64,000 nt of DNA from assembly GCF_003057965.1 (NCBI RefSeq), contig NZ_CP020921.1:1437001-1501000 (forward strand), given 5' to 3'. This document shows positions 1 through 64,000 of this stretch, in pieces (within the stretch, counting starts at the first letter, position 1; each line of letters opens with the position of its first letter). A program made the translations under genes and the position numbers. The notes beneath the pieces are model-generated. The model saw only the letters and a program-made list of their open reading frames with translations. It did not search any database and had not been told where the DNA came from. Source of the DNA: Thermodesulfobium acidiphilum. GTDB taxonomy: Bacteria > Thermodesulfobiota > Thermodesulfobiia > Thermodesulfobiales > Thermodesulfobiaceae.

Positions 1-96
1 TTTCAAAATCCTGGATCTCAGTTCATCGTCTAAATCCTTTGTCGCAAAGAGAGCCTGTTTTTGGAAACAAACTATACAATCAAGACACAATTTCAT
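1..96 (-). CDS. DUF89 (ARMT1-like) damage-control phosphatase, N-terminal fragment
   Basis: Partial gene running off the left edge; the first 32 codons are visible. Translation starts MKLCLDCIVCFQKQAL and continues with an acidic stretch. The LDC-x-x-C-F-x-x-Q-A-L pattern is the usual N-terminus of DUF89 proteins, metal-dependent phosphatases thought to remove damaged phosphometabolites. It begins inside the 3' end of the zinc-ribbon/HEAT gene (17-nt overlap), which suggests translational coupling. The catalytic core lies outside the window, so the family call rests on the N-terminal motif alone. Confidence 0.6.
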   Translation of the reverse strand, partial: MKLCLDCIVCFQKQALFATKDLDDELRSRILK

Positions 97-439
97 CTAT
101 ATAATTGTTCACAATTTTATTATTTTTTTGTTTGATCCTTCCTATGATATTAATAGCCTCATCTGAGTCAATTTGTTTTAGAGCCTTACATATTGCGATA
201 AGCTCCAGCGGATCGCTTGATCTATTTACGAGATCAGATAATTTTGGCAAAGCCTTTTTAATTTGTTTGTCACCAACCAATTTAATAGCTACCATTCTGA
301 TATCGAGTATTGGATGATCTAGAGATAATATTATCTTGTCTTCATAAGAAACATTACTCCTTAAATTTGCTTTGCAACAAGGACAGATATCTAAATTTTC
401 AGGTAACTCAGCTTTGCAAAATGGACAAAAATAATTTAT
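80..439 (-). CDS. small zinc-ribbon protein with HEAT-like repeats
   Basis: 119-residue soluble protein. A zinc ribbon comes first (CPFC near residues 5-8 and CPCC near 19-22), followed by alpha-helical HEAT-like segments (residues about 35-119), which suggests a scaffold or protein-binding role; the exact function is unknown. The first ATG in this frame lies after the zinc ribbon, at 295. A stop codon sits directly upstream of the ribbon and no ATG, GTG or TTG lies between. The best start is an ATA at 439-437, six bases after a GGGAG Shine-Dalgarno (450-446). It lies 35 nt downstream of the BI-1 gene and overlaps the DUF89 gene, so the three look like one operon. Confidence 0.6.
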   Translation of the reverse strand: MNYFCPFCKAELPENLDICPCCKANLRSNVSYEDKIILSLDHPILDIRMVAIKLVGDKQIKKALPKLSDLVNRSSDPLELIAICKALKQIDSDEAINIIGRIKQKNNKIVNNYIDEIVS

Positions 440-474
440 AACTTACTCCCAATAAACCTTTCAGTAATAAAAAT

Positions 475-1173
475 TTAGTCTCTTCTATTACCCATTATGT
501 TTAATAACATTAGAAACAGGTTTATAAAGTCCAAATAAAGTGTCAGGGCACCAAGCACTGTCTCTTTTCGCTCATCAAAGAGACCAGCTGCATATATCTT
601 TTTCAGTTTTTGCATGTCATATGCCGTAAGCCCTAAAAAAACAATCACGCCTACCACAGATAAAAGAAGTACCAGAGCACTGCTGTGTAAGAAAATATTT
701 ACGACAAAACCTATTATTATTGCAATAAGTCCTGCCATCATAAAAGTTCCCATCTTAGTAAGGTCTGCCTTCGTGGTATAGCCAAGCACTGCCATTATAC
801 CAAAAGATATAGCGGTAACGATGAAGGTAGAAGCTATAGAACTAGAAGTATAGACTACAAACAGCGTAGAAAACGTTACGCCTGTCAAGGCAGAATACAA
901 TATAAAGATAAATTCTGCAAGCTCAGCAGGTAGCTTCGTAATAGCAGCAGATAAGGTTATCACTGCAACAAATTGCAAACCGATTATCCCATAAAACAAA
1001 ATAGGATTGCCCAAAATAAGTTGCAAAATTGAAACATTAGATGCTACTACGTAAGAAATTACACCAGTAAACATGAGTCCTAAAAACATCCACGTAAAAA
1101 CTCCTCTAAAAAAGCCCGACACGTCTAAAGTTTCTGCTCTACTCGTTAACTCATCATTATATGATCTATACAT
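475..1173 (-). CDS. Bax inhibitor-1 (YccA/TMBIM) family membrane protein
   Basis: 232 residues with about seven hydrophobic membrane segments after a short polar N-terminus. The C-terminal pattern LYLDFINLFLMLL is typical of the BI-1/YccA/YetJ family, which includes pH-sensitive calcium-leak channels and FtsH modulators; the function in this organism is not known. A GTG at 1182 overlaps the AAGGAG Shine-Dalgarno, so the ATG at 1173, eight bases after it, is preferred. It is probably the first gene of an operon with the zinc-ribbon/HEAT and DUF89 genes; a terminator separates it from the small membrane protein upstream. Confidence 0.9.
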   Translation of the reverse strand: MYRSYNDELTSRAETLDVSGFFRGVFTWMFLGLMFTGVISYVVASNVSILQLILGNPILFYGIIGLQFVAVITLSAAITKLPAELAEFIFILYSALTGVTFSTLFVVYTSSSIASTFIVTAISFGIMAVLGYTTKADLTKMGTFMMAGLIAIIIGFVVNIFLHSSALVLLLSVVGVIVFLGLTAYDMQKLKKIYAAGLFDERKETVLGALTLYLDFINLFLMLLNIMGNRRD

Positions 1174-1240
1174 ACTTTCCACTCCTTTTTTTACTTATCC
1201 TTAATATTTTATATTTTATATCTAAAACGTTTATTTTACA

Positions 1241-1279
1241 ATAAAAAAGGGCATCGACCAATTATGCGATCAATACCCT
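1241..1279 (-). terminator. intrinsic terminator after the small membrane protein gene
   Basis: On the minus strand a stem of about 12 bp (arms 1279-1268 and 1259-1248, three G-U pairs, 8-nt loop) is followed by a run of T. It lies 12 nt downstream of the stop at 1292. Confidence 0.75.
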
Positions 1280-1291
1280 GAATTAAAAAAA

Positions 1292-1519
1292 CTATTTCTC
1301 CCCTTTTAACTTCTTTATCTCTTCCTTTAATCTATTTATTTCTTTTATAAGTTCTTCATTCGAAGCGCCACTTGATATAGAACATCTGCTCATTGCTGGT
1401 CTGAAAAGGTAAAAGAAAGCAAAAACCAATATACCAAGAAACAAAATAGGAAAGAACATGCCAAAAAATGGCATTCCGTAAAAACCATGACCATAAAAGC
1501 CCGGACCTGAGCACCACAT
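1292..1519 (-). CDS. small single-pass membrane protein with C-terminal coiled coil
   Basis: 75 residues. A short glycine-, histidine- and phenylalanine-rich N-terminus is followed by one membrane helix (about residues 15-40) and a highly charged helix (about 54-75) with heptad-like I/L spacing that probably forms a coiled coil. No family recognised. The ATG at 1519 follows a perfect GGAGGTGA Shine-Dalgarno and is preferred over a longer reading from 1582, which would run into the divergent promoter region. Monocistronic: it has its own terminator and faces away from the SemiSWEET gene. Confidence 0.7.
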   Translation of the reverse strand: MWCSGPGFYGHGFYGMPFFGMFFPILFLGILVFAFFYLFRPAMSRCSISSGASNEELIKEINRLKEEIKKLKGEK

Positions 1520-1592
1520 ATATATCACCTCCACATTTGTATTATATAATAGTTTATGATAAAAGTAAACTTTTTTATGCACAGATATTCTA

Positions 1593-1621
1593 TTAATAAA
1601 AATAACTTTTTGAGCTATAAT
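1593..1621 (+). promoter_or_regulatory. putative promoter of the SemiSWEET gene
   Basis: A perfect TATAAT (1616-1621) lies 17 bp after a weak TTAATA (1593-1598). The ATG begins seven bases after the -10 box and has no Shine-Dalgarno, so the message may be leaderless. Confidence 0.4.
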
Positions 1622-1627
1622 ATCTTC

Positions 1628-1888
1628 ATGTTCGAAACTTATCTTGGATTGTTTGCAGGTCTACTTACCACCAGTTCTCTCGTGCCTCAGGTAGTAAAGG
1701 CATGGAAAACGCGTTCAACAAATGATATATCCCTCATAATGTTAATTATGATGTGGATAGGAGTATTTTGTTGGGTGATATATGGCCTTTCTATATTTCA
1801 GATGCCCATAGTATTATGGAATTTCATAAGCTTTGTTTTACTATCAATTCTTTTATATTTCAAAAAAAATTCCAAAAATTCATGTTAG
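1628..1888 (+). CDS. SemiSWEET / PQ-loop family transporter
   Basis: 86 residues with three predicted membrane helices and the PQ motif (SLVPQVVKAW) near residues 17-26, the size and layout of bacterial SemiSWEET proteins, which dimerise to carry sugars across the membrane. The substrate cannot be read from sequence. The ATG at 1628 matches the family N-terminus; a reading from 1556 would add a non-homologous tail. There is no Shine-Dalgarno, and a TATAAT box ends six bases upstream of the ATG. Its stop overlaps the convergent cobA-hemD stop by four bases. Confidence 0.82.
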   Translation: MFETYLGLFAGLLTTSSLVPQVVKAWKTRSTNDISLIMLIMMWIGVFCWVIYGLSIFQMPIVLWNFISFVLLSILLYFKKNSKNSC

Positions 1889-3393
1889 CTCATATTCTTT
1901 ACATAACTTATCAAAGCCTTTACCAATCCGTTTATGTTGTATTCTTCTGCTTGAGCCACCACATTAAATCCCAAATTCTTTGCTTTCCCTGAGGTAATAG
2001 GCCCAATAGACACAACTTTAGCTTTTCTAAGCACTATATCTCTATAATCTCCTAATGATTCATAATAATACTCAGCTGTCTTAGAACTCGCAAAGGTTAG
2101 AAAGGTTTCTTTATCATCATTGAAAACCATTTCGATGTCATCCTTTGAAATTTTTTCTGGTTGTACGGAATATATATGAAAATCATCTACTACATATCCC
2201 TTTTCCAACAATCCTCTTACAAGCTCATCTCTGCCTTCTTTTGCTCTCGGTATCAAAATTTTTTTGGCTTCATCAGTTCTTTCAATACAATCAACAAGGC
2301 TTTCTGCCACAAACTTCTCAGGCACAATATCAGCTCTTATCCCATACTTTAAAAGAGCTTCGCTAGTCCCATCGCCTATCACAGCAATCTTGGATCTTAT
2401 ACACCTGCTATCATATCCAGATCTAAACAAGTTTTCAAAAAAGATATCTACTCCCGTTGATGAACTAAAAACAATGTACTCATAGCTATACAAGTTATTA
2501 AAAATAAAGTCAAATTCACTTTGATTAGCTATTTGAATACACTTTATAACAGGTATTTCAAAGACCTCTGCTCCTTCTTCTTTTAGCCTTTCACTTAGTA
2601 AACTCGCTTTTTTTCTTGATCTTGTTACTACAACTCTTTTTCCAAACAACGGTTTTTTCTCAAACCACATTAAGTCCTCTCTTAACTTTACTACGTTCCC
2701 AACCACAAACAGTGCAGGAGGTTTAATCGAATTTTCTTCAGCAAGATCTACTATATTTGACAAGTTTCCAATTACCACTCTCTGATTAGGAAGAGTGCCA
2801 TTTTGAATAAGTGCACATGGTATTTCTTTATCTTTTTTAACAGCAATTATTTTTTCTACTATCTTATCAAGTCTCTCTACCCCCATAAAGAACACAAGGG
2901 TATCTGCCCCAAGAGAGTGCTCCCAATCAATAGTAGAGTTCTCCTTTGTGGGATCCTCATGCCCGGTAAAAATAGCATACGATGAAGCCACTTTCCTGTG
3001 TGTAACAGGAATTCCTGCATACAAAGGCACAGCCAAGGCTGCACTAATTCCAGGAACCAATTCAAATTCTATACCTCTTTCTTTTAGATATAAAGCCTCT
3101 TCACCTCCCCTACCAAACAAAAATGGGTCACCACCCTTTAGTCTGACTACTATTTTGCCATCAGATGCTCTATCAGCAAGTAATTTGTTTATATCTTCTT
3201 GTTTCATTGCATGTTTACTTGATTCTTTTCCCACATAGATTTGTTCACAGTCTTCTGGTGCAATTGCCAAAAGCTCTTTGGGAATAAGCCTATCAAATAC
3301 CAGAACTTGAGCCTTTTTTAAAATATTCATTCCTCGTATAGTAAAGAGTCCTTCGTTTCCAGGACCTGCACCTACTAAGAAAACCTTCCCCAT
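1885..3393 (-). CDS. cobA-hemD: uroporphyrinogen-III C-methyltransferase / uroporphyrinogen-III synthase fusion
   Basis: 502-residue two-domain enzyme of tetrapyrrole synthesis. Residues about 1-240 are the SAM-dependent methyltransferase (VGAGPGN at 7-13, RLKGGDPFLFGRGGEE from 84), giving precorrin-2. Residues about 250-495 are uroporphyrinogen-III synthase, starting at KRVVVTRS. The fusion couples ring closure to methylation and so directs flux to siroheme or cobalamin. The small siroheme reductase near 46.4 kb is a possible user. A clear Shine-Dalgarno (AAGGAG) precedes the ATG. It is the last gene of a minus-strand run with ubiX, ubiA and ubiD, 20 nt from ubiX. Confidence 0.95.
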   Translation of the reverse strand: MGKVFLVGAGPGNEGLFTIRGMNILKKAQVLVFDRLIPKELLAIAPEDCEQIYVGKESSKHAMKQEDINKLLADRASDGKIVVRLKGGDPFLFGRGGEEALYLKERGIEFELVPGISAALAVPLYAGIPVTHRKVASSYAIFTGHEDPTKENSTIDWEHSLGADTLVFFMGVERLDKIVEKIIAVKKDKEIPCALIQNGTLPNQRVVIGNLSNIVDLAEENSIKPPALFVVGNVVKLREDLMWFEKKPLFGKRVVVTRSRKKASLLSERLKEEGAEVFEIPVIKCIQIANQSEFDFIFNNLYSYEYIVFSSSTGVDIFFENLFRSGYDSRCIRSKIAVIGDGTSEALLKYGIRADIVPEKFVAESLVDCIERTDEAKKILIPRAKEGRDELVRGLLEKGYVVDDFHIYSVQPEKISKDDIEMVFNDDKETFLTFASSKTAEYYYESLGDYRDIVLRKAKVVSIGPITSGKAKNLGFNVVAQAEEYNINGLVKALISYVKNMS

Positions 3394-3413
3394 TCTCTTA
3401 CGCTCCTTAAAGT

Positions 3414-3986
3414 TTAAGATTTATTGTTGCACTTCCACGGTTTTAAAAGATTGTTGTCAATTCCTATCCTGTTTAAAGTCTTTGCTACTACAAAATCTAC
3501 CATATCTTCTACTGATTTTGGTTTATTATAAAATCCTGGGCAAGCAGGCAAAATAATGCCTCCTGCCATAATAACCCTTTTCATATTCTCAACATGAATC
3601 AAATTTAAAGGAGTTTCTCTAAAAACCAAAATCAGTTTTATACCTTCCTTGAGAGCTACATCACAAATTCGCTCCAAAAGATTTGAAGACAAACCATTGG
3701 CTACGCTGGAAAGAGTTGCAGCAGAACATGGGCAAATAATTACAGCTTCAGGTTTTTGTGAGCCTGATGCATATTTGCAGTTAAAATCACTTTCATCATA
3801 AAAGCTTACATCGCTATACCTTTTTTTTATCGAATTTACATCGACACCCTCTTCATCCATCATCACAAGACTCGCTGCCCTGGTATATATCACACACAGA
3901 TCATATTCTCTTTTTAAAACATCAATCATTCTTAATGCATACCTGATCCCACTTGCTCCAGTAATACCTATTACAATCTTTTTCAA
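3414..3986 (-). CDS. ubiX: UbiX-type flavin prenyltransferase
   Basis: 190 residues. It makes prenylated FMN, the cofactor of UbiD-type decarboxylases. The N-terminal nucleotide-binding motif GITGASGIRYA, the CPCSAATLSSVANGLSSNL segment and RETPLNLIHVENM are diagnostic. The TTG at 3986 is chosen because it follows the AAGGTGG Shine-Dalgarno by five bases; a GTG at 3995 lies inside that site. Its presence beside ubiD and ubiA says the three genes serve one quinone pathway, probably menaquinone. Confidence 0.95.
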   Translation of the reverse strand: MKKIVIGITGASGIRYALRMIDVLKREYDLCVIYTRAASLVMMDEEGVDVNSIKKRYSDVSFYDESDFNCKYASGSQKPEAVIICPCSAATLSSVANGLSSNLLERICDVALKEGIKLILVFRETPLNLIHVENMKRVIMAGGIILPACPGFYNKPKSVEDMVDFVVAKTLNRIGIDNNLLKPWKCNNKS

Positions 3987-4002
3987 TTTATCCACCTTGG
4001 TA

Positions 4003-4851
4003 TTATTTTATTAACACAGAAAAAATTACAAAAGTAGCATATATAAATGAACAAATAGCATTAACGTTAAAAAAAGCCATATCTATTTTAGAAAGATCGT
4101 TAGGCTTTACTAGCGAATGCTCGTATAACAGAAGGCCTGCAAATATAATTAAGCCTAGATAGTAAATAAAATTTATGTGAGCCATTATTCCAATTGGAGA
4201 CAAAAAGAGTATTGTCAGAGAGTGAAATAATCTCGCTACATATAAGGAATTCTTTTCACCTATTGCAACGGGAATAGAATGAAGTCCCTGTTTTATATCA
4301 TACTTTAGATCCTGAAGGGAGTACAAAACGTCAAACCCTGCAAGCCAGAAAACTACAGCCAGCATCATAAAAAATGGCACTAAACCGAAATCATTTCTCA
4401 ATGCTATCCACGCTCCGCCAGGAGCTAGACTGAGTGCAAGACCTAAAACAATATGACTTAGTGCGGTAAACCTTTTCGTATATGAATAGAAAAAAACTAT
4501 AAAAAGCGCTACAGGAGACAATAAAAAAGTCAAATTTCCAAGTAAATAAGAGGTCAAAATAAACATCGTTGAACAAAAACATACAAACAAAAACATATCT
4601 TTTCTTTTTACTGCGCCTTTGGGAATAGATCTCTTCGCAGTTCTTGGATTGAATTTATCAATATTTGCATCTGCAAATCGATTAAAAGACATGGCAGCAG
4701 CCCTTGCAAACAAAAGCGCTAGTACTATAAGAATCAATTTATTAATTTCAGGGAAACCATTTGAAGCTATAAATGCAGAGGCCAATAAAAAAGGCAGCGA
4801 AAAAACAGTATGTTCTACTCTTATATCGTTGAGAATGTTCGTTAGTTTCAA
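4003..4851 (-). CDS. ubiA: UbiA-family prenyltransferase (quinone biosynthesis)
   Basis: About 282 residues and eight to nine membrane helices. It attaches a polyprenyl chain to an aromatic acid. The aspartate-rich motif is seen as NRFADANIDKFNPRT near residues 57-71, and the second as DVLYSLQDLKYDIKQG near 175-190. With UbiX and UbiD it fits the prenylation step of the futalosine-type menaquinone pathway (MqnP-like), an inference because no mqn genes are in the window. The TTG at 4851 has no Shine-Dalgarno. An ATT at 4866 or ATA at 4869 in the same frame sits 9-12 bases after GAAAGGGG, so the protein may be five or six residues longer. Confidence 0.93.
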   Translation of the reverse strand: MKLTNILNDIRVEHTVFSLPFLLASAFIASNGFPEINKLILIVLALLFARAAAMSFNRFADANIDKFNPRTAKRSIPKGAVKRKDMFLFVCFCSTMFILTSYLLGNLTFLLSPVALFIVFFYSYTKRFTALSHIVLGLALSLAPGGAWIALRNDFGLVPFFMMLAVVFWLAGFDVLYSLQDLKYDIKQGLHSIPVAIGEKNSLYVARLFHSLTILFLSPIGIMAHINFIYYLGLIIFAGLLLYEHSLVKPNDLSKIDMAFFNVNAICSFIYATFVIFSVLIK

Positions 4852-4894
4852 TACAAATTGATTAATTATATTCTCAAACCCCTTTCAATCAAGG

Positions 4895-6346
4895 CTAAAA
4901 TCCATATTCTTTCCAACGTTTGCTTACTAAATCTTTTATTTTTTTGTCCATCTTGATATCAGGAGGAAATTCTCTTACCAGTCCCTCTTCTTTCATTTTT
5001 CGTGTTGCGTCTATACCCATCTTGGAACCAAATCTTGGATAAGGTGCAGCATGATCCAGAACGTCCACCGGACCCTTTACAATTTCAATGTCCCTTTCTG
5101 GATCCACGTTATTAAGAGCTTTCCATCTTACAAATGACATATCGTGAACGTTTACATCTTCATCAACCACTATAATAAATTTAGTAAAACTCATCTGACC
5201 AAGTCCCCATAGCGCATGCATAACCTTTCTAGCATGACCAGGATATTGCTTTCTAATTGAAACTACTGCTAAATTATGAAAAACCCCCTCAATAGGCAAG
5301 TTTATATCTACTATCTCAGGCAAAGTCATCTTTAACATAGGGAGAAATATTCTTTCAGTAGCCTTGCCAAGATATGCATCCTCCATAGGAGGTCTACCCA
5401 CAATAGTAGCTACATAAATAGGATTTTTTCTATGAGTAATACACTCAACATGAAAAACAGGAAAATCATCTTCCAAAGAATAAAATCCAGTATGATCTCC
5501 AAATGGTCCTTCTCGTCTAAGTTCTCCCTTAATTACATATCCCTCTAGTACAAATTCAGCTTGGGCTGGCACAAATAAATCAGAAGTTATAGCCTTAACC
5601 ATCTCCACACCAGAACCTCTCAAAAAACCTGCAAAAACGAATTCATCAACGTTTGGGGGTAAAGGTGCCGTAGCAGCATAAATAGTAGCTGGGTCAGCTC
5701 CAATAGCTACCGCGACAGGCATTTTTTCCCCAGGATTTAACTTTGAGTAGTGTCTTGCTCCATCTTTGTGATGATGCCAGTGCATACCAGTCGTATTTTT
5801 ATCAAAAACTTGCATCCTATACATCCCAAGGTTTCTCTCTTTTGTCATTGGATCTTGAGTAATAACAAGCGGCAGAGTAATAAAAGGGCCACCATCAAGC
5901 GGCCAACAATATAGTACTGGCAAATCCCCTAAATTTACACTATCCCCTTCTAAAATTATTTCCTGGCACGGAGCCTTACTTACAATTTTTGGTTTAATGT
6001 TCATAAGTCCTAAAATATCAGGCAAAGACTTCAGAGCGTCCCAGAAGCCAATTTTCTTGGTAGGAAACCTAAGCAATTCTTCAATCCTTTTAGCAATGTC
6101 ATCAGGATTTCCTATTGCGCTTACCACTCTATCCCAAGTACCAAAAATATTAATAGCCAAAGGAAAATTAGAGTCTTTTACCTTTTCAAAGTAAAGAGCA
6201 GGTCCTCCTACTTTTACAAATCTATCCGCAATCTCCGTTATTTCAAGATACCTGTCAACTTCAACCTTTATTTTTTTCAGTTCATTTCTCTTCTCTAAAA
6301 AGGATAGGTATTCACCCAACGACGAAAAGGCGCTTATTTTACTCAC
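4895..6346 (-). CDS. ubiD: UbiD-family decarboxylase (menaquinone or ubiquinone type)
   Basis: 483 residues; a prenyl-FMN-dependent decarboxylase of a quinone precursor. Diagnostic stretches are MYRMQVFDKNTTGMHWHHHKDGARH, the E-x6-E-x2-containing region around LRREGPFGDHTGFYS, and a C-terminal DH-x-APYPRFGSKMGIDAT. The N-terminus SSLGEYLSFLEKRNELKKI matches the family start. The GTG at 6346 lies within the AGGGAG Shine-Dalgarno; an in-frame ATA at 6337 is eight bases after that site and could be the real start. It is first in the quinone run ubiD-ubiA-ubiX. Confidence 0.94.
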   Translation of the reverse strand: MSKISAFSSLGEYLSFLEKRNELKKIKVEVDRYLEITEIADRFVKVGGPALYFEKVKDSNFPLAINIFGTWDRVVSAIGNPDDIAKRIEELLRFPTKKIGFWDALKSLPDILGLMNIKPKIVSKAPCQEIILEGDSVNLGDLPVLYCWPLDGGPFITLPLVITQDPMTKERNLGMYRMQVFDKNTTGMHWHHHKDGARHYSKLNPGEKMPVAVAIGADPATIYAATAPLPPNVDEFVFAGFLRGSGVEMVKAITSDLFVPAQAEFVLEGYVIKGELRREGPFGDHTGFYSLEDDFPVFHVECITHRKNPIYVATIVGRPPMEDAYLGKATERIFLPMLKMTLPEIVDINLPIEGVFHNLAVVSIRKQYPGHARKVMHALWGLGQMSFTKFIIVVDEDVNVHDMSFVRWKALNNVDPERDIEIVKGPVDVLDHAAPYPRFGSKMGIDATRKMKEEGLVREFPPDIKMDKKIKDLVSKRWKEYGF

Positions 6347-6351
6347 TCCCT

Positions 6352-6388
6352 AAAAAAAATAAAAACTACACTAGAGCCACACAGCTCT
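6352..6388 (-). terminator. possible weak terminator between uspA and ubiD
   Basis: On the minus strand a 5-bp stem AGAGC/GCTCT with a 6-nt loop (6388-6373) is followed seven bases later by a long T-rich tract. The stem is short, so this may only attenuate read-through. Confidence 0.35.
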
Positions 6389-6418
6389 TAAAAAGTATTA
6401 TTTTATTATTTTAATATT

Positions 6419-6847
6419 CTATTTAACCAGAATTACCGGAACCTTTGCATTTTTTAAGATTGAATAAGCAACGCTACCCAGAAGTCCGGATAAAGGGTTT
6501 AGCCCTTTATTTCCAACTACAATTCTATCAATATTATTTTCTTCAACATACTTCAAAATTTCTTTCGCAGGGTCACCGCCAGATAGTAATACTGCCTTTA
6601 CATTAACTCCTGCATCATCAAAAATTTTTTTTGCTTCATTCAATTTTTTGGAAAAAGCTAAATCACAAGCTTCATTAATCTTCTCTGGATCCACAAAAAC
6701 ATCGTCACTTACATATGTCCAGTCATATGCGCAACCAACTGTAAGCAATATAACTTCAACCGATTGGTGCTCCTTTGCTAAATTTAAAGCAAATTCAGCA
6801 GCCTTCAATGAGGGCTTCGACCCGTCCACAGCAACTAAAACTTTCAT
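6419..6847 (-). CDS. universal stress protein (UspA family)
   Basis: 142 residues with the Usp alpha/beta fold: MKVLVAVDGSKPS at the N-terminus and the ATP-binding signature GNKGLNPLSGLLGSVAYSILKNAKVPVILVK (G-x2-G-x9-G-S-type) at the C-terminus, so it probably binds ATP. The ATG at 6847 follows AAGGAGG by five bases; a longer reading to 6919 would overlap the preceding gene. The gap to the upstream selenoprotein gene is 23 nt, so the two are probably co-transcribed, which points to a stress or redox setting for both. Confidence 0.92.
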   Translation of the reverse strand: MKVLVAVDGSKPSLKAAEFALNLAKEHQSVEVILLTVGCAYDWTYVSDDVFVDPEKINEACDLAFSKKLNEAKKIFDDAGVNVKAVLLSGGDPAKEILKYVEENNIDRIVVGNKGLNPLSGLLGSVAYSILKNAKVPVILVK

Positions 6848-6870
6848 TTTTACCTCCTTAAAGTTATGGT

Positions 6871-7215
6871 TTAGATTTTTGCCAGATCCATTAGAAGCCT
6901 CGGATCTGGATTTATACATAAATACGGAGCCTCTGTAACATCATCATAACAAAGATCTAACACATGATCAATTTGTCCAAAGTATTTATCTGTAAGGAAA
7001 TCAATGTACACGTTTAGTTCTTCTTCCCAGAAAATCAGATCATGCTTAAATTTATTAATCTCATCTGGTAATACAATTCTTGCCTGCAAACTGCTAGGCT
7101 CTGGATCAGCTCAAGCACCACAATATTTTATAGGTGCACTAATAATGATATAAGCTGTTCCTTTTGTTCTCGCATGAATAAATTTTCTTGCTTCATCTGT
7201 TACTCTTATTTTCAC
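6871..7215 (-). CDS. small selenoprotein with CxxU motif (in-frame UGA read as selenocysteine)
   Basis: A GTG at 7215, eight bases after GGGGAG, opens a frame that meets a single UGA (7113-7111) and then stays open to a TAA at 6871. Read through, it gives 114 residues: VKIRVTDEARKFIHAR at the N-terminus, a Cys-Gly-Ala-Sec motif at 32-35, then ADPEPSS and a conserved-looking acidic tail with further cysteines (CYDD, YLCINPDPR). The Sec-containing CxxU layout suggests a redox or metal-binding role. It recalls the small CC/Se-motif and HesB-like (seleno)proteins, but I cannot confirm the family. A SECIS-like hairpin follows the UGA. It lies between phoU and uspA, and standard gene calling would give only the 72-residue C-terminal part. 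Confidence 0.75.
7082..7113 (-). promoter_or_regulatory. bacterial SECIS-like element after the UGA codon
   Basis: After the UGA (7113-7111) there are 11 nt, then GCCU, a bulged A, GCA, the loop GUU, UGC and AGGC (7099-7082). This gives 4 bp, a one-base bulge, 3 bp and a GU-containing loop. The E. coli fdhF SECIS has the same order and the same 11-nt spacing, with a bulged U instead of A. Confidence 0.7.
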
Positions 7216-7293
7216 AGCTGCATCTCCCCACATTCAAACTAAAATCTTAATTTTTTAAAATTTAACTCCCCTCACAGCCAAATTTAACTTTAG

Positions 7294-7953
7294 TTAGGGC
7301 TTCATATGCTTTACGTTCTTGCCTCTCACAATATATAACACGTCTTCAGCAATATTTGTAGCATGATCTCCCAATCTTTCAAAATGTCTGGTAATAAACA
7401 ACCAATCGATAATTCTCTCGCAATTAAAGCGTCTTTCAGTAAGTTCCTTTTTTAAATTTTGCAGGATATTGTGATAATCCTCATCTACAGCATCATCATC
7501 TTCTATTACGCTAAGAGCCATTTCTTCGTTTTTTTCAACAAGAGAAGTAATAGCGTTTCTTACCATAACTTTCACTTTCTTAGCCATATCAGGAATTTTT
7601 TGCATAAAGAGTTCAATTGGTGGATCTTTTAACAAATTTATAGCAGACACTGCAATACTTTTCGTTTCATCAGACATCCTTTCAAGATCTACGATTATTC
7701 TCATAATCATAACTATATATCTAAGATCCTTTGCTACTGGTTGATAAAGCGCCAGCATAGTCATGCACTGTTCTTCTATATCTATCTCAAGTTCATCAGT
7801 AATCTTCTCGCTTTCAATAACTTCTTGAGCTATTCTTGAATCCCTCTCTAGAATAGAAAGAATTACCAAATCTATCGCTCTCTCCACAAGAGTTGTCATT
7901 TCAAAAAGCTTTTTCGTTAATTCTCTGATCTCTATATCAAAATGTCTTTCCAA
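7294..7953 (-). CDS. phoU: phosphate uptake regulator PhoU
   Basis: 219 residues, all alpha-helical, with two PhoU repeats of about 100 residues. E/DxxxD-type metal-binding patterns are seen around DLERMSDETKSIA and FERLGDHATNIAEDV. It represses phosphate uptake and signalling when phosphate is plentiful, working through the Pst transporter. The TTG start follows GAGAGGTG by five bases. It is last in pstC-pstA-pstB-phoU, 17 nt after pstB. Confidence 0.95.
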   Translation of the reverse strand: MERHFDIEIRELTKKLFEMTTLVERAIDLVILSILERDSRIAQEVIESEKITDELEIDIEEQCMTMLALYQPVAKDLRYIVMIMRIIVDLERMSDETKSIAVSAINLLKDPPIELFMQKIPDMAKKVKVMVRNAITSLVEKNEEMALSVIEDDDAVDEDYHNILQNLKKELTERRFNCERIIDWLFITRHFERLGDHATNIAEDVLYIVRGKNVKHMKP

Positions 7954-7970
7954 AGATACACCTCTCTTTC

Positions 7971-8723
7971 TTAACCAAATCTACCAGTTATATAATCTTC
8001 TGTAAGCTTTTCTTTTGGAACCTTAAATATCTGTTCTGTTACACCATATTCTATCAAACTTCCAAGATACATAAACGAAGTAAAATCAGAAATTCTTGCC
8101 GCCTGTTGCATGTTGTGTGTAACTATAACAATTACTATTTCATTTTTTAGATTCACTATCAATTCTTCTATTTTCGCAGTAGAAATAGGATCAAGTGCCG
8201 ATGTAGGCTCATCCATCAAGATAATTTCAGGATCGTTTGCAAGAGCCCTTGCAATGCAAAGCCTTTGTTGCTGACCACCTGAAAGATTTGTAGGGAGTTC
8301 CTTTAATCTATCCTTAGTTTCTTCCCATAAAGCAACTCTAATTAAATTTTTTTCACAAATCTCCTCTTTTTGTTTTTTTGAAAGCCTTTTTCCACTCATT
8401 AGAAATCCTGCTAGAACATTGTCCTGTATAGACATAAATGGAAAGGGATTAGGTCTTTGGAAAACCATTCCAACCTTTCTTCTCACTTTATACAGGTCCA
8501 TCTTAAAAATATTTTCATTGTCCAAAAGTATTTTGCCCTTAACAGATGCATTTTTGTCAAGCTCATGCATTCTATTCAGACACCTCAAAAGGGTTGTTTT
8601 CCCACATCCAGAAGGTCCAATTATCGCTGTAACAGCCCTGTCGTAAATATCAAGGTTTATACCCTTCAAGACTTCGTTTTTTCCAAAAAAGGCTCGAACG
8701 TTCTCCAATTTCATCTTTATCAT
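7971..8723 (-). CDS. pstB: phosphate ABC transporter ATPase PstB
   Basis: 250 residues, cytoplasmic. Walker [10 protein letters not shown] (about 37-45), Q-loop [10 protein letters not shown], signature LSGGQQQRL, Walker [14 protein letters not shown] and the switch histidine in IVTHNMQQA are all present. The PNPFP segment after the Q-loop and the full length are typical of PstB and not of other import ATPases. It powers the PstCA channel encoded just upstream. Confidence 0.97.
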
Positions 8724-8734
8724 ATTTTTTTCGC

Positions 8735-9553
8735 CTACTCCCCAAGTCTTCTATAACGACCTAAAATTATACTTAAAACTGTAACAAATGTTATTAGAAC
8801 TAATGCCCCAGCCCAGGCCAGCCTGTGCCATTCATCATATGGAGAGATCGCATATATAAATATTTGTAACGGTATCGCAGCCATTGGCCTTGTAGGATTT
8901 AATTCTAAAAAGCTGTTTCCAAAAGCTGTAAAAAGAAGTGGAGCTGTTTCTCCAGCTATTCGCGCAAGAGTCAAAAGTGAAATAGCTAGAAGTGGAAATT
9001 TTGCAAATCTAAGCACTACATAAAAAATAACCCTTGTCCTAGAAAGACCAAGCGAATAAGCCGCCTCAAGCAAAAGAGTAGGAGTCATATTAAAAATCTG
9101 TTCACTAGCAAGTACCATATAAGGTATTCCCACTAATGCAAGTGCTATTGAACCAGCAAGGCCAGAAAAGTGCCCCATTTGCTTCACAACTATATAATAA
9201 ACACAAATACCACAAACAATTGTAGGCGTCCCCTGAAGCAAAGACATGGCTTCTTTTAAAAACTTAGCAAAGAGACTTCCTGAATAGAGGTGTAAATAGA
9301 GACCACCTAAAATAGACAAAGAAACTATTATTACCATTGCAAGTGAATCAATAATTATCGAGCCTACAATCGCCTGTTTAAATCCTCCTGAACTAGAACC
9401 TACTGGTCTTGCCGTTTCAGTAAAAAAATTAATGCTTAGCGAGCTAATTCCATCCTTTATAAGTTGAAAGAGAATAAAGGCTAAGACCAAAGATACAAAA
9501 ATCGCCACAGACAATGTAAAAATTTGAAAAACTTTATCAATAATAAACCTCAA
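8735..9553 (-). CDS. pstA: phosphate ABC transporter permease PstA
   Basis: 272 residues with six membrane helices and the inner-membrane EAA-type loop for contact with PstB ([24 protein letters not shown]). Together with PstC it forms the phosphate channel. It starts one base after the pstC stop, so the two are translationally coupled. Confidence 0.95.
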
Positions 9554-10495
9554 CTATGCCCTCCTGTACAAAAGCCTTAGTAAGAGCTTAGCTAAAACAT
9601 TAGTAGTGAATACAAGAATAAACAAAATAAGTCCAAGCTCAAACAAAACAGATAAATATATTCTAGAAAAAGCTTCAGCAAACTCATTTGCAATAATACT
9701 TGTCAGCGTTGCCGTTGGAGAGAAAAGTGAATTTGGGAAAAAAGGCCTGTTTCCAATAAGCATTGCTGTAGCCATAGTCTCTTCCATACCCCTTGCAAGT
9801 GAGAGAAATATTACAGCTATTATGCCCTCTCTAATAAATGGAAGAATCAAACATTTAACAATCTCAAACTTTGTTATTCCAAGACTAAAACCAGCTTCAA
9901 TTAAACTTTTAGGAACTAAAATTATTAATTCCTTAATCAAAACAGTCTGAATCGGAACAAGCATCAAAGTTAAGATCAAAATAGTAGTAAAAAGACCAAA
10001 TGGAGAAGGGGTCCCATTCAAAAATGGAATAAAGCCAAACAAAGTTTTTATTATAGTTTCAATTTTATCAATATGTGGAGCTACATAAAAAATAGCCCAC
10101 AAACCAAGAACCACTGATGGTATAGACGCAAGCGCATCTATAACTGTAGAAAAAAAGGAAGAAATTTTTCCTCTTGAATAAAACGAAAGAAAGAGGGCTA
10201 TTGGAGTTGAAATCATCAAGCCAAAAATTGTGCTAATAACGCCAACCATAACTGTTACAAATAAAGGCGCTATGACACCAAATTTATCGTTTACAGGATC
10301 CCAGTTGTTCGTAGTAAATACGCTTAAACCCAAATGCTCTATTGCAGGCAAAGAATTTATAAACAAAACTATAAAAATCAAAACTGGCAACAATACCAAA
10401 AAAAGTGCAGAAAGTTTTAACAACAAATCAAAAAAAGAAAAATTAGTAAGTCTCAAAGCGCCAAAATCGAATAAAAAATTAGCTTTTTTGAACAC
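9554..10495 (-). CDS. pstC: phosphate ABC transporter permease PstC
   Basis: 313 residues with six membrane helices and the permease loop EAGFSLGITKFEIVKCLILPF. It is the first gene of the pst operon here. The GTG at 10495 is the only plausible start and has AAGGAG 12 bases upstream. A TTAACA direct repeat resembling a Pho box lies 60-75 bases before it. The phosphate-binding protein PstS, usually encoded directly upstream, is absent; dapB lies there instead, so pstS must be elsewhere or another binding protein is used. Confidence 0.95.
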   Translation of the reverse strand: MFKKANFLFDFGALRLTNFSFFDLLLKLSALFLVLLPVLIFIVLFINSLPAIEHLGLSVFTTNNWDPVNDKFGVIAPLFVTVMVGVISTIFGLMISTPIALFLSFYSRGKISSFFSTVIDALASIPSVVLGLWAIFYVAPHIDKIETIIKTLFGFIPFLNGTPSPFGLFTTILILTLMLVPIQTVLIKELIILVPKSLIEAGFSLGITKFEIVKCLILPFIREGIIAVIFLSLARGMEETMATAMLIGNRPFFPNSLFSPTATLTSIIANEFAEAFSRIYLSVLFELGLILFILVFTTNVLAKLLLRLLYRRA

Positions 10496-10553
10496 TAAGT
10501 ACTTTCGCTCCTTAAAGTTAACATAAGATATATCTTTTAATTTATCGTAATAA

Positions 10554-10570
10554 TGTTAATTTTATGTTAA
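10554..10570 (-). promoter_or_regulatory. putative Pho box upstream of pstC
   Basis: On the minus strand two TTAACA hexamers (10570-10565 and 10559-10554) are separated by five bases (TAAAA), an 11-bp period. This is the arrangement of PhoP sites in Bacillus (TTAACA-type repeats). It faces the pst operon. Confidence 0.55.
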
Positions 10571-10702
10571 TAAAAAAATTTTCCACATATTTTTATCTTA
10601 AAATATCTAATTTCAAATTTCCATAAAACTATAAAAGCCTTACAGCTCTTTTAATTGAGAGGACATGCAAATTCAATTCTAAGTTTAAAAACTTAATTAT
10701 AT

Positions 10703-11491
10703 CTACAACAAATTTTCTAAACCTATTACAAATCCATTCAAGCCCTGCACCTTTCTAATAGCAAGTAACACCCCTGGCATAAAAGATTCTCTTGACAAAG
10801 AGTCATGTCTAATTGTCAGAATTTCACCCACACCGCCAAAAAGAACTTCTTGATGCGCTACAAATCCAGGCAACCTCACAGAATGGATTCTAATACCGTT
10901 TACTTCCCCACCAAGAGCACACTTTATTTTCTCTTCACCTTGAACAGTATCCTTATTGAAAACTTTTAAATTTTCTGACATTAAATAAGCAGTTCTTAAA
11001 GCTGTCCCAGAAGGAGCATCAGCTTTCTGATTGTGATGAAGCTCTATTATCTCAGCATGATCCAGATACCTGGCTGCTTTTTTTGCAAACTCCATCATTA
11101 AGACAGCACCCAGAGAAAAGTTAGGTGCCAGGAAAAATCCTACTTTCAATTCATTTGCCATTTTACCCAAGCGATCTAGCTCTTTGCCATCAATTCCTGT
11201 TGTCCCTACTACCACATTTCTTCTGTATTCGAGAGTTTTTTCGATAGTATGAGGAGCAACATTGCCTCTTGTAAAATCTATTAATACGTCAAACTGAGTT
11301 TTTACCAACAGGTCCTCTATAGTAGCACTTACAGGAGTAGAATCATCGATCTTGAATAATTCGCCAAGAGTTTTCCCCGCAATAGCAGGATCAACCCCAC
11401 CCACCAACTTCATATCATGTTGTTTTAAAACAGTTTCAGAAACCATTCTTCCCATCTTCCCACCAATACCAGATACTACTACCCTAATCAT
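10703..11491 (-). CDS. dapB: 4-hydroxy-tetrahydrodipicolinate reductase
   Basis: 262 residues; lysine and diaminopimelate pathway. The nucleotide-binding motif VVSGIGGKMGRMV is at the N-terminus, with ELHHNQKADAPSGTALRTA in the catalytic region (the HH pair and K-x-D-x-PSGTA motif for substrate binding). The ATG at 11491 lies six bases after GGAGGAG; a TTG at 11506 would place the Shine-Dalgarno inside the gene. No other dap gene is nearby. It follows the lipoyl-E2-like gene by 34 nt on the same strand. Confidence 0.96.
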   Translation of the reverse strand: MIRVVVSGIGGKMGRMVSETVLKQHDMKLVGGVDPAIAGKTLGELFKIDDSTPVSATIEDLLVKTQFDVLIDFTRGNVAPHTIEKTLEYRRNVVVGTTGIDGKELDRLGKMANELKVGFFLAPNFSLGAVLMMEFAKKAARYLDHAEIIELHHNQKADAPSGTALRTAYLMSENLKVFNKDTVQGEEKIKCALGGEVNGIRIHSVRLPGFVAHQEVLFGGVGEILTIRHDSLSRESFMPGVLLAIRKVQGLNGFVIGLENLL

Positions 11492-11525
11492 CCTTATCTC
11501 CTCCAAAAATAAATAAAGTACAAAT

Positions 11526-12398
11526 TTAGAGAATTAAATTCTCAGGATCAATTAAAAAAGTTTTTAATCGCTTCATAAAATTTAAAACAAAAGATAAATT
11601 TTTCTCAAAATTGCATTGAAAAAATAAACTTAACTCCCCTTTAGTCTCTTCGTTTCCAAATTTTACTCTATTATACGTACAAATAAGTAAAGAGGTTTTA
11701 TTATTCAAGCTTAACTCTACTTCATCCAAATCAATCTCTTTACAAAAAAGTATACTCAAACCTTCATTAGTCGAAAAGTCAATAATTTTACTTTTTTCTT
11801 TTTTAAATTCGTCCATAGATCTTAATCCCTCAATCTGCACTTTTCTAAACAAATCATCTGAAGAGGAAAAAATACTTTCTAAACCATTGTCAGTTAGTTC
11901 AAAAAAGCTAATAGGATAACCTTGTCCAAAAAAGGGATATTTTACATATGATTTTAAGATACAAAAAAATAAATAATTCGAAAGACTAATAGAATTTCTT
12001 TTAACGAAATTAACACTTCTTGAAATATCAATTCTGCTCTTTAGTTTCAAAAAACTTCCTGCCGGTATCCTTACAAAACTATCAAAATCCCTTTTATCTT
12101 CTTCTTTTGTCTTCTTTGCCTGACTTTCTAAACCTTTATTTGTATCCAGAGAGGGGCTAATATTAACTAATACATCTACAACCTCAGCAACTGGTTGACC
12201 TACATTTATAAAAGTATTTTCCTGAAGCATATTAATCAGCTTTCCAGAAAAGGGGGACTTTATAACGCTTGTCACTTTCTGATTTTCAATCAAAGCTATC
12301 TCTTCGCCAATCTTTACTATATCATTTTCCTTCTTTAACCATTTCACTAATCTATTTCTTATGCTATCCTTGTTTATTTCTGGCATTAAAATCTGCAC
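11526..12398 (-). CDS. lipoyl-domain protein with degenerate E2 acyltransferase domain
   Basis: 290 residues. Residues about 1-80 form a lipoyl/biotinyl domain: ILMPEINKDSI, then IENQKVTSVIKSPFSGKL, with Lys41 at the expected attachment site (usual context E-T-D-K-A). After a charged linker (about 85-110) comes a shortened region whose end, FVLNFMKRLKTFLIDPENLIL, aligns with the C-terminus of 2-oxoacid dehydrogenase E2 enzymes. Where active E2 proteins have DHRxxDG it reads QCNFEKN, so the catalytic histidine and aspartate are gone. No E3-binding domain is evident. Probably a carrier or scaffold, not an acyltransferase. It is paired with a DsrE-like gene 25 nt upstream. The GTG at 12398, seven bases after GAGGTG, is preferred. 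Confidence 0.7.
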   Translation of the reverse strand: MQILMPEINKDSIRNRLVKWLKKENDIVKIGEEIALIENQKVTSVIKSPFSGKLINMLQENTFINVGQPVAEVVDVLVNISPSLDTNKGLESQAKKTKEEDKRDFDSFVRIPAGSFLKLKSRIDISRSVNFVKRNSISLSNYLFFCILKSYVKYPFFGQGYPISFFELTDNGLESIFSSSDDLFRKVQIEGLRSMDEFKKEKSKIIDFSTNEGLSILFCKEIDLDEVELSLNNKTSLLICTYNRVKFGNEETKGELSLFFQCNFEKNLSFVLNFMKRLKTFLIDPENLIL

Positions 12399-12423
12399 AA
12401 TCAAACACCTCAAAAATTAGTCT

Positions 12424-12768
12424 TTAAATACTTATATACAAATATCCTGCCCTATAGAGCTTTACAAGTTCTATTAGACCAGCATCAATAACGTCTAAAA
12501 AAGGATACTCGTCAAATTTTACTTTTCCATCACCCGGTAATACTAACTTGAATTTTACCCCATAAGTACTTAAATCTTCCATTTTCCTTATAAGGTCTTC
12601 TGAAATCTTGTGTTTATAAAACAAATCAATTCCCTCAAAAGTAAAAAGAAATATCACCGAAATAGATCCCTTGCTTACTTTCTGATAAAGTCTCTCAACC
12701 TGCTCAATTGCAATTCCCAATCTATATGTATCACAACTTTTTACATGCAAAGCAATCTGATAAAGCAT
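12424..12768 (-). CDS. DsrE-fold protein
   Basis: 114 residues. The N-terminal LYQIALHVKSCD, the central HKISEDLIRKMEDLSTYGVKFKLVLPG and the C-terminal DAGLIELVKLYRAGYLYISI match the DsrE/YchN-like fold (small sulfur-carrier or sulfur-sensing proteins). The cysteine usually found after the central helix, as in K-x-C-x-N, is replaced by leucine, so persulfide transfer through that position is unlikely. ATG with AAGGGGG five bases upstream. It is next to the lipoyl pseudo-E2 gene and probably in one transcript with it. Confidence 0.7.
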   Translation of the reverse strand: MLYQIALHVKSCDTYRLGIAIEQVERLYQKVSKGSISVIFLFTFEGIDLFYKHKISEDLIRKMEDLSTYGVKFKLVLPGDGKVKFDEYPFLDVIDAGLIELVKLYRAGYLYISI

Positions 12769-12839
12769 ACAGACCCCCTTCTGATGAAATTAATTCGAAA
12801 ATAACTACAATATAATAATAAAGATTTTAACACATTTAG

Positions 12840-13877
12840 TTAAAAATCTAACTTAAGAGGCCAACTTGAAGGTAAAAAATTTTTCTCAAAAAACAAGACT
12901 ATGTAAGAATCAGTCATTCCAGAAATATAATCCTTTATAGCAATATTTGATTTTTCTGAATCAGAATCATATCCTATATATATCTCAGATAAATTTAAAA
13001 TTTTATCAATATTAGACTTTAAATATTCTATTATGAAGTTAAACATTCTGGTGACCTTCTCTTCTTCCCTTCTTAAAATTTCTGCTGAATATACACTTTG
13101 CATCATAAAATCCCTTAAATTCTTAACTACATCAATAAATTTTGCGTCATTTTTAAATCCTTCTTCTTCATCAAATCCACCAATAACAAGCCTTATAAGA
13201 GTATCTACTCGCTCGCTATGAGTCTTACCAATTTCTTTAACAAAGGATGGCAAATCATTATATTTCAACAAACCTGCTCTTATTGCATCGTCGAGGTCAT
13301 GACATATGTAAGAAATCTTATCACAATATCTTACCAATAAGCCTTCCTGAGTGATAGGTTTAATCTTATCGTTTATGCTATGTCTTAAAATACCATCTCT
13401 TGTCTCCTGAGTAAGATTTAGACCAAAACCCTTCCCTTCTCTTTTCTCTAAAATGTCAACAACCCTTAAACTCTGTTCCTCATGATTAAATGGAGGCAAC
13501 AACCTGTTTAACACATCCTCACCTATATGGCCAAATGGAGTATGTCCAAGATCGTGACCCAGACTTATTGCCTCTACTAGATCTTCATTTAATCCTAGAA
13601 TCCTTGCACACGTTCTCGAAATCTGAGAAACTTCAAGCACATGAGTAAGTCTCGTTCTAAAATGATCTCCCTCTGGAGAAATAAAAACTTGAGTCTTATG
13701 TTTCAAACGTCTAAATGCCTTTGAATGAATAATTCTATCCCTATCTCTTTGAAATGGATTTCTGTATTCGCATTCAGGCTCTGAAAATTGGCGACCCAAA
13801 GTCTTTGAGCTAAGAGTCGCCAATTTTGAAAGATATTCTTTCTCTCTTTTTTCCTGAGTAGTCCTATAAACCAGCAT
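12840..13877 (-). CDS. dgt: dGTP triphosphohydrolase-like protein
   Basis: 345 residues, HD superfamily. The N-terminal RNPFQRDRDRIIHSKAFRRLKHKTQVF, the metal-binding RLTHVLEVSQI and GHDLGHTPFGHIGE, and YICHDLDDAIRAG match the deoxynucleoside triphosphate triphosphohydrolase family (short type). It would hydrolyse dNTPs to nucleosides and control pool size. It follows ppdK by 25 nt, the same order seen in many clostridia-like genomes (glyQ, glyS, regulator, ppdK, dgt). The first codon is uncertain between TTG 13880 and ATG 13877; the ATG is taken. Confidence 0.93.
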   Translation of the reverse strand: MLVYRTTQEKREKEYLSKLATLSSKTLGRQFSEPECEYRNPFQRDRDRIIHSKAFRRLKHKTQVFISPEGDHFRTRLTHVLEVSQISRTCARILGLNEDLVEAISLGHDLGHTPFGHIGEDVLNRLLPPFNHEEQSLRVVDILEKREGKGFGLNLTQETRDGILRHSINDKIKPITQEGLLVRYCDKISYICHDLDDAIRAGLLKYNDLPSFVKEIGKTHSERVDTLIRLVIGGFDEEEGFKNDAKFIDVVKNLRDFMMQSVYSAEILRREEEKVTRMFNFIIEYLKSNIDKILNLSEIYIGYDSDSEKSNIAIKDYISGMTDSYIVLFFEKNFLPSSWPLKLDF

Positions 13878-13902
13878 CAAATCTTAAAAGACTAATTAAA
13901 AA

Positions 13903-16554
13903 TTATTTATCAGCTTCATACTGCCTTTTTGCAAGAATAGTTGCTCTTGCAGCAGCCAATCTAGCCACTGGCACCCTAAAGGGAGAACAACTAACATAAT
14001 TAAGACCTATTTCATAGCAAAAAGCTATTGATTCAGGGTCTCCACCATGTTCACCACATATACCAATTTCCAGATCTTTGTTTACCTTTTTCCCTCTTTC
14101 GACAGCAATCTTCATCAGCTCACCAACTCCATCTCTATCAAGCGTTTGAAATGGATTTACAGGCAGTATTCCCCTCTCTAAATACACTGGCAAAAATTTG
14201 CTTTCTGCGTCATCTCGGCTAAAGCCAAAAGTCATTTGAGTAAGATCGTTTGTGCCAAAAGAGAAAAATTTTGCATATTTTGCAATTTCATCAGCTCTTA
14301 GCGCTGCCCTTGGAAGTTCTATCATGGTACCAAATAAATATGGTATCTGAATGCCCTGTTCCAAAATAACTTCCTTTGCAACCTCTTCAAGTTTTTCTCT
14401 AACAAATCTTATTTCATTTATATGGCCTACTAGTGGTACCATTATTTCAGGAAAAACCCGGTCACCCTCTTTCATTACTTTCGCTGCCGCTTCTAAAATA
14501 GCTCTAACCTGCATCTCATTTATTTCAGGATAAACAAGGCCTAACCTGCATCCCCTAAAACCCATCATTGGGTTAGATTCTTTAAGAGCTTCTGCCCTTC
14601 TAAGAAGTCTCTTCTTTTTCTCTGCAATGTCTTTTTCTCCATTTTTTTCATGTTGGGATATTTCTTCTTTCAAGATTTCCCTTTTTGGCAAAAATTCATG
14701 TAAAGGCGGGTCAAGAAGTCTAATTATTACAGGATACCCTTTCATTTCTTTAAATATCCCATAAAAATCTTCTCTTTGCATGGGAAGCAGCTTTTCAAGT
14801 GCAGCCTTTCTTTCTTCTATAGTCTCGGCTACTATCATTTCTTGCATAGCTGGAAGTCTATCCTGAGCCATAAACATATGTTCAGTTCTACAAAGGCCTA
14901 TTCCCTTTGCCCCAAATTCATAGCTTCTTTTCGCATCTTCTGGAGTATCAGCGTTGGCTCTAACTTGAATATTAGCTAATTTATCAGACAAAGACAACAA
15001 ATTCTTGAGATCCTCACTGAGCTCTGGCATAATAAGTGGAGCAACGCCTTTGAAAATATTTCCAGAAGTCCCATCTATTGTTATAACGTCAAATTCCTTT
15101 ACAGTTTCACCATTTACAGTAAATAATCTTTCTTTTAGATCTATTTTTATCGATTCAGCACCTACTACAGCAGGCTTTCCCATTCCTCTAGCTACCACAG
15201 CAGCATGACTTGTCATTCCACCTCTTGCAGTAAGAACACCCTTTGCAGCAGCCAAACCGTGGATGTCATCTGGAACAGTCTCTGGTCTAACTAAAATTAC
15301 GTCCTCATCACTCATCTTAGCAGCAAGATCAGCATCAAAAACAACTTTCCCTGTAGCAGCACCCGGAGATGCACCTAACCCCTTTGCTATACTTTGAAGC
15401 TTGGAGGAGACATTAATTCTTGGATGAAGTAAAAAGTCCACCTGGGACGGTTCAACTCTTAAAATTGCTTCTTCTTCGCTGATCAACCCTTCATTCAAAA
15501 AGTCCATAGCAAGTTTTACAGCTGCACCAGGCGTTCTTTTGCCCGTTCTAACTTGAAGCATATAAAGCTTTCCCTTTTCTATGGTAAACTCTATATCTTG
15601 CATATCTTTATAGTGTTCTTCTAAAATTTTGCAAAACTTCAAAAGCTCATCATAAACAGCTGGCATTTCCTTTTTCAACTCGATTATAGGCTTTGGGGTC
15701 CTTATACCGGCAACTACATCTTCACCCTGTGCATTTACTAAATATTCACCAAAAATCCCCTTATCGCCTTTCTTTGGGTCTCTTGTAAATGCTACACCAG
15801 TAGCGCTATCATCGCCCATATTTCCAAAAACCATGGTTACAACGTTTACAGCTGTGCCAAGGTCATCCGGAATATTATTAATTCTTCTATAAGTAATTGC
15901 ACGAGGAGCGTTCCACGATCTGAATACGGCTTCTATGGCCATTCTCAATTGAATAAAAGGGTCCTGTGGAAATTCTTTATTAAACTTCTTATATATGTCA
16001 AAATATCTTTTTATAAGCTCCTTGAGGTCATCAGCACTTAGTTCTACATCATATTTAATGCCTTTTTTGGCCTTTAAACTTTCAAGTTCATTTTCAAAAG
16101 GCTGTAAGCCCATATCCAATACAATATCGCCAAACATCTGAATAAGTCTTCTATAAGAATCATAGGCAAGTCTTGGATTAGAAGATTCCTTACTAAATAA
16201 TTCTACCGTCTCATCGTTTAAGCCAATATTTAAAACGGTATCCATCATCCCTGGCATCGAAAACTTTGCACCTGACCTAACCGAAAAAAGAAGAGGTAAC
16301 CCAGACTTTGCAGCAAACTTTTTCCCCGTTTTTTCTTCAACAATCCTGACATTTTCCAAAACCATTGGCCAAAGCTCTTCGATAACTTTTTCGCCCTTTT
16401 TCATATAGAGATTACAAACTTCAGTTGTAATAGTAAACCCTGGGGGTACAGGCAAACCAATGTTTGTCATCTCTGCAAGACCAGCACCCTTACCGCCCAA
16501 CAAGTCTCTCATGGAAGCGTTGCCTTCTTCAAATAAATATACCCATTTCCCCAT
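13903..16554 (-). CDS. ppdK: pyruvate phosphate dikinase
   Basis: 883 residues, the usual length. It interconverts pyruvate, ATP and phosphate with phosphoenolpyruvate, AMP and pyrophosphate. N-terminal ATP-grasp (KWVYLFEEGNASMRDLLGGKGAGLAEM), a central swivelling domain with the catalytic histidine in GGMTSHAAVVARGMGKP, and a C-terminal TIM barrel with the catalytic cysteine in GICGEHGGDP. The ATG at 16554 follows AGGAGG by seven bases; a GTG at 16560 directly abuts the Shine-Dalgarno. The regulator gene lies just upstream, showing that the enzyme is switched by phosphorylation. Confidence 0.97.
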   Translation of the reverse strand: MGKWVYLFEEGNASMRDLLGGKGAGLAEMTNIGLPVPPGFTITTEVCNLYMKKGEKVIEELWPMVLENVRIVEEKTGKKFAAKSGLPLLFSVRSGAKFSMPGMMDTVLNIGLNDETVELFSKESSNPRLAYDSYRRLIQMFGDIVLDMGLQPFENELESLKAKKGIKYDVELSADDLKELIKRYFDIYKKFNKEFPQDPFIQLRMAIEAVFRSWNAPRAITYRRINNIPDDLGTAVNVVTMVFGNMGDDSATGVAFTRDPKKGDKGIFGEYLVNAQGEDVVAGIRTPKPIIELKKEMPAVYDELLKFCKILEEHYKDMQDIEFTIEKGKLYMLQVRTGKRTPGAAVKLAMDFLNEGLISEEEAILRVEPSQVDFLLHPRINVSSKLQSIAKGLGASPGAATGKVVFDADLAAKMSDEDVILVRPETVPDDIHGLAAAKGVLTARGGMTSHAAVVARGMGKPAVVGAESIKIDLKERLFTVNGETVKEFDVITIDGTSGNIFKGVAPLIMPELSEDLKNLLSLSDKLANIQVRANADTPEDAKRSYEFGAKGIGLCRTEHMFMAQDRLPAMQEMIVAETIEERKAALEKLLPMQREDFYGIFKEMKGYPVIIRLLDPPLHEFLPKREILKEEISQHEKNGEKDIAEKKKRLLRRAEALKESNPMMGFRGCRLGLVYPEINEMQVRAILEAAAKVMKEGDRVFPEIMVPLVGHINEIRFVREKLEEVAKEVILEQGIQIPYLFGTMIELPRAALRADEIAKYAKFFSFGTNDLTQMTFGFSRDDAESKFLPVYLERGILPVNPFQTLDRDGVGELMKIAVERGKKVNKDLEIGICGEHGGDPESIAFCYEIGLNYVSCSPFRVPVARLAAARATILAKRQYEADK

Positions 16555-16642
16555 GTTCACTCCTCCTAAAATAGATTTTAAACCCTTTTGTCCTCAGAAT
16601 TACTAAACTAGATTTTAGCACAACAAACAAATATAAACTTTC

Positions 16643-17455
16643 TTAGGAAATTTTATTATTGCTCAAAATATTAAGTATTTCTGTCGCAGTTTCCTCTACT
16701 GCCTTGTTTGTTGCATCAACAACTTTACAACCGATCCTCTTCATAATATTTTTAGCAAAAAGGAGCTCTTCCTCTACAAATCGTATATCCATATACGCCT
16801 TCATGCCGGTAATACCCATTTTCTCCAATCTCTTTGCTCTTATAGCAGCTAAAGCATTTGGTTCTATAGTCAAACCGATTATTTTCTCCTTAGGCAGATC
16901 AAACAATATGCTAGGAGGTTCTATGCCTAATACCAAAGGAATATTTGCAACCTTGTATCCTTGATGTGCCATATACATTGAAAGTGGGGTCTTAGAAGTT
17001 CGAGATACACCAATTAATATTAAATCAGCTTTTAACAAATCGCCTAGATTTGCTCTCCCATCATCACATCTTACAGCAAACTCTATTGCCTCTACCCTGC
17101 TAAAATACATGGTATCGAGTTTGTGTAAAATTCCAGGTTTTTCAATTGGGCTCTGTCTTGTAAACGTTTTTATTGCATCAATTGTTTGGCCTAAAACATC
17201 AACAGCCTTTATAGATCTTTTCTCTACCTCATCCTTTAAAAGCGATCTAAGTTGACTGGTTACAATTGTGTAGAGTATCAACGTATCTTCTGGATTAATG
17301 TTTTCTAAAATTTCAATAAGCTTTTTCTCATCAGTTACATAAGGAATTCTTTTAATTCGAAAATCAACGGCATTCTCAGGAAAAAGGCTTGTTGCAGCCA
17401 CTGCTACTGCTTGTGCAGTGTGACCGGTTGAATCAGATAATATTAGAATATTCAC
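16643..17455 (-). CDS. PPDK regulatory protein (DUF299 kinase/phosphorylase)
   Basis: 270 residues. The P-loop-like GVSRTSKTPLSMYMAHQGYKVANIPL is diagnostic of bifunctional regulators that use ADP to phosphorylate, and phosphate to dephosphorylate, the threonine next to the catalytic histidine of PPDK (or of PEP synthase). The neighbouring target gene here is ppdK. GTG start with AAGGAG five bases upstream. It sits 24 nt after glyS, in the conserved glyQ-glyS-regulator-ppdK order. Confidence 0.95.
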   Translation of the reverse strand: MNILILSDSTGHTAQAVAVAATSLFPENAVDFRIKRIPYVTDEKKLIEILENINPEDTLILYTIVTSQLRSLLKDEVEKRSIKAVDVLGQTIDAIKTFTRQSPIEKPGILHKLDTMYFSRVEAIEFAVRCDDGRANLGDLLKADLILIGVSRTSKTPLSMYMAHQGYKVANIPLVLGIEPPSILFDLPKEKIIGLTIEPNALAAIRAKRLEKMGITGMKAYMDIRFVEEELLFAKNIMKRIGCKVVDATNKAVEETATEILNILSNNKIS

Positions 17456-17479
17456 TTTGACTCCTTAAAAAGAAAGTTA

Positions 17480-19555
17480 TCACTGATTTCTTACTATCTT
17501 TTTCCAATTCCACAATCTAAAAAACGGCAATGATATTAAGTTTAACAACGCTTTTCTGTTATCTCTAAGTTTCTTATCCTCCACATTAACAAGAACATTT
17601 TCAAAAAAAGTGTGAATTGATCCAGAAAGATTAATGATTATGTTTAAAATCTCATCGTACTTTTTGTTTAGTATTGCATCTTCCAAATTATCTTTATTAT
17701 TGATAAATTTTTCATAAAGGTCCCTTTCATCTCTCTCAACTAACAAAGATGGATCAAATGCTACCAGTTCTTCTTTTTCCGAAATAATTCTTCCAAGTCG
17801 AATAATAGTGCTTACAATATCAAAGAAATCTTTTCTCTTAGACCATTCAGTAAGAACGTCCAATCTTCTTTTAGCCTTTACAGGTGAAGACGTAATATCC
17901 AGAACAGCGTCAACCAAGTCGTATCTGTAACCCATATCAATAAACAAAGACGACATCCTGATTTTCATAAAGTTAATTAACTGACTAATGTCCCTTGAAG
18001 GGAGGGTAGTTATATATGAAATAGAATTCAGGGCAAAGTTAAATATTTCTTCAAGTTCGTTTTCATAACCATTATCCATCAATATTCTCAACACTCCAGC
18101 ACTTGCTCTTCTTTGACCATATGGATCCCCTGCACCTGACGGAGTCAAATTATTCAAAAAAGACATAAAAAGGTGATCGCATTTGTCAGAAAAGGAAAAT
18201 AACTTACCTAATAAAGTAGTAGGAAGAGGGGATTTCATGTTTATTGGCAAATAATGCTCCTCTATTGCAAGTGCAATTTCAGGATCTATCCCTTCCTTTT
18301 CAGCATAAATTCTCCCCATTGTACCTTGTAATTCTGGAAATTCAAAAACCATCTGAGTAACAAGATCACACTTCAAAAGCGTCGATGAATTTTTTATCAA
18401 CTCTTCATCAAGATTTATATTAAAAAACCTATTAAACGCAAGAGATAGTTCTCTAATTCTAAAAGTTTTGTCTAAATAGTTTCCTAACCCTTCCAGGTAA
18501 GAAACGCTAACGAGATCGTCTAATCTGTCCCTTAACTTTTTCGTTAAATCCTTTTTCATGAAAAACATTGCATCTGAAAGCCTCGCTTTTAAAACCTTTT
18601 CGTTTCCGGCTCTAACTATCTTTGTATCCTTATTTACACCATTTATTATTCCTACAAAATTGGGCATTATCTCGTTATTGTTATCTACTACAGCAAAATA
18701 TCTTTGATGCCTTGCCATTACAGTTGTAAGAACTTCTCTAGGAAGATTTAAAAAATCAGGATTAAATGAACCCAAAAATGCCTTAGGACTTTCAACCAAA
18801 AACAATACCTCTTTTAAAAGATTCTGATCATAAACAATTTTTTTATCCTTATCCAAAACTTTTTTAATTTCAAGTTCTATAGTCTTTGCTCTTTCGTTCT
18901 GATCGATGATAATATTTTTTTCTTTCATAATATTAAAGTAATCTTCAATCGATTTTACTTCATACTGCTCATTGGGAGTAAATCTCTCAAGATAAGTAAA
19001 TTTATCTGATTCCAATTTCCCAAGATGAACCTTAACATACCCTGAATCAGAAAGAGATAAGATCCATCTTATTGGTCTTACAAATCTAATTTTAGCTCCC
19101 CATCTCATACTCTTTGTCATTTTCAATTCTGAAATTACTCTGGGTAAAATATTGGGAATAATATCTGAAACCTTTAGGCCTTTATCTATTTTATAAAATA
19201 CTACATATTCTCCACCTTCACTCTTGTCAATCTTTACATTATCAATAGAAATATTAAATTTTTCAACAAATTTAAACAGCGCAGGCATAGGCTTCATGTT
19301 AGAGTCATAAGCAAATCTTACAGGAGGTCCTTTTACTTTTTGTTTTGTTTCCGGAGTAAAATCAGGCAAATTAGAAAACAAAACAATTCTTCTAGGAGTA
19401 ACATAACATTCTGTGTTTTGTCTTATCATTTCAAAATCCTTGCTACCAAATATCTCTGAAAATTTGTTTAAGAATATCTCTTTAAAGTCTTTACAAACGC
19501 TCGATGCAAAGTTAGATGGCATCTCTTCACAACCTATTTCCAACAAGTACTTCAT
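17480..19555 (-). CDS. glyS: glycine--tRNA ligase beta subunit
   Basis: 691 residues, the usual size. N-terminal YLLEIGCEEMPS, MRWG..FVRPIRWI..L, the HHxxH-like region MARHQRYF, and a C-terminal anticodon-binding domain are seen. It forms the alpha2-beta2 enzyme with GlyQ, encoded 63 nt upstream. The Shine-Dalgarno before the ATG is weak and distant. Confidence 0.97.
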   Translation of the reverse strand: MKYLLEIGCEEMPSNFASSVCKDFKEIFLNKFSEIFGSKDFEMIRQNTECYVTPRRIVLFSNLPDFTPETKQKVKGPPVRFAYDSNMKPMPALFKFVEKFNISIDNVKIDKSEGGEYVVFYKIDKGLKVSDIIPNILPRVISELKMTKSMRWGAKIRFVRPIRWILSLSDSGYVKVHLGKLESDKFTYLERFTPNEQYEVKSIEDYFNIMKEKNIIIDQNERAKTIELEIKKVLDKDKKIVYDQNLLKEVLFLVESPKAFLGSFNPDFLNLPREVLTTVMARHQRYFAVVDNNNEIMPNFVGIINGVNKDTKIVRAGNEKVLKARLSDAMFFMKKDLTKKLRDRLDDLVSVSYLEGLGNYLDKTFRIRELSLAFNRFFNINLDEELIKNSSTLLKCDLVTQMVFEFPELQGTMGRIYAEKEGIDPEIALAIEEHYLPINMKSPLPTTLLGKLFSFSDKCDHLFMSFLNNLTPSGAGDPYGQRRASAGVLRILMDNGYENELEEIFNFALNSISYITTLPSRDISQLINFMKIRMSSLFIDMGYRYDLVDAVLDITSSPVKAKRRLDVLTEWSKRKDFFDIVSTIIRLGRIISEKEELVAFDPSLLVERDERDLYEKFINNKDNLEDAILNKKYDEILNIIINLSGSIHTFFENVLVNVEDKKLRDNRKALLNLISLPFFRLWNWKKIVRNQ

Positions 19556-19618
19556 ACTTTTATCTACATTTCCTCTCTTTCTTTAAGATAATATGCTTTA
19601 AATTAAACATCTTTACTT

Positions 19619-20500
19619 TTATTTTTTATTCTCTTTATTATTTTTCTCAGCAATTGCTACTCTTTTTGCAACTTCTTTTGCTAGATTTCTAACTCTTGAT
19701 ATATAATGAGTCCTTTCTAATACTCCAATCGCACCCCTTGCGTCCAAAAGGTTAAAGTTATGCGAACACTTAAGCACATAATCATAAGCAGGTCTTATCA
19801 AATCTAATTCTATTAACCTTAAAGCTTCTTCCTCATAATCATCAAAGTGCCTTTTTAGCATCAGAATATCAGCTTCTTCAAAATTAAATTTTGACCATTC
19901 TACTTCACTATTAAAATGAATATCGCGATAGGTTACTTTATCGTTAATTTTTATGTCAAAAACATTGTCTACATCCTGTAGATAAAGAGCTATCCTTTCT
20001 AACCCATAGGTTATTTCAAGAGAAATAGGGTCAAGATCTATTCCACCAGCCTGTTGAAAATAGGTAAACTGGGTTATTTCCATACCATCCAACCACACCT
20101 CCCAACCTATCCCCCAAGCGCCAAGAGTCGGAGATTCCCAATCATCTTCTACAAACCTAATATCGTGTTTTTTTACATCAAGGCCTAAAGCCTCAAGACT
20201 TCTTATGTATATATCCTGAGTAAACGTTGGGGCAGGCTTTAATATAACCTGAAACTGATAATAGTGTTGTAGTCTATTAGGATTTTCTCCATATCTACCA
20301 TCAGTAGGCCTTCTAGAGGGCTCAACATAACAGGTATTCCAGCTATCTGGTCCCAAAACCCTTAGAAAAGTTGAAGGATTCATTGTTCCAGCCCCTTTTT
20401 CCACATCATACGGCTGAAGCAACACGCACCCATTCTTTGTCCAAAAATCTTGAAGTTTTAATATGATCTGTTGAAAATTTAATTTTTTGATTTCAAACAC
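19619..20500 (-). CDS. glyQ: glycine--tRNA ligase alpha subunit
   Basis: About 290 residues; catalytic subunit. [40 protein letters not shown] and [19 protein letters not shown] are near-invariant in the family. The GTG at 20500 overlaps the AGGAGGTG Shine-Dalgarno; counting from that site, the codon at the ideal distance is an ATC at 20491 (six bases), which also matches the usual N-terminus of the family. The true start is therefore open. It overlaps the end of the glycosyltransferase gene, suggesting coupled translation. Confidence 0.96.
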
Positions 20501-21947
20501 CTCCTAAACGTTTTGGGGAAACCCATGTACTAGGTTTGTTATCAAACAAAACCCTTTTAAAAACAAAAAACATTATAAACATCCAGGTTAACATATAAAG
20601 GGAAAAAAATAGAGAAAGTAAGATTCTTTTCATAAAACCGATATTAAAATAATCTTTTAAAAAAAACATTGAAATTGGAAATAATAATGCTGGATAAGAC
20701 AAGATGATAACTAAAAGTATTAAAATATCACCTTTTCCAAAGATTAATAATCCTATTTCTTCAAACATAGATAGTATAGCAAAAAAAGGTATTAAAAATT
20801 CTGAAATAAAAAAAAGAAAAAAATCAAGGTTAGATTTTGTTGATTCAAAAGAAATTTCCTTCAAACAATTATTACATCTATTTGAAATTGCTCTTCTTAG
20901 TATAAGTGCTGAATATTTAATGTATCTTCTGAGCGAACCCTCAAGCCACCTAAACCTTTGCGTCCACCATGACAAGAGATCAAAAACAGTTTGTTCATAA
21001 ACAAAGGGTTCTTCAAGAAATACTATCTTCTTCCTGTTAAAGAACAGCCTTGAAGACATTTCTAGGTCGTCTGTAATAGACTCTTCATCAAATCCATGAA
21101 CCTCTTTTAACACCTCTCTGCTAATAACCATGCCTGATCCTCGAAGTTCAACAGCCCCTCCAAAGGCATTTCTAGATTTTTGCATAAAGGAATCCAAACA
21201 CAATTCAAGATAAGATAAGTAAGAAATAAGGTTATAGTTTGGGTTTGATGAAACCTTTCTTAATTGAATCGCATCTGGTTTAAATTTGTTTATAAAATTA
21301 GAAATTTTAACCAAAGCATCTCTGTCAATAAAATATGAATCTGCATCCAACATAACAACGTAATCGCCTGAACAAAGCTCTATCCCATCGTTTAAGCTAG
21401 CCGATTTACCCGGTTTAGAATCATGAGTTCTATGTAAAACTTTAATTTCCTTGTCAGAATCAAATTCCTTTTTATATGCTAAAACAAAATCATCTACTAT
21501 TTTTCCTGTTTTATCTTCAGATCTGTCATCTACTATTATTATTTCAAAATTCCCATTCAACTCAATAATTTTTTTTAAGGTATTTTCTATAACGCTCTCC
21601 TCGTTGTGAGCACATATTAAAATGCTAAATTTATAAAAAAAGTCATTACTCTCAAGATCATTTTGCTTAGAATCGATTATATCATCCATACTCTTCAACT
21701 TCTTAATTAGAAAAAAAAGATAAATGAAAAATATTAAAATAAAAAAAACGTAAAGAGCCATTATAACCCTTCTAATATAAAACCATACAATAAAGTAAAG
21801 GAGGATAAATATCAACGATAAAATTGATTTGTACTTTGTTAAATTAAAAAGTATAAAAGACATCACTTTTAATCTGAGTTCTTCTGATCTCTCCTGTTCA
21901 AAACATACAATATTTTTGTTCTCTATTTTCTTTTGATTAATTTTCAC
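20493..21947 (-). CDS. membrane glycosyltransferase, family 2
   Basis: 484 residues. Two N-terminal membrane helices (about 38-85) are followed by a GT-A domain: [37 protein letters not shown] (the DxD), a [11 protein letters not shown] segment with catalytic Asp, and QRFRWLEGS (QxxRW). Three or four helices close the C-terminus. This is the architecture of processive or polyprenol-linked sugar transferases (cellulose-synthase or N-acetylglucosaminyltransferase type). Substrate unknown. GTG start close to AGAAGGT; an ATT two codons later is better spaced. It sits with a GT4 and an MFS gene inside an otherwise housekeeping cluster. Confidence 0.9.
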
Positions 21948-21991
21948 ACCTTCTAAATAATTTGATAAAAAATATTTATTTATTCAAATAT

Positions 21992-23113
21992 TCAAACTTT
22001 GCTTTTCTCCAAAAACTTCCTGAAATTTATTACATTATAGTAAACATCTTCCAAAATTTGTATCTGTCTAAATATATTAAAGTTACTTATAATTCTTTCT
22101 CTTGCTTTACTAGAAAACTTACTTCTTAGTTCTTCGTTTTGATAACTAATCTTTAAAGCATGAATTAATTCATCCTTTAATTTCATAGGGTTAAGCAGTA
22201 TTCCAGAATCCTGAAGTGCATCCTGTGTAGCTCCTACATTTGTTGCTATACACATCAATTTGGAACTCATTGCCTCTAAAAGAGCTAGAGGAAGCCCCTC
22301 TATTGATGACGGCAAAACAAAGACATCACTAGACCTAAAAATTTCTTGTTTTCTATCCTGATTTGCTTCGCCAAAAAATATTATGTTTTCGCTATTAAAA
22401 TCCCTCTTCAATTTTAAAAGATCAATTCCATCACCAACAATCAGTAGTTTAACTTTTTCAGGAAAGTTGTTCTCCAAAAAAGCCTCACATAAAACTTTTA
22501 CATTCTTCTCAGGGCTTATCCTCCCTAAATAAAGAAAAAGAAAATCAGCATTCAACCTTTCTTTCAAATCAGAATAACCTGGGGAATATTTTATAGGATC
22601 TACTCCGTTTGGTATTATTTGAAGTTTTTCTTTTTTTACTCCTTTTTCCATTAGAAAATCGCTTTGTACGGATGAAAGAGTAATAATTTTATCATAATTA
22701 CTCAAAAAAGGAGCATAAACGTTGTAAACAACTTGTGAAAAAACACCCCAAAGAGTTTTGTTTTTATCAAAAGGCGGATGGAATGTAGCAATTACTGGAA
22801 TATCGTCGAATATATCCGGGATAAAAAAATCTAAAAAGGAAAGGGTTAAAGATATATGAATACAATCGGGCTTCACAGACTTTACAATGTCTTTTAGTTT
22901 TCTTATTGTTGAAGGAGCTATCATAATATACGGCTGAGTTTTGAATAGATAAGGCAAAAAACTTCTATCTTTTTCATCCTCACCTTCATCAAAAAGTAAT
23001 AGATGAACGCTGTGACCTCTTTCGTCAAGTTTTTCTTTTATTTCCTGCACATAAACCGAATTGCCATCAATTGGAGAAAGTCTGCCAAGAATTAGTATTT
23101 TAAGTTTATTCAA
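21992..23113 (-). CDS. glycosyltransferase family 4 (GT-B fold)
   Basis: 373 residues, cytoplasmic. N-terminal KILILGRLSPIDGNSVYVQEI (donor-fold start), IPNGVDPIKYSPG, FLYLGRISPEKNVKVL, and the C-terminal E-x7-E motif in PSSIEGLPLALLEAMSSKLMCIA. Likely transfers a nucleotide-activated sugar to a lipid or polysaccharide acceptor; substrate unknown. TTG start with GGAGG nine bases upstream. Its start overlaps the MFS gene end by eight bases. Confidence 0.9.
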   Translation of the reverse strand: MNKLKILILGRLSPIDGNSVYVQEIKEKLDERGHSVHLLLFDEGEDEKDRSFLPYLFKTQPYIMIAPSTIRKLKDIVKSVKPDCIHISLTLSFLDFFIPDIFDDIPVIATFHPPFDKNKTLWGVFSQVVYNVYAPFLSNYDKIITLSSVQSDFLMEKGVKKEKLQIIPNGVDPIKYSPGYSDLKERLNADFLFLYLGRISPEKNVKVLCEAFLENNFPEKVKLLIVGDGIDLLKLKRDFNSENIIFFGEANQDRKQEIFRSSDVFVLPSSIEGLPLALLEAMSSKLMCIATNVGATQDALQDSGILLNPMKLKDELIHALKISYQNEELRSKFSSKARERIISNFNIFRQIQILEDVYYNVINFRKFLEKSKV

Positions 23114-24302
23114 TCCTATCAGCCTCCACTGCTACAGATTTTATAGAAAAATATAAAAGTGAAGTTAAAATTCCAAGAATTAAAAAACAAATTCTTACGC
23201 CAAACATATCAGCTAATTCGCCTGCAAAAAGAATAGGAAATGTCGAAGTAAAGCTAATAAACATATTTAATATTGCAAAAACTCTTCCCCTAAAAGATTC
23301 CTTTACTACTTTTTGCATCATAGATTGAATTGGAATATTTACAAGTGCATTAGCAATACCTAACAAAAAAGAAATTATTGGTATAATAAGTATTTGAGTA
23401 ATTGTGGACATCAACACCAAACATAGGCTGGCAAACAGTATTCCTATGCTTACAATGGTGGAATTTTTAAAAGTTGGAGTTTTAATATGACCAATTATTA
23501 AAGAACCCAAAACCATTCCAAATCCTGCAGGAACAACAATTATAGAAAAATTAGCTTCACTAAGGTGAAGAACTTCTCTAACATAACCTACAGCTAAAAC
23601 GCTTACCATTCCCATCAAAGAAGTTGCAATAGATTGTTCAAGTATTAAAACCTGAATAAGCTTTGAAGACTTTATATAGGTAAAGGAGTCAAAAAGAGCC
23701 TTTCTAAAAGAGCAATACTTTACTTCTGAATGTGGTCTGTCATTTGGTAAAATTGAAGAAACAATAGCAGCTGCCAAATAAGACATAGCTGTAAGCACCA
23801 CAGCCACTTTTATACCAAAAAATAACACAACTGGACTAATAGCAGCAAAACCAAGTATAAATGACATTACCCATGTAACGTTAAAGAGTGAGTTGGCAGC
23901 TGACAAATTTTTTTTCGATGCAGTTTTTGGTATCATTGCAAATTCTGCTGGAGCAAATATAACAATCAAAGAAGCTATTAAAAAGCTATAAAAATAAATT
24001 GCAAATAAATTTTCTAGAAAAAAAACTAATAAAATAGATAACAAACTTCTTAAAATGTTTATTGAAACCAGGATAAACTTTCTGTCTACCTTATCTAAAA
24101 AAACACCTATAAAAGGAGCTATCACCACAGATGGCAGGGCAAAGGACACCATAAGTGACGAAACGCTAATATTTGTATTGGTTATATTTGAAACTGCAAT
24201 CATTAAAGCTGCCATTAAAAATTTATCCGAAAACTGTGAAAAAATCTGCGCTATCCACAATCTTAAAAAGTATTTATCTTCAAAAAGCCAGACTCTATTC
24301 AT
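23106..24302 (-). CDS. MFS transporter (macrolide-efflux/enterobactin-exporter type)
   Basis: 398 residues with about twelve membrane helices. The cytoplasmic loop motif G-x3-D-x-x-x-R appears as GVFLDKVDRKFILV, and the second half has VKESFRGRVFAILNM, as in the MFS_3/EntS-like efflux proteins. Substrate unknown. The ATG at 24302 follows AAAAGGA by about five bases and is preferred over TTG 24317. It overlaps the recO stop by eight bases. Confidence 0.87.
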   Translation of the reverse strand: MNRVWLFEDKYFLRLWIAQIFSQFSDKFLMAALMIAVSNITNTNISVSSLMVSFALPSVVIAPFIGVFLDKVDRKFILVSINILRSLLSILLVFFLENLFAIYFYSFLIASLIVIFAPAEFAMIPKTASKKNLSAANSLFNVTWVMSFILGFAAISPVVLFFGIKVAVVLTAMSYLAAAIVSSILPNDRPHSEVKYCSFRKALFDSFTYIKSSKLIQVLILEQSIATSLMGMVSVLAVGYVREVLHLSEANFSIIVVPAGFGMVLGSLIIGHIKTPTFKNSTIVSIGILFASLCLVLMSTITQILIIPIISFLLGIANALVNIPIQSMMQKVVKESFRGRVFAILNMFISFTSTFPILFAGELADMFGVRICFLILGILTSLLYFSIKSVAVEADRIE

Positions 24303-24831
24303 AAAATTCCTTTTCAATTAACTTTATCGATTTTGGCAAATAGCCTAGAATTTCAATCATTTGCTTCTTCAAAGCCTTAAAATCACTAATATCTTTTTCA
24401 TAGTGCAATTCATCTACAAAACCAGCATAATAAAATTCTTCCTTCAAGGATTTTACAAACCAATCAAGGTCTTTAAATTGCGTTTCGTTCTCAAAAAAAA
24501 TGTTCGCATACACTCTTTTAACAGACTCAAAAGCACCCCTTGCAATCTTATCTATAATATCCAAATACGAAGAGAGTAAAATTGATTGCCTAAAGGAGCC
24601 TATGTTAGGCGATCTTATTATACTATATTCATTTAATATCATAATCTCTCCCTTTGTTTTAACAAGTTCAACATCCATAAATGTGCCTGGAAAAATTAAT
24701 TTTCTAAATATAGCCTTCTTACTACCCTTCAGGAGAGCTGGTAAAGAACCAAAACTATCAGTTAAAATTTTAACAATAAAACTATTCTCTTTAATAGGAT
24801 AAGATCTTAAAAAAATCCCCTGTTCTATCAT
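24295..24831 (-). CDS. recO: DNA repair protein RecO, short form
   Basis: 178 residues, against about 240-250 for typical RecO. The N-terminal OB domain is clear (GIFLRSYPIKENSFIVKILTDSFG, then LLKGSKK and LFPG-like LIFPGTFMDVEL). The helical C-terminal half is shortened and the four-cysteine zinc finger of many homologues is missing. RecO loads RecA onto SSB-coated DNA with RecR. It begins with an ATGA overlap on the cdd stop. In many genomes era lies between cdd and recO; here it does not. Confidence 0.82.
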   Translation of the reverse strand: MIEQGIFLRSYPIKENSFIVKILTDSFGSLPALLKGSKKAIFRKLIFPGTFMDVELVKTKGEIMILNEYSIIRSPNIGSFRQSILLSSYLDIIDKIARGAFESVKRVYANIFFENETQFKDLDWFVKSLKEEFYYAGFVDELHYEKDISDFKALKKQMIEILGYLPKSIKLIEKEFYE

Positions 24832-25274
24832 TTATGCAAGCTAAATGGGTGTCTTAAAAGATCCGAAAAAGGTATAACCCTTATTTCTTTACTAGAAATT
24901 AGAATGATTGGAAAATTACTATCCACAAATTCAGACATAACCTGAAGGCAACATCCACATGGATATGGCAAAATATCTTTATTATATACTGCAAGACATA
25001 AAAAACTTCGCTCTCCAGAAGAAAGAGCTTTAAAAAAAGCTACTCTCTCTGCGCAAACAGTAGACCCATAAGAAGAGTTCTCTATATTACAACCCTGAAC
25101 TATGCTTTTATTTTCCAACAACAAACCAGCTCCAACCGCAAACCTTGAGTAGGGTGAATAAGAATACATTGAAGCATTTTTAGCTTCATTTATAAGTGTT
25201 TCTATTAAATCTTTATAAATTTTATTTTTAGAACCTAAAAGCAAATTTACTTCCTTCTCTATATCCAAAATCAC
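24828..25274 (-). CDS. cdd: cytidine deaminase
   Basis: 148 residues. YSYSPYSRFAVGAGLL, the zinc-binding and catalytic STVCAERVA (C-A-E), and PCGCCLQVMSEF (P-C-x-x-C) are all present, as in homotetrameric cytidine deaminases of pyrimidine salvage. The N-terminus has about 20 residues more than usual. GTG start behind GGAGTGCA. It is placed between pyrG and recO and followed by an ATGA overlap. Confidence 0.94.
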   Translation of the reverse strand: MILDIEKEVNLLLGSKNKIYKDLIETLINEAKNASMYSYSPYSRFAVGAGLLLENKSIVQGCNIENSSYGSTVCAERVAFFKALSSGERSFLCLAVYNKDILPYPCGCCLQVMSEFVDSNFPIILISSKEIRVIPFSDLLRHPFSLHK

Positions 25275-25321
25275 TGCACTCCAAATAAAATTTAAGAATA
25301 ACCAGACCTCTACTTATTGAC

Positions 25322-25348
25322 TTAAAAAAGCTTTAAAGAAAAAGCTTT
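25322..25348 (-). terminator. intrinsic terminator after pyrG
   Basis: On the minus strand AAAGCTTT (25348-25341), a 6-nt spacer and a second AAAGCTTT (25334-25327) can pair as an 8-bp stem followed by TTTTTT. It lies three bases after the pyrG stop. Confidence 0.5.
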
Positions 25349-25351
25349 AAA

Positions 25352-26977
25352 TTATAATTTATCAGATATTGCAACTTTCATAAAATCAAAAAACAATGGA
25401 TGAGGCTTGTTAGGTCTCGACTTAAATTCTGGGTGAAATTGGGTTCCCAAATACCATTTGTGACCTCTTAACTCTACAATTTCTACTAGATTTTTTTCCT
25501 CAAATATGCCGCTAGCAATCATACCGTGTTCTTCAAAATCTTTTTTAAATAAATTATTGAATTCATATCTATGCCTGTGCCTTTCGAAAACCAAATCCTG
25601 GTTGTATGCGCGCTTTGCAAGAGTATTATCCACCAGTTTACATGGAAATGCCCCGAGCCTCATCGTAGCCCCCTTATCAACTATCCTCTTCTGTTCTTCC
25701 ATCAAATCAATCACAGGAAATTTTGTATTTTCATCAAATTCTGTGCTATTTGCACCTTTTAATCCAAGTACATTTCTCGCAAATTCAATACACATAATCT
25801 GCATACCCAAACATAATCCAAAATACGGAATGTTGTTTTCACGAGCAAATCTTGCTGTCAATATTTTGCCCTCAATACCTCTAACCCCAAAACCACCAGG
25901 AACCACAATGCCCTTTACTCCTTCAAGCATTTTTCTAGCATCATCCATAGAGTTGATATTTTCTGTATTTATCCATCTAATTTTTAATTCGTATCCTAAA
26001 TGTAAACTGCTGTGTCTCAAAGATTCCACTACGCTAATATAAGAATCAGGCAATCCAACGTATTTACCTGCAATAGCAATTTCAACCATATCCTTTAAAT
26101 TCTTAGCCATTTCAATTATTCTAATCCAACTATCTAATTGAGGTTCTACATATGGTTCAATCTTTAGTTTATTTGCTACTAGTTTGCTTAATTTGTTGGA
26201 CTCAAGCATAATTGGCGCCTCATAAATTACATGTCTTACGTCTTCTAGTGGGATTACTGCTTCGGGATCTACATCACAGAATAGAGATATTTTCTCCCTT
26301 ATGGAATTATTAATAGATTTCTCTGATCTAAGTATTATTATATCGGGTTGAATTCCAATACTCCTTAATTCTTTGACGCTGTGTTGAGTGGGTTTTGTTT
26401 TTAGTTCTCTTGCAGCTTTTAAATAAGGAACGAGTGTTAGATGGATATAAAGAGTATTATCCCTGCCAACATCCTTTTTAAATTGTCTGATTGCCTCTAA
26501 AAATGGCTCACCCTCTATATCTCCTACTGTACCTCCAACCTCACAAATTAAAACACCTCCATCGATAAGCCTGGCAGCTTCTCTGATCTTCGACTTTATT
26601 TCATTTATTACGTGCGGCACAACCTGAACAGTACCGCCCAGAAAGTCTCCGCGCCTTTCCTTTAAAAGTATTTCCTGATAAACCATACCAGAAGTTAAAT
26701 TCGATGACTTTGTAAGATTTGTATTTATAAATCTTTCATAGTGTCCCAGATCAAGGTCAGTCTCAGCTCCATCATCAGTTACAAATACCTCACCGTGTTG
26801 ATAAGGGTTCATTGTACCTGGATCTACGTTTAAATATGGATCAAGTTTAATAACATTTACCCTTAAACCCATAGACTTCAATATTCTTCCCAAAGAAGCA
26901 ACCACTATACCCTTACCCAGAGATGAGGTAACCCCACCAGTGACGAAAACAAATTTTGTGTTATTGTCTAACTTCAT
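25352..26977 (-). CDS. pyrG: CTP synthase
   Basis: 541 residues. The amidoligase domain comes first (FVFVTGGVTSSLGKGI, then DPYLNVDPGTMNPYQHGEVFVTDDG), and a class-I glutamine amidotransferase domain second (GGFGVRG, catalytic Cys in FGLCLGMQIMCIEFARN, and HPEFKSRP with the catalytic His and Glu). It makes CTP from UTP, ATP and glutamine. Full length, all catalytic residues present. The start overlaps the CNNM gene by 17 nt. Confidence 0.98.
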   Translation of the reverse strand: MKLDNNTKFVFVTGGVTSSLGKGIVVASLGRILKSMGLRVNVIKLDPYLNVDPGTMNPYQHGEVFVTDDGAETDLDLGHYERFINTNLTKSSNLTSGMVYQEILLKERRGDFLGGTVQVVPHVINEIKSKIREAARLIDGGVLICEVGGTVGDIEGEPFLEAIRQFKKDVGRDNTLYIHLTLVPYLKAARELKTKPTQHSVKELRSIGIQPDIIILRSEKSINNSIREKISLFCDVDPEAVIPLEDVRHVIYEAPIMLESNKLSKLVANKLKIEPYVEPQLDSWIRIIEMAKNLKDMVEIAIAGKYVGLPDSYISVVESLRHSSLHLGYELKIRWINTENINSMDDARKMLEGVKGIVVPGGFGVRGIEGKILTARFARENNIPYFGLCLGMQIMCIEFARNVLGLKGANSTEFDENTKFPVIDLMEEQKRIVDKGATMRLGAFPCKLVDNTLAKRAYNQDLVFERHRHRYEFNNLFKKDFEEHGMIASGIFEEKNLVEIVELRGHKWYLGTQFHPEFKSRPNKPHPLFFDFMKVAISDKL

Positions 26978-28265
26978 CTACATCTCCTTTCTCTTTGGTA
27001 ACCAATACTTCCTTTATTCTTCTGCCATCTACTTTCAAAATTTTAAATTCGATGCCTTTAAATATTATTTTCTCGCCTTCCTTTGGTATCTTTCCAAAGA
27101 GGGCGAACAATAGGCCAGCAAGCGTTTCTTCATTGTAACCATCAATAAAATCTTCAAAATCAAAGTCAACTTTAGCCGCAAACTCTCTAAGACTCAGTCT
27201 TCCATTCGCAATAAAGCTATTTTCGTTAAAATCTTTCACGAGCGCTTCCTCATCAAAATCATATTCGTCTCTTATTTCTCCTACTATTTCTTCAACCAGA
27301 TCTTCTACCGTCAAAAGTCCTGCTGTACCTCCAAATTCATCCACTACAATAGCCATATACAATCTCTTGGCTTGAAGTTCTCTAAATAGTTCGCTAATAT
27401 TTTTCCCCTCTGGAACAAAGTAGGCTTCTCTAAGGGATGAATCAATAGTTTTAGAATAATCGGTAGATGGACCTAGATTCATAAGAATATCTTTTACATA
27501 TAAAATGCCTACAATATTATCTATGTCTTTATCATAAACAGGATATCTTGAATGTCCCTCGTTCCTTATAATTTCCAAAGTATCGCTTAAAGTAGTCCCC
27601 TTTTTTATACACACCATATCAATTCTTGGAACCATAATTTCTCTTACCACTTTATCCTTAAATTCAAAAACCCCACTTATCATTTCTTTTTCTTCCTTTT
27701 CTATAACTCCCTCTTCTTCACTTACGTTTACGAGATATCTCAGTTCACTTTCTGTAATTGACGGTAATCCTTTAATGTTCTTTATACCAAACGGAAATAA
27801 GAAAGTCTTTGATAAAGAAGTAAATAAGAAAACAAAGGGTCTACTTATATAAGTCATAAAATAAAGTGAAGATATAAAAACAAAAAATAATTTATCAGCA
27901 AAATAATAGCCAATAGTTTTTGGAACAATTTCGCCAATTACAATAATAAAAAGTGAAGAAATAATCACAGATAAAGAGGCGGCAACTGCTATAGAACCAA
28001 TGTTGTTTAAAGAAAATAACTCTATCATAAAAGACGTTACCAAAGTAGAAAGAGCAATATTAACAAAACTGCTCAATAACAAAAGAGTTGTTATTACCTC
28101 TTGAGGATGTGTCAAAAGAAAACCTGCTTTTTCATGCCCAGACTCTTTGTCATTGATCCATTGCATAATTTTTATTCTACTAGCCTTAGTAAAAACAGTT
28201 TCATTACACGACAAAAAAGCTGAGCATATAATTAAAAACAAAGTTAAAAGAAGATAAGTTATCAT
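26961..28265 (-). CDS. CNNM/CorC (hemolysin) family membrane protein with CBS domains
   Basis: 434 residues. An N-terminal DUF21 membrane domain of about four helices (residues 1-180) is followed by a CBS pair (IMVPRIDMVCI .. HSRYPVYDKDIDNIVGILYVKDIL .. IVVDEFGGTAGLLTVEDLVEEIVGEI) and a C-terminal CorC/HlyC transporter-associated domain (FIANGRLSLREF ... DG.N.ETLAGL). Family members are Mg2+ or other cation transporters. It overlaps dgkA by four bases (ATGA). Confidence 0.93.
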   Translation of the reverse strand: MITYLLLTLFLIICSAFLSCNETVFTKASRIKIMQWINDKESGHEKAGFLLTHPQEVITTLLLLSSFVNIALSTLVTSFMIELFSLNNIGSIAVAASLSVIISSLFIIVIGEIVPKTIGYYFADKLFFVFISSLYFMTYISRPFVFLFTSLSKTFLFPFGIKNIKGLPSITESELRYLVNVSEEEGVIEKEEKEMISGVFEFKDKVVREIMVPRIDMVCIKKGTTLSDTLEIIRNEGHSRYPVYDKDIDNIVGILYVKDILMNLGPSTDYSKTIDSSLREAYFVPEGKNISELFRELQAKRLYMAIVVDEFGGTAGLLTVEDLVEEIVGEIRDEYDFDEEALVKDFNENSFIANGRLSLREFAAKVDFDFEDFIDGYNEETLAGLLFALFGKIPKEGEKIIFKGIEFKILKVDGRRIKEVLVTKEKGDVDEVRQ

Positions 28266-28678
28266 GTTAGTTTAAAATCCTTAAAATGATTATTAAAACA
28301 ACTATTTAACCCAAAAATATATGGGGCAAAACGATTTAAAATTAGAATCAAAAAAATGATTATAGAAAAAAGACATGCGATAAGAACAAATGAGGCAGAC
28401 ATATCCTTTATCGTTTTAATCCTGTCATCAAATTCAGGATTTATATAATCCATTATTCTTTCTATGACTGAATTAATCATCTCAGAAACGATAACAATAG
28501 AGGACGATAACAAAACAATAGTCCATTCAAATGGTTCAAACCTTAATATAAATCCGATGGTTAATAACAAAAAAAATATACCTAACTGAATTTTTAAGTT
28601 TCTCTCTTCCTTAAGAGCTACTAAAAGACCCATTATTGCAAAATAAAAACTTTTATAAATATTGTGAGACCTTTTCAA
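28262..28678 (-). CDS. dgkA: diacylglycerol/undecaprenol kinase (DgkA family)
   Basis: 138 residues with three or four membrane helices. The segments ALKEERNLKIQL and VIVSEMINSVIERIMDYINPEFDDRIKTIKDMSASFVLI carry the family's catalytic E-x-x-N and D-x-x-A-A-like motifs. Gram-positive relatives phosphorylate undecaprenol. TTG start ten bases after AAGGAG, overlapping the end of ybeY by 26 nt. Position between ybeY and the cdd region is conserved in Firmicutes-like genomes. Confidence 0.92.
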   Translation of the reverse strand: MKRSHNIYKSFYFAIMGLLVALKEERNLKIQLGIFFLLLTIGFILRFEPFEWTIVLLSSSIVIVSEMINSVIERIMDYINPEFDDRIKTIKDMSASFVLIACLFSIIIFLILILNRFAPYIFGLNSCFNNHFKDFKLT

Positions 28679-29102
28679 GACAATCTTTCTCCTTGGATCT
28701 CATTTCTTTTTCGCTAACATCGTTGTCGTGATCAAATCCTAAATTATGTAGGATCCCATGAACAATGAGCCACAACAAATAACTTTCAAAATTTTTTTTG
28801 GCAACTTCAGGAATTATGTCGCCATAAGAACAGGACAAGAAATCCTCCTTTGCCCTTTCTACAGAAATTACTATATCTCCTAAAACACCTAAATTTATAT
28901 CTCCTTCAAACGAAAGAACATCTGTGGGACAATCATTTTTACGAAACTCTTTGTTCAAAGTTCTAATTTCGTCATTGTCCGTAAGTAATAAACTAAGTTC
29001 ACATTCCCCTACGCCAAGAAAATTCATAGATTCTTTAATAGCCTTTTTTAATTGTATATAATTCAATTTATACCTTTTCCTTTTAGATAATACTAAACTC
29101 AT
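28653..29102 (-). CDS. ybeY: endoribonuclease YbeY (16S rRNA maturation)
   Basis: 149 residues. The zinc-binding motif reads HGILHNLGFDHD (H-G-x-L-H-x3-G-x-D-H) near residues 112-123, preceded by TDVLSFEGD. YbeY acts in rRNA processing and ribosome quality control. ATG start; the upstream 100 bases to pgpH contain no obvious gene. Confidence 0.97.
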   Translation of the reverse strand: MSLVLSKRKRYKLNYIQLKKAIKESMNFLGVGECELSLLLTDNDEIRTLNKEFRKNDCPTDVLSFEGDINLGVLGDIVISVERAKEDFLSCSYGDIIPEVAKKNFESYLLWLIVHGILHNLGFDHDNDVSEKEMRSKEKDCLEKVSQYL

Positions 29103-29203
29103 AAAAGAATTGCAAACCCTAAAATTATATTAAAATTAAAGTACAACATACTATTTTTTAGCGTACAAAACCTCCAACATTCTAAGATTATTTTCTATTA
29201 AGA

Positions 29204-31252
29204 TTATTGAGATTTGCCAGTAAGATTTGCCAGGTCTGGATACTCAATTCTTTGATGAAAAGACCCTACGAACAACCTTATAAAAACTTCTTTTATTTTA
29301 AGAAGCTCTTGAAGAGTAATTGGCGATTCGCTTAGTTGGCCATCTTCAAGTTTATTTTTAAAAATTCTATCAACTAAACTGTCTATTTTTGGTGAAACTG
29401 ATCCAGATGATGCCCTTACAGCAGCCTCAACTGCATCTGCCAGCATTACTATAGCAGCTTCTTTAGTTTGAGGGAGAGGCCCAGGATATCTGAAATCTTT
29501 CTCTTCGACTTCAGAAAAACCAGATTGTAAAGCCTTATGATAAAAAAATACAATTAAGCTTGTGCCATGATGTTGAGAAATTATATCCAATATCTTGTCT
29601 GGAATACCATATGACTTAGCAATTTCTACACCATCTTTTACATGGGAAGTCAAAATAGTAGCAGATAGCCAAGGAGATATTTCCGAATGTAAATTTACAC
29701 CATTCTTTTGATTTTCTACAAAGAATTGAGGTCTTTTAAGTTTTCCTACATCATGATAATAAGATGCAACCCTAGCAAGCAAAGGATCTGCGTTAATTTC
29801 TTCAGCTGCCGTTTCAGCAAGATTTGCTACTATTATACTGTGGTGATAGGTCCCGGGAGCCTCCATTTGTAACCTTTTTAATAAGGGATGACTGGGATTT
29901 GATAAGTCCATTAGTTTCAATGGACTAAGAACTCCAACAGTGCTCTCGATATAAGGAAGTGCGCCCATTGCAGCAATCGATGATAGAAATCCGTTTGCAA
30001 TAGCAAAAGCGAACTGGCTAAGAGAGTCGAGTACGTTTATACCGCTCCAGATATCCCAAAGTAGAACTGCCAAAAAAAACGTTAATGAAAACAAAAAAGC
30101 CGTATCAGACAAATCCCCTCTTCTTTGTATTCCTTTGCCCAAAAAGGCACCTGCAAAAGCACTAACTACTGCTATATAAAAACCAAGCAAACTAAAATTG
30201 CCAAAAAAGAAGACTAAAATTGCCAGAATAACCGAATAAAGAAGAGATATAGCAGGTGTGAAAATCAAAGATAAAAGTAAAGAAATACTGGCAAGAGGGA
30301 CAATGATTGGTGAAATAGGGAACAAAACAAAAACAAAAAGTATATAAACTGAAGAAAGAGCGCCAAGAACTATCAAGTGTCCTCTATCAAGAGTTATTTT
30401 CGGTGAAAAACTGTAAACAATAAATCTAAAAGCAAATAACATTAGTGCTGAGAAGAAAAATAGACTGACAAAATTTCTAACTCCAGAAAGGTTGTCCATA
30501 ATTCCCAGTTCTTTTAACAAATAAGCTTTTTCTGGAGTCAAAATCTCTCCACTTCTAACCAATATTTGCCCTTTTTTGACATCAATTACAACTGGGGTAA
30601 TTCCTTCAATTGCTTTTTGTTTAAGCTCATTGGTTAGTTTGTTATCTATGGTTGCATTTATCCTGAAATAACCTAAAATTAAATTCATAAATGCTTGAGA
30701 AGTATCTGGATCTAGCTTCAAAGAACTTATAATATTCGCAACCCGATTGGACAGTACGTCTAGTCTTTCTTCTTTTTGCAAAAGTGCAAAAATCTTGTTA
30801 GTATCAGCTTCTAATTCTTTTGGATTTGATGAGATTAGAGCCTCTATGTCTCTCTCAGTTAAAAATGGTGCAATATCTTTAAGCTTTGCAACTCTTTGAG
30901 ATTCAGAAAGATTTTTTGTAGATTCTAAATTTGAAAGGAAGTAATTAATAGAATCGTGAATAGAACCAAATTTATCATATGTTACAACCAAGACATCGGG
31001 TACAGCTCTTTCCCTTTGAATTTTTAAGTCCTCTGTAGCAACTTTATTTACAATTTGAGCGTCTTTAGGGGAAATCACATCGAAAGGGACCATTTTCCCA
31101 ACAGCCAAAGTTGGATAGACTCCTCTTAAATTATAAAGAAGAGCTGCTAACAAAAAAGCAATTAATAAATAGCTAAAGAGTTCTTCTCCTTTAAAACGCG
31201 ACCAAAAAGGCTTTAGCTGCCCCAAAAGAGAGCCAAAGCGGTTAAAGTTCAT
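29204..31252 (-). CDS. pgpH: 7TM-HD family cyclic-di-AMP phosphodiesterase (PgpH-like)
   Basis: 682 residues. One N-terminal helix, an extracytoplasmic 7TMR-HDED domain (about 60-265), seven membrane helices (about 265-470), and a cytoplasmic HD domain with GTYHHSIIVANLAE, YYHDVGKLKRPQFF, HGTSLIVFFYHKA and MLADAVEAAVRAS. In PgpH this domain hydrolyses c-di-AMP. The gene is 10 nt after rpsU and has no clear Shine-Dalgarno, so translation may rely on coupling. Its place before ybeY and dgkA is conserved. Confidence 0.95.
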   Translation of the reverse strand: MNFNRFGSLLGQLKPFWSRFKGEELFSYLLIAFLLAALLYNLRGVYPTLAVGKMVPFDVISPKDAQIVNKVATEDLKIQRERAVPDVLVVTYDKFGSIHDSINYFLSNLESTKNLSESQRVAKLKDIAPFLTERDIEALISSNPKELEADTNKIFALLQKEERLDVLSNRVANIISSLKLDPDTSQAFMNLILGYFRINATIDNKLTNELKQKAIEGITPVVIDVKKGQILVRSGEILTPEKAYLLKELGIMDNLSGVRNFVSLFFFSALMLFAFRFIVYSFSPKITLDRGHLIVLGALSSVYILFVFVLFPISPIIVPLASISLLLSLIFTPAISLLYSVILAILVFFFGNFSLLGFYIAVVSAFAGAFLGKGIQRRGDLSDTAFLFSLTFFLAVLLWDIWSGINVLDSLSQFAFAIANGFLSSIAAMGALPYIESTVGVLSPLKLMDLSNPSHPLLKRLQMEAPGTYHHSIIVANLAETAAEEINADPLLARVASYYHDVGKLKRPQFFVENQKNGVNLHSEISPWLSATILTSHVKDGVEIAKSYGIPDKILDIISQHHGTSLIVFFYHKALQSGFSEVEEKDFRYPGPLPQTKEAAIVMLADAVEAAVRASSGSVSPKIDSLVDRIFKNKLEDGQLSESPITLQELLKIKEVFIRLFVGSFHQRIEYPDLANLTGKSQ

Positions 31253-31262
31253 TTTAATTTAA

Positions 31263-31442
31263 TTATCTTTTTTTTCTCTTTTTTGCTGCCTCAGCCCTCT
31301 TTTTCTTTTTCTTTACGCTAGGACTTTCGTAGAATTCTCTCTTTCTAACCTCAGAAAGAATTCCTTCCTGTTGTACCACCTTGTTAAAACGTTTCAGAGC
31401 ACTGTCTATTGATTCATCTTTGTTAATACGAATTTCTGGCAA
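31263..31442 (-). CDS. rpsU: 30S ribosomal protein S21
   Basis: 59 residues from a TTG at 31442, ten bases after GAGGAGG. The sequence [19 protein letters not shown], then [20 protein letters not shown] and a lysine/arginine-rich tail ([16 protein letters not shown]) are typical of bacterial S21. It sits between a HIT-family gene (23 nt upstream) and pgpH, a common neighbourhood. The short length and TTG start make it easy to miss. Confidence 0.95.
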
Positions 31443-31465
31443 AGTTTAACAACCTCCTCAAATTA

Positions 31466-31801
31466 TCATCCCGGTGGCCAATCCATAGGCCTACCGCCTA
31501 TCACATGAAAATGAAGATGAAATACGGTCTGACCTCCATCATCTCCAACATTTGTCACCACTCTGTATCCCTTCGTCAGCCCTTCTTTTTGAGCAACCAG
31601 ATTACAAACATACAATAAATGAGAGACCAGATTGAAATCTTCAACATCTCCTAAACTCCTTATATGCTTCTTTGGTATTACAAGAACATGAAAAGGAGCT
31701 ACCGGATTGATATCCTTAAAAGCTAAAGAAATATCATCCTCATATATTATCTGAGAATCAAGCTTTTTTTCTGCTATAAGACAAAATACACAGTTTTCCA
31801 G
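31466..31801 (-). CDS. HIT-family (HINT-like) nucleotide hydrolase
   Basis: 111 residues. NCVFCLIAEKK with a C-x-x-C at the N-terminus, FKDINPVAPFHVLVIPKKHI, and the histidine triad in GQTVFHLHFHVIGGRP (H-x-H-x-H). HINT proteins hydrolyse adenosine 5'-phosphoramidates. No ATG, GTG or TTG fits: the only in-frame ATG (31867) lies within the upstream structured RNA. The AGGAGG at 31813-31808 points, with a 6-base spacer, at a CTG (31801), which places the start just before the conserved CxxC. Co-transcribed with the 6S-like RNA upstream and rpsU downstream. Confidence 0.9.
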   Translation of the reverse strand: MENCVFCLIAEKKLDSQIIYEDDISLAFKDINPVAPFHVLVIPKKHIRSLGDVEDFNLVSHLLYVCNLVAQKEGLTKGYRVVTNVGDDGGQTVFHLHFHVIGGRPMDWPPG

Positions 31802-31817
31802 ATAAATCCTCCTAAAT

Positions 31818-31990
31818 AAAGTACTCCCACAGTGCCGTGTACCAAGAGTCTTGAACCCAAGCCTCATACAATAATGGACCTACCTTCCTGCAGTCGTTCG
31901 CAAAAAGCGAACATAATACACGAAGAGATCGGTCCTCGAACTTCGGTGTTAGCTCAAGATCTCAAGAGCATCACGAACACCGCAGGAACT
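31818..31990 (-). ncRNA. ssrS: 6S RNA-like structured RNA
   Basis: About 173 nt, read on the minus strand. The 5' end (AGUUCCUGCGGUGUUCGUG) pairs with the 3' end (CACGGCACUGUGGGAGUAC) in a closing stem of about 16 bp with G-U pairs and one bulge. Further in, UCUUGA pairs with UCAAGA, GGACC with GGUCC, and a GUUCGC/GCGAAC hairpin caps the middle. A long, mostly unbranched rod of this size with a GGGUUCAAG block near the 3' side fits 6S RNA, which binds RNA polymerase. It lies upstream of a co-directional gene, as 6S often does. The Rfam call is unverified; other structured leaders remain possible. Confidence 0.6.
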
Positions 31991-31996
31991 TATAAG

Positions 31997-32025
31997 AGTA
32001 TAACATAAAATAAGCTCGGAGTTAA
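31997..32025 (-). promoter_or_regulatory. promoter of the 6S-like RNA / HIT-rpsU operon
   Basis: On the minus strand TTAACT (32025-32020), a 17-bp spacer and TATACT (32002-31997). A start seven bases later falls at about 31990, exactly where the paired 5' arm of the RNA begins. Confidence 0.6.
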
Positions 32026-32095
32026 TAGAAAAAAAATTCTGCATAAAAAACTTTAAGAAAGTTTACTTAAAATAAGTAAAAATCTAAGTAAGTAT

Positions 32096-32101
32096 TATAA
32101 T
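32096..32101 (+). promoter_or_regulatory. -10 box of the heptosyltransferase gene
   Basis: A perfect TATAAT ends six bases before the ATG at 32108. No clear -35 box and no Shine-Dalgarno are seen, so a leaderless message is likely if this box is used. Confidence 0.4.
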
Positions 32102-32107
32102 AATAAC

Positions 32108-33106
32108 ATGCAAGTAAGAGGGAAAACAAAGATTCTTGTCATATTCGGATATCCTGGTATTGGTGATATATTACTAGCCTCACCAGTATTAAGAGCAATA
32201 TATGGTTATTATAATGATGTAGAATTTACTCTTTTCGCAAGAAAAATCCCATCTCTTTCCAGTGTTTTCAACATTATCCCTCATTGTGAAAGGGTTGTTT
32301 TCTATGACAAAAATAGAGAACACAAAAGTAATTTATCCTTCTTTAGGTTATGCGTATCTCTTAGAAAAGAAAAATTTGACCTCGCCGTAGTCTTGCATCA
32401 TTCTCCAAGAAATTCTATAGTATCTTTCCTTTCGAACGCAAAAAATAGAATAGGATTTGATTACGGAATAAACAAAATCTTCTTAACTAAACATATAGCA
32501 CCAAACGAGGACCAAAATATTATTTACTACTATGCTGATATCTTGAAAACTATAGGAATAAAAGAGTTTGACCCAAAGCCATGGATTATAAAACAAAATG
32601 TAAAAAAAGTAAAAAATAGAATAGTTTTTTCAATTGGTTCTAGCTGGTATCGCAAAGAATGGCCGCCTGAAAATTTTGCTTTTCTAGCAAATATGCTTTA
32701 CAAAGCAGGTTATGAAATAATTTTGGTGGGATCAGAAAAAGATATAGAAAAAGCAAACATTATTAAATCAAATTCAATAGTTACTAATATGGTTAACAAG
32801 ACAAAAGACCTTCTAGATCTTTGTAAGATAATAGAGAGTTCAAATCTTTTAATTTGTCCCGATACAGCAAGTCTTCATATTGCTAGAGGACTTGGCACAA
32901 AAACTATCAGCCTTTTTGGGCCAACTTCTCCACTAATATACGGTCCTCTTCCAGAAGAAAAAGCAGATCACAAAACAATATATAGCAACCTTCCATGTTC
33001 TAATAAATGCATTGACAGAGAATGCTCAGACAACTTATGTATGAAAAGAATTACTCCAGATGAGGTTTATAAAAAAGCAATAAAAGCTCTCTCTTCTAAT
33101 CAGTAA
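32108..33106 (+). CDS. glycosyltransferase family 9 (ADP-heptose:LPS heptosyltransferase-like)
   Basis: 332 residues. IFGYPGIGDILLASPVLRAI at the N-terminus, SIGSSWYRKEWPPENFAFLANML in the middle and CPDTASLHIARGLGTKTISLFGPTSPLIYGPL near the C-terminus are typical of GT9 enzymes that build the lipopolysaccharide inner core. A cysteine-rich tail (CSNKCIDRECSDNLC) is also common in the family. It implies an outer membrane. The gene has its own TATAAT and no Shine-Dalgarno. It converges with the O-antigen ligase gene with an 11-nt overlap. Confidence 0.9.
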   Translation: MQVRGKTKILVIFGYPGIGDILLASPVLRAIYGYYNDVEFTLFARKIPSLSSVFNIIPHCERVVFYDKNREHKSNLSFFRLCVSLRKEKFDLAVVLHHSPRNSIVSFLSNAKNRIGFDYGINKIFLTKHIAPNEDQNIIYYYADILKTIGIKEFDPKPWIIKQNVKKVKNRIVFSIGSSWYRKEWPPENFAFLANMLYKAGYEIILVGSEKDIEKANIIKSNSIVTNMVNKTKDLLDLCKIIESSNLLICPDTASLHIARGLGTKTISLFGPTSPLIYGPLPEEKADHKTIYSNLPCSNKCIDRECSDNLCMKRITPDEVYKKAIKALSSNQ

Positions 33107-34244
33107 GCTTTATTGTCGAGAGAGCCATAAAATAAGCCAATATTTCAAGTTGCATTCTACCATAAAACATATTCCCTGTAAGGCCCTCACCAAGCCAATA
33201 TCCTGTTATAAAAGTAAGCAATACTGAAGACAGCGCCCACTGGAACCTGCTTGAAGTTTTAAATATGTTTATAGTCTGTTTATAATACTGATAAAGCAGG
33301 ACAACAAGACAGGTCAGGCCAACTAACCCCATATCAGTTAGAACTTGAATAAAGGTATCATGTGCGTGAGCCACTGAGTTTGCAAGAGGATCTTTCGGGT
33401 TAAGATATCTATAATGATAGGCAAAATGTCCTGCACCCACACCAATTATTGGGCTAAGCGGAAATATCTTAAAGATAGCTACCTTCCAGAACATTATTCT
33501 TTCATAATTGGCTGTATAAGTAAAGTTTAAAAGATCTAAGAAATTCGTTATACCTACGTTCCTTTTTATAGGTGCAAGCAAACCAAACAATAAAATTGCT
33601 ACAGCGGCAATTAAACCTTTTATCCTGAAAATTAATATTACAAACAAACAAAGTCCTATTACGCTGGATATAAAGCTACCTCTCGCACTTGAGACATACA
33701 ATACAAAAAATTCAAAGAAAAAGATAGCAAACCAAAAATAAAAAGATTTTTTTCTAAAGTTATAAACCGCAAGAATAAATGGTGCAAGAAGAGCAAGAGC
33801 CTGGTAAGCGCTGTAAGCTGTGTAATAATGAAAGCTTCCAACGACTTCTTTTCCCTTTAGCCATTGGAAGAAAAACGCATAAATCGTAATAGGTAGAGAA
33901 GAACAGGTCATTGCTACAAAAGAAAAAATTACATCACTTTTAGATTTTACAATGCAATAAGTAACAAATATTACAATAGCATATTCAAGATAAGTACTAG
34001 TCCACCTGAGCCATAACTCTTTATCTGCTGCAGCAATACCAGACAATACAGCTGATCCGAACAACAACAAAGCATAAGGCAATATTCCCTTTTTCAAAAC
34101 AGACAAATTCTCCCTGGTTAAACAGGTTAGCAATGAAAGCGTTAGAAAAATATAATCAACAGCATTGCTTAAAGGATTAGAAAATAAAAAAAGACAAAAG
34201 AATAACAGAGAAATTTTATGTCTATCAATACTAAATTTTTTCAT
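33096..34244 (-). CDS. O-antigen ligase-like (Wzy/WaaL) membrane protein
   Basis: 382 residues with about ten to twelve membrane helices and one large periplasmic loop (about 220-300). Motifs in the loop, RIMFWKVAIFKIFPLSPIIGVGAGHFAYHYRY and NSVAHAHDTFIQVLTDMGLVG, carry the R-x2-x-W and H-x(n)-H-N/D residues of the Wzy_C ligase/polymerase domain. It likely joins a polysaccharide to lipid A core or polymerises it. ATG start behind GGGAG. Confidence 0.87.
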   Translation of the reverse strand: MKKFSIDRHKISLLFFCLFLFSNPLSNAVDYIFLTLSLLTCLTRENLSVLKKGILPYALLLFGSAVLSGIAAADKELWLRWTSTYLEYAIVIFVTYCIVKSKSDVIFSFVAMTCSSLPITIYAFFFQWLKGKEVVGSFHYYTAYSAYQALALLAPFILAVYNFRKKSFYFWFAIFFFEFFVLYVSSARGSFISSVIGLCLFVILIFRIKGLIAAVAILLFGLLAPIKRNVGITNFLDLLNFTYTANYERIMFWKVAIFKIFPLSPIIGVGAGHFAYHYRYLNPKDPLANSVAHAHDTFIQVLTDMGLVGLTCLVVLLYQYYKQTINIFKTSSRFQWALSSVLLTFITGYWLGEGLTGNMFYGRMQLEILAYFMALSTIKLTD

Positions 34245-34393
34245 AAATGACTCCCTGATAAAATTTTTTACATTTTAACACCAAAAGCAATAATGCGTCA
34301 TAAAATTTTCTTTTGAAAAGTCTGTTTTACAAACTTTTTTCACAAAAAATTAACAATTTTCTTATTTAATATTTTGTATAGGAGGTGAATAGT

Positions 34394-36184
34394 TTGAAAA
34401 ACTTATTAAAAAAAATAATAGAAAATAAAGATTTTACTACATTATTTCAACCTATTTTTTCACTTTCAAACGGTATAGTAGTTGGTTATGAAGCTCTTAC
34501 AAGAGGCCCAGAGAACACTATTTTCTACAATCCAGAAAAACTATTCGAAAGCGCAAAAACTGAAAATTTGCTATGGGAAATGGAGTTATATACAAGGTTA
34601 AGTGCCATTGAGAAATTTTATAGCTTTAAATCTGATAAAATTTTATTTTTAAACGTAGATCCAGATATAATAAGAGACAAAAAATTTACCAAGGGTACTA
34701 CAAAACATTTATTTGAAAATATAATTAATACCTCAAACATAGTATTTGAAATTACAGAAAAAACAGCAATAAAAGACTACGTAGAGTTCAAAGAAATTAT
34801 CCAAAATTACAAAACTCAAGGTTATAAAATTGCAATTGACGACGTTGGTTCGGGACATTCTGGTCTAACTACTATATCAGAAGTAAGACCAAATTATATA
34901 AAAATTGACATGTTTCTAATTAGAGACATTGATAAAAATAACTTCAAAAAATCTATAGTAAAGGCGCTCGTAGAACTTGCTAATGACTTAGATCTAAAAC
35001 TAATCGCAGAAGGAATAGAAACATTAGACGAACTAAAAACTGTAATAGAATTAGGAATCCCTTTAGCACAGGGTTTCCTATTAGGAAGGCCATCAAAGGA
35101 ACTTTTGGAAATGAATTTAACATTAAAAGACTTTATCAAAGAAACAAAATCCTCTTTGGAAATGAGAAAATTCAAATCTGCTTGTGAAATTAATATTGGA
35201 AAACTAGCAAGAAGAGATAATGCAGTTCAATTTTCAACTCTATCAATAGATATAGAAAAAATTTTTTTAAATAATTTCCGATTACATGGCATAGCAGTAT
35301 TAAATGGTGAAAAGGTCATAGGGCTAATTACAAAGAGAAATTTTTTCACACAACTTGGCACTCGATTTGGAAGAGAGCTTTATTTAGAAAAACCTATAGA
35401 AAAGATTATGGATATAGAACCTTTAGTAGTTGACTATTTCACACCAATAAGTGAAGTGATAAAAAGAATAGCAAATAGAGAAGAACATAAATTATATGAT
35501 TATGTAATAGTTGAAAGGGATGAAAAGTATTTTGGAGTAGTTCCAATAATAAATCTTCTAGAAAAATCTATGGAATTAGAATTAAATATAGCCAAGTACT
35601 CAAATCCGCTAACAGGGTTACCTGGAAATTTAATAATTGAAGAAAAAATTAGAGAGTCTATAAATAATAAAATACCGTTTTCGTTAATTTATTTCGATCT
35701 AAATAATTTCAAATCTTTCAATGATTACTACGGCTTTGAAAGAGGTGATAGAGTCATAAAATATATTGCAAATATACTTGAGAGGCACATGGATTTTTAT
35801 AAAGATTCGTTTTTAGGGCACGTAGGTGGAGATGATTTCATAGCCATAGTAAAATCCTATGAAATAGAAAAATTATGCTATAACATAATTGAAGAATTTG
35901 ATTTTAATATTAAAAGATTTTATAACGAAGAAGATATAAAACAGGGCTACATAACATCAATAGATAGAGATGGCACAAAAAAACATTTCCCAATTATAAG
36001 CATTTCAATATCATCTGTAAACAATAGAAATTTTTTAAACTATGAAAAAGTGATAGAAAGAATTTCAGAAATAAAAAAGCTATGCAAAGAATTGTGCAAA
36101 AAGTTTAAGAAAAGTTACTTTTTAATGGAAGAAGAAGTTCTTGCGAAAGAGAAAAATGAAAAGACACTTGCAAACAATTTTTAA
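34394..36184 (+). CDS. EAL - CBS pair - GGDEF signalling protein
   Basis: 596 residues, soluble. The EAL domain (about 1-240) has YEALTRGP, NVDPDI, EITEKTA, DDVGSGHSGL, KIDMFLI, AEGIE and AQGFLLGRP, so the c-di-GMP phosphodiesterase site looks intact. A CBS pair (about 265-385) may sense adenine nucleotides. The GGDEF domain (about 395-570) has YFDLNNFKSFNDYYGFERGD and GGDDF, with no RxxD inhibitory site at the usual place. Whether both activities operate cannot be told from sequence. The TTG at 34394 lies six bases after GGAGGTG; a GTG at 34385 is part of that site. Confidence 0.93.
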   Translation: MKNLLKKIIENKDFTTLFQPIFSLSNGIVVGYEALTRGPENTIFYNPEKLFESAKTENLLWEMELYTRLSAIEKFYSFKSDKILFLNVDPDIIRDKKFTKGTTKHLFENIINTSNIVFEITEKTAIKDYVEFKEIIQNYKTQGYKIAIDDVGSGHSGLTTISEVRPNYIKIDMFLIRDIDKNNFKKSIVKALVELANDLDLKLIAEGIETLDELKTVIELGIPLAQGFLLGRPSKELLEMNLTLKDFIKETKSSLEMRKFKSACEINIGKLARRDNAVQFSTLSIDIEKIFLNNFRLHGIAVLNGEKVIGLITKRNFFTQLGTRFGRELYLEKPIEKIMDIEPLVVDYFTPISEVIKRIANREEHKLYDYVIVERDEKYFGVVPIINLLEKSMELELNIAKYSNPLTGLPGNLIIEEKIRESINNKIPFSLIYFDLNNFKSFNDYYGFERGDRVIKYIANILERHMDFYKDSFLGHVGGDDFIAIVKSYEIEKLCYNIIEEFDFNIKRFYNEEDIKQGYITSIDRDGTKKHFPIISISISSVNNRNFLNYEKVIERISEIKKLCKELCKKFKKSYFLMEEEVLAKEKNEKTLANNF

Positions 36185-36211
36185 ATGTGATAATATACTC
36201 ATCAATTCAAA

Positions 36212-36288
36212 GGGGTGGTGGTGTAGAGGCCTAACACACCTGCCTGTCACGCAGGAGATCGCGAGTTCGAATCTCGTCCACCCCGCCA
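36212..36288 (+). tRNA. tRNA-Asp (GTC)
   Basis: 77 nt including an encoded CCA. Acceptor stem GGGGTGG pairs with CCACCCC; discriminator G, then CCA. Anticodon stem CCTGC/GCAGG with loop CT-GTC-AC gives anticodon GTC. The T-arm has the usual GTTCGAATC. Confidence 0.98.
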
Positions 36289-36397
36289 ATAAATCGTTAT
36301 CTTCTTTTGGAAATAGGAAAATTTCTTGTTCGTTTTTAATTTTCTTCTAATTTTTAGGTTTATAATAAGTTAGTTAACGCATTCAAAAGAGGTTGTG

Positions 36398-37099
36398 GTG
36401 GAGAAAAAATTATTTATCTTAATATTATTCCTTTTTGTGAATATAGCTTTCAATACTTATTCCTTTGCCATTACTCTTAAACCGGGGGACATTTCGGATG
36501 ACGTTCAAAACATAAAAGAAAAACTCTATGACTTGGGTTATAACGTTACAGTTAACAAGATTTACGATGAAAAAACCGAAAGAGCTGTAAAACTTTACCA
36601 GAAGGAAGCAAAATTGCCAATTACTGGCATAGTTGACGACATAACATATCAGTGTCTTACAATTGGCAGAATGGCTGTAATAGAAAAGTATAAGACTTTT
36701 GATCTCGCATCATTAGCTAGACAAATGGACTTCAATTCAAACCCTATTATAAGAACTGCAATAAGATTTATGGGAATATCCTATAGATGGGGTGGGGAAC
36801 TTCCATCCACCGGATTTGATTGCTCAGGATTCGTTCAATATGTATTTAGACTAAATGGTATAAATCTTCCCAGAACAGCTGATTTGCAATATGATGCAGG
36901 AAGACCAATTTCGATATCAGAGCTTAGGCCAGGAGATTTAGTATTCTTTACTACTTACCTTCCTGGAGCATCTCATGACGGCATTTATATCGGAAATGGA
37001 AAGTTTATAGCAGCAAATACAAGTACAGGCGTAAGCATCTGTTCTCTTGACGATCCGTACTGGAAAAGCAGATATTACGGAGCAGTTAGAATTCAATAA
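36398..37099 (+). CDS. secreted NlpC/P60 cell-wall hydrolase with peptidoglycan-binding domain
   Basis: 233 residues. A signal peptide (about 1-24) is followed by a PG-binding domain (GDISDDVQNIKEKLYDLGY ... DEKTERAVKLYQKEAKL .. GIVDDITYQ) and an NlpC/P60 domain with the catalytic Cys in STGFDCSGFVQYVF, GDLVFF and the catalytic His in SHDGIYIGNGKFI. Likely cleaves D-gamma-glutamyl-diaminopimelate stem-peptide bonds. Two GTG codons compete for the start; 36398 is five bases after AAAGAGG. Its end overlaps the convergent ispE by 14 nt. Confidence 0.93.
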   Translation: MEKKLFILILFLFVNIAFNTYSFAITLKPGDISDDVQNIKEKLYDLGYNVTVNKIYDEKTERAVKLYQKEAKLPITGIVDDITYQCLTIGRMAVIEKYKTFDLASLARQMDFNSNPIIRTAIRFMGISYRWGGELPSTGFDCSGFVQYVFRLNGINLPRTADLQYDAGRPISISELRPGDLVFFTTYLPGASHDGIYIGNGKFIAANTSTGVSICSLDDPYWKSRYYGAVRIQ

Positions 37100-37916
37100 G
37101 TTTCAACTCTAAAGGTTTTAAACAAGAAGTAATAACCTTTCCCATTCCTAACAGCTTTTTCTCTATGTGTTTTGTTCTATTAGTCTTAGCATAGAAAACA
37201 GAACCAGAACCGCTCATCAGATTCCATTCACACTCTTCATTTAAGATTTCTTTAATTTTTTTTAGTTCAGCATCAGACGACAAAACTAAATCCTCAAAAA
37301 CATTCCCAAGTTTAATAAAACCTTCTTTTTTTGCATCAAAAAACTGTTTTGTATAATTACTGGCTCTTGGGCTTTTATCGAACAAACTATAAGCAAAAGA
37401 AGTTGATATTCCTTTATTTGGAATCACTAATATTATTTCTTCACTCAAATATTCATCCAATTTAAAAACCTTTTCTCCCCTACCCTCTACCAAACACATT
37501 CCGCCATAAAAAAAATAGGCTATATCTGATCCAAAATTAATTGATACATCAACTAAATCTTCTCTAGATAGTCCTAAAGAAAAAATTAAATTGATAGCAT
37601 ATAAAAAAGCTGCTGCATCACTAGAACCCCCTCCCAACCCCCCCATTAAAGGAGTACTTTTTCCCAGATATAGATATACCCCCTTTTTAATATCAAAATT
37701 CAAAGACACATAATTCCAAATTTTATGTATAATGTTATTTTTTATCTCAATGTTAGAATCAATTATTAACTTTTTTTCTTCTATAAGTTCTAGGCGTAAT
37801 AGATCAAAGAGTTCAATGCTGTGAAATACCGATCTTATTTCATGATAACCATCCGGGTATTTTCCTATTACGTCAAGGCTTAAGTTAACTTTTGCAAATG
37901 CATTGATCTCAAAAAT
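37086..37916 (-). CDS. ispE: 4-diphosphocytidyl-2-C-methyl-D-erythritol kinase
   Basis: 276 residues, full length for IspE (MEP pathway of isoprenoid synthesis, GHMP kinase family). The N-terminus FEINAFAKVNLSLDV is followed by PDGYHEIRSVFHSI, the ATP-binding PLMGGLGGGSSDAAAFL and the C-terminal MSGSGSVFYA. An in-frame TAG lies just upstream and there is no ATG, GTG or TTG before the conserved N-terminus; the first usable one is GTG/TTG-type far inside, which would lose about 70 residues. An ATT at 37916, seven bases after GGGGAG, is the evident start. Confidence 0.93.
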   Translation of the reverse strand: MFEINAFAKVNLSLDVIGKYPDGYHEIRSVFHSIELFDLLRLELIEEKKLIIDSNIEIKNNIIHKIWNYVSLNFDIKKGVYLYLGKSTPLMGGLGGGSSDAAAFLYAINLIFSLGLSREDLVDVSINFGSDIAYFFYGGMCLVEGRGEKVFKLDEYLSEEIILVIPNKGISTSFAYSLFDKSPRASNYTKQFFDAKKEGFIKLGNVFEDLVLSSDAELKKIKEILNEECEWNLMSGSGSVFYAKTNRTKHIEKKLLGMGKVITSCLKPLELKLIEF

Positions 37917-37961
37917 ATTTTCTCTCCCCTAACGTTAAATAAGTTAGTTAAACTTAATCAA

Positions 37962-37988
37962 ATTATAATCTAAAAATTAGATTATAAT
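37962..37988. repeat. perfect AT-rich inverted repeat in the ispE-dedA divergent region
   Basis: ATTATAATCTAA (37962-37973), three A, then its exact reverse complement TTAGATTATAAT (37977-37988). It lies between the two divergent start sites and overlaps possible -10 sequences, so it may be an operator. No T-tract follows in a way that suggests termination. Confidence 0.5.
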
Positions 37989-38027
37989 TGATATAATATT
38001 CTAAACTATAATTCAAGGAGTAAGCCT

Positions 38028-38693
38028 TTGGAACAACTTTCTAATCTATTAAACGTAATCTATATTAACGTTATAAATTTAAACATGAGCATATGGACCT
38101 TTTACTTTATTGCCTTTGTTTGGCTTTCTTTAGACTCAATGGGATTGCCACTGCCTTACGAAGGAATGTTGCTAATTACAGGTGCACTAGTTGGAGCAGG
38201 TTTTATAAACCCATTAGAAGCAATTATTTTAACTATTTTTTCTACAGTTTTTGGAGCCTGTTTGTCCTTTTTGATAGGAACAAGATTAAAGTTCTTAACG
38301 TCTAAGGTTAGCACAAAGTATAAAAATATTTTAGATCATATTTTATATCTCATTGAGGGAGAGAAAGGTTTTTTTATACTAATAATTGTGCGCTTTTTGC
38401 CTGGAATTAGACATTTTTCTTCTTATATTGCAGGTATTTCAAGGGTTAACTTAAAGGACTTCTTCCTTCCCACAACGATAGGCAGTTCTATCTGGAGTAT
38501 TTTTGTATTAATGGTTGGATTTTCTGGCATAGAAAGTGTAAAAATGTTCAAAGAAAATTCACTTCTAGCATCTTTAATTCTCGTAATCACAATTACTCTA
38601 TTCGGATATATTTATTTCTCTCTACACAAACATAGCAAAAGATTGCTTAAGGTTAAAAAAGGAGAAATTTATGAAAAAGAGACTACTAATTGA
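38028..38693 (+). CDS. DedA-family membrane protein
   Basis: 221 residues with five or six membrane segments. SMGLPLPYEGMLLITGALVG and the pair of motifs ILIIVRFLPGIRHFSSYIAGISRVNLKDFFLPTTIGSSIW (F/L-x-R-x-x-P-x-x-R and G-x3-M/I-x3-F-x3-N/T) mark the DedA/VTT family, which includes undecaprenyl-phosphate and phospholipid flippases. TTG start behind AAGGAG. Its 3' end overlaps the Lin0512 gene by 23 nt. Confidence 0.9.
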   Translation: MEQLSNLLNVIYINVINLNMSIWTFYFIAFVWLSLDSMGLPLPYEGMLLITGALVGAGFINPLEAIILTIFSTVFGACLSFLIGTRLKFLTSKVSTKYKNILDHILYLIEGEKGFFILIIVRFLPGIRHFSSYIAGISRVNLKDFFLPTTIGSSIWSIFVLMVGFSGIESVKMFKENSLLASLILVITITLFGYIYFSLHKHSKRLLKVKKGEIYEKETTN

Positions 38694-39036
38694 AATGGGT
38701 ATGGGAGTTGACCAACACGGTCAATCTCCTACCAAAGCAGCAATAAAAGCCATTAAAAATGCAATTCAAAACGTATATATAACAGGATTAATAGAGATAT
38801 TCAACATAAAAAATTTAAATGAGATTGAAATCGTTGCTGAACTAGCAGCTCCTCGTCCAGAAGAAGTAAACATAGAAGAAGTAAAAAAAGCTTTTCCAAT
38901 TCAGGGCAACATAGAGATAATAGTTAAAGAAGGAGGAATGTCAATAAAAGCACTCAAAATTGAAGAGCTAAAAGATATTAGCAACGAAGTAATTATTTGT
39001 TGCGCAGCTGTAAGTGTATTTGTAAACGTGAACTAA
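38671..39036 (+). CDS. Lin0512 family protein
   Basis: 121 residues, conserved family without known function. KRLLIEMGMGVDQHGQSPTKAAIKAIKNAI and VAELAAPRPEEVNIEEVKKAFP are the characteristic blocks; VVAELAxPRPE-type segments repeat in a ring-forming fold. ATG with AAAGGAG seven bases upstream. It shares a 4-nt double stop with the convergent nicotinate phosphoribosyltransferase gene. Confidence 0.85.
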   Translation: MKKRLLIEMGMGVDQHGQSPTKAAIKAIKNAIQNVYITGLIEIFNIKNLNEIEIVAELAAPRPEEVNIEEVKKAFPIQGNIEIIVKEGGMSIKALKIEELKDISNEVIICCAAVSVFVNVN

Positions 39037-40184
39037 AAAACACTATCTATTTTTGAAATATTTTCGAGAGTTCTTTTCCTTATTATTGAGTCATCAGGAT
39101 AGGGCTCTTCAATAGGAGAAAGAAGAGGGATTGTTTTTGACTTACAAACTAAACAAATAGATTCAAGGTTTTTCTTTTTAAAAACAACAAATCTCCTACC
39201 ACATACGGGACAGTATACTAACTCTTTTTGTCCTGACTTTTTGCCTCTTTTTGCAATCGGCACTCCTTCAATTTCTACAATATCCATTGAAAAATTTATT
39301 ATAGGTGCATTCGTTAAAGCGGTACCTACACCAAAAATATCTACTATATCACACAGATCTCCAGCTATATATTCATCTATTCCGCCAGAAAGTACAATTT
39401 TTACTTTCTTAAAGCCTCTTAAGTCGAGTTCCCATCTCACTTCTTCAACAATTTTTCTCACATCCCCCCTTCTCGAAAAAGGAGTATCAAGCCTAACAGC
39501 ATACAGTCCTTCGCCCAAAAGTTTGGCAGCTTCAATAGCTTCAAATTTTTCATCGCAAAAAGTATCAATAAGAGCAATTCTAGGAGTATCCTTTTCAATT
39601 ACATCGTCAAAAGCTTTAAGTGCTTCTTTTAAAGATCCCATGAGAAGGACGAGCGAGTGAGGCATTGTTCCCCTTGGAGTTTGATTTATTGTTCTTGCAC
39701 CAATAATACTCGAAACGCCGTTACATCCGCCAATATAAGCATTTCTTTCAAGGTGAGCAGTAATTGAAGGATGAGCACGTCTTGAACCAAAGGAAATAAG
39801 TTCTTTAGATCCAATAACCTTTTTAATTCTAGCTGCCTTTGTAGCTACTGCAGATGCCTGGCAAAGAATGCCCAGGATAGCAGTTTCAAAAATAGCAAAA
39901 TCCAAATAGTTTCCCTTTATTATTAAAACAGGTTCATCAGGATAAAAGACGCTGCCCTCTTTAAGAGATAAAACTTCTATATCCTTTAATTCATTAAGGA
40001 TTAGCCTGACTTCATTAATACCTGCAAAAATAGCCCAATTATAACCAGATGGAAAAGAGGAGGCTTTAATCTCAGCTACAACTTTTTTATTAATGCCTTT
40101 TTCCTTAAGGATTCTAAAAGTCCTTAAAAAGTAAGAGTCTGCAGTAAGGCCTTCAATTATATCATCAAAATTTGAAATAAGCAC
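39033..40184 (-). CDS. nicotinate phosphoribosyltransferase with C-terminal zinc ribbon
   Basis: 383 residues, NAD salvage. N-terminal LTADSYFLRTF; ISFGSRRAHPSI, GGCNGVSSIIGAR and TPRGTMPHSLVLL for phosphoribosyl binding; LSGGIDEYIAGDL and VDIFGVGTALTNAP at the barrel end. A C-terminal ribbon (CPVC ... CLVC, about residues 324-346) is an extra. It begins six bases after the thyX stop with a GTG and a weak Shine-Dalgarno, so translation is probably coupled. Confidence 0.9.
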   Translation of the reverse strand: MLISNFDDIIEGLTADSYFLRTFRILKEKGINKKVVAEIKASSFPSGYNWAIFAGINEVRLILNELKDIEVLSLKEGSVFYPDEPVLIIKGNYLDFAIFETAILGILCQASAVATKAARIKKVIGSKELISFGSRRAHPSITAHLERNAYIGGCNGVSSIIGARTINQTPRGTMPHSLVLLMGSLKEALKAFDDVIEKDTPRIALIDTFCDEKFEAIEAAKLLGEGLYAVRLDTPFSRRGDVRKIVEEVRWELDLRGFKKVKIVLSGGIDEYIAGDLCDIVDIFGVGTALTNAPIINFSMDIVEIEGVPIAKRGKKSGQKELVYCPVCGRRFVVFKKKNLESICLVCKSKTIPLLSPIEEPYPDDSIIRKRTLENISKIDSVF

Positions 40185-40190
40185 TTTATT

Positions 40191-40904
40191 TCAAGACTCT
40201 TTTTTTGGTTTTCTACCACAAGATTTCTCCTCATTGCAATATCCAATGATTTCACACTTTGGGCACAAAAATTCAGAAAGAAAGGGAGAAATCTCAAAAA
40301 CTCTTTTCTTGATTTCCTCAAACACTAATCTTATTTCCCATTGAGCTCTTTGACAAAGTCTGAGACTAGAAGCATGCATAAGTTCTCTGAAATTCATTGT
40401 CATCACAAGAGAGGTGTGAGCGCTATTTGGCAAAATATATCTTGCATCTTCAGCAGGTACCCCTTTAGATAACAGATCCTCATAAAGCCTTCTGCCCAAT
40501 TCCAAATAATCTCTATACTTAGTTAAAATCGAGGGATGTTTCTGAAAGGATGGAGGGAAAACATATAAATCTCCAATTTCAATTCTCTTATCAGTTCCTG
40601 ATGCTAAGGCTTTTACTCCAAATCTTGTATATCTTTGACTTTTTTGAGTAAATGAAGCAATCCTGTGTCTTACAAGTTGATGCGAACAAGACCTGGAAAT
40701 GTTTTCAATACCAAATGTAAAAGAAACGTGTTCAAAGGGCGTGTGATGTCCCATTTTATATAGCCTTTTTACCAGTTCTTGAGCCTCATCCTCTTTTAGT
40801 TCAGAATAAACGCCAAGAATAGATTTATTAGTAACCGAAACTCTTGCCCCCAGGGCAATAGCCCTGACAGGGTCTGGAGTGTTGTAAATTAGGGAAACCT
40901 TAAT
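40191..40904 (-). CDS. thyX: flavin-dependent thymidylate synthase
   Basis: 237 residues. The ThyX signature [14 protein letters not shown] (RHRxxS-x4-SxRY) is present, with the N-terminal [22 protein letters not shown] and [10 protein letters not shown]. It converts dUMP to dTMP with methylene-tetrahydrofolate, FAD and NADPH. No ATG, GTG or TTG lies before the N-terminal domain; the first ATG (40754) would delete 50 conserved residues. The start is evidently an ATT at 40904, which overlaps the rpmE stop as ATTAA and has GGGAG nine bases upstream. A cysteine-rich tail ([12 protein letters not shown]) closes the protein. Confidence 0.93.
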
Positions 40905-41124
40905 TTTCGCTTTCTCCCTTATTTTTTTTGCTATATTTCTTGTTAAACTTTTCTATTCTGCCTTCAGTATCAACAAGCTTTTGAGTGCCCGTAAAAAACG
41001 GATGACATTTTGAACATATTTCTACCTTTATTGACTTCCTTGTTGATCCAGTGGTAAAGGTATTGCCACAAGCACATGTAACAACACAGTCCTCATAAAA
41101 TCGAGGATGAATTCCTTCTTTCAA
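40900..41124 (-). CDS. rpmE: 50S ribosomal protein L31, zinc-binding form
   Basis: 74 residues. [28 protein letters not shown] and [30 protein letters not shown] match L31; the four cysteines (C-x-C and C-x-x-C) mark the zinc form. The TTG at 41124 lies seven bases after GGAGGTG. The stop codon TAA shares one base with the ATT start of thyX. Confidence 0.96.
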
Positions 41125-41225
41125 TTGATACACCTCCAATTCAAGTTAAGATATTTTAACATAAATTAAAAAAGAATATATAATTAACAAGATTATAGAA
41201 AATATTTTTTTTAAGGAGGTAACAT

Positions 41226-41588
41226 ATGTCTGAGAAACTTGTCGTAACAGTAACAGTTGGTCCTGACGATCCAGAAAAAGCCACATTTGCATTTATTATG
41301 GCCAATACAGCCTTGATAATGGAAATGGACGTAACAATGATATTTCAATCTAACGGCATTTACAATGTAACCAAAGGTACATATGAGCACATAAGAGCAG
41401 TTGAACATGAGAGCATCAAAGAACACGTCGAAAATTTTATTGAAAACGGCGGAAAACTTCTTGCATGTATTCCCGCCTGCATTTCCAAAGAAATACCTAA
41501 AGATCAGCTCATAGATGGTGTTCAAATGATAAAAGCAGGAAGGGCGCTCAAAGAGATGATGGAAGCAGATCTTGTCCTGAATTATTAA
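41226..41588 (+). CDS. DsrE-family (peroxiredoxin-like) protein
   Basis: 120 residues. KLVVTVTVGPDDPEKATFAFIMANTALIMEMDVTMIFQSNG is the usual start of DsrE/F-like proteins, and the C-terminal GGKLLACIPACISKEIPKDQLIDGVQMIKAG carries two cysteines in C-x-x-x-C, candidates for persulfide or redox chemistry. Role in sulfur metabolism is inferred from family only. ATG behind AAGGAGG. Single gene, with a strong terminator after it. Confidence 0.83.
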   Translation: MSEKLVVTVTVGPDDPEKATFAFIMANTALIMEMDVTMIFQSNGIYNVTKGTYEHIRAVEHESIKEHVENFIENGGKLLACIPACISKEIPKDQLIDGVQMIKAGRALKEMMEADLVLNY

Positions 41589-41640
41589 AGCTTATTTATA
41601 TACTATCTAACAAAAATATTTTTAAATAGTTTATAAACAA

Positions 41641-41690
41641 AACAACAAGGTGTACGAACCACATATAAGTTCATACACCTTGTTGTTTGT
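41641..41690. terminator. bidirectional terminator between dsrE-like gene and cydB
   Basis: AACAACAAGGTGTA, a mismatch and GAAC pair with GTTC and TACACCTTGTTGTT across a short loop, about 18 bp. T-rich tracts lie on both sides. It is placed between convergent genes, so it can serve both. Confidence 0.85.
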
Positions 41691-41692
41691 AT

Positions 41693-42703
41693 TTAATAAC
41701 CTTCTCCTTTACCTTCCTTTATCTTATAACTAAACGTTTTATATGTCCAAAATTTATAGAAGAGCACGATTGGAACAAATATTATAACAACAATTGTCAT
41801 CACAGCTAGGGTATATTGACTCGAAGATGAATTAAATGCGCTCAAGCTAAAGGCATTGTTAATACTAGACGGAATAAGATTTGGATATAGACCGCCTACA
41901 CCAGTAAAGGTTAAGAATATTATGCATATAGCTGATGACAAAAAAGCCATAATTTCTGAAGAGTTAATAAAAAATCCTGCACCCAAAAGGCCAATCACGC
42001 ACAAAATGGGAACCACAAGAAGAATGGGCATGGAAAAATAGTTAGAATAGAGATTGGTTACGAAGTAAGCGCTTACAAAGAACAAAACAGCAAAAAACAG
42101 TGTTACAAACCAAAGCTTTTTAGCAATTGATTTAGCTCTAACATTTATATCTCCTTCAGTTCTAAAAGAGAGCCAAAGGGAACCATGTAGTAGAAATGCT
42201 ACCACAAACAAAATTCCAGTGATTAAACCAAATGGATTAAGAAGCGTTAATAAATTTCCATGATAGCCATTTTGATCTATTGGAAGACCCTGGAATATAT
42301 TTCCAAAAGCTACTCCTAAAAGAAGCGCAGGCAATAAGCTTCCAAGGAAAAACCCAAACTCTAACAAAGAAATCATAGTTGGATTATTTACTTTATATCT
42401 AAATTCAAGGCAAACTGCTCTTATGATTAAACCATATAAAATAAGCATTAATGGAAGATATAGAAAACTAAACATATAAGCGTAAGTAATAGGAAATGCT
42501 GCAAATGTTGCGCCACCAGCAGTTATAAGCCATACTTCGTTAGCATCCCAAACAGGTCCAATACTTTCAAGCATTGCCTTTTTATCCTGATCCGTTTTAG
42601 CAAAAAAGGGAAAGAGAATCCCAATCCCCAGATCAAAACCATCAAGCGCAAAATACATAGCCCAAAGAAGTCCCCAAATAATAAACCAAAGAATATTTAA
42701 CAC
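41693..42703 (-). CDS. cydB: cytochrome bd ubiquinol/menaquinol oxidase subunit II
   Basis: 336 residues, eight to nine membrane helices. LWAMYFALDGFDLGIGIL at the N-terminus and GPVWDANEVWLITAGGATFAAFP are diagnostic. Together with CydA it reduces O2 to water with quinol, probably for oxygen defence in this otherwise anaerobic-looking gene set. GTG start behind GGGGGTGA, 11 nt after cydA. Confidence 0.96.
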   Translation of the reverse strand: MLNILWFIIWGLLWAMYFALDGFDLGIGILFPFFAKTDQDKKAMLESIGPVWDANEVWLITAGGATFAAFPITYAYMFSFLYLPLMLILYGLIIRAVCLEFRYKVNNPTMISLLEFGFFLGSLLPALLLGVAFGNIFQGLPIDQNGYHGNLLTLLNPFGLITGILFVVAFLLHGSLWLSFRTEGDINVRAKSIAKKLWFVTLFFAVLFFVSAYFVTNLYSNYFSMPILLVVPILCVIGLLGAGFFINSSEIMAFLSSAICIIFLTFTGVGGLYPNLIPSSINNAFSLSAFNSSSSQYTLAVMTIVVIIFVPIVLFYKFWTYKTFSYKIKEGKGEGY

Positions 42704-42714
42704 AATTTCACCCC

Positions 42715-44031
42715 CTAATCCGTTTCTAATGGACCCTTACGGGCATAATAGATTAAAAGTGCAAAATCAAGAACTGCAAGTGCAGTATACAGAACAATAA
42801 AAACCCCTAAAGTTAGTAATACGTCTCCAACGGTTAAATTCTTACTAACAGCATCATTTGTTCTCAATAGTCCATACACTATCCATGGTTGTCTACCCAC
42901 TTCTGCAAGAATCCAACCTACCTGAGTCGCAATATAAGGGAGAGGAAGAGAATATAACATAATTTTCAAAAAGGTTCGATGTTCAAGCAATTTATCTTTC
43001 CTTGCATACCACCAGGCTAAAATTGTTAAGATAATAAAGAGTGTCCCTAATCCTACCATAATCCTGAAACTTAGAAAAACAGGAGTTACAGGAGGAATAT
43101 CATTTTCAGGAAAACTATTAAGACCTCGTACTGTAGCGTTGGGATCATGATATGCAAGTAAGCTTAGAAGAGATGGTATTGGAAATGCTTCAACCAAATT
43201 GGTTTTTTTTGATTCATCAGGCACTAAAATTAGATATATTGGTGCAGCCTTTTCAGTATTCCAAAGAGACTCCATTGCAGCTAATTTTGTTGGCTGAACG
43301 TGAGCTACCTCAGCAGCATGAAAATCTCCAATCAAAAAAACCAACACGCTGGCAATCAAACCAAAGGTGGCACCAATATAAAACGACTTTTTAAAAAATT
43401 CTACATTTTGTTTCTTCAAAAGATGATAAGCCGAAATTCCCATCACAAAAAACGAACCTACAACAAATCCTGCAGTAATAGTGTGAGTAAATTTCAGCCA
43501 TGCATAAGGGCTAAATACTACAGCAAAAAAGTCTGTCATCTCAGCCCTGTTGTTTTTTAGAACAAAACCAACTGGATCTTGCATCCAGGCATTGGCAATA
43601 AGTATCCATAAAGCAGACAAATTTGACGAAAAAGCCACGAGCCAGATACTGATTAAGTGCATTTTAGGAGATATTCTTTTCCAGCCAAAAAGCCAAACGC
43701 CCAAAAATGTTGATTCAAGGAAAAAGGCAAGTGTGGCCTCTATTGCTAGAGGTGCACCAAAAATATCTCCTACATAAATAGAATATTGTGCCCAGTTAGT
43801 TCCAAATTGGAATTCAAGAGTAATGCCAGTAACAATTCCCAAAATAAAATTAATTAAAAACAATCTACCCCAAAACTTTGTCATTTTCAGATATACTTCG
43901 TTTTTTGTCTTGTAATAAAGAGTTTCCATTATAGCTACAAGAATACCAAGACCTAAAGTTAATGGAACAAAAATAAAGTGATACATCGCAGTTGCACCAA
44001 ATTGCAACCGTGACAACATTACAGCATCCAT
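42715..44031 (-). CDS. cydA: cytochrome bd oxidase subunit I
   Basis: 438 residues, nine membrane helices. SRLQFGATAMYHFIFVPLTLGLG (heme b595 His), LFLINFILGIVTGITLEFQFGTNW, and GWILAEVGRQPWIVYGLLRTNDAVS are hallmarks. The Q-loop is of the short type. It carries the three hemes and the quinol site. ATG with AAAGGGGG upstream. The neighbours do not include cydCD or cydX. Confidence 0.96.
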   Translation of the reverse strand: MDAVMLSRLQFGATAMYHFIFVPLTLGLGILVAIMETLYYKTKNEVYLKMTKFWGRLFLINFILGIVTGITLEFQFGTNWAQYSIYVGDIFGAPLAIEATLAFFLESTFLGVWLFGWKRISPKMHLISIWLVAFSSNLSALWILIANAWMQDPVGFVLKNNRAEMTDFFAVVFSPYAWLKFTHTITAGFVVGSFFVMGISAYHLLKKQNVEFFKKSFYIGATFGLIASVLVFLIGDFHAAEVAHVQPTKLAAMESLWNTEKAAPIYLILVPDESKKTNLVEAFPIPSLLSLLAYHDPNATVRGLNSFPENDIPPVTPVFLSFRIMVGLGTLFIILTILAWWYARKDKLLEHRTFLKIMLYSLPLPYIATQVGWILAEVGRQPWIVYGLLRTNDAVSKNLTVGDVLLTLGVFIVLYTALAVLDFALLIYYARKGPLETD

Positions 44032-44125
44032 AATTTTCCCCCTTTCTTTTTTTATTATAATAAATTATAGTTATTAATACTTAAAAGTCAATAGGAATAA
44101 GAATTATTTTTAAGAGGTGATTTTT

Positions 44126-45310
44126 GTGAAAATTAATAAAGACTCCAGAATATCTATGTCAATAGATATAATATGGGAAGAGGATAATGTTAAACACGTT
44201 GAAAATTACTTTATTAGACCACATATGTGGCTTGATGCTGATACCCTACCAAAAAATTTATACGAATGGCTGGAAGGAAAAGATGTAGGAGACATTTTTG
44301 AGTTTACTTACAGCGCAGGAGAATTATTTGAACCATATTCATCAAAAAATATACTTCCAATAAAATGGATTTCAGAAGAAGAGAAAAGTTTTTTTAAAGT
44401 TGGCAGATTTTATCCTCTTGAAACCTTAATGGGTAGAGAAGGGAAAAATTCAATAGAAAAGCCTTTTTTCAGGTGTATAGAAAAGAGAGACGATCTGTTC
44501 TTTGCAGACTTTAATCATCCTTTATCAGAAAAAAGATGTACTCTTAGAGCCAAGATAATAAAGGTAGTAGAACAATTAGAAGTAAAGTGTGGCACTGGAG
44601 GAATTTGCTATGATTGGTTGTCAGAATTTGGCTTTGGAATTGGAATGCAAGGAAAATTTAAACAAATTGAAACAGATTTCTATTCTGAAAATTCTTTTAT
44701 TGTCGAAGACTCGGATGAAAGCGGAATATTTTATGAAAGCAACTCTTCCATAATAAACGTTGATTTGGTATTAAAAAATAAAATAGGTGAAGTATTAGAA
44801 AATATTATTAATGATAACTCAAAAATCCTTGATATTATGGGTAGAGCTACACCTTATTTAAGAAATAATCCAGATATAACAATCGTTGGATTAAACAAAG
44901 AAGTTTCCTCATTAAACAAAAAGATTTCATCAATTAATAATAAAAATATCTTTAAGGATTCTCGTCTTCCTTATCATGACAACCAATTCGATATAGTAAT
45001 ATGTAGCTTTTGTTTTGAATATATACCTCACCCACATGAGTTTGCGAGTGAGGTAAAGAGAGTTCTAAAAGCTGATGGTTCTTTTGTAACAATATTTACA
45101 AATAGATACTTCAAGCCAAAATCAATTTTACTTTGGTCTGAACTAAACGAATTCGAAAGGCTTGGATATTTGCAAGACATTTACAAAAAAACCAACTTCA
45201 AAGAAATTAATACTTATACGTCGCGTGGATATCTAAGAGCCCTTTCGGATCCAGAAGCGGTAATAGACAGACACAGCGCTCCACTTTTCCTTATAAAGGG
45301 TAACAAATAG
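44126..45310 (+). CDS. FKBP/SlyD-like domain fused to a methyltransferase-like domain
   Basis: 394 residues. The N-terminal part (about 1-165) looks like a divergent SlyD/FKBP domain: GKDVGDIFEFTY, then FKVGRFYPLET and FFADFNHPLSEKRCTLRAKIIKVVE, which parallels the N-HPL-A-G-K segment of SlyD. The C-terminal part (about 215-394) is a Rossmann methyltransferase: ILDIMGRATPYL in the place of motif I (the G-x-G is degenerate), then LPYHDNQFDIVICSFCFEYIPHPHEFASEVKRVLKADGSFVTIF. Substrate unknown. GTG at 44126, after AGAGGTGA. It faces away from cydA and touches DUF134 at the stop. Confidence 0.75.
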   Translation: MKINKDSRISMSIDIIWEEDNVKHVENYFIRPHMWLDADTLPKNLYEWLEGKDVGDIFEFTYSAGELFEPYSSKNILPIKWISEEEKSFFKVGRFYPLETLMGREGKNSIEKPFFRCIEKRDDLFFADFNHPLSEKRCTLRAKIIKVVEQLEVKCGTGGICYDWLSEFGFGIGMQGKFKQIETDFYSENSFIVEDSDESGIFYESNSSIINVDLVLKNKIGEVLENIINDNSKILDIMGRATPYLRNNPDITIVGLNKEVSSLNKKISSINNKNIFKDSRLPYHDNQFDIVICSFCFEYIPHPHEFASEVKRVLKADGSFVTIFTNRYFKPKSILLWSELNEFERLGYLQDIYKKTNFKEINTYTSRGYLRALSDPEAVIDRHSAPLFLIKGNK

Positions 45311-45634
45311 TTATTTATCACTTTCTTTAATAGAATCTTTGTTGACAAATTCGTAGTTGCCATCGGTTCTAATTTTCAAAAGCTTGCCGTTCACTAGAAA
45401 ATCAGCTAATTTTTTCCCTGCAATATCTACAGTCCTACCCACTGTCTGTCTGGACACCCCAAGCTTCCTTGCAGCCTTATCCTGATCTAAACCTTCACCA
45501 AAAACGAGTCTTAAGGTCTCTACTTCATCGAGATCCATTAAGACCTCGTCTTTGATCTTTCCTGCACCTTTTGGAGCATATACACTGTACTTTGGCTCCA
45601 TTTGAATAAACCTTTTCAACTTTGGCCTAGGCAC
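45311..45634 (-). CDS. DUF134 family DNA-binding protein
   Basis: 107 residues. PRPKLKRFIQMEPKYSVYAPKG at the N-terminus and the helix-turn-helix DEVETLRLVFGEGLDQDKAARKLGVSRQTVGRTVDIAGKKLADFLVNGK match DUF134, sigma-70 region-4-like putative regulators. The GTG at 45634 fits both the family start and the AAGGAG nine bases upstream; an ATG abuts that site. It is divergent from the Spy-like gene and may regulate it. Confidence 0.85.
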   Translation of the reverse strand: MPRPKLKRFIQMEPKYSVYAPKGAGKIKDEVLMDLDEVETLRLVFGEGLDQDKAARKLGVSRQTVGRTVDIAGKKLADFLVNGKLLKIRTDGNYEFVNKDSIKESDK

Positions 45635-45794
45635 TTCAATCATCTCCTTATATAAAAAAATTATCTTTAAAAACAATAACATTGTAGCATATTGCAATAA
45701 TTAAAGATTAAAGAATTTTGTTACTTTCTAATGAAGGTCCTCGTATATAAAGTATTCGAAAATTTTGAACCAAACATTTGAGGAGGTAAAAAAA

Positions 45795-46262
45795 GTGAAA
45801 AAGTTTTTTGTAGGATTTATGGTTTTAGCTTTACTTGCTTCTGTATGGTTTATGGGGAATTCCTTTGCCTTTTCTTCAGGAGCTTTTGGACCAGGTTCTG
45901 GTTATGATTATGCGTTTAATCAATTCCATAACAGACAGAGTTTGAATTACAAACAAAGAGAAAACTTTCAATTAGAAAGAATGAAAGAAAAACTTAATCT
46001 TACAGACGAACAAGTTAACCAGATCAAATCGCTTTTGGATGAAAAATATGCAAAGCTTAAAGTCCTGAGAACAAAACTTTGGAACCTACACAACGATTAC
46101 AGAAATCTTGTTGTTAACAAGGCTGATACATCTCAACTTGAATCAAAAATTAAAGAAATAAATAGCACAAGAGTAGAAATTATGAATCTAAACACCGATT
46201 ATAGAATTAAGATCTTAGAAGTTTTGACTCCTGAACAAAGAATTTTAATGTCTATGAAATAG
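45795..46262 (+). CDS. periplasmic Spy/CpxP-like (LTXXQ) protein
   Basis: 155 residues. A signal peptide (about 1-26) precedes a helical domain with LNLTDEQVNQIKSLLDEKYAKLKVL and EVLTPEQRILMSM, the two LTxxQ motifs of Spy/CpxP. Such proteins are periplasmic chaperones or metal and stress sensors. The GTG at 45795 follows GAGGAGG by seven bases. A perfect hairpin terminator follows, so it is monocistronic, next to a divergent DUF134 regulator. Confidence 0.83.
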   Translation: MKKFFVGFMVLALLASVWFMGNSFAFSSGAFGPGSGYDYAFNQFHNRQSLNYKQRENFQLERMKEKLNLTDEQVNQIKSLLDEKYAKLKVLRTKLWNLHNDYRNLVVNKADTSQLESKIKEINSTRVEIMNLNTDYRIKILEVLTPEQRILMSMK

Positions 46263-46285
46263 ATAAAATAAATATAATCTTTCAA

Positions 46286-46321
46286 ACATCTACCGCTGTT
46301 CTATAGAACAGCGGTAGATGT
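46286..46321 (+). terminator. terminator after the Spy-like gene
   Basis: A perfect 36-bp palindrome (ACATCTACCGCTGTTCTA and its reverse complement) followed by TTTGCTTT. It lies 23 bases after the stop codon. Confidence 0.8.
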
Positions 46322-46375
46322 TTGCTTTAAAATTGTATAATTAGATAATTAAATATAACTAGAAGGGGGATAAAA

Positions 46376-47035
46376 ATGGAATTTGAAAAAAACGGCGCAA
46401 TTTTACAAAGAGACAAAAAAACGTACGCTGTTGTTGCAAGAATTCCCTGTGGAATTCTTTCTCTCGAAACAATGGAAACCATTTCTTCGGTGGTAAAAAA
46501 ATACTCTATACCCGTAATTAAAATATCATCAGGGCAAAGAATTGTCTTAGTAGGTATCAAACCTGATAAAATAGACTCAGTTTGGTCAGATTTAAAAACC
46601 GGGATAGGAAGGGCACTCGAACCATGCTTACACTACGTTCAAGCGTGTCCCGGAACTAGCGTTTGTAGGTTCGGGCAAAGAAATTCTCTTGAAATGGGGA
46701 TGAAATTGGAAAATATCTTATATGGTTTGCCAACAGCAGCAAAATTAAAAATTGGTGTATCAGGATGTCCATTTAATTGTGGTGAGGCCTTTACAAGAGA
46801 TATTGGCTTGATTGGCACTGTTAAGGGTTGGAAATTAGTTTTTGGTGGAAACTCTGGTAGAGTACCAAGAATCGGGAATGTAATAAAAGAGGAACTATCT
46901 GACGAAGAAGCTATAAGTTTAATAAAAAAAGCTATAAAGGTTTACACAGAAAAGGCCAATCCAAAAGACAGAACTGCAAGATTTATTGAAAAATTCGGCT
47001 TAGAAAACTTTAAAAATGAAATATTTAGTTCTTAA
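46376..47035 (+). CDS. small siroheme/4Fe-4S nitrite-sulfite reductase-like protein
   Basis: 219 residues, one-domain type. GIGRALEPCLHYVQACPGTSVCRFGQRNS holds C-x5-C, and GVSGCPFNCGEAFTRDIGLIGT holds C-x3-C, the four cysteines that bind the 4Fe-4S cluster with siroheme. The N-terminal ferredoxin-like half (PCGILSLETMETISSVVKKYSIPVIKISSGQRIVLVGI) is the usual NIR_SIR domain. Small proteins of this type reduce sulfite or nitrite, or serve other sirohemes. No partner subunit is nearby. ATG with AAGGGGG. Confidence 0.88.
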   Translation: MEFEKNGAILQRDKKTYAVVARIPCGILSLETMETISSVVKKYSIPVIKISSGQRIVLVGIKPDKIDSVWSDLKTGIGRALEPCLHYVQACPGTSVCRFGQRNSLEMGMKLENILYGLPTAAKLKIGVSGCPFNCGEAFTRDIGLIGTVKGWKLVFGGNSGRVPRIGNVIKEELSDEEAISLIKKAIKVYTEKANPKDRTARFIEKFGLENFKNEIFSS

Positions 47036-47115
47036 ATTTGCAAAACTTTTTGTGATATAATGAAAAATTTATGATTATTTATTGAACTAAAAAATATATC
47101 CAGAAGAGGTATATT

Positions 47116-48330
47116 GTGAGTTCTTTTATTGCCAGACAACCAATATTAAATGCTGATAAAAAAACATTCGGATATGAAGTTTTATACAGAGATTCAAATA
47201 AAAACGAATTCCCAGAAGAAAATCCAGAAGAAGCATCGCTAAAGGTTTTGGTGGATCTTTTTACCAACTACGGCATTACTTACATAGGGAAAGGCTTGCC
47301 TATATTTATAAATACACCACTTTATACCTTAAAAAAATCTCTTCCACCCTTTCCAAAAGAATCCATATTTTTTGAAATAAATCAAACAGAAATAAACAAT
47401 AACTTTGATCTGTCATTTATAAAAGAACTCCATTATTCTAGTTTCAATTTATCATACCAGGGTTCAGATTTGCCTCACCAATCAATTTTACGCTTTTTCA
47501 ATGCAATAAAAATCGACTTCTCTATTGCCCCAAAAGAAAAAAGATCTCTTTTACCAAAATATATACCTCAAAACAAAGTATTAATTGCCCACAAGATAGA
47601 AAACAATCTCTTATATGAGGAAGCTTTAGAAGAAGGATACAAACTTTTTCAAGGTTTTTATTTTTCAAAACCAGAGACTCTAACGAAAAAAAACTTTACT
47701 GCATCACAAATTGAAATCTTAAACATCATAAAAATGCTCTTATCTGAAAATTTAAAATGGGATAGGATTGAAAAAGAGATAAAGAAAAACGCATATTTGA
47801 CAATCAAAATTCTAAAACTCGTTAATTCTTCATTTTTCGGCTTTAGATGTGAAGTAAAATCAGTTTTACAAGCAATAGTTCTTCTAGGAAGAAAGCAAAT
47901 GATAAAATGGCTTATTATGATACTTCTTACCGAGAAAACCACAGCTCCCTTAGAACTTCTAAAAATTACTCTCACGAGGGCAAGATTAATGCAACTTTTA
48001 GCACAGGAGACTTCAAAAAAGTTCAAAGAGGATGAGTATTATCTTATTGGTTTACTCTCTCTTTTTGACGTAATAACTGGTTTTTCAAAAGAAAATCTTT
48101 TGATTCATCTTCCGCTGAGCGAGACAATCTCAAACGCTATAAAGGGCGTAGATAACCCACAAACAAGGAGCTATCTACAAGCTTTAAAGCTTGTAGAGCT
48201 CTATGAAAAAGGAGACTGGGAAAAAGTTATATCAATGTGTTATGAACTTAGAATCAGACATGAAAGGATGGGAAACCTTTATATGGAAGCAATCAGTTGG
48301 GCAGATGAAACCCTTGAATCGATAGCCTAG
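47116..48330 (+). CDS. EAL-HDOD signalling protein (YuxH-like)
   Basis: 404 residues. The N-terminal EAL domain (about 1-195) has ARQPILNADKKTFGYEVLYRDS but a non-canonical active site (FINTPLY, FFEINQTE, IKIDFSIAP, GYKLFQGFYFSKPE), so hydrolysis of c-di-GMP is doubtful. The HDOD domain (about 200-380) has ILKLVNSSFFGFRCEVKSVLQAIVLLGRKQMIKWLIMILL. Such proteins act in signalling through protein contacts. GTG start behind AAGAGG. It shares a 4-nt double stop with the convergent adenosine-specific kinase. Confidence 0.9.
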   Translation: MSSFIARQPILNADKKTFGYEVLYRDSNKNEFPEENPEEASLKVLVDLFTNYGITYIGKGLPIFINTPLYTLKKSLPPFPKESIFFEINQTEINNNFDLSFIKELHYSSFNLSYQGSDLPHQSILRFFNAIKIDFSIAPKEKRSLLPKYIPQNKVLIAHKIENNLLYEEALEEGYKLFQGFYFSKPETLTKKNFTASQIEILNIIKMLLSENLKWDRIEKEIKKNAYLTIKILKLVNSSFFGFRCEVKSVLQAIVLLGRKQMIKWLIMILLTEKTTAPLELLKITLTRARLMQLLAQETSKKFKEDEYYLIGLLSLFDVITGFSKENLLIHLPLSETISNAIKGVDNPQTRSYLQALKLVELYEKGDWEKVISMCYELRIRHERMGNLYMEAISWADETLESIA

Positions 48331-48815
48331 CCAAGCTTGTAACCTATTTTTCTTAAAAAGGCTTTTCTCTTGCTCTTATCTTCTAAATTTTCAACACCTT
48401 TAGGTTTAAGCCCGTCAATAACACCCAATATTCCTCCATTCCCTTCATCATCATAAGAAACCACAACCTTAACATTGTTAGCAGTAGCACAAAAGATTGA
48501 TACAACTTCTTGACAATTTTTTAAGGAATTAAGTACGTTTATAGGAAATGCATCTTTCAAAACAATAATAAAGCTGTGTCCACAAGAGAGAGATATCAAA
48601 TTTTGTACAGCAATATTTATGAGTTCCTCATCATTACCTTCTGTTCGAATCAAGCAATCGCCAGAAGCCTCTGAAAAAGCAATACCAAATTTGGCAGCAG
48701 GATTAGAAGATACTATAATTTCATAAATATCTTCAATTGTTTTGATAAAATGAGCTTGCCCTAATATTATGTTAGCATCGCCTGGAAAATTTATCTTTTT
48801 TAACTCTAGTTTCAT
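48327..48815 (-). CDS. adenosine-specific kinase-like protein
   Basis: 162 residues. INFPGDANIILGQAHFIKTIEDIYE, FGIAFSEASGDCLIRTEGNDEELI, GHSFIIVLKDAFPINVLNSLKN and IFCATANNVKVVV..GGILGVIDG match the adenosine-specific kinase family (PAE2307-type, PF04008), common in archaea and anaerobes. The molecular function is only lightly supported. The ATG at 48815 is five bases after GGAGGG; a GTG at 48821 adjoins that site. Confidence 0.87.
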   Translation of the reverse strand: MKLELKKINFPGDANIILGQAHFIKTIEDIYEIIVSSNPAAKFGIAFSEASGDCLIRTEGNDEELINIAVQNLISLSCGHSFIIVLKDAFPINVLNSLKNCQEVVSIFCATANNVKVVVSYDDEGNGGILGVIDGLKPKGVENLEDKSKRKAFLRKIGYKLG

Positions 48816-48895
48816 CTTCACCCTCCATTCTATCTTTATAGATTTTAATGATACAATTTTAACAATAAAAAGAAAAAGAAAAAAGGAGAATCAAA

Positions 48896-50491
48896 TTGTC
48901 AAAGAGTGCTTATTTTGGAGAAATTAAATTAAGCGAAGACACAATTTTAGCTTTAAAGGAGATGGGTTTTGAAGAACCATCCGAGATCCAAAAACAAACA
49001 ATACCAATTGTAATGCAGGGATTTGATGTAATAGGCCAGGCTCAAACTGGAACTGGTAAAACTGCAGCATTTGGAATTCCAATAGCTGAAAAAACAACAA
49101 AGGATAGAATTCCTCAATCACTGGTATTAACTCCTACAAGGGAACTTGCAATACAGGTTGCCGAAGAAGTATCTAAAATCTCAAAATATAAAGGACTTAG
49201 AGTAGTTCCCATTTACGGTGGACAATCTATTGAAAGACAGATAAAAGCTCTAAAAAATGGAGCTCAAGTAATAATAGGTACGCCTGGAAGGTTAATTGAT
49301 CACATTAAGAGAGGAACATTATTTTTGTCCCAAATTTCAATGCTTGTACTTGATGAAGCTGATGAAATGCTTGATATGGGTTTTATTGAAGATATAGAAA
49401 CAATTTTGAAATCGATTAAAAACGAAAACAAACAGACTCTCCTATTTTCAGCAACTATGCCAGATCCAATCATGGCACTTACCAAAAAATATATGAAAAA
49501 TCCAAAAGTTGTCTCAATAAGCAAAGAGCAACTTACAGTACCTTTGACAGATCAGTTTTATTGTGAGGCCAAAGATAAACTTGAAGCCCTTTGTCGTATA
49601 TTAGAAACAGAAGATATGGACAAAACAATTATATTTTGTAGAACAAAAAAGGGCGTAGATGAATTAGTTGCTTCATTAAATACAAGGGGATACAGCGCCG
49701 AAGGTCTACACGGTGATTTGACGCAAGCACAGAGAGATAAAGTAATGAGATCATTTAGAGAGAAAAAATTAGAAGTTCTTGTGGCAACAGACGTAGCGGC
49801 AAGAGGGCTTGATATTTCTGACGTTAGCCATGTAATTAATTTTGATATACCTCAAGACCCAGAATCGTACGTTCACAGAATCGGGAGAACAGGGAGAGCA
49901 GGTAAATCGGGTATAGCTATTACTTTTATAACCCCCAGGGAGTTTAGACAATTAAGATTGATTGAAAAAGTTATTAGAACGACTATCAAGAGAAAGGAGG
50001 TCCCAAGCATTTCAGATCTTTTGGAAAAGCAAAAAGATGAATTGAAGAGTTTAATTTCTAAAATAATCAAACAGGAAAAAATATCGCATTACGTTTCAAT
50101 AGTCGAAGAAATGACTGAGGAATTTGAACCCGAAAGAATTGCGGCCGCAGCAATTAGGTTATACCAGGAAGGAGAACCAGAAGAAAAACTTGAGGTCGAC
50201 AAAGAAAGGTTCAAAAAAACAGGAGCAAAAGAAGGTATGACAAGGCTTTTTATAAATATTGGCAAAGAGAAAAATATTTCGAAAGAAGACATTGTAAACT
50301 ATATATGTGAAGAAGGAGATATGAAGAAGAAAGACATAAAAAATATAAGAATATTAGATAAATTTACTTTCCTAGAAGTGCCAGAAGAAGTATCAGAAAG
50401 AATAATTGCAGTATTGCACAAATCAGTTATAAAGGGACATAAAATCCATGCAGAGCCTGCAAGGCCTATAAGGAAAAATGAAAATTTTTAA
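48896..50491 (+). CDS. DEAD-box RNA helicase (CshA/DeaD type)
   Basis: 531 residues. Q motif GFEEPSEIQKQTI, Walker A AQTGTGKTAAF, PTRELA, GTPGRLIDH, DEAD, SAT, and the C-terminal domain with ATDVAARGLDISDVSHV and HRIGRTGRAG. A C-terminal DbpA-like RNA-binding domain (about 455-520) targets rRNA or mRNA. Likely helps ribosome assembly or RNA decay. TTG start behind AAAGGAG. Confidence 0.95.
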   Translation: MSKSAYFGEIKLSEDTILALKEMGFEEPSEIQKQTIPIVMQGFDVIGQAQTGTGKTAAFGIPIAEKTTKDRIPQSLVLTPTRELAIQVAEEVSKISKYKGLRVVPIYGGQSIERQIKALKNGAQVIIGTPGRLIDHIKRGTLFLSQISMLVLDEADEMLDMGFIEDIETILKSIKNENKQTLLFSATMPDPIMALTKKYMKNPKVVSISKEQLTVPLTDQFYCEAKDKLEALCRILETEDMDKTIIFCRTKKGVDELVASLNTRGYSAEGLHGDLTQAQRDKVMRSFREKKLEVLVATDVAARGLDISDVSHVINFDIPQDPESYVHRIGRTGRAGKSGIAITFITPREFRQLRLIEKVIRTTIKRKEVPSISDLLEKQKDELKSLISKIIKQEKISHYVSIVEEMTEEFEPERIAAAAIRLYQEGEPEEKLEVDKERFKKTGAKEGMTRLFINIGKEKNISKEDIVNYICEEGDMKKKDIKNIRILDKFTFLEVPEEVSERIIAVLHKSVIKGHKIHAEPARPIRKNENF

Positions 50492-50661
50492 CAAGGAAAC
50501 AATAAATTTTTGCCTCAAACCCACCATACTATTATAAGAAATTTACAAAAAAGTCTTAAAATAAGTAGTATAACTCTGATATCGTTAACTTTCGGTTGGC
50601 ACATAAAGGTTTTAGAATAAGTTTTATAAATAAGACAACATAAAAACAAATTATTCAAAAC

Positions 50662-51141
50662 CTAATTTTTAGTTTTTCCTGGTAAAATTGCGTTTAAAAA
50701 ATAAAACATATAATACGAATTTACAACCACTATAAATGCCAGAATTACAAAAAATCCCCATTGAAACTGTACAACCATACTTTGTGCTCTTGCCACAATA
50801 CCAACAGTAAATGAAAATACAAAATAAGATGCAAGCAGTACAACACTCAAAAAACCACAAACCACTTTGGATAATTTTTTTGCAGGTTTAACCAACCAAA
50901 AAAGAGTTCCAAAAGCAGCAGAAAAGTAGATAATCTCTGATATAAAACTAAGGTTAGTATTTTGAATTTTTATTATAGAAGCTATAGTAGAATTATTAGT
51001 TATATTGTTAAACGTAACGCTTTGAGTCAAAAGATTTTGCTCTGTTAAAAATTTACAAAATGGGAGAGAGCCCAAAAGAATGCCGATAAAAGAAAATAAA
51101 ATAGCGGGTAGATACAAAATTAATGCTTCTTTAAGTTTCAT
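50662..51141 (-). CDS. membrane protein of unknown function
   Basis: 159 residues and four hydrophobic segments (about 8-30, 60-85, 90-115, 125-150) with a charged C-terminus (PGKTKN). No family recognised. The ATG at 51141 follows AGGAGGT by four bases; a longer reading to 51276 would overlap the divergent ThrE gene. The 170 bases between its stop and the helicase stop hold no gene or clear terminator. Confidence 0.6.
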   Translation of the reverse strand: MKLKEALILYLPAILFSFIGILLGSLPFCKFLTEQNLLTQSVTFNNITNNSTIASIIKIQNTNLSFISEIIYFSAAFGTLFWLVKPAKKLSKVVCGFLSVVLLASYFVFSFTVGIVARAQSMVVQFQWGFFVILAFIVVVNSYYMFYFLNAILPGKTKN

Positions 51142-51195
51142 TTTACCTCCTAATTTGTTTGCTTTAAACAATAAATATATCAAATTATACCTGAA

Positions 51196-52437
51196 ATGAA
51201 CAATAAAAAAGTTATATTTCCAGGTAAAAATAGCCCTGAAGTTAAATTTATTGTCGAGCTTGGTAAAGCTTTCCACAAATGCGGCTTTTCCTCATATGCT
51301 CTCGAAGAAAGGCTTATGGAAGTAGCATCTAAATTTAATATTGCTTTGCAAGTATATTCTTCTCCAACAGGAATTTTTCTATCCTTTGAAGACCAGGATG
51401 CTTTTACTACAACCATATTAAGAGTAGAACCAGGCATTCTTGATCTGGAGAAAATTGCATTGACCAATGAAATTTCAAATAGGGTTCTAGAAAATAAAAT
51501 AACAGCAAAGGAAGGCGTCGAACTTTTGAAAAGGGTGATGTTAAAAGGCAATAGGTTTCCTTTCTGGGTCATTGTATTTTCATACTCTGCTGTTTCTGCG
51601 ATGGTCTCAATCATTATGGGTGGAGGATTAAAGGAACTTTTTGTGTCAAGTTTTCTTGGACTTATAACTGGAATTATTTTTGTAATTTCTAATAAATTGA
51701 ACCTCACAAGGTTATTAGAATTTGTCTGTGCAGCATCAGTCGGAGCACTTTCTAATATCTTGTATACAGCAATTGGTCCATATGATCAATCCATATCAAT
51801 TATCTCCGGATTAATAGTGCTCTTCCCTGGGCTTACTTTAGTATCTGGAATCGATGAAATTGCAAATAGAAATCTTGTATCGGGTACAACAAGGCTTAGC
51901 TCTGCAATCTTTGTATTAATGTTTATAGTGTTTGGGGTGGCACTAGGAACAAATTTATTCTTTCCGCACGAAAATTTATATATACTTAATATAAAAAACT
52001 CAACTTTTCCATTATCTCTCCAATACTTTGCAACCTTTTTAGCACCACTAACCTTTATTGCTATCCTTAATGCAAGGACAAAGGATGCTGCAGTAATGCT
52101 TGTTTCTTCTCTAATTGCTCAAATAGGCCTTTATTTTGGGAATCAAATTACAAACAATCAGATTGGCATTTTTTTTGCATCCTTAGTGCTTGGAATTTTT
52201 TCCAATACCTGGGCAAGATTTAGCAAGGGCTCACAGTATATTCCTCTTATATCTGGACTGATTTTGCTTGTACCAGGTATAGTTGGATATCAAAGTCTTT
52301 CTTCGTTTTTATCAAAAGATATCAGCGAAGGCATCATGGCAGCTTTTAATATGAGTTTAAGGGCAATTGCATTAGTTACAGGACTGCTTTGCTCAAACTT
52401 TATGATTTCAGCTTATAAACCTAAGAAACAAAATTAG
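51196..52437 (+). CDS. threonine/serine exporter family protein (ThrE, one-chain form)
   Basis: 413 residues. The soluble N-terminus (about 1-115) is the DUF1212-type domain (VELGKAFHKCGFSSYALEERLMEVASKFNI, FEDQDAFTTTILRVEPGILDLEKI); about ten membrane helices follow, comprising ThrE and ThrE_2 halves (LFPGLTLVSGIDEIANRNLVSGTTRL, and LIPLISGLILLVPGIVGYQSL). Likely exports threonine or serine, or small acids. No Shine-Dalgarno; a TTATAC lies five bases before the ATG. Confidence 0.88.
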   Translation: MNNKKVIFPGKNSPEVKFIVELGKAFHKCGFSSYALEERLMEVASKFNIALQVYSSPTGIFLSFEDQDAFTTTILRVEPGILDLEKIALTNEISNRVLENKITAKEGVELLKRVMLKGNRFPFWVIVFSYSAVSAMVSIIMGGGLKELFVSSFLGLITGIIFVISNKLNLTRLLEFVCAASVGALSNILYTAIGPYDQSISIISGLIVLFPGLTLVSGIDEIANRNLVSGTTRLSSAIFVLMFIVFGVALGTNLFFPHENLYILNIKNSTFPLSLQYFATFLAPLTFIAILNARTKDAAVMLVSSLIAQIGLYFGNQITNNQIGIFFASLVLGIFSNTWARFSKGSQYIPLISGLILLVPGIVGYQSLSSFLSKDISEGIMAAFNMSLRAIALVTGLLCSNFMISAYKPKKQN

Positions 52438-54020
52438 TTTCCCTTTATGAACTCATCTCCTAAAAAATTAAAACTCATATTTTGATCGTTTGATCCAAAA
52501 TTTACTACTAGATCTCCAAAATCAATTAATTTAGCGCTATTATCAGAAACTGGCATCAAAACCAGGTTCATTTTTTCGCCCTCTGAATCGATATAATCAA
52601 GCATATAAAAACCTCTAAATTTTTTAATTTCAACATCTTTTATCAGGCTATTTTTATTAACACTTATCCATTTGCCCAACCTCTCTTTCCAGATATCGCT
52701 ATATTTAGGTTCCTCAATTTCTCTCGCAAAAAGTATGTTTTGCCCAAAATTTAACAAATCAAGATATCTAACTCCATTAATATATGTAAATCTAAATCTT
52801 AAGTTCTTAACATAATCATTATTATCCTCTAGTGGAATAAGACTAAAACTTGAATCGTTAAAAAATTTAACAAAGTAAAACTTTTTATTCATGTTACACA
52901 TTAAATCTTTGTCAACAACATGAAATTCAATAATTCCTTTCCTGTTTTCAAAAAAACCTTTATAAGAACTTAAAAAATCATTTTTATCTTCAATCTTTTT
53001 TAAAGATAGGTTGGATCTATAATCAAAAACATCAAGATTGAGAAAGTCCTTTAGTGATATTTTTAACAGTTCCTTTGCTAGATAGTCTTTTTTATCAAAA
53101 CTAATCGGAAAATTAGAAAGAAAAACAATAGCAAATCTCTTTTGAGGGATTACAAGCACAAAGGAACTCGTTGAATCGTCATACTGATAATACAAATTGT
53201 ATTTATTATAAACGTTGTTTTCATCTACCAAAGTTATATTTTGAGAAATAAATGAGGGAGTAAAATATAAGTCTTGATCGTAGGGAGTATTTTCGAATCT
53301 TCTAAATATTTTTTCATAATTTTTTTTATTTGTCATAATGCTTGATAAAAATTTGCCAATATTTTCTGGAGAGCTATAAAATCTACTTGAAATTGGAAAT
53401 TCTTCACCCTTTTGATTATCGTAAAAACCAGTATTATTTAGATCAAATTCTTTAAACAAATCGTCAAAGAAATCTTTAAAGCTAATTTTTTCAGATCTTT
53501 CAATAATTAAAAGCAATATGTCACTCGAAATTTGAGATCTATTATATAATTCATCATATCTCAAGATATTTACATTTCTAACCAAAAAATTCAACAAATC
53601 CTCTGTAGAACTTATTTTATAAGGATAACTGTAAGGAAGATAAGTGTGATCTTCTAATAAATCAGATATCTTGATATTATTTTGATACTTACCTTTTAAT
53701 TCAGGCAAATATTTTAAAATTGAATCACCGAAACTTATTTTTCCAAATTCGTTAAGCTTTATTGCCCCCAGTCCAATAAATAATCTTAATAGACCACCAA
53801 TGTCATACTTCTCACTAAAATTGCCAAAACCTCTACCAAAATTTTTTGAAAAATATTTATCACCATAAGCTATATAAATTGAAGCTCTCCTGTCACCTTC
53901 AAAATTAACTGAACTATCTACAACTTTGTTTAAATCATTATTAATATCTCTAAGATCCTTTGAAAGTGCTAAATTTTGAAAAATTAAGAAAAAAATTATA
54001 GCCAAAACTATTGCTTTCAT
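52434..54020 (-). CDS. beta-lactamase/DD-peptidase-fold protein lacking catalytic residues
   Basis: 528 residues with a signal peptide (about 1-20). The region KYDIGGLLRLFIGLGAIKLNEFGKISFGDSILKYLPEL aligns with the S-x-x-K helix of serine beta-lactamase-related proteins (usual form FDIASVSK-x-F-T-A), but Ser is Gly and Lys is Arg. The Y-x-N block reads LYNRSQISSDILLLIIE, without the usual Y-x-N geometry. The fold is thus recognisable but the protein is probably not a hydrolase. The C-terminal half (about 330-528) is beta-rich. ATG behind a Shine-Dalgarno (AAGGAG). Convergent 4-nt overlap with the ThrE gene. Confidence 0.65.
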   Translation of the reverse strand: MKAIVLAIIFFLIFQNLALSKDLRDINNDLNKVVDSSVNFEGDRRASIYIAYGDKYFSKNFGRGFGNFSEKYDIGGLLRLFIGLGAIKLNEFGKISFGDSILKYLPELKGKYQNNIKISDLLEDHTYLPYSYPYKISSTEDLLNFLVRNVNILRYDELYNRSQISSDILLLIIERSEKISFKDFFDDLFKEFDLNNTGFYDNQKGEEFPISSRFYSSPENIGKFLSSIMTNKKNYEKIFRRFENTPYDQDLYFTPSFISQNITLVDENNVYNKYNLYYQYDDSTSSFVLVIPQKRFAIVFLSNFPISFDKKDYLAKELLKISLKDFLNLDVFDYRSNLSLKKIEDKNDFLSSYKGFFENRKGIIEFHVVDKDLMCNMNKKFYFVKFFNDSSFSLIPLEDNNDYVKNLRFRFTYINGVRYLDLLNFGQNILFAREIEEPKYSDIWKERLGKWISVNKNSLIKDVEIKKFRGFYMLDYIDSEGEKMNLVLMPVSDNSAKLIDFGDLVVNFGSNDQNMSFNFLGDEFIKGN

Positions 54021-54140
54021 TTTTCACTCCTTAAAGTAAAAAAATAATATATAATAATTTAGTAGTCATTTTATCATAATAATCATATGCTATTTTTGAA
54101 TTTTCAATATTTTTTTTCAATATTTAAGGAGGATTAAACT

Positions 54141-55346
54141 TTGGAAGATTTCAAATTTGCAAGTGTAGAAGAAGCTCTCGATGATATAAAAAATTCTAAA
54201 TTAATAATCATTACAGATGACGAAGATAGAGAGAACGAGGGCGATCTATTTATCCCTGCAGAAAAGGTAACACCAGAACACATTAACTTTATGGCAACTT
54301 ATGGAAAGGGACTTATATGTCTTCCTCTAACTGAAGAAAGGCTCAAACAACTGGATATAGAAATGCTTGAAAGTAATAACCCTGATCCCTTTTATACAGC
54401 TTTTGCAATGCCAATTGATGCTAAAAACAATACAACCACTGGCATAAGTGCTTTTGACAGAGCACAAACCATCAGAAAAGCAATAGATCCTAATGCAAAA
54501 CCTGATGACTTCGTTAAGCCTGGCCACGTCTTCCCACTCAAAGCCAGAAAGGGAGGTGTGGTCATCAGAGCAGGGCATACAGAAGCAGCAGTTGACCTTG
54601 CTAGCATGGCAGGATTATTCCCAGCAGGGGTGATATGTGAAATTATGAAAGAAGATGGAACAATGGCAAGGATGCCAGATCTTATTGAATTTTCCAAAAA
54701 ACACAATATAAAAATTTTAACTATTGCAGATCTTATAAAATATAGATTACAAAGCGAAATATGGGTTCAGAGAATGGCTGAAGCAGATTTACCAACCAAA
54801 TATGGTGACTTCAAAATATACGCTTATAGATACTTAATGGACAAAAGCGAACACGTTGCTCTTGTAAAGGGTGACGTCAGAAACAAACAAAACGTTCTTG
54901 TAAGAGTTCATTCAGAGTGCCTTACAGGGGACGTTTTCGGATCTCTAAGATGCGATTGCGGTGACCAACTGCACACTGCTATGAAAATGATAAACGAAGA
55001 AGGATTAGGAGTGATTCTCTATCTTAGGCAAGAAGGAAGAGGCATTGGTCTTGCTAATAAAATTAAAGCATATCACCTTCAAGACACCTGTCATTTAGAT
55101 ACAGTCGAAGCAAATATAAAGCTTGGTTTCCCTCCAGATCTAAGAGAATATGGAATGGGGGCAATGATGCTGAAGGACTTGGGCCTCTCAACTATAAGAA
55201 TTCTTACTAATAACCCCAAAAAATTGCTTGGCATAAAGGGTTTTGGGCTTCAGATAACTGAAAGAGTACCTATAAAAATCGATCCTAATCCTTACAACAA
55301 AGACTATCTAAAGTGCAAAGTTGAAAAAATGGGACATATGTTTTAA
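54141..55346 (+). CDS. ribBA: bifunctional 3,4-dihydroxy-2-butanone-4-phosphate synthase / GTP cyclohydrolase II
   Basis: 401 residues. RibB domain (about 1-200): [18 protein letters not shown] and [17 protein letters not shown]. RibA domain (about 205-400): zinc cysteines in [21 protein letters not shown] and the catalytic [15 protein letters not shown]. Supplies both precursors of riboflavin. TTG start behind AAGGAGG. No FMN riboswitch is seen in the short 120-base upstream region. It is followed by ribH. Confidence 0.97.
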
Positions 55347-55384
55347 GTATGATCTTTTAAAAAATTTATTTTAGGAGGATATTA

Positions 55385-55858
55385 ATGCAAATATTCGAAG
55401 GAAAGCTTAGCGCTAAAGACCTTAAAATAGGCATTGTTGTGAGTAGATTTAATAGCATAGTTACTTCCAGACTCTTAGATGGTGCCCTTGACTGTCTCAA
55501 TAGACATGAATGTCAGGATAAAAATATAAGCATATACTATGTGCCTGGCGCATGGGAAATCCCTCTTGCTCTAAAAAAATTATCCAAATCAGGAAAATTT
55601 GATGGCATTATAGCCCTTGGCGCTGTAATCAGGGGAGAGACTCCTCATTTTGACTATGTAGCTGCAGAAACGTCAAAGGGTGTTGCGTTAGTTTCACTTG
55701 AACAAGAAATTCCCATATCATTTGGTATACTAACAACAGACACTATGGAACAAGCCTTTGACAGAGCTGGTGGAAAAGCTGGTAACAAAGGTTTTGATTG
55801 CGCATTATCTCTAATTGAAACAATCCAGTTACTAAAGATCACAACCGTCAAAGAGTAA
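55385..55858 (+). CDS. ribH: 6,7-dimethyl-8-ribityllumazine synthase
   Basis: 157 residues. [56 protein letters not shown] and [24 protein letters not shown] are characteristic. Condenses the RibBA products. ATG behind AGGAGG. Operon with ribBA (38 nt apart) and directly before recG. ribD and ribE are not in the window. Confidence 0.97.
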
Positions 55859-55874
55859 GAAATTTTAATATTCT

Positions 55875-57878
55875 ATGTCTTTGAGGTCTATTAAGTTGAC
55901 CAACCTCTTAAGGGATCTCTTTTTAGACTCCATAGATGATATTATTTACTATTTTCCAAAAAGATATAAAGAAGTTACAGTCGTCAAATCTCATAATGAC
56001 GTAGTAGCAGGTAAAAATCTTGCTTTCAAGGCACAAATAGGCATACCTGTTTATTATCCTGAAAGAAAGAGGCTAGTAAAAGTTAAACTAAATATTGAAG
56101 GGAAAGAAGCATTTGCTTGCTGGTTTAATCAACCATATAAAAAAAATCAAATCTTAAAATTAAGACCACATGCATATTTTGCTGGTGAAGCTGTTCTTAA
56201 TAACAGAGAACTTGTCTTTTATCACCCCATTTTAAGTAAAGATCCCATTTACCTAAATTCTGGAATTTATCCTGAATATTGCCTAGAAACTAATGATAAT
56301 GAAATTAGAAAAATTATAAAAAACGTATTTGATGAAAAGAAAGAAATAAAGGAGACATTACCAGAATCTTTGATATATAAACTAAAATTAATGAAACTTA
56401 AAGATGCGTTATATACCCTTCACTTTCCAAAAGATTTAAGAAGTTTGGAAAGCGCAAGAAAAAGAATTGCATTTGATGAGCTTTTACAATGGAAATTAAC
56501 AATACTAACCGAAAAACAAAAATTTAGCTCAAAAAGTGCGCCAATATTAAATCCGGAATCAAAGCTAGTAAAAAAATTCTTATCTTCACTACCATTTGCA
56601 CTAACAGAAGATCAAAAAAGGGTTATTGACGAGATCTTTTCTGACGTAAGTAAAAATAAGCCAATGCAAAGACTTCTTCAGGGAGATGTAGGCTCAGGCA
56701 AAACTGTAATTGCTGTTAGTGCTCTACTGTGTGCTGTATCTTCGGGCTTTCAATCGGCATTTATGGTTCCATCAGAAATACTATCAAAGCAACATTATGA
56801 GAAACTACGTGAATGGCTTAAGCCCATGGGAGTAAAAATTTATCTTTTAACAGGTTCAACAAAAAAATCAGAAAGAAATTTAATAATAGAAGAAATAAAT
56901 AAAGGAATACCATTGATTCTTACAGGCACTCACGCACTTATCACTGAAGGTCTTGAATTAAAAAATCTTGGACTAGTAGTCATAGATGAACAACACAGGT
57001 TTGGAGTAAGACAAAGATTAAGTTTAATAGAAAAAGGTATATGTCCACATACCCTGGTTATGACAGCAACTCCAATACCGCGAACTTTAGCATCTATTTT
57101 TTATGCTGACCTGGATTACTCTGAAATAAGAACTATGCCAGAAGGTCGAAAAGAAATAGTTACAAAAATAATCCACAAAAGCGATATTAAGAAACTTTAC
57201 TCAATAATACGTGAAAATCTAAAAAAATATGATTCAAGAGTCTTTTATGTTTGTCCCTTAATTGAAGATTCTAATTCTCTAAAGCTAGAATCTGTAAAAA
57301 AAAGATATAAAGAACTGGTAAATATTTTTCCAGAATTTGAAGTAGGACTCATACATGGAAAACTCAGTCAAAGTGAGCAAGACAAAATTATGCAAGACTT
57401 TAAGGCTGGTAAGATCAAAATACTTGTCTCTACCACAGTTATCGAGGTAGGAATCGATATTCCTCAAGCAAACATTATGGTAATAGAAAATCCAGAAAGA
57501 TTTGGTTTAGCCCAGTTACACCAACTTCGTGGGAGAATAGGAAGAGGTAATCTCAATTCAACTTGTTACTTGTTAGTGGATGAAGAATCGTACTCTTCCA
57601 GAAGAATACAAATTTTCGAGAAAGTAAAGAATGGATTCGAACTTGCCGAAAAGGATCTGGAACTAAGAGGTCAGGGTGAAATAATTGGTTCCAAGCAAAG
57701 TGGTATGGATGAGACATTAAAGGTTGCAAATCCCCTAAAGGATGCGGATATAATGAGAATAGCTCAAAAAGTTGCAGAGTTAATTATATCAAAAGACCCC
57801 GATCTAACTCGTTTTAAAGAGTTAAAATTAAAGATGGAAAAAACGTTTAAGGATAGAGAGGTAATAAAGGCAATTTGA
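55875..57878 (+). CDS. recG: ATP-dependent DNA helicase RecG
   Basis: 667 residues, slightly short because the N-terminal wedge is reduced. YYFPKRYKE starts the family core, then LTEDQKRVIDEIFSD, Walker A GDVGSGKTVIA, DEQHRFG, TATPIPRT, and the C-terminal ATTVIEVGIDIPQAN-like STTVIEVGIDIPQANIMVIE and QLHQLRGRIGRG. Remodels stalled replication forks. The ATG has no clear Shine-Dalgarno and lies 17 nt after ribH, so coupling is likely. Confidence 0.96.
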   Translation: MSLRSIKLTNLLRDLFLDSIDDIIYYFPKRYKEVTVVKSHNDVVAGKNLAFKAQIGIPVYYPERKRLVKVKLNIEGKEAFACWFNQPYKKNQILKLRPHAYFAGEAVLNNRELVFYHPILSKDPIYLNSGIYPEYCLETNDNEIRKIIKNVFDEKKEIKETLPESLIYKLKLMKLKDALYTLHFPKDLRSLESARKRIAFDELLQWKLTILTEKQKFSSKSAPILNPESKLVKKFLSSLPFALTEDQKRVIDEIFSDVSKNKPMQRLLQGDVGSGKTVIAVSALLCAVSSGFQSAFMVPSEILSKQHYEKLREWLKPMGVKIYLLTGSTKKSERNLIIEEINKGIPLILTGTHALITEGLELKNLGLVVIDEQHRFGVRQRLSLIEKGICPHTLVMTATPIPRTLASIFYADLDYSEIRTMPEGRKEIVTKIIHKSDIKKLYSIIRENLKKYDSRVFYVCPLIEDSNSLKLESVKKRYKELVNIFPEFEVGLIHGKLSQSEQDKIMQDFKAGKIKILVSTTVIEVGIDIPQANIMVIENPERFGLAQLHQLRGRIGRGNLNSTCYLLVDEESYSSRRIQIFEKVKNGFELAEKDLELRGQGEIIGSKQSGMDETLKVANPLKDADIMRIAQKVAELIISKDPDLTRFKELKLKMEKTFKDREVIKAI

Positions 57879-58438
57879 AAACTATAATTATAGGCGGAGA
57901 ATTTAAAAATAGGCCCCTAGTTAGCCCAAAAACTAATGAAGTAAGGCCACTTAGTTCCAGAGTTAGAAAGTCCCTAATGGATGTCCTTGGAAGTATGGTA
58001 ATTGATTGCACACTTTTGGATCTCTTTGCTGGAATTGGCTCTGTTTCAATAGAATTTCTCTCACGAGGGGCTAAAAGTGTAGTTAGTGTTGAGAAAAATC
58101 CAAAAATTGCAAATTTTCTCAAAAAAAACCTTGAAAATTTTAATTTACTCAATAGATGTACAATACTAAATTATTCGGCAGAAAAATTTTTGCTTAATTG
58201 TCATGATATAAAATTTGATATAATCTATATGGATCCGCCTTTTTCTTATGATTTAGAAACACTTTTACAAATTTTTTCTAATTTTAAAGGTTATCACAAA
58301 AAATCAGTATTTATTTTGCATCATTTTTTTAAAAATAAACCAAAGGAGAAGTTAGGTTATTGGAAAATGTTAGATTCAAGAACTTATTCAAGCAATACAA
58401 TTACTTTTTATGTGCCAGAAGATTATTTAGATGATTAA
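57875..58438 (+). CDS. rsmD: 16S rRNA (guanine(966)-N2)-methyltransferase
   Basis: 187 residues. GGEFKNRPLVSP, RPLSSRVRKSLMDVLGSM, the SAM motif LLDLFAGIGSVSIEFLSRGA and IYMDPPFSYD (D-P-P-F in place of D-P-P-Y) match RsmD. TTG start overlapping the recG stop as TTGA. Precedes coaD, the usual rsmD-coaD pair. Confidence 0.95.
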   Translation: MKTIIIGGEFKNRPLVSPKTNEVRPLSSRVRKSLMDVLGSMVIDCTLLDLFAGIGSVSIEFLSRGAKSVVSVEKNPKIANFLKKNLENFNLLNRCTILNYSAEKFLLNCHDIKFDIIYMDPPFSYDLETLLQIFSNFKGYHKKSVFILHHFFKNKPKEKLGYWKMLDSRTYSSNTITFYVPEDYLDD

Positions 58439-58937
58439 AAAAGCTTTATATCCAGGCAGTTTTGATCCGATAACTTTAGGTCACTTAGATATTGCGAGAA
58501 GAGCATCCCATCTTTTTGACGAAATAATCATTGCAGTAGCATATAATGAAAAGAAAAAAGCTTTATTTAACATAGAAGAAAGAGTAAATCTTATAAAGGA
58601 GTCACTCAAAGAAAGAAATATGCCAAACAACGTATACGTAACTAGTTACACATGCTTAACAATTGAATTTGCAAAATCATTAAATGTTAGTTCGATAATA
58701 AGAGGTTTAAGAGTAATTTCTGATTTTGAATTTGAATTCCAGATGGCTCTTACCAATAGAAGAATGGATCCAAGGATAGAAACGGTTTTTTTAATGACAC
58801 ACGAAGATTATTCATATATTAGTTCTACAATAATAAAAGAAATTGCTTCTTTAAATGGTAATGTAACTCCCTGGGTAACAGACGTTGTAAAAAATGCGCT
58901 AAATGAAAAACTATTTGGAAAAGAGGGGAAAAAATGA
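58431..58937 (+). CDS. coaD: phosphopantetheine adenylyltransferase
   Basis: 168 residues. YPGSFDPITLGHLDI (T-x-G-H nucleotidyltransferase motif), IRGLRVISDFEFEFQMA and SSTIIKEIASLNG. Catalyses the penultimate step of coenzyme A synthesis. It overlaps rsmD by eight bases and the next gene by an ATGA. Confidence 0.96.
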   Translation: MIKKALYPGSFDPITLGHLDIARRASHLFDEIIIAVAYNEKKKALFNIEERVNLIKESLKERNMPNNVYVTSYTCLTIEFAKSLNVSSIIRGLRVISDFEFEFQMALTNRRMDPRIETVFLMTHEDYSYISSTIIKEIASLNGNVTPWVTDVVKNALNEKLFGKEGKK

Positions 58938-59386
58938 GTCAAACTTTTTTAAAATTCATAGAAGACCTTGAACTTCTAGTAATGAGTTCTCCAAAAATTC
59001 CGCTTACAAATATGGTATTTGTAAATGAGCAAGAGATATTTAGAATTATAGATTCAATCAGAATGAATATTCCACAGGAAATAGTTGATGCTCAAAGATT
59101 TTTACAAGAAAAAGAAAATATAATAAACGAAGCCCAGAAAAAAGCTGATGAAATAATTCTCAATGCAGACCTAAAAGCCAAACAAAAATTAGATGAAAAC
59201 GACTTAATTATAAGGGCAAGAGAAGAGTCAGAGAAAATTAAAAATGAGGCAAGAGCCGAAGCAAATAGACTTATGAAAGAGGCAAGAGATTACTCAGAAA
59301 ACGTTTTACAAAAACTTGAGATAGAAATAGATAAGCTTTTGACTTCAATCAGAAAGGGCAAGGAAATATTAAGGTCTAAAGATTAG
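58934..59386 (+). CDS. coiled-coil protein of unknown function
   Basis: 150 residues. After a short N-terminal region (about 1-55, IPLTNMVFVNEQEIFRIIDSIR) comes a long charged helix (about 55-150) with many Glu, Lys, Ala and Arg, a probable coiled coil of the sort seen in ATP-synthase b subunits. Genes like this often follow coaD in clostridia-like genomes. It lacks a membrane anchor. ATGA overlap with coaD. Confidence 0.7.
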   Translation: MSQTFLKFIEDLELLVMSSPKIPLTNMVFVNEQEIFRIIDSIRMNIPQEIVDAQRFLQEKENIINEAQKKADEIILNADLKAKQKLDENDLIIRAREESEKIKNEARAEANRLMKEARDYSENVLQKLEIEIDKLLTSIRKGKEILRSKD

Positions 59387-59399
59387 TATATTTTTCTTA

Positions 59400-59834
59400 T
59401 TACTTTTCAATCTCCAATAAATTCATTGGAACAATTATTGCAGGAATTCCAGCTCTAAAAAACATATTTTGTGAAAATTCTCTTATAAATGGCCAAACAG
59501 CCTTTATAGAAGCTTCAATAACCATGTTATCTTTTTCTTTTGTTTTTCTATTCTCAGTTATCACTAGAAAATAAGTTGCTGAAAATTCAAGCCAGGGCTT
59601 TTTTCTTCTGCTACTTCCCTCTTCTATATTTTCATCTAGTTCAGTACCTCTGATGTTTGTAACAATTTCTACTTCATGTGTCCTGTCTACTGTATTTTTT
59701 ATAGAAGGCTTTATATCTACAGATATTGAACTTTCTGGGGAATGAAGCGGCTTCATCTTGAAAGTACAATTTATAAGCGATAAGGCTTCTAATTTATATT
59801 CATTGTTTATAATTTTACTATCTCTTTTTTTCAT
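59400..59834 (-). CDS. SecB-like chaperone-fold protein
   Basis: 144 residues, beta-rich. The C-terminal stretch VWPFIREFSQNMFFRAGIPAIIVPMNLLE resembles the SecB block LFPYxRE-x-I-x-x-L-T-x-R-A-G-F-P-P-V-L-L-P-P-I-N-F, and SLINCTFKMKPLHSP is a plausible SecB N-terminus. It may be a protein-export or antitoxin-type chaperone; the likeness is partial. No toxin-like gene lies beside it. ATG with AGGAGG. Confidence 0.55.
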   Translation of the reverse strand: MKKRDSKIINNEYKLEALSLINCTFKMKPLHSPESSISVDIKPSIKNTVDRTHEVEIVTNIRGTELDENIEEGSSRRKKPWLEFSATYFLVITENRKTKEKDNMVIEASIKAVWPFIREFSQNMFFRAGIPAIIVPMNLLEIEK

Positions 59835-59888
59835 AATTTCCTCCTAGCTAACTCAGTAAATATATTATAACAGCTTTAGAAGATAAAA

Positions 59889-61286
59889 TTAATCCTCCCT
59901 CATTATGTCAATCAACTCTTGCCTATTTGACACATTACACTTCCTGAATATATTCCTCATATGGGTCTTAAAAGTATTTTCAGAAATATGCATAGTTTCA
60001 GCAATATATCTGCCATTCCTACCCATTAAAATATACTTAACAATTTCCTTTTCTCTAGGAGTGAAGGCAAAAGAATCAAACTTTTTTTCAAAAATAGTTT
60101 CAAATTTAGAATCCTTTACTACAACTACAGATTTCTTTTTCTTAAAAAAAGGAAAGGGTTCATAATAATCAGCTTTTACCAGAGCAAACAAAAGAGCCAG
60201 AATAATACCAGCAGTATAAGATAATAAACTAACCAGTTCAAAATTTTGCGGAATTCGATGAATGAAAAAATATAATATATCACCAATAAAAACGGAGCCA
60301 GTGATTATAAAATATCCAAAAGATAAAACTCTAATATCATATCCTCTTTGGATAGAAAGGGATAAAGTTAAAGCTAAAGAATAAAAATCAAAGATTGCAA
60401 ATCCAATCTGAAAAAGAGAGAAAATTATAAACAAAAATGGATTTTCAAAATAAATTGGGAACAAAAAAAAAGCAACAATTAATATGGCCAGTGATGGCCT
60501 ATAAAGACTGGAAATTTCAAGTTTCTTGAAGTAGATGAAAAGAGGCAAAACCAGAGTACCAATGCAATAAGCTATGTTCGACAAAAAATAGTTGTTGTTA
60601 GTAGAAAAATTTAAAAGAAAATTATAAACTGCTCCGCCACAAAAATAAAACCCAAGGAAAACAAAAATAATTTTTTTAGGAAAAATTCCAAAATCAAATT
60701 TACTAAATTTCTTTTGAAAATGTAAATCAAAATTAATTTTAAATAAAACAGACATTAACAAGGGTAACAAACAAAAAATTAAATATGAAAAGTTATTGTT
60801 TATTATATTTAGTAAAAACATAACACTTGTAGCAAAAAGAGTAGAAAGAGCAAAAATAACGGACCAAAAAACAAAATTTTCTCTAAAAAACATTGAAAGC
60901 GTTAAAATAAATAAATAACTAAAGAAAATAGAACAAAGTGAAATTAATAAAATAGGTAAGATAATATTATTAGAAATACAATTCCCAAAAAATAGTCCCA
61001 ATAAGAAAACTGAAAAAAGAATTGACAATATTTTAATAAAAGGATTAATAATCTCAATAAATCTTTTATTATTAAATAACTTAACCATAATAAAAAAGGT
61101 TAAAGCCTGAACAAGCAAAAAAGTTCTAAACAAAATAGCACAAGATATGTGCCACCGCTCAGCCACCACATACAAAAATGGCCCATCAAGAAAGAATAGC
61201 CATAGGTAGATAAATAATAAACCTAAGGATAAAAGAAAAAAAAATCTCTCCCTCGTCAAATAAGACAAATAATACCTGAAGAACAA
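59889..61286 (-). CDS. membrane-anchored LuxR-family regulator
   Basis: 465 residues. About twelve membrane helices fill residues 1-380, then a charged linker and a LuxR-type helix-turn-helix (FAFTPREKEIVKYILMGRNGRYIAETMHISENTFKTHMRNIFRKCNVSNRQELIDIMRE, about 405-465). The domain plan matches membrane LuxR regulators found in anaerobic Actinobacteria and Firmicutes. Ligand unknown. TTG start with AAAGGGG ten bases upstream. It is encoded next to, and divergent from, an efflux operon that it might control. Confidence 0.85.
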   Translation of the reverse strand: MFFRYYLSYLTRERFFFLLSLGLLFIYLWLFFLDGPFLYVVAERWHISCAILFRTFLLVQALTFFIMVKLFNNKRFIEIINPFIKILSILFSVFLLGLFFGNCISNNIILPILLISLCSIFFSYLFILTLSMFFRENFVFWSVIFALSTLFATSVMFLLNIINNNFSYLIFCLLPLLMSVLFKINFDLHFQKKFSKFDFGIFPKKIIFVFLGFYFCGGAVYNFLLNFSTNNNYFLSNIAYCIGTLVLPLFIYFKKLEISSLYRPSLAILIVAFFLFPIYFENPFLFIIFSLFQIGFAIFDFYSLALTLSLSIQRGYDIRVLSFGYFIITGSVFIGDILYFFIHRIPQNFELVSLLSYTAGIILALLFALVKADYYEPFPFFKKKKSVVVVKDSKFETIFEKKFDSFAFTPREKEIVKYILMGRNGRYIAETMHISENTFKTHMRNIFRKCNVSNRQELIDIMRED

Positions 61287-61370
61287 CTAAATAACCCCTT
61301 TTGAGTGATATACAAAAGCTTTTTTACATTATAACATCATAATAAAAATAAAATTTTAGAGGGGGCAAAA

Positions 61371-61571
61371 ATGAAAAAATTAGCTAAAAAACAAAATAAA
61401 ATAAAGTGGTCAGATGATGTTGGTATTCCAAAGTGTTTTATTTTTCCAGAAACAGAAAATCTTAGCTACAAAACAAAAAAGGGATTAAAGTTGGAGTTTC
61501 TAATATCTTTAGAAGATTTAAAAGTTCACAATGCCCTGGCTATAGGAAGAAATTCACTAAGAATGGTATAA
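61371..61571 (+). CDS. small hypothetical protein
   Basis: 66 residues, basic N-terminus (KKLAKKQNKIKW), no membrane helix, no known family. The Shine-Dalgarno AGAGGGGG precedes its ATG. It lies between the LuxR regulator and the HlyD operon, 30 nt from the latter. Confidence 0.5.
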   Translation: MKKLAKKQNKIKWSDDVGIPKCFIFPETENLSYKTKKGLKLEFLISLEDLKVHNALAIGRNSLRMV

Positions 61572-61600
61572 TATAAAAAAACAAAAATTAAGAGGTATCT

Positions 61601-62590
61601 TTGAAGAACAAAAGAACAATTGTTACTTTCTCAATAGTATTGATAGCAGCAATATTGATATACTGGTTTGTAATAAGAAGGGAACCGCCGAATAACTTTA
61701 TTGAAGTTTCTGGAAATATTGAAGCAGACCAATACAACGTCTCTTTTCAAATCTACGGCACTTTATCTTCTTTAATGGTACATGAAGGAGATAAAGTAAA
61801 AAAGGGCGAATTACTTGCTATCCTTTCAAGAAAAGATCTTGAAGATTCTTTACAAGCAGCCATACACAATATGAACAAGGCAAAAGCTTTATACGATCAA
61901 TATCTTTCTGGATACAGGGCCCAAGACATAAAGATGGCTGAAGCCGATAGAGATGCTAAATTTGCACAGTTTGAAAAGGCAAAAAGCGACTATATTAGAT
62001 ATGAAAAATTATACAAAGAGGATGCTATTCCAGCTTCAAGCTTTGACAATATTAAAAGCATTTATCTTTCTTCCAAAGAGGCATTAAAAGCAAGTGAACA
62101 AAGACTTAAAGAATTGCAATCAGGCTATAGACAAGAAGAAGTTGAATCTTCTAAAGAAGCATACAAAGAAAGCGTCGCTAAAGTAGAGCAAGCAAAAACA
62201 ATCTTAGGATATACCAGGATTTACTCACCTATTGACGGCGTTGTGTATTCTAAAGATTCAGAAGTAGGAGAATTCGTTTCATCAGGTACTCCTGTGTTAA
62301 CTCTTTACGATTTGAATAGCACATATGTAAAGGTGTACGTAAGTGAAAAGGATATTGGCTTTGTTAAATTAAACGCACCATGTACTATAAAGGTTGACTC
62401 TTTCCCGGATAAAAATTTTAGCGGATATGTAGAAGCAATATCAGACAAAGCAGAATATACTCCTAAATTTATTCAGACTAAAGAGGAAAGAGTCAAATAT
62501 ATGTTCTGGGTTAAGGTAAAAATCAATAACCCTGAAGGTATTTTAAAACCTGGAATGCCAGCAGATGTTTATATAGAAAAAGCCCAATGA
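61601..62590 (+). CDS. HlyD-family membrane fusion protein of an ABC exporter
   Basis: 329 residues. One N-terminal membrane helix (about 8-24), lipoyl-like halves (VSGNIEADQYNVSFQIYGTLSSLMVHEGDKVKKGELLAIL and YTRIYSPIDGVVYSKDSEVGEFVSSGTPVLTL), a coiled-coil hairpin between them (about 80-200), and a C-terminal beta barrel. It matches YbhG/YhiI-type adaptors that work with ABC-2 exporters. TTG start after AAGAGG. It overlaps the first ATPase gene by four bases. Confidence 0.93.
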   Translation: MKNKRTIVTFSIVLIAAILIYWFVIRREPPNNFIEVSGNIEADQYNVSFQIYGTLSSLMVHEGDKVKKGELLAILSRKDLEDSLQAAIHNMNKAKALYDQYLSGYRAQDIKMAEADRDAKFAQFEKAKSDYIRYEKLYKEDAIPASSFDNIKSIYLSSKEALKASEQRLKELQSGYRQEEVESSKEAYKESVAKVEQAKTILGYTRIYSPIDGVVYSKDSEVGEFVSSGTPVLTLYDLNSTYVKVYVSEKDIGFVKLNAPCTIKVDSFPDKNFSGYVEAISDKAEYTPKFIQTKEERVKYMFWVKVKINNPEGILKPGMPADVYIEKAQ

Positions 62591-63483
62591 TCTCAATCGT
62601 TAACATAAGTAAAACCTTTTACAAAAAGAAGGTATTAGATAATATAAATCTTGAGCTAGACAAGGGAGAGATTTTAACTATCCTAGGACCTGATGGATCA
62701 GGGAAAACTACCTTAATAAAAATTATTATCGGATTGTTTCGCCCAGATTCAGGAGAAATATTTATAAATAACATAAACATTACGAAAGATATATCTTCAA
62801 CAAGGGAATTAATAGGATATAAGGCACAAGAATTTTCATTATATCAAGATCTTACTGTCAGTGAAAATATTAGATTTTTCGGAAATCTTTACTCTTTATC
62901 TGGGAAAGAGCTCGATGAAAGAGAAAATTTTATACTTGAATTTATAGGCTTGAAAAGTTTTAAAAACAGGTTTGCTGAAACACTTTCTGGAGGAATGAAA
63001 ACTAGACTTGCCATTGGTTGTGCTTTAATACACAATCCATCAGTACTTCTATTAGACGAACCAAACGTAGGCGTGGATCCTGCCTCAAGAAAAAGTGTTT
63101 GGAAACTCTTAAGAGAACTTACCAATTCAGGTAAAACAATTATAGTAACTACGCCTTATTTCCTTGAAGGAGAACTGTCAGACAAAGTAGTATTTATTAA
63201 AGAAGGTAAAACAGTTTTATTTGGGAAGCCAAAAGAACTTATTGAAAATCTTGATTTTATAGTATACAAAGTAGAAGGAGAAAATTTACAAAACGTTTAT
63301 TTCGATTTAAAGAAAAAAGAACTTGAATTTAAATACTGGTTAAAAAATGAGCACATAAGGGTATTGCTACCCAAAACTGAAAAATTAAGTAAAATTTTTG
63401 ACAAAATTCATATTAATAATAATAAAACAGTAAGAGTAGATAAACCTGACCTGGAGGATATATATTTATGGCATTCGACGTAG
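62587..63483 (+). CDS. ABC exporter ATPase, first of two (YbhF N-half-like)
   Basis: 298 residues. Walker A GPDGSGKTT, signature LSGGMKTRLAIG, Walker B LLLDEPNVGVD. The C-terminal extension (about 230-298) is typical of DrrA/YbhF ATPases. In E. coli two such ATPases are fused in one YbhF protein; here they are separate adjacent genes. The second gene starts inside this one. Confidence 0.93.
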   Translation: MISIVNISKTFYKKKVLDNINLELDKGEILTILGPDGSGKTTLIKIIIGLFRPDSGEIFINNINITKDISSTRELIGYKAQEFSLYQDLTVSENIRFFGNLYSLSGKELDERENFILEFIGLKSFKNRFAETLSGGMKTRLAIGCALIHNPSVLLLDEPNVGVDPASRKSVWKLLRELTNSGKTIIVTTPYFLEGELSDKVVFIKEGKTVLFGKPKELIENLDFIVYKVEGENLQNVYFDLKKKELEFKYWLKNEHIRVLLPKTEKLSKIFDKIHINNNKTVRVDKPDLEDIYLWHST

Positions 63484-64000
63484 AAAACGTAATTGAGGTT
63501 GAAAATTTAACAAAAAAATTTGGAAATTTCATCGCAGTTGATAATATCAGTTTTTCTATAAAAAAAGGCACAGTATTTGGTTTCTTGGGTCCAAATGGAG
63601 CTGGCAAAACCACGACTATAAAGCTTATCCTTGGGTTAATAAACAAGACAAGTGGGAAAATAAAAATTTTCGGAGAAGATATAGAAAAATTTTCAAAAGA
63701 AAGATTGGGCTATATGTCCCAAAAATTCTCTTTATACCACGATCTAAAGGTTTTTGAAAACATGATTTTTTACGGTTCTATTTATGGCTATTCTCGAAAA
63801 GATTTAGAGAAAAGAATAGATTTTTTGCTAGAACAATATCATCTTAAAGAAGTAAAAAATACTATGGTAAGGGATATTGGTGGGCTAAGACAAAGGGTTG
63901 CATTTTGTACAGCTATTTTACATAACCCAGATATTTTAGTTCTTGATGAACCAACAAGCGGCGTTGATCCTGATGCCAGAATAAACTTTTGGGACGCTAT
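63468..64000 (+). CDS. ABC exporter ATPase, second of two (partial)
   Basis: First 177 codons; the window ends before the C-terminus. ATG at 63468, nine bases after GGAGG, inside the end of the first ATPase gene (16-nt overlap). FGFLGPNGAGKTTTIKL, FSLYHDLKVFENMIFYGSIYG, signature-position DIGGLRQRVAFCTAILHNP and LVLDEPTSGVDPDARINFW are seen. Signature LSGG is reduced to IGG. ABC-2 permease genes should follow to the right. Confidence 0.93.
   Translation, partial: MAFDVENVIEVENLTKKFGNFIAVDNISFSIKKGTVFGFLGPNGAGKTTTIKLILGLINKTSGKIKIFGEDIEKFSKERLGYMSQKFSLYHDLKVFENMIFYGSIYGYSRKDLEKRIDFLLEQYHLKEVKNTMVRDIGGLRQRVAFCTAILHNPDILVLDEPTSGVDPDARINFWDA

Follow-up and report, generated by a model that had tools for sequence, protein, structure and literature searches.

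A Predicted Selenoprotein Gene Related to the CC/Se-Motif and HesB-Like Proteins in Thermodesulfobium acidiphilum

A Single UGA Within a Conserved Frame

On the minus strand of a 64,000-nucleotide stretch of Thermodesulfobium acidiphilum DNA (NZ_CP020921.1, positions 1,437,001 to 1,501,000; hereafter the window, with positions counted from its first letter), a frame of 114 codons (6871..7215) is interrupted once, by a UGA at codon 35. Is this UGA a stop, or is it read as selenocysteine (Sec), and if so what does the product do? An earlier note on this DNA proposed a small selenoprotein; the frame and single UGA that it described are borne out and can now be given a strand, which the note had left out. 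The frame opens with GTG at 7215-7213, closes with TAA at 6871 and is kept in four genomes, those of T. acidiphilum and three congeners. The UGA (7111..7113, minus strand) is TGA in all four and lies within Y-C-G-A-U-A-D-P-E-P, where the predicted Sec completes a C-G-A-U motif. The Shine-Dalgarno sequence noticed previously is a GGGGAG (7229-7224, minus strand) that lies 8 nt ahead of the start codon and is the same in all four genomes. All three congeners have ATG in place of the GTG, and a further in-frame ATG, upstream at 7233, lacks conservation; 7215 is therefore the likely start. The 72-residue C-terminal call that was expected to hide the gene is also present as a TTG frame (7089-6871), and a standard gene call would truncate the selenoprotein gene.

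The upstream neighbor is a phoU-like gene (7294..7953, minus strand), preceded by pstB, pstA and pstC, which agrees with the location downstream of pst given before; these names, and those of the ubiD-like and ubiA-like genes beyond, are presumptive, being assigned by resemblance. Directly downstream is usp (6419..6847, minus strand), which presumably encodes a universal stress protein; its ATG (6847) lies 23 nt past the selenoprotein TAA, it has an AAGGAGG of its own and it occupies the same position in the four genomes. To the extent covered by the fetched stretches, the congeners have the same order, pstC-pstA-pstB-phoU-[selenoprotein]-usp-ubiD-like-ubiA-like. A search of the interval from phoU to usp returned no terminator-like site. 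Co-transcription of the gene with its neighbors is plausible. Gene order within one genus is weak evidence for shared function, and any role read from the operon context would be a guess.

The Hairpin and Its Rarity

The putative SECIS hairpin (7082..7099, minus strand) starts 11 nt past the UGA, exactly the spacing claimed previously, and has the layout of the Escherichia coli fdhF element. Its 5′ side consists of GCCU (7099-7096), a bulged A (7095) and GCA (7094-7092), followed by the loop GUU (7091-7089) and a 3′ arm of UGC (7088-7086) and AGGC (7085-7082). The spacing, the lower stem, the single bulge, the GCA/UGC upper stem and the G at the first loop position are all shared with fdhF, whereas the hairpin here is short, with 4+3 pairs, an A bulge and a 3-nt loop; the fdhF SECIS has a U bulge and a 4-nt loop. 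A bacterial selenoprotein gene should have, at a suitable distance past its in-frame UGA, a hairpin whose apical loop contains G, and such a hairpin is present here. The folding energy of the hairpin alone (z about -2) is weak evidence by itself, and that of its 56-nt context is unremarkable and not informative (z +0.8).

How often would such a layout occur by chance? Among the 2,171 TGA triplets on both strands of the window, 6 precede an fdhF-layout hairpin (a spacing of 10-12 nt, 4+3 pairs with a single bulge and a loop that contains G), 11 have 30 or more open codons before them and 60 or more after, and a single one, codon 35, has both; since the layout was taken from the earlier finding, these counts estimate rarity and are not a blind test. 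Two further minus-strand TGAs in the window, at 40193 (253/385 open codons in frame) and 51788 (110/201), have no fdhF-type hairpin and probably mark adjacent genes that share one frame. An Rfam scan of the window returned one tRNA only; Rfam, to our knowledge, has no general family for bacterial SECIS elements. A loose SECIS-apex pattern run over the genome gave 21 matches, against 21 in a reversed control; it recovered both UGA-containing paralogues described below and missed the codon-35 gene owing to its gap settings.

Conservation and Selenocysteine Machinery

The gene is present in all three available congeners at 82-91% identity (80-88% over the searched stretch), with a single in-frame TGA at the corresponding position, so that the UGA is found in 4/4 orthologues. 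Across the four genomes most substitutions are third-position changes, on either side of the UGA; between L010 and L011, for example, changes at the three codon positions number 3, 2 and 15 before it and 7, 5 and 33 after it. The hairpin lies within a stretch of 26 nt, at +12 to +37 from the UGA (GAGCCTAGCAGTTTGCAGGCAAGAAT), over which no base varies, and no other invariant run in the gene is as long. Within this run all 6 of the 4- or 6-fold degenerate codons for conserved residues are identical, against 9/33 elsewhere (p = 0.0015), and when all degenerate codons are taken the figures are 8/9 and 37/76 (p = 0.023), both tests having been picked after the alignment was seen and drawing on few sequences, four related ones. 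At the protein level C32, U35, C89 and C100 do not vary among the four orthologues. Homologues with a normal stop at codon 35 would have spoken against the selenoprotein; the four genus members instead all keep the UGA frame and the hairpin.

Orthologues outside the genus were found neither by a profile search of 385 other genomes (one congener included), nor among the more distant genomes of the congener search, nor in a scan of genome contigs with N-terminal peptide patterns only. This last scan returned one further MAG contig of 38,695 bases, probably the same record as congener contig G002:C133, and a scan of viral contigs returned no orthologue.

The genome (1.77 Mb, one contig) encodes SelA (531.2 bits), SelB (364.7 bits) and SelD (326.1 bits), all over the curated cut-offs, and a tRNA-Sec (77.5 bits, over its cut-off) that ends 36 nt upstream of the selB match; the sel genes whose absence would have told against the earlier proposal are thus in place. 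The selD gene (G000:C1:1501951-1502874) lies about 1 kb past the window end and has one in-frame TGA of its own, in the context L-V-R-C-A-G-U. With the Sec machinery present and the UGA and an invariant hairpin found in four genomes, the earlier selenoprotein/SECIS reading is strongly supported. The frame, the UGA, the SECIS conservation and the machinery are computational observations; that codon 35 is read as Sec is, judging from the sequences, almost certain, and decoding would fall to SelB and tRNA-Sec, acting at the hairpin that follows the codon.

A Probable, Divergent Relative of the CC/Se-Motif Family

Among named families only NF041239, the CC/Se motif family (seleno)protein, is matched, with 19.9 bits (E 6e-4) for the T. 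acidiphilum protein and 23.1-24.2 bits for the three congeners, under the cut-off of 40. A CxxU motif following an N-terminal helix and strand, the feature typical of the family, is present. Similarities to NF041239 include an N-terminal I-T-x-x-A-x-x-x-I helix, C-x-x-U, a Pro after it, a V-Y strand and the Sec/Cys column. However, the match covers model positions 1-64/91 only, and about 30 further residues with Y-L-C-[IV]-N-P-D-P follow here in place of the short C-terminus there. A profile of the four orthologues matches the CC/Se relatives with 92% probability over residues 1-57, compared with 0.4% when the columns are reversed. In the alignment most members have Sec in the column of Sec35, while L029-L033 have Cys there, as in the usual Sec/Cys exchange, and not unrelated residues as the earlier note had allowed for, though this depends on gap placement, the Cys of the relatives aligning with either Sec35 or Cys32. 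A divergent, C-terminally extended relative of NF041239 is supported by these comparisons, short of proof.

Several other members of the CC/Se-motif family are encoded in the same genome. A Cys-form paralogue (G000:C1:1065489-1065764, L029; 90 bits) lies just upstream of a tRNA-like match at 1065817. Two Sec-form paralogues (L038, L040) are arranged in tandem on the minus strand, at 1747409-1747669 (over the NF041239 cut-off) and 1747731-1747970 (below it), and both have an in-frame TGA as well as a hairpin; the tandem also occurs in congener G001. All three paralogues have counterparts in congeners, and the hairpins of the UGA-containing pair have a CAGUUnG apex in common with the codon-35 hairpin. 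In a small phylum (G171 and G408-G410), CC/Se-motif proteins L035, L098 and L099 (and L100) have the TGA in a CxU context, C-T-U or C-S-U and not CxxU; past the TGA of L035, L098 and L099 stands the hairpin GGAGGUGGUCACCUCC.

Both CC/Se-motif and HesB-like selenoproteins are included in a 2026 review of prokaryotic selenoproteins, where the CC/Se motif family, predicted in Moorella, appears with CxxU (PMC13188914). The HesB-like selenoprotein of Methanococcus maripaludis has been established by labelling; its function is unclear, and its disruption left nitrogen fixation unaffected (PMC11097638). The corresponding model, TIGR01911, has no match in the T. acidiphilum genome and none for the codon-35 protein at E<1. 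Its members, like the predicted protein described here, are small selenoproteins related to HesB whose Sec falls in the region where HesB has its conserved Cys, but their motif is UxGP (PMC13188914), as opposed to CxxU. The deep-Sep deep-learning survey credits one Thermodesulfobium genome with 4 known and 0 new selenoprotein genes (PMC12013277), and the codon-35 gene could be among the four, though it need not be.

A Predicted HesB Fold and the Likely Role of Sec35

Two AlphaFold models were obtained, of moderate confidence (pLDDT 67.5 and 73.5), and the best PDB matches of both are HesB-type proteins. With the latter, the best Foldseek match in the PDB is YneR (prob 1.00, E 0.0033), followed by IscA with its [2Fe-2S] cluster (prob 0.99) and SufA (0.95-0.97), all with E-values above 0.001 and TM-scores of about 0.5; the top seven PDB matches comprise YneR, IscA, SufA, AQ_1857 and another HesB-like Fe-S protein. 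A sequence search of the PDB gave one match, dismissed as chance. The profile of the CC/Se relatives matches HesB with 76.9% probability, and its Sec/Cys column falls on the GGC cysteine of HesB. When the codon-35 protein is compared with HesB directly, by a profile of four near-redundant sequences, the match is weak (6.8%). The predicted fold, the order of its elements, a V-x-[IV]-D strand and an N-P near the C-terminus are shared with IscA/SufA/ErpA and YneR. In contrast, the protein has no match to PF01521 (HesB/IscA/SufA/ErpA), no GGCSG and no CGCG, and Sec replaces Cys. The models thus lend support, though not proof, to a HesB fold. CC/Se-motif and HesB-like selenoproteins are already known, and the gene adds a divergent variant to them; its family, previously given as unknown, narrows to a distant NF041239 relative within the HesB-like proteins.

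From the HesB-type matches and the column shared by the CC/Se and HesB profiles, we infer that Sec35 would occupy the loop of IscA Cys35, the first cluster-binding Cys of that protein, where C32-x-x-U35 may form a pair. The product would then act in selenol/thiol redox chemistry or in metal/sulfur handling, which is its most likely biochemical role. Taken as a whole, a selenoprotein gene whose UGA is decoded via SelB, tRNA-Sec and the hairpin, with a HesB-fold redox or metal/sulfur protein as its product, is the explanation that we consider probable.

How do other explanations fare? The earlier note had called the motif thioredoxin-like, and a genuine selenoprotein of thioredoxin-like or other redox type, with CxxU as a disulfide/selenenylsulfide pair and no HesB fold, would suit the resemblance of C-G-A-U to CxxC redox motifs and the treatment of CxxU/UxxC as redox motifs in the 2026 review (PMC13188914). 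In the models, however, CxxU does not precede a helix as it does in the thioredoxin fold, the protein has no match in Pfam, thioredoxin families included, and the top structural matches are all HesB-type. The likeness is therefore one of motif only, the predicted fold being HesB/IscA, and we think this alternative improbable. A true stop is far less probable still and can be largely dismissed. The standard code ends the frame at UGA and a TTG start is on offer at 7089, which would leave either a pseudogene or a pair of short ORFs, one of 34 aa and the other the 72-aa TTG call; yet both halves evolve as one frame in the four genomes around a fixed UGA and an unvarying hairpin, the TTG falls within that hairpin (loop and 3′ arm), and the genome has the full Sec machinery.

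The HesB-like predicted fold raises the question of whether the protein replaces IscA/SufA as a true A-type Fe-S carrier, with Sec35, Cys89 and Cys100 as ligands. The invariance of C32, U35, C89 and C100 would fit, as would the result that no PF01521 protein was found in the genome or its three congeners. However, 40/60 of the other genomes searched are likewise without a PF01521 match, so that no replacement is required; the reading presupposes that Cys89 and Cys100 lie near Sec35; and the C-terminal CGCG cluster ligands are absent in all four sequences, which makes a classical Fe-S cluster carrier unlikely. The protein is thus probably not such a carrier, and we give the replacement little credence. 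About as doubtful is a more specific proposal for a genus-confined HesB-fold selenoprotein, in which Sec, at the IscA Cys35 position, would serve as a metal or redox ligand in phosphate-uptake/PhoU stress signalling or in Fe-S supply, in a deep-branching genus that appears to be without ordinary A-type carriers.

Implications

The preferred reading, a HesB-fold selenoprotein with a redox or metal/sulfur role, would add a selenoprotein that falls below the cut-off of its curated family and would connect the CC/Se-motif selenoproteins, themselves uncharacterised, with the HesB fold. One small genome has several paralogues of this family side by side, in Sec and in Cys form, and the role of Sec at the IscA Cys35 position would become testable with small soluble proteins.
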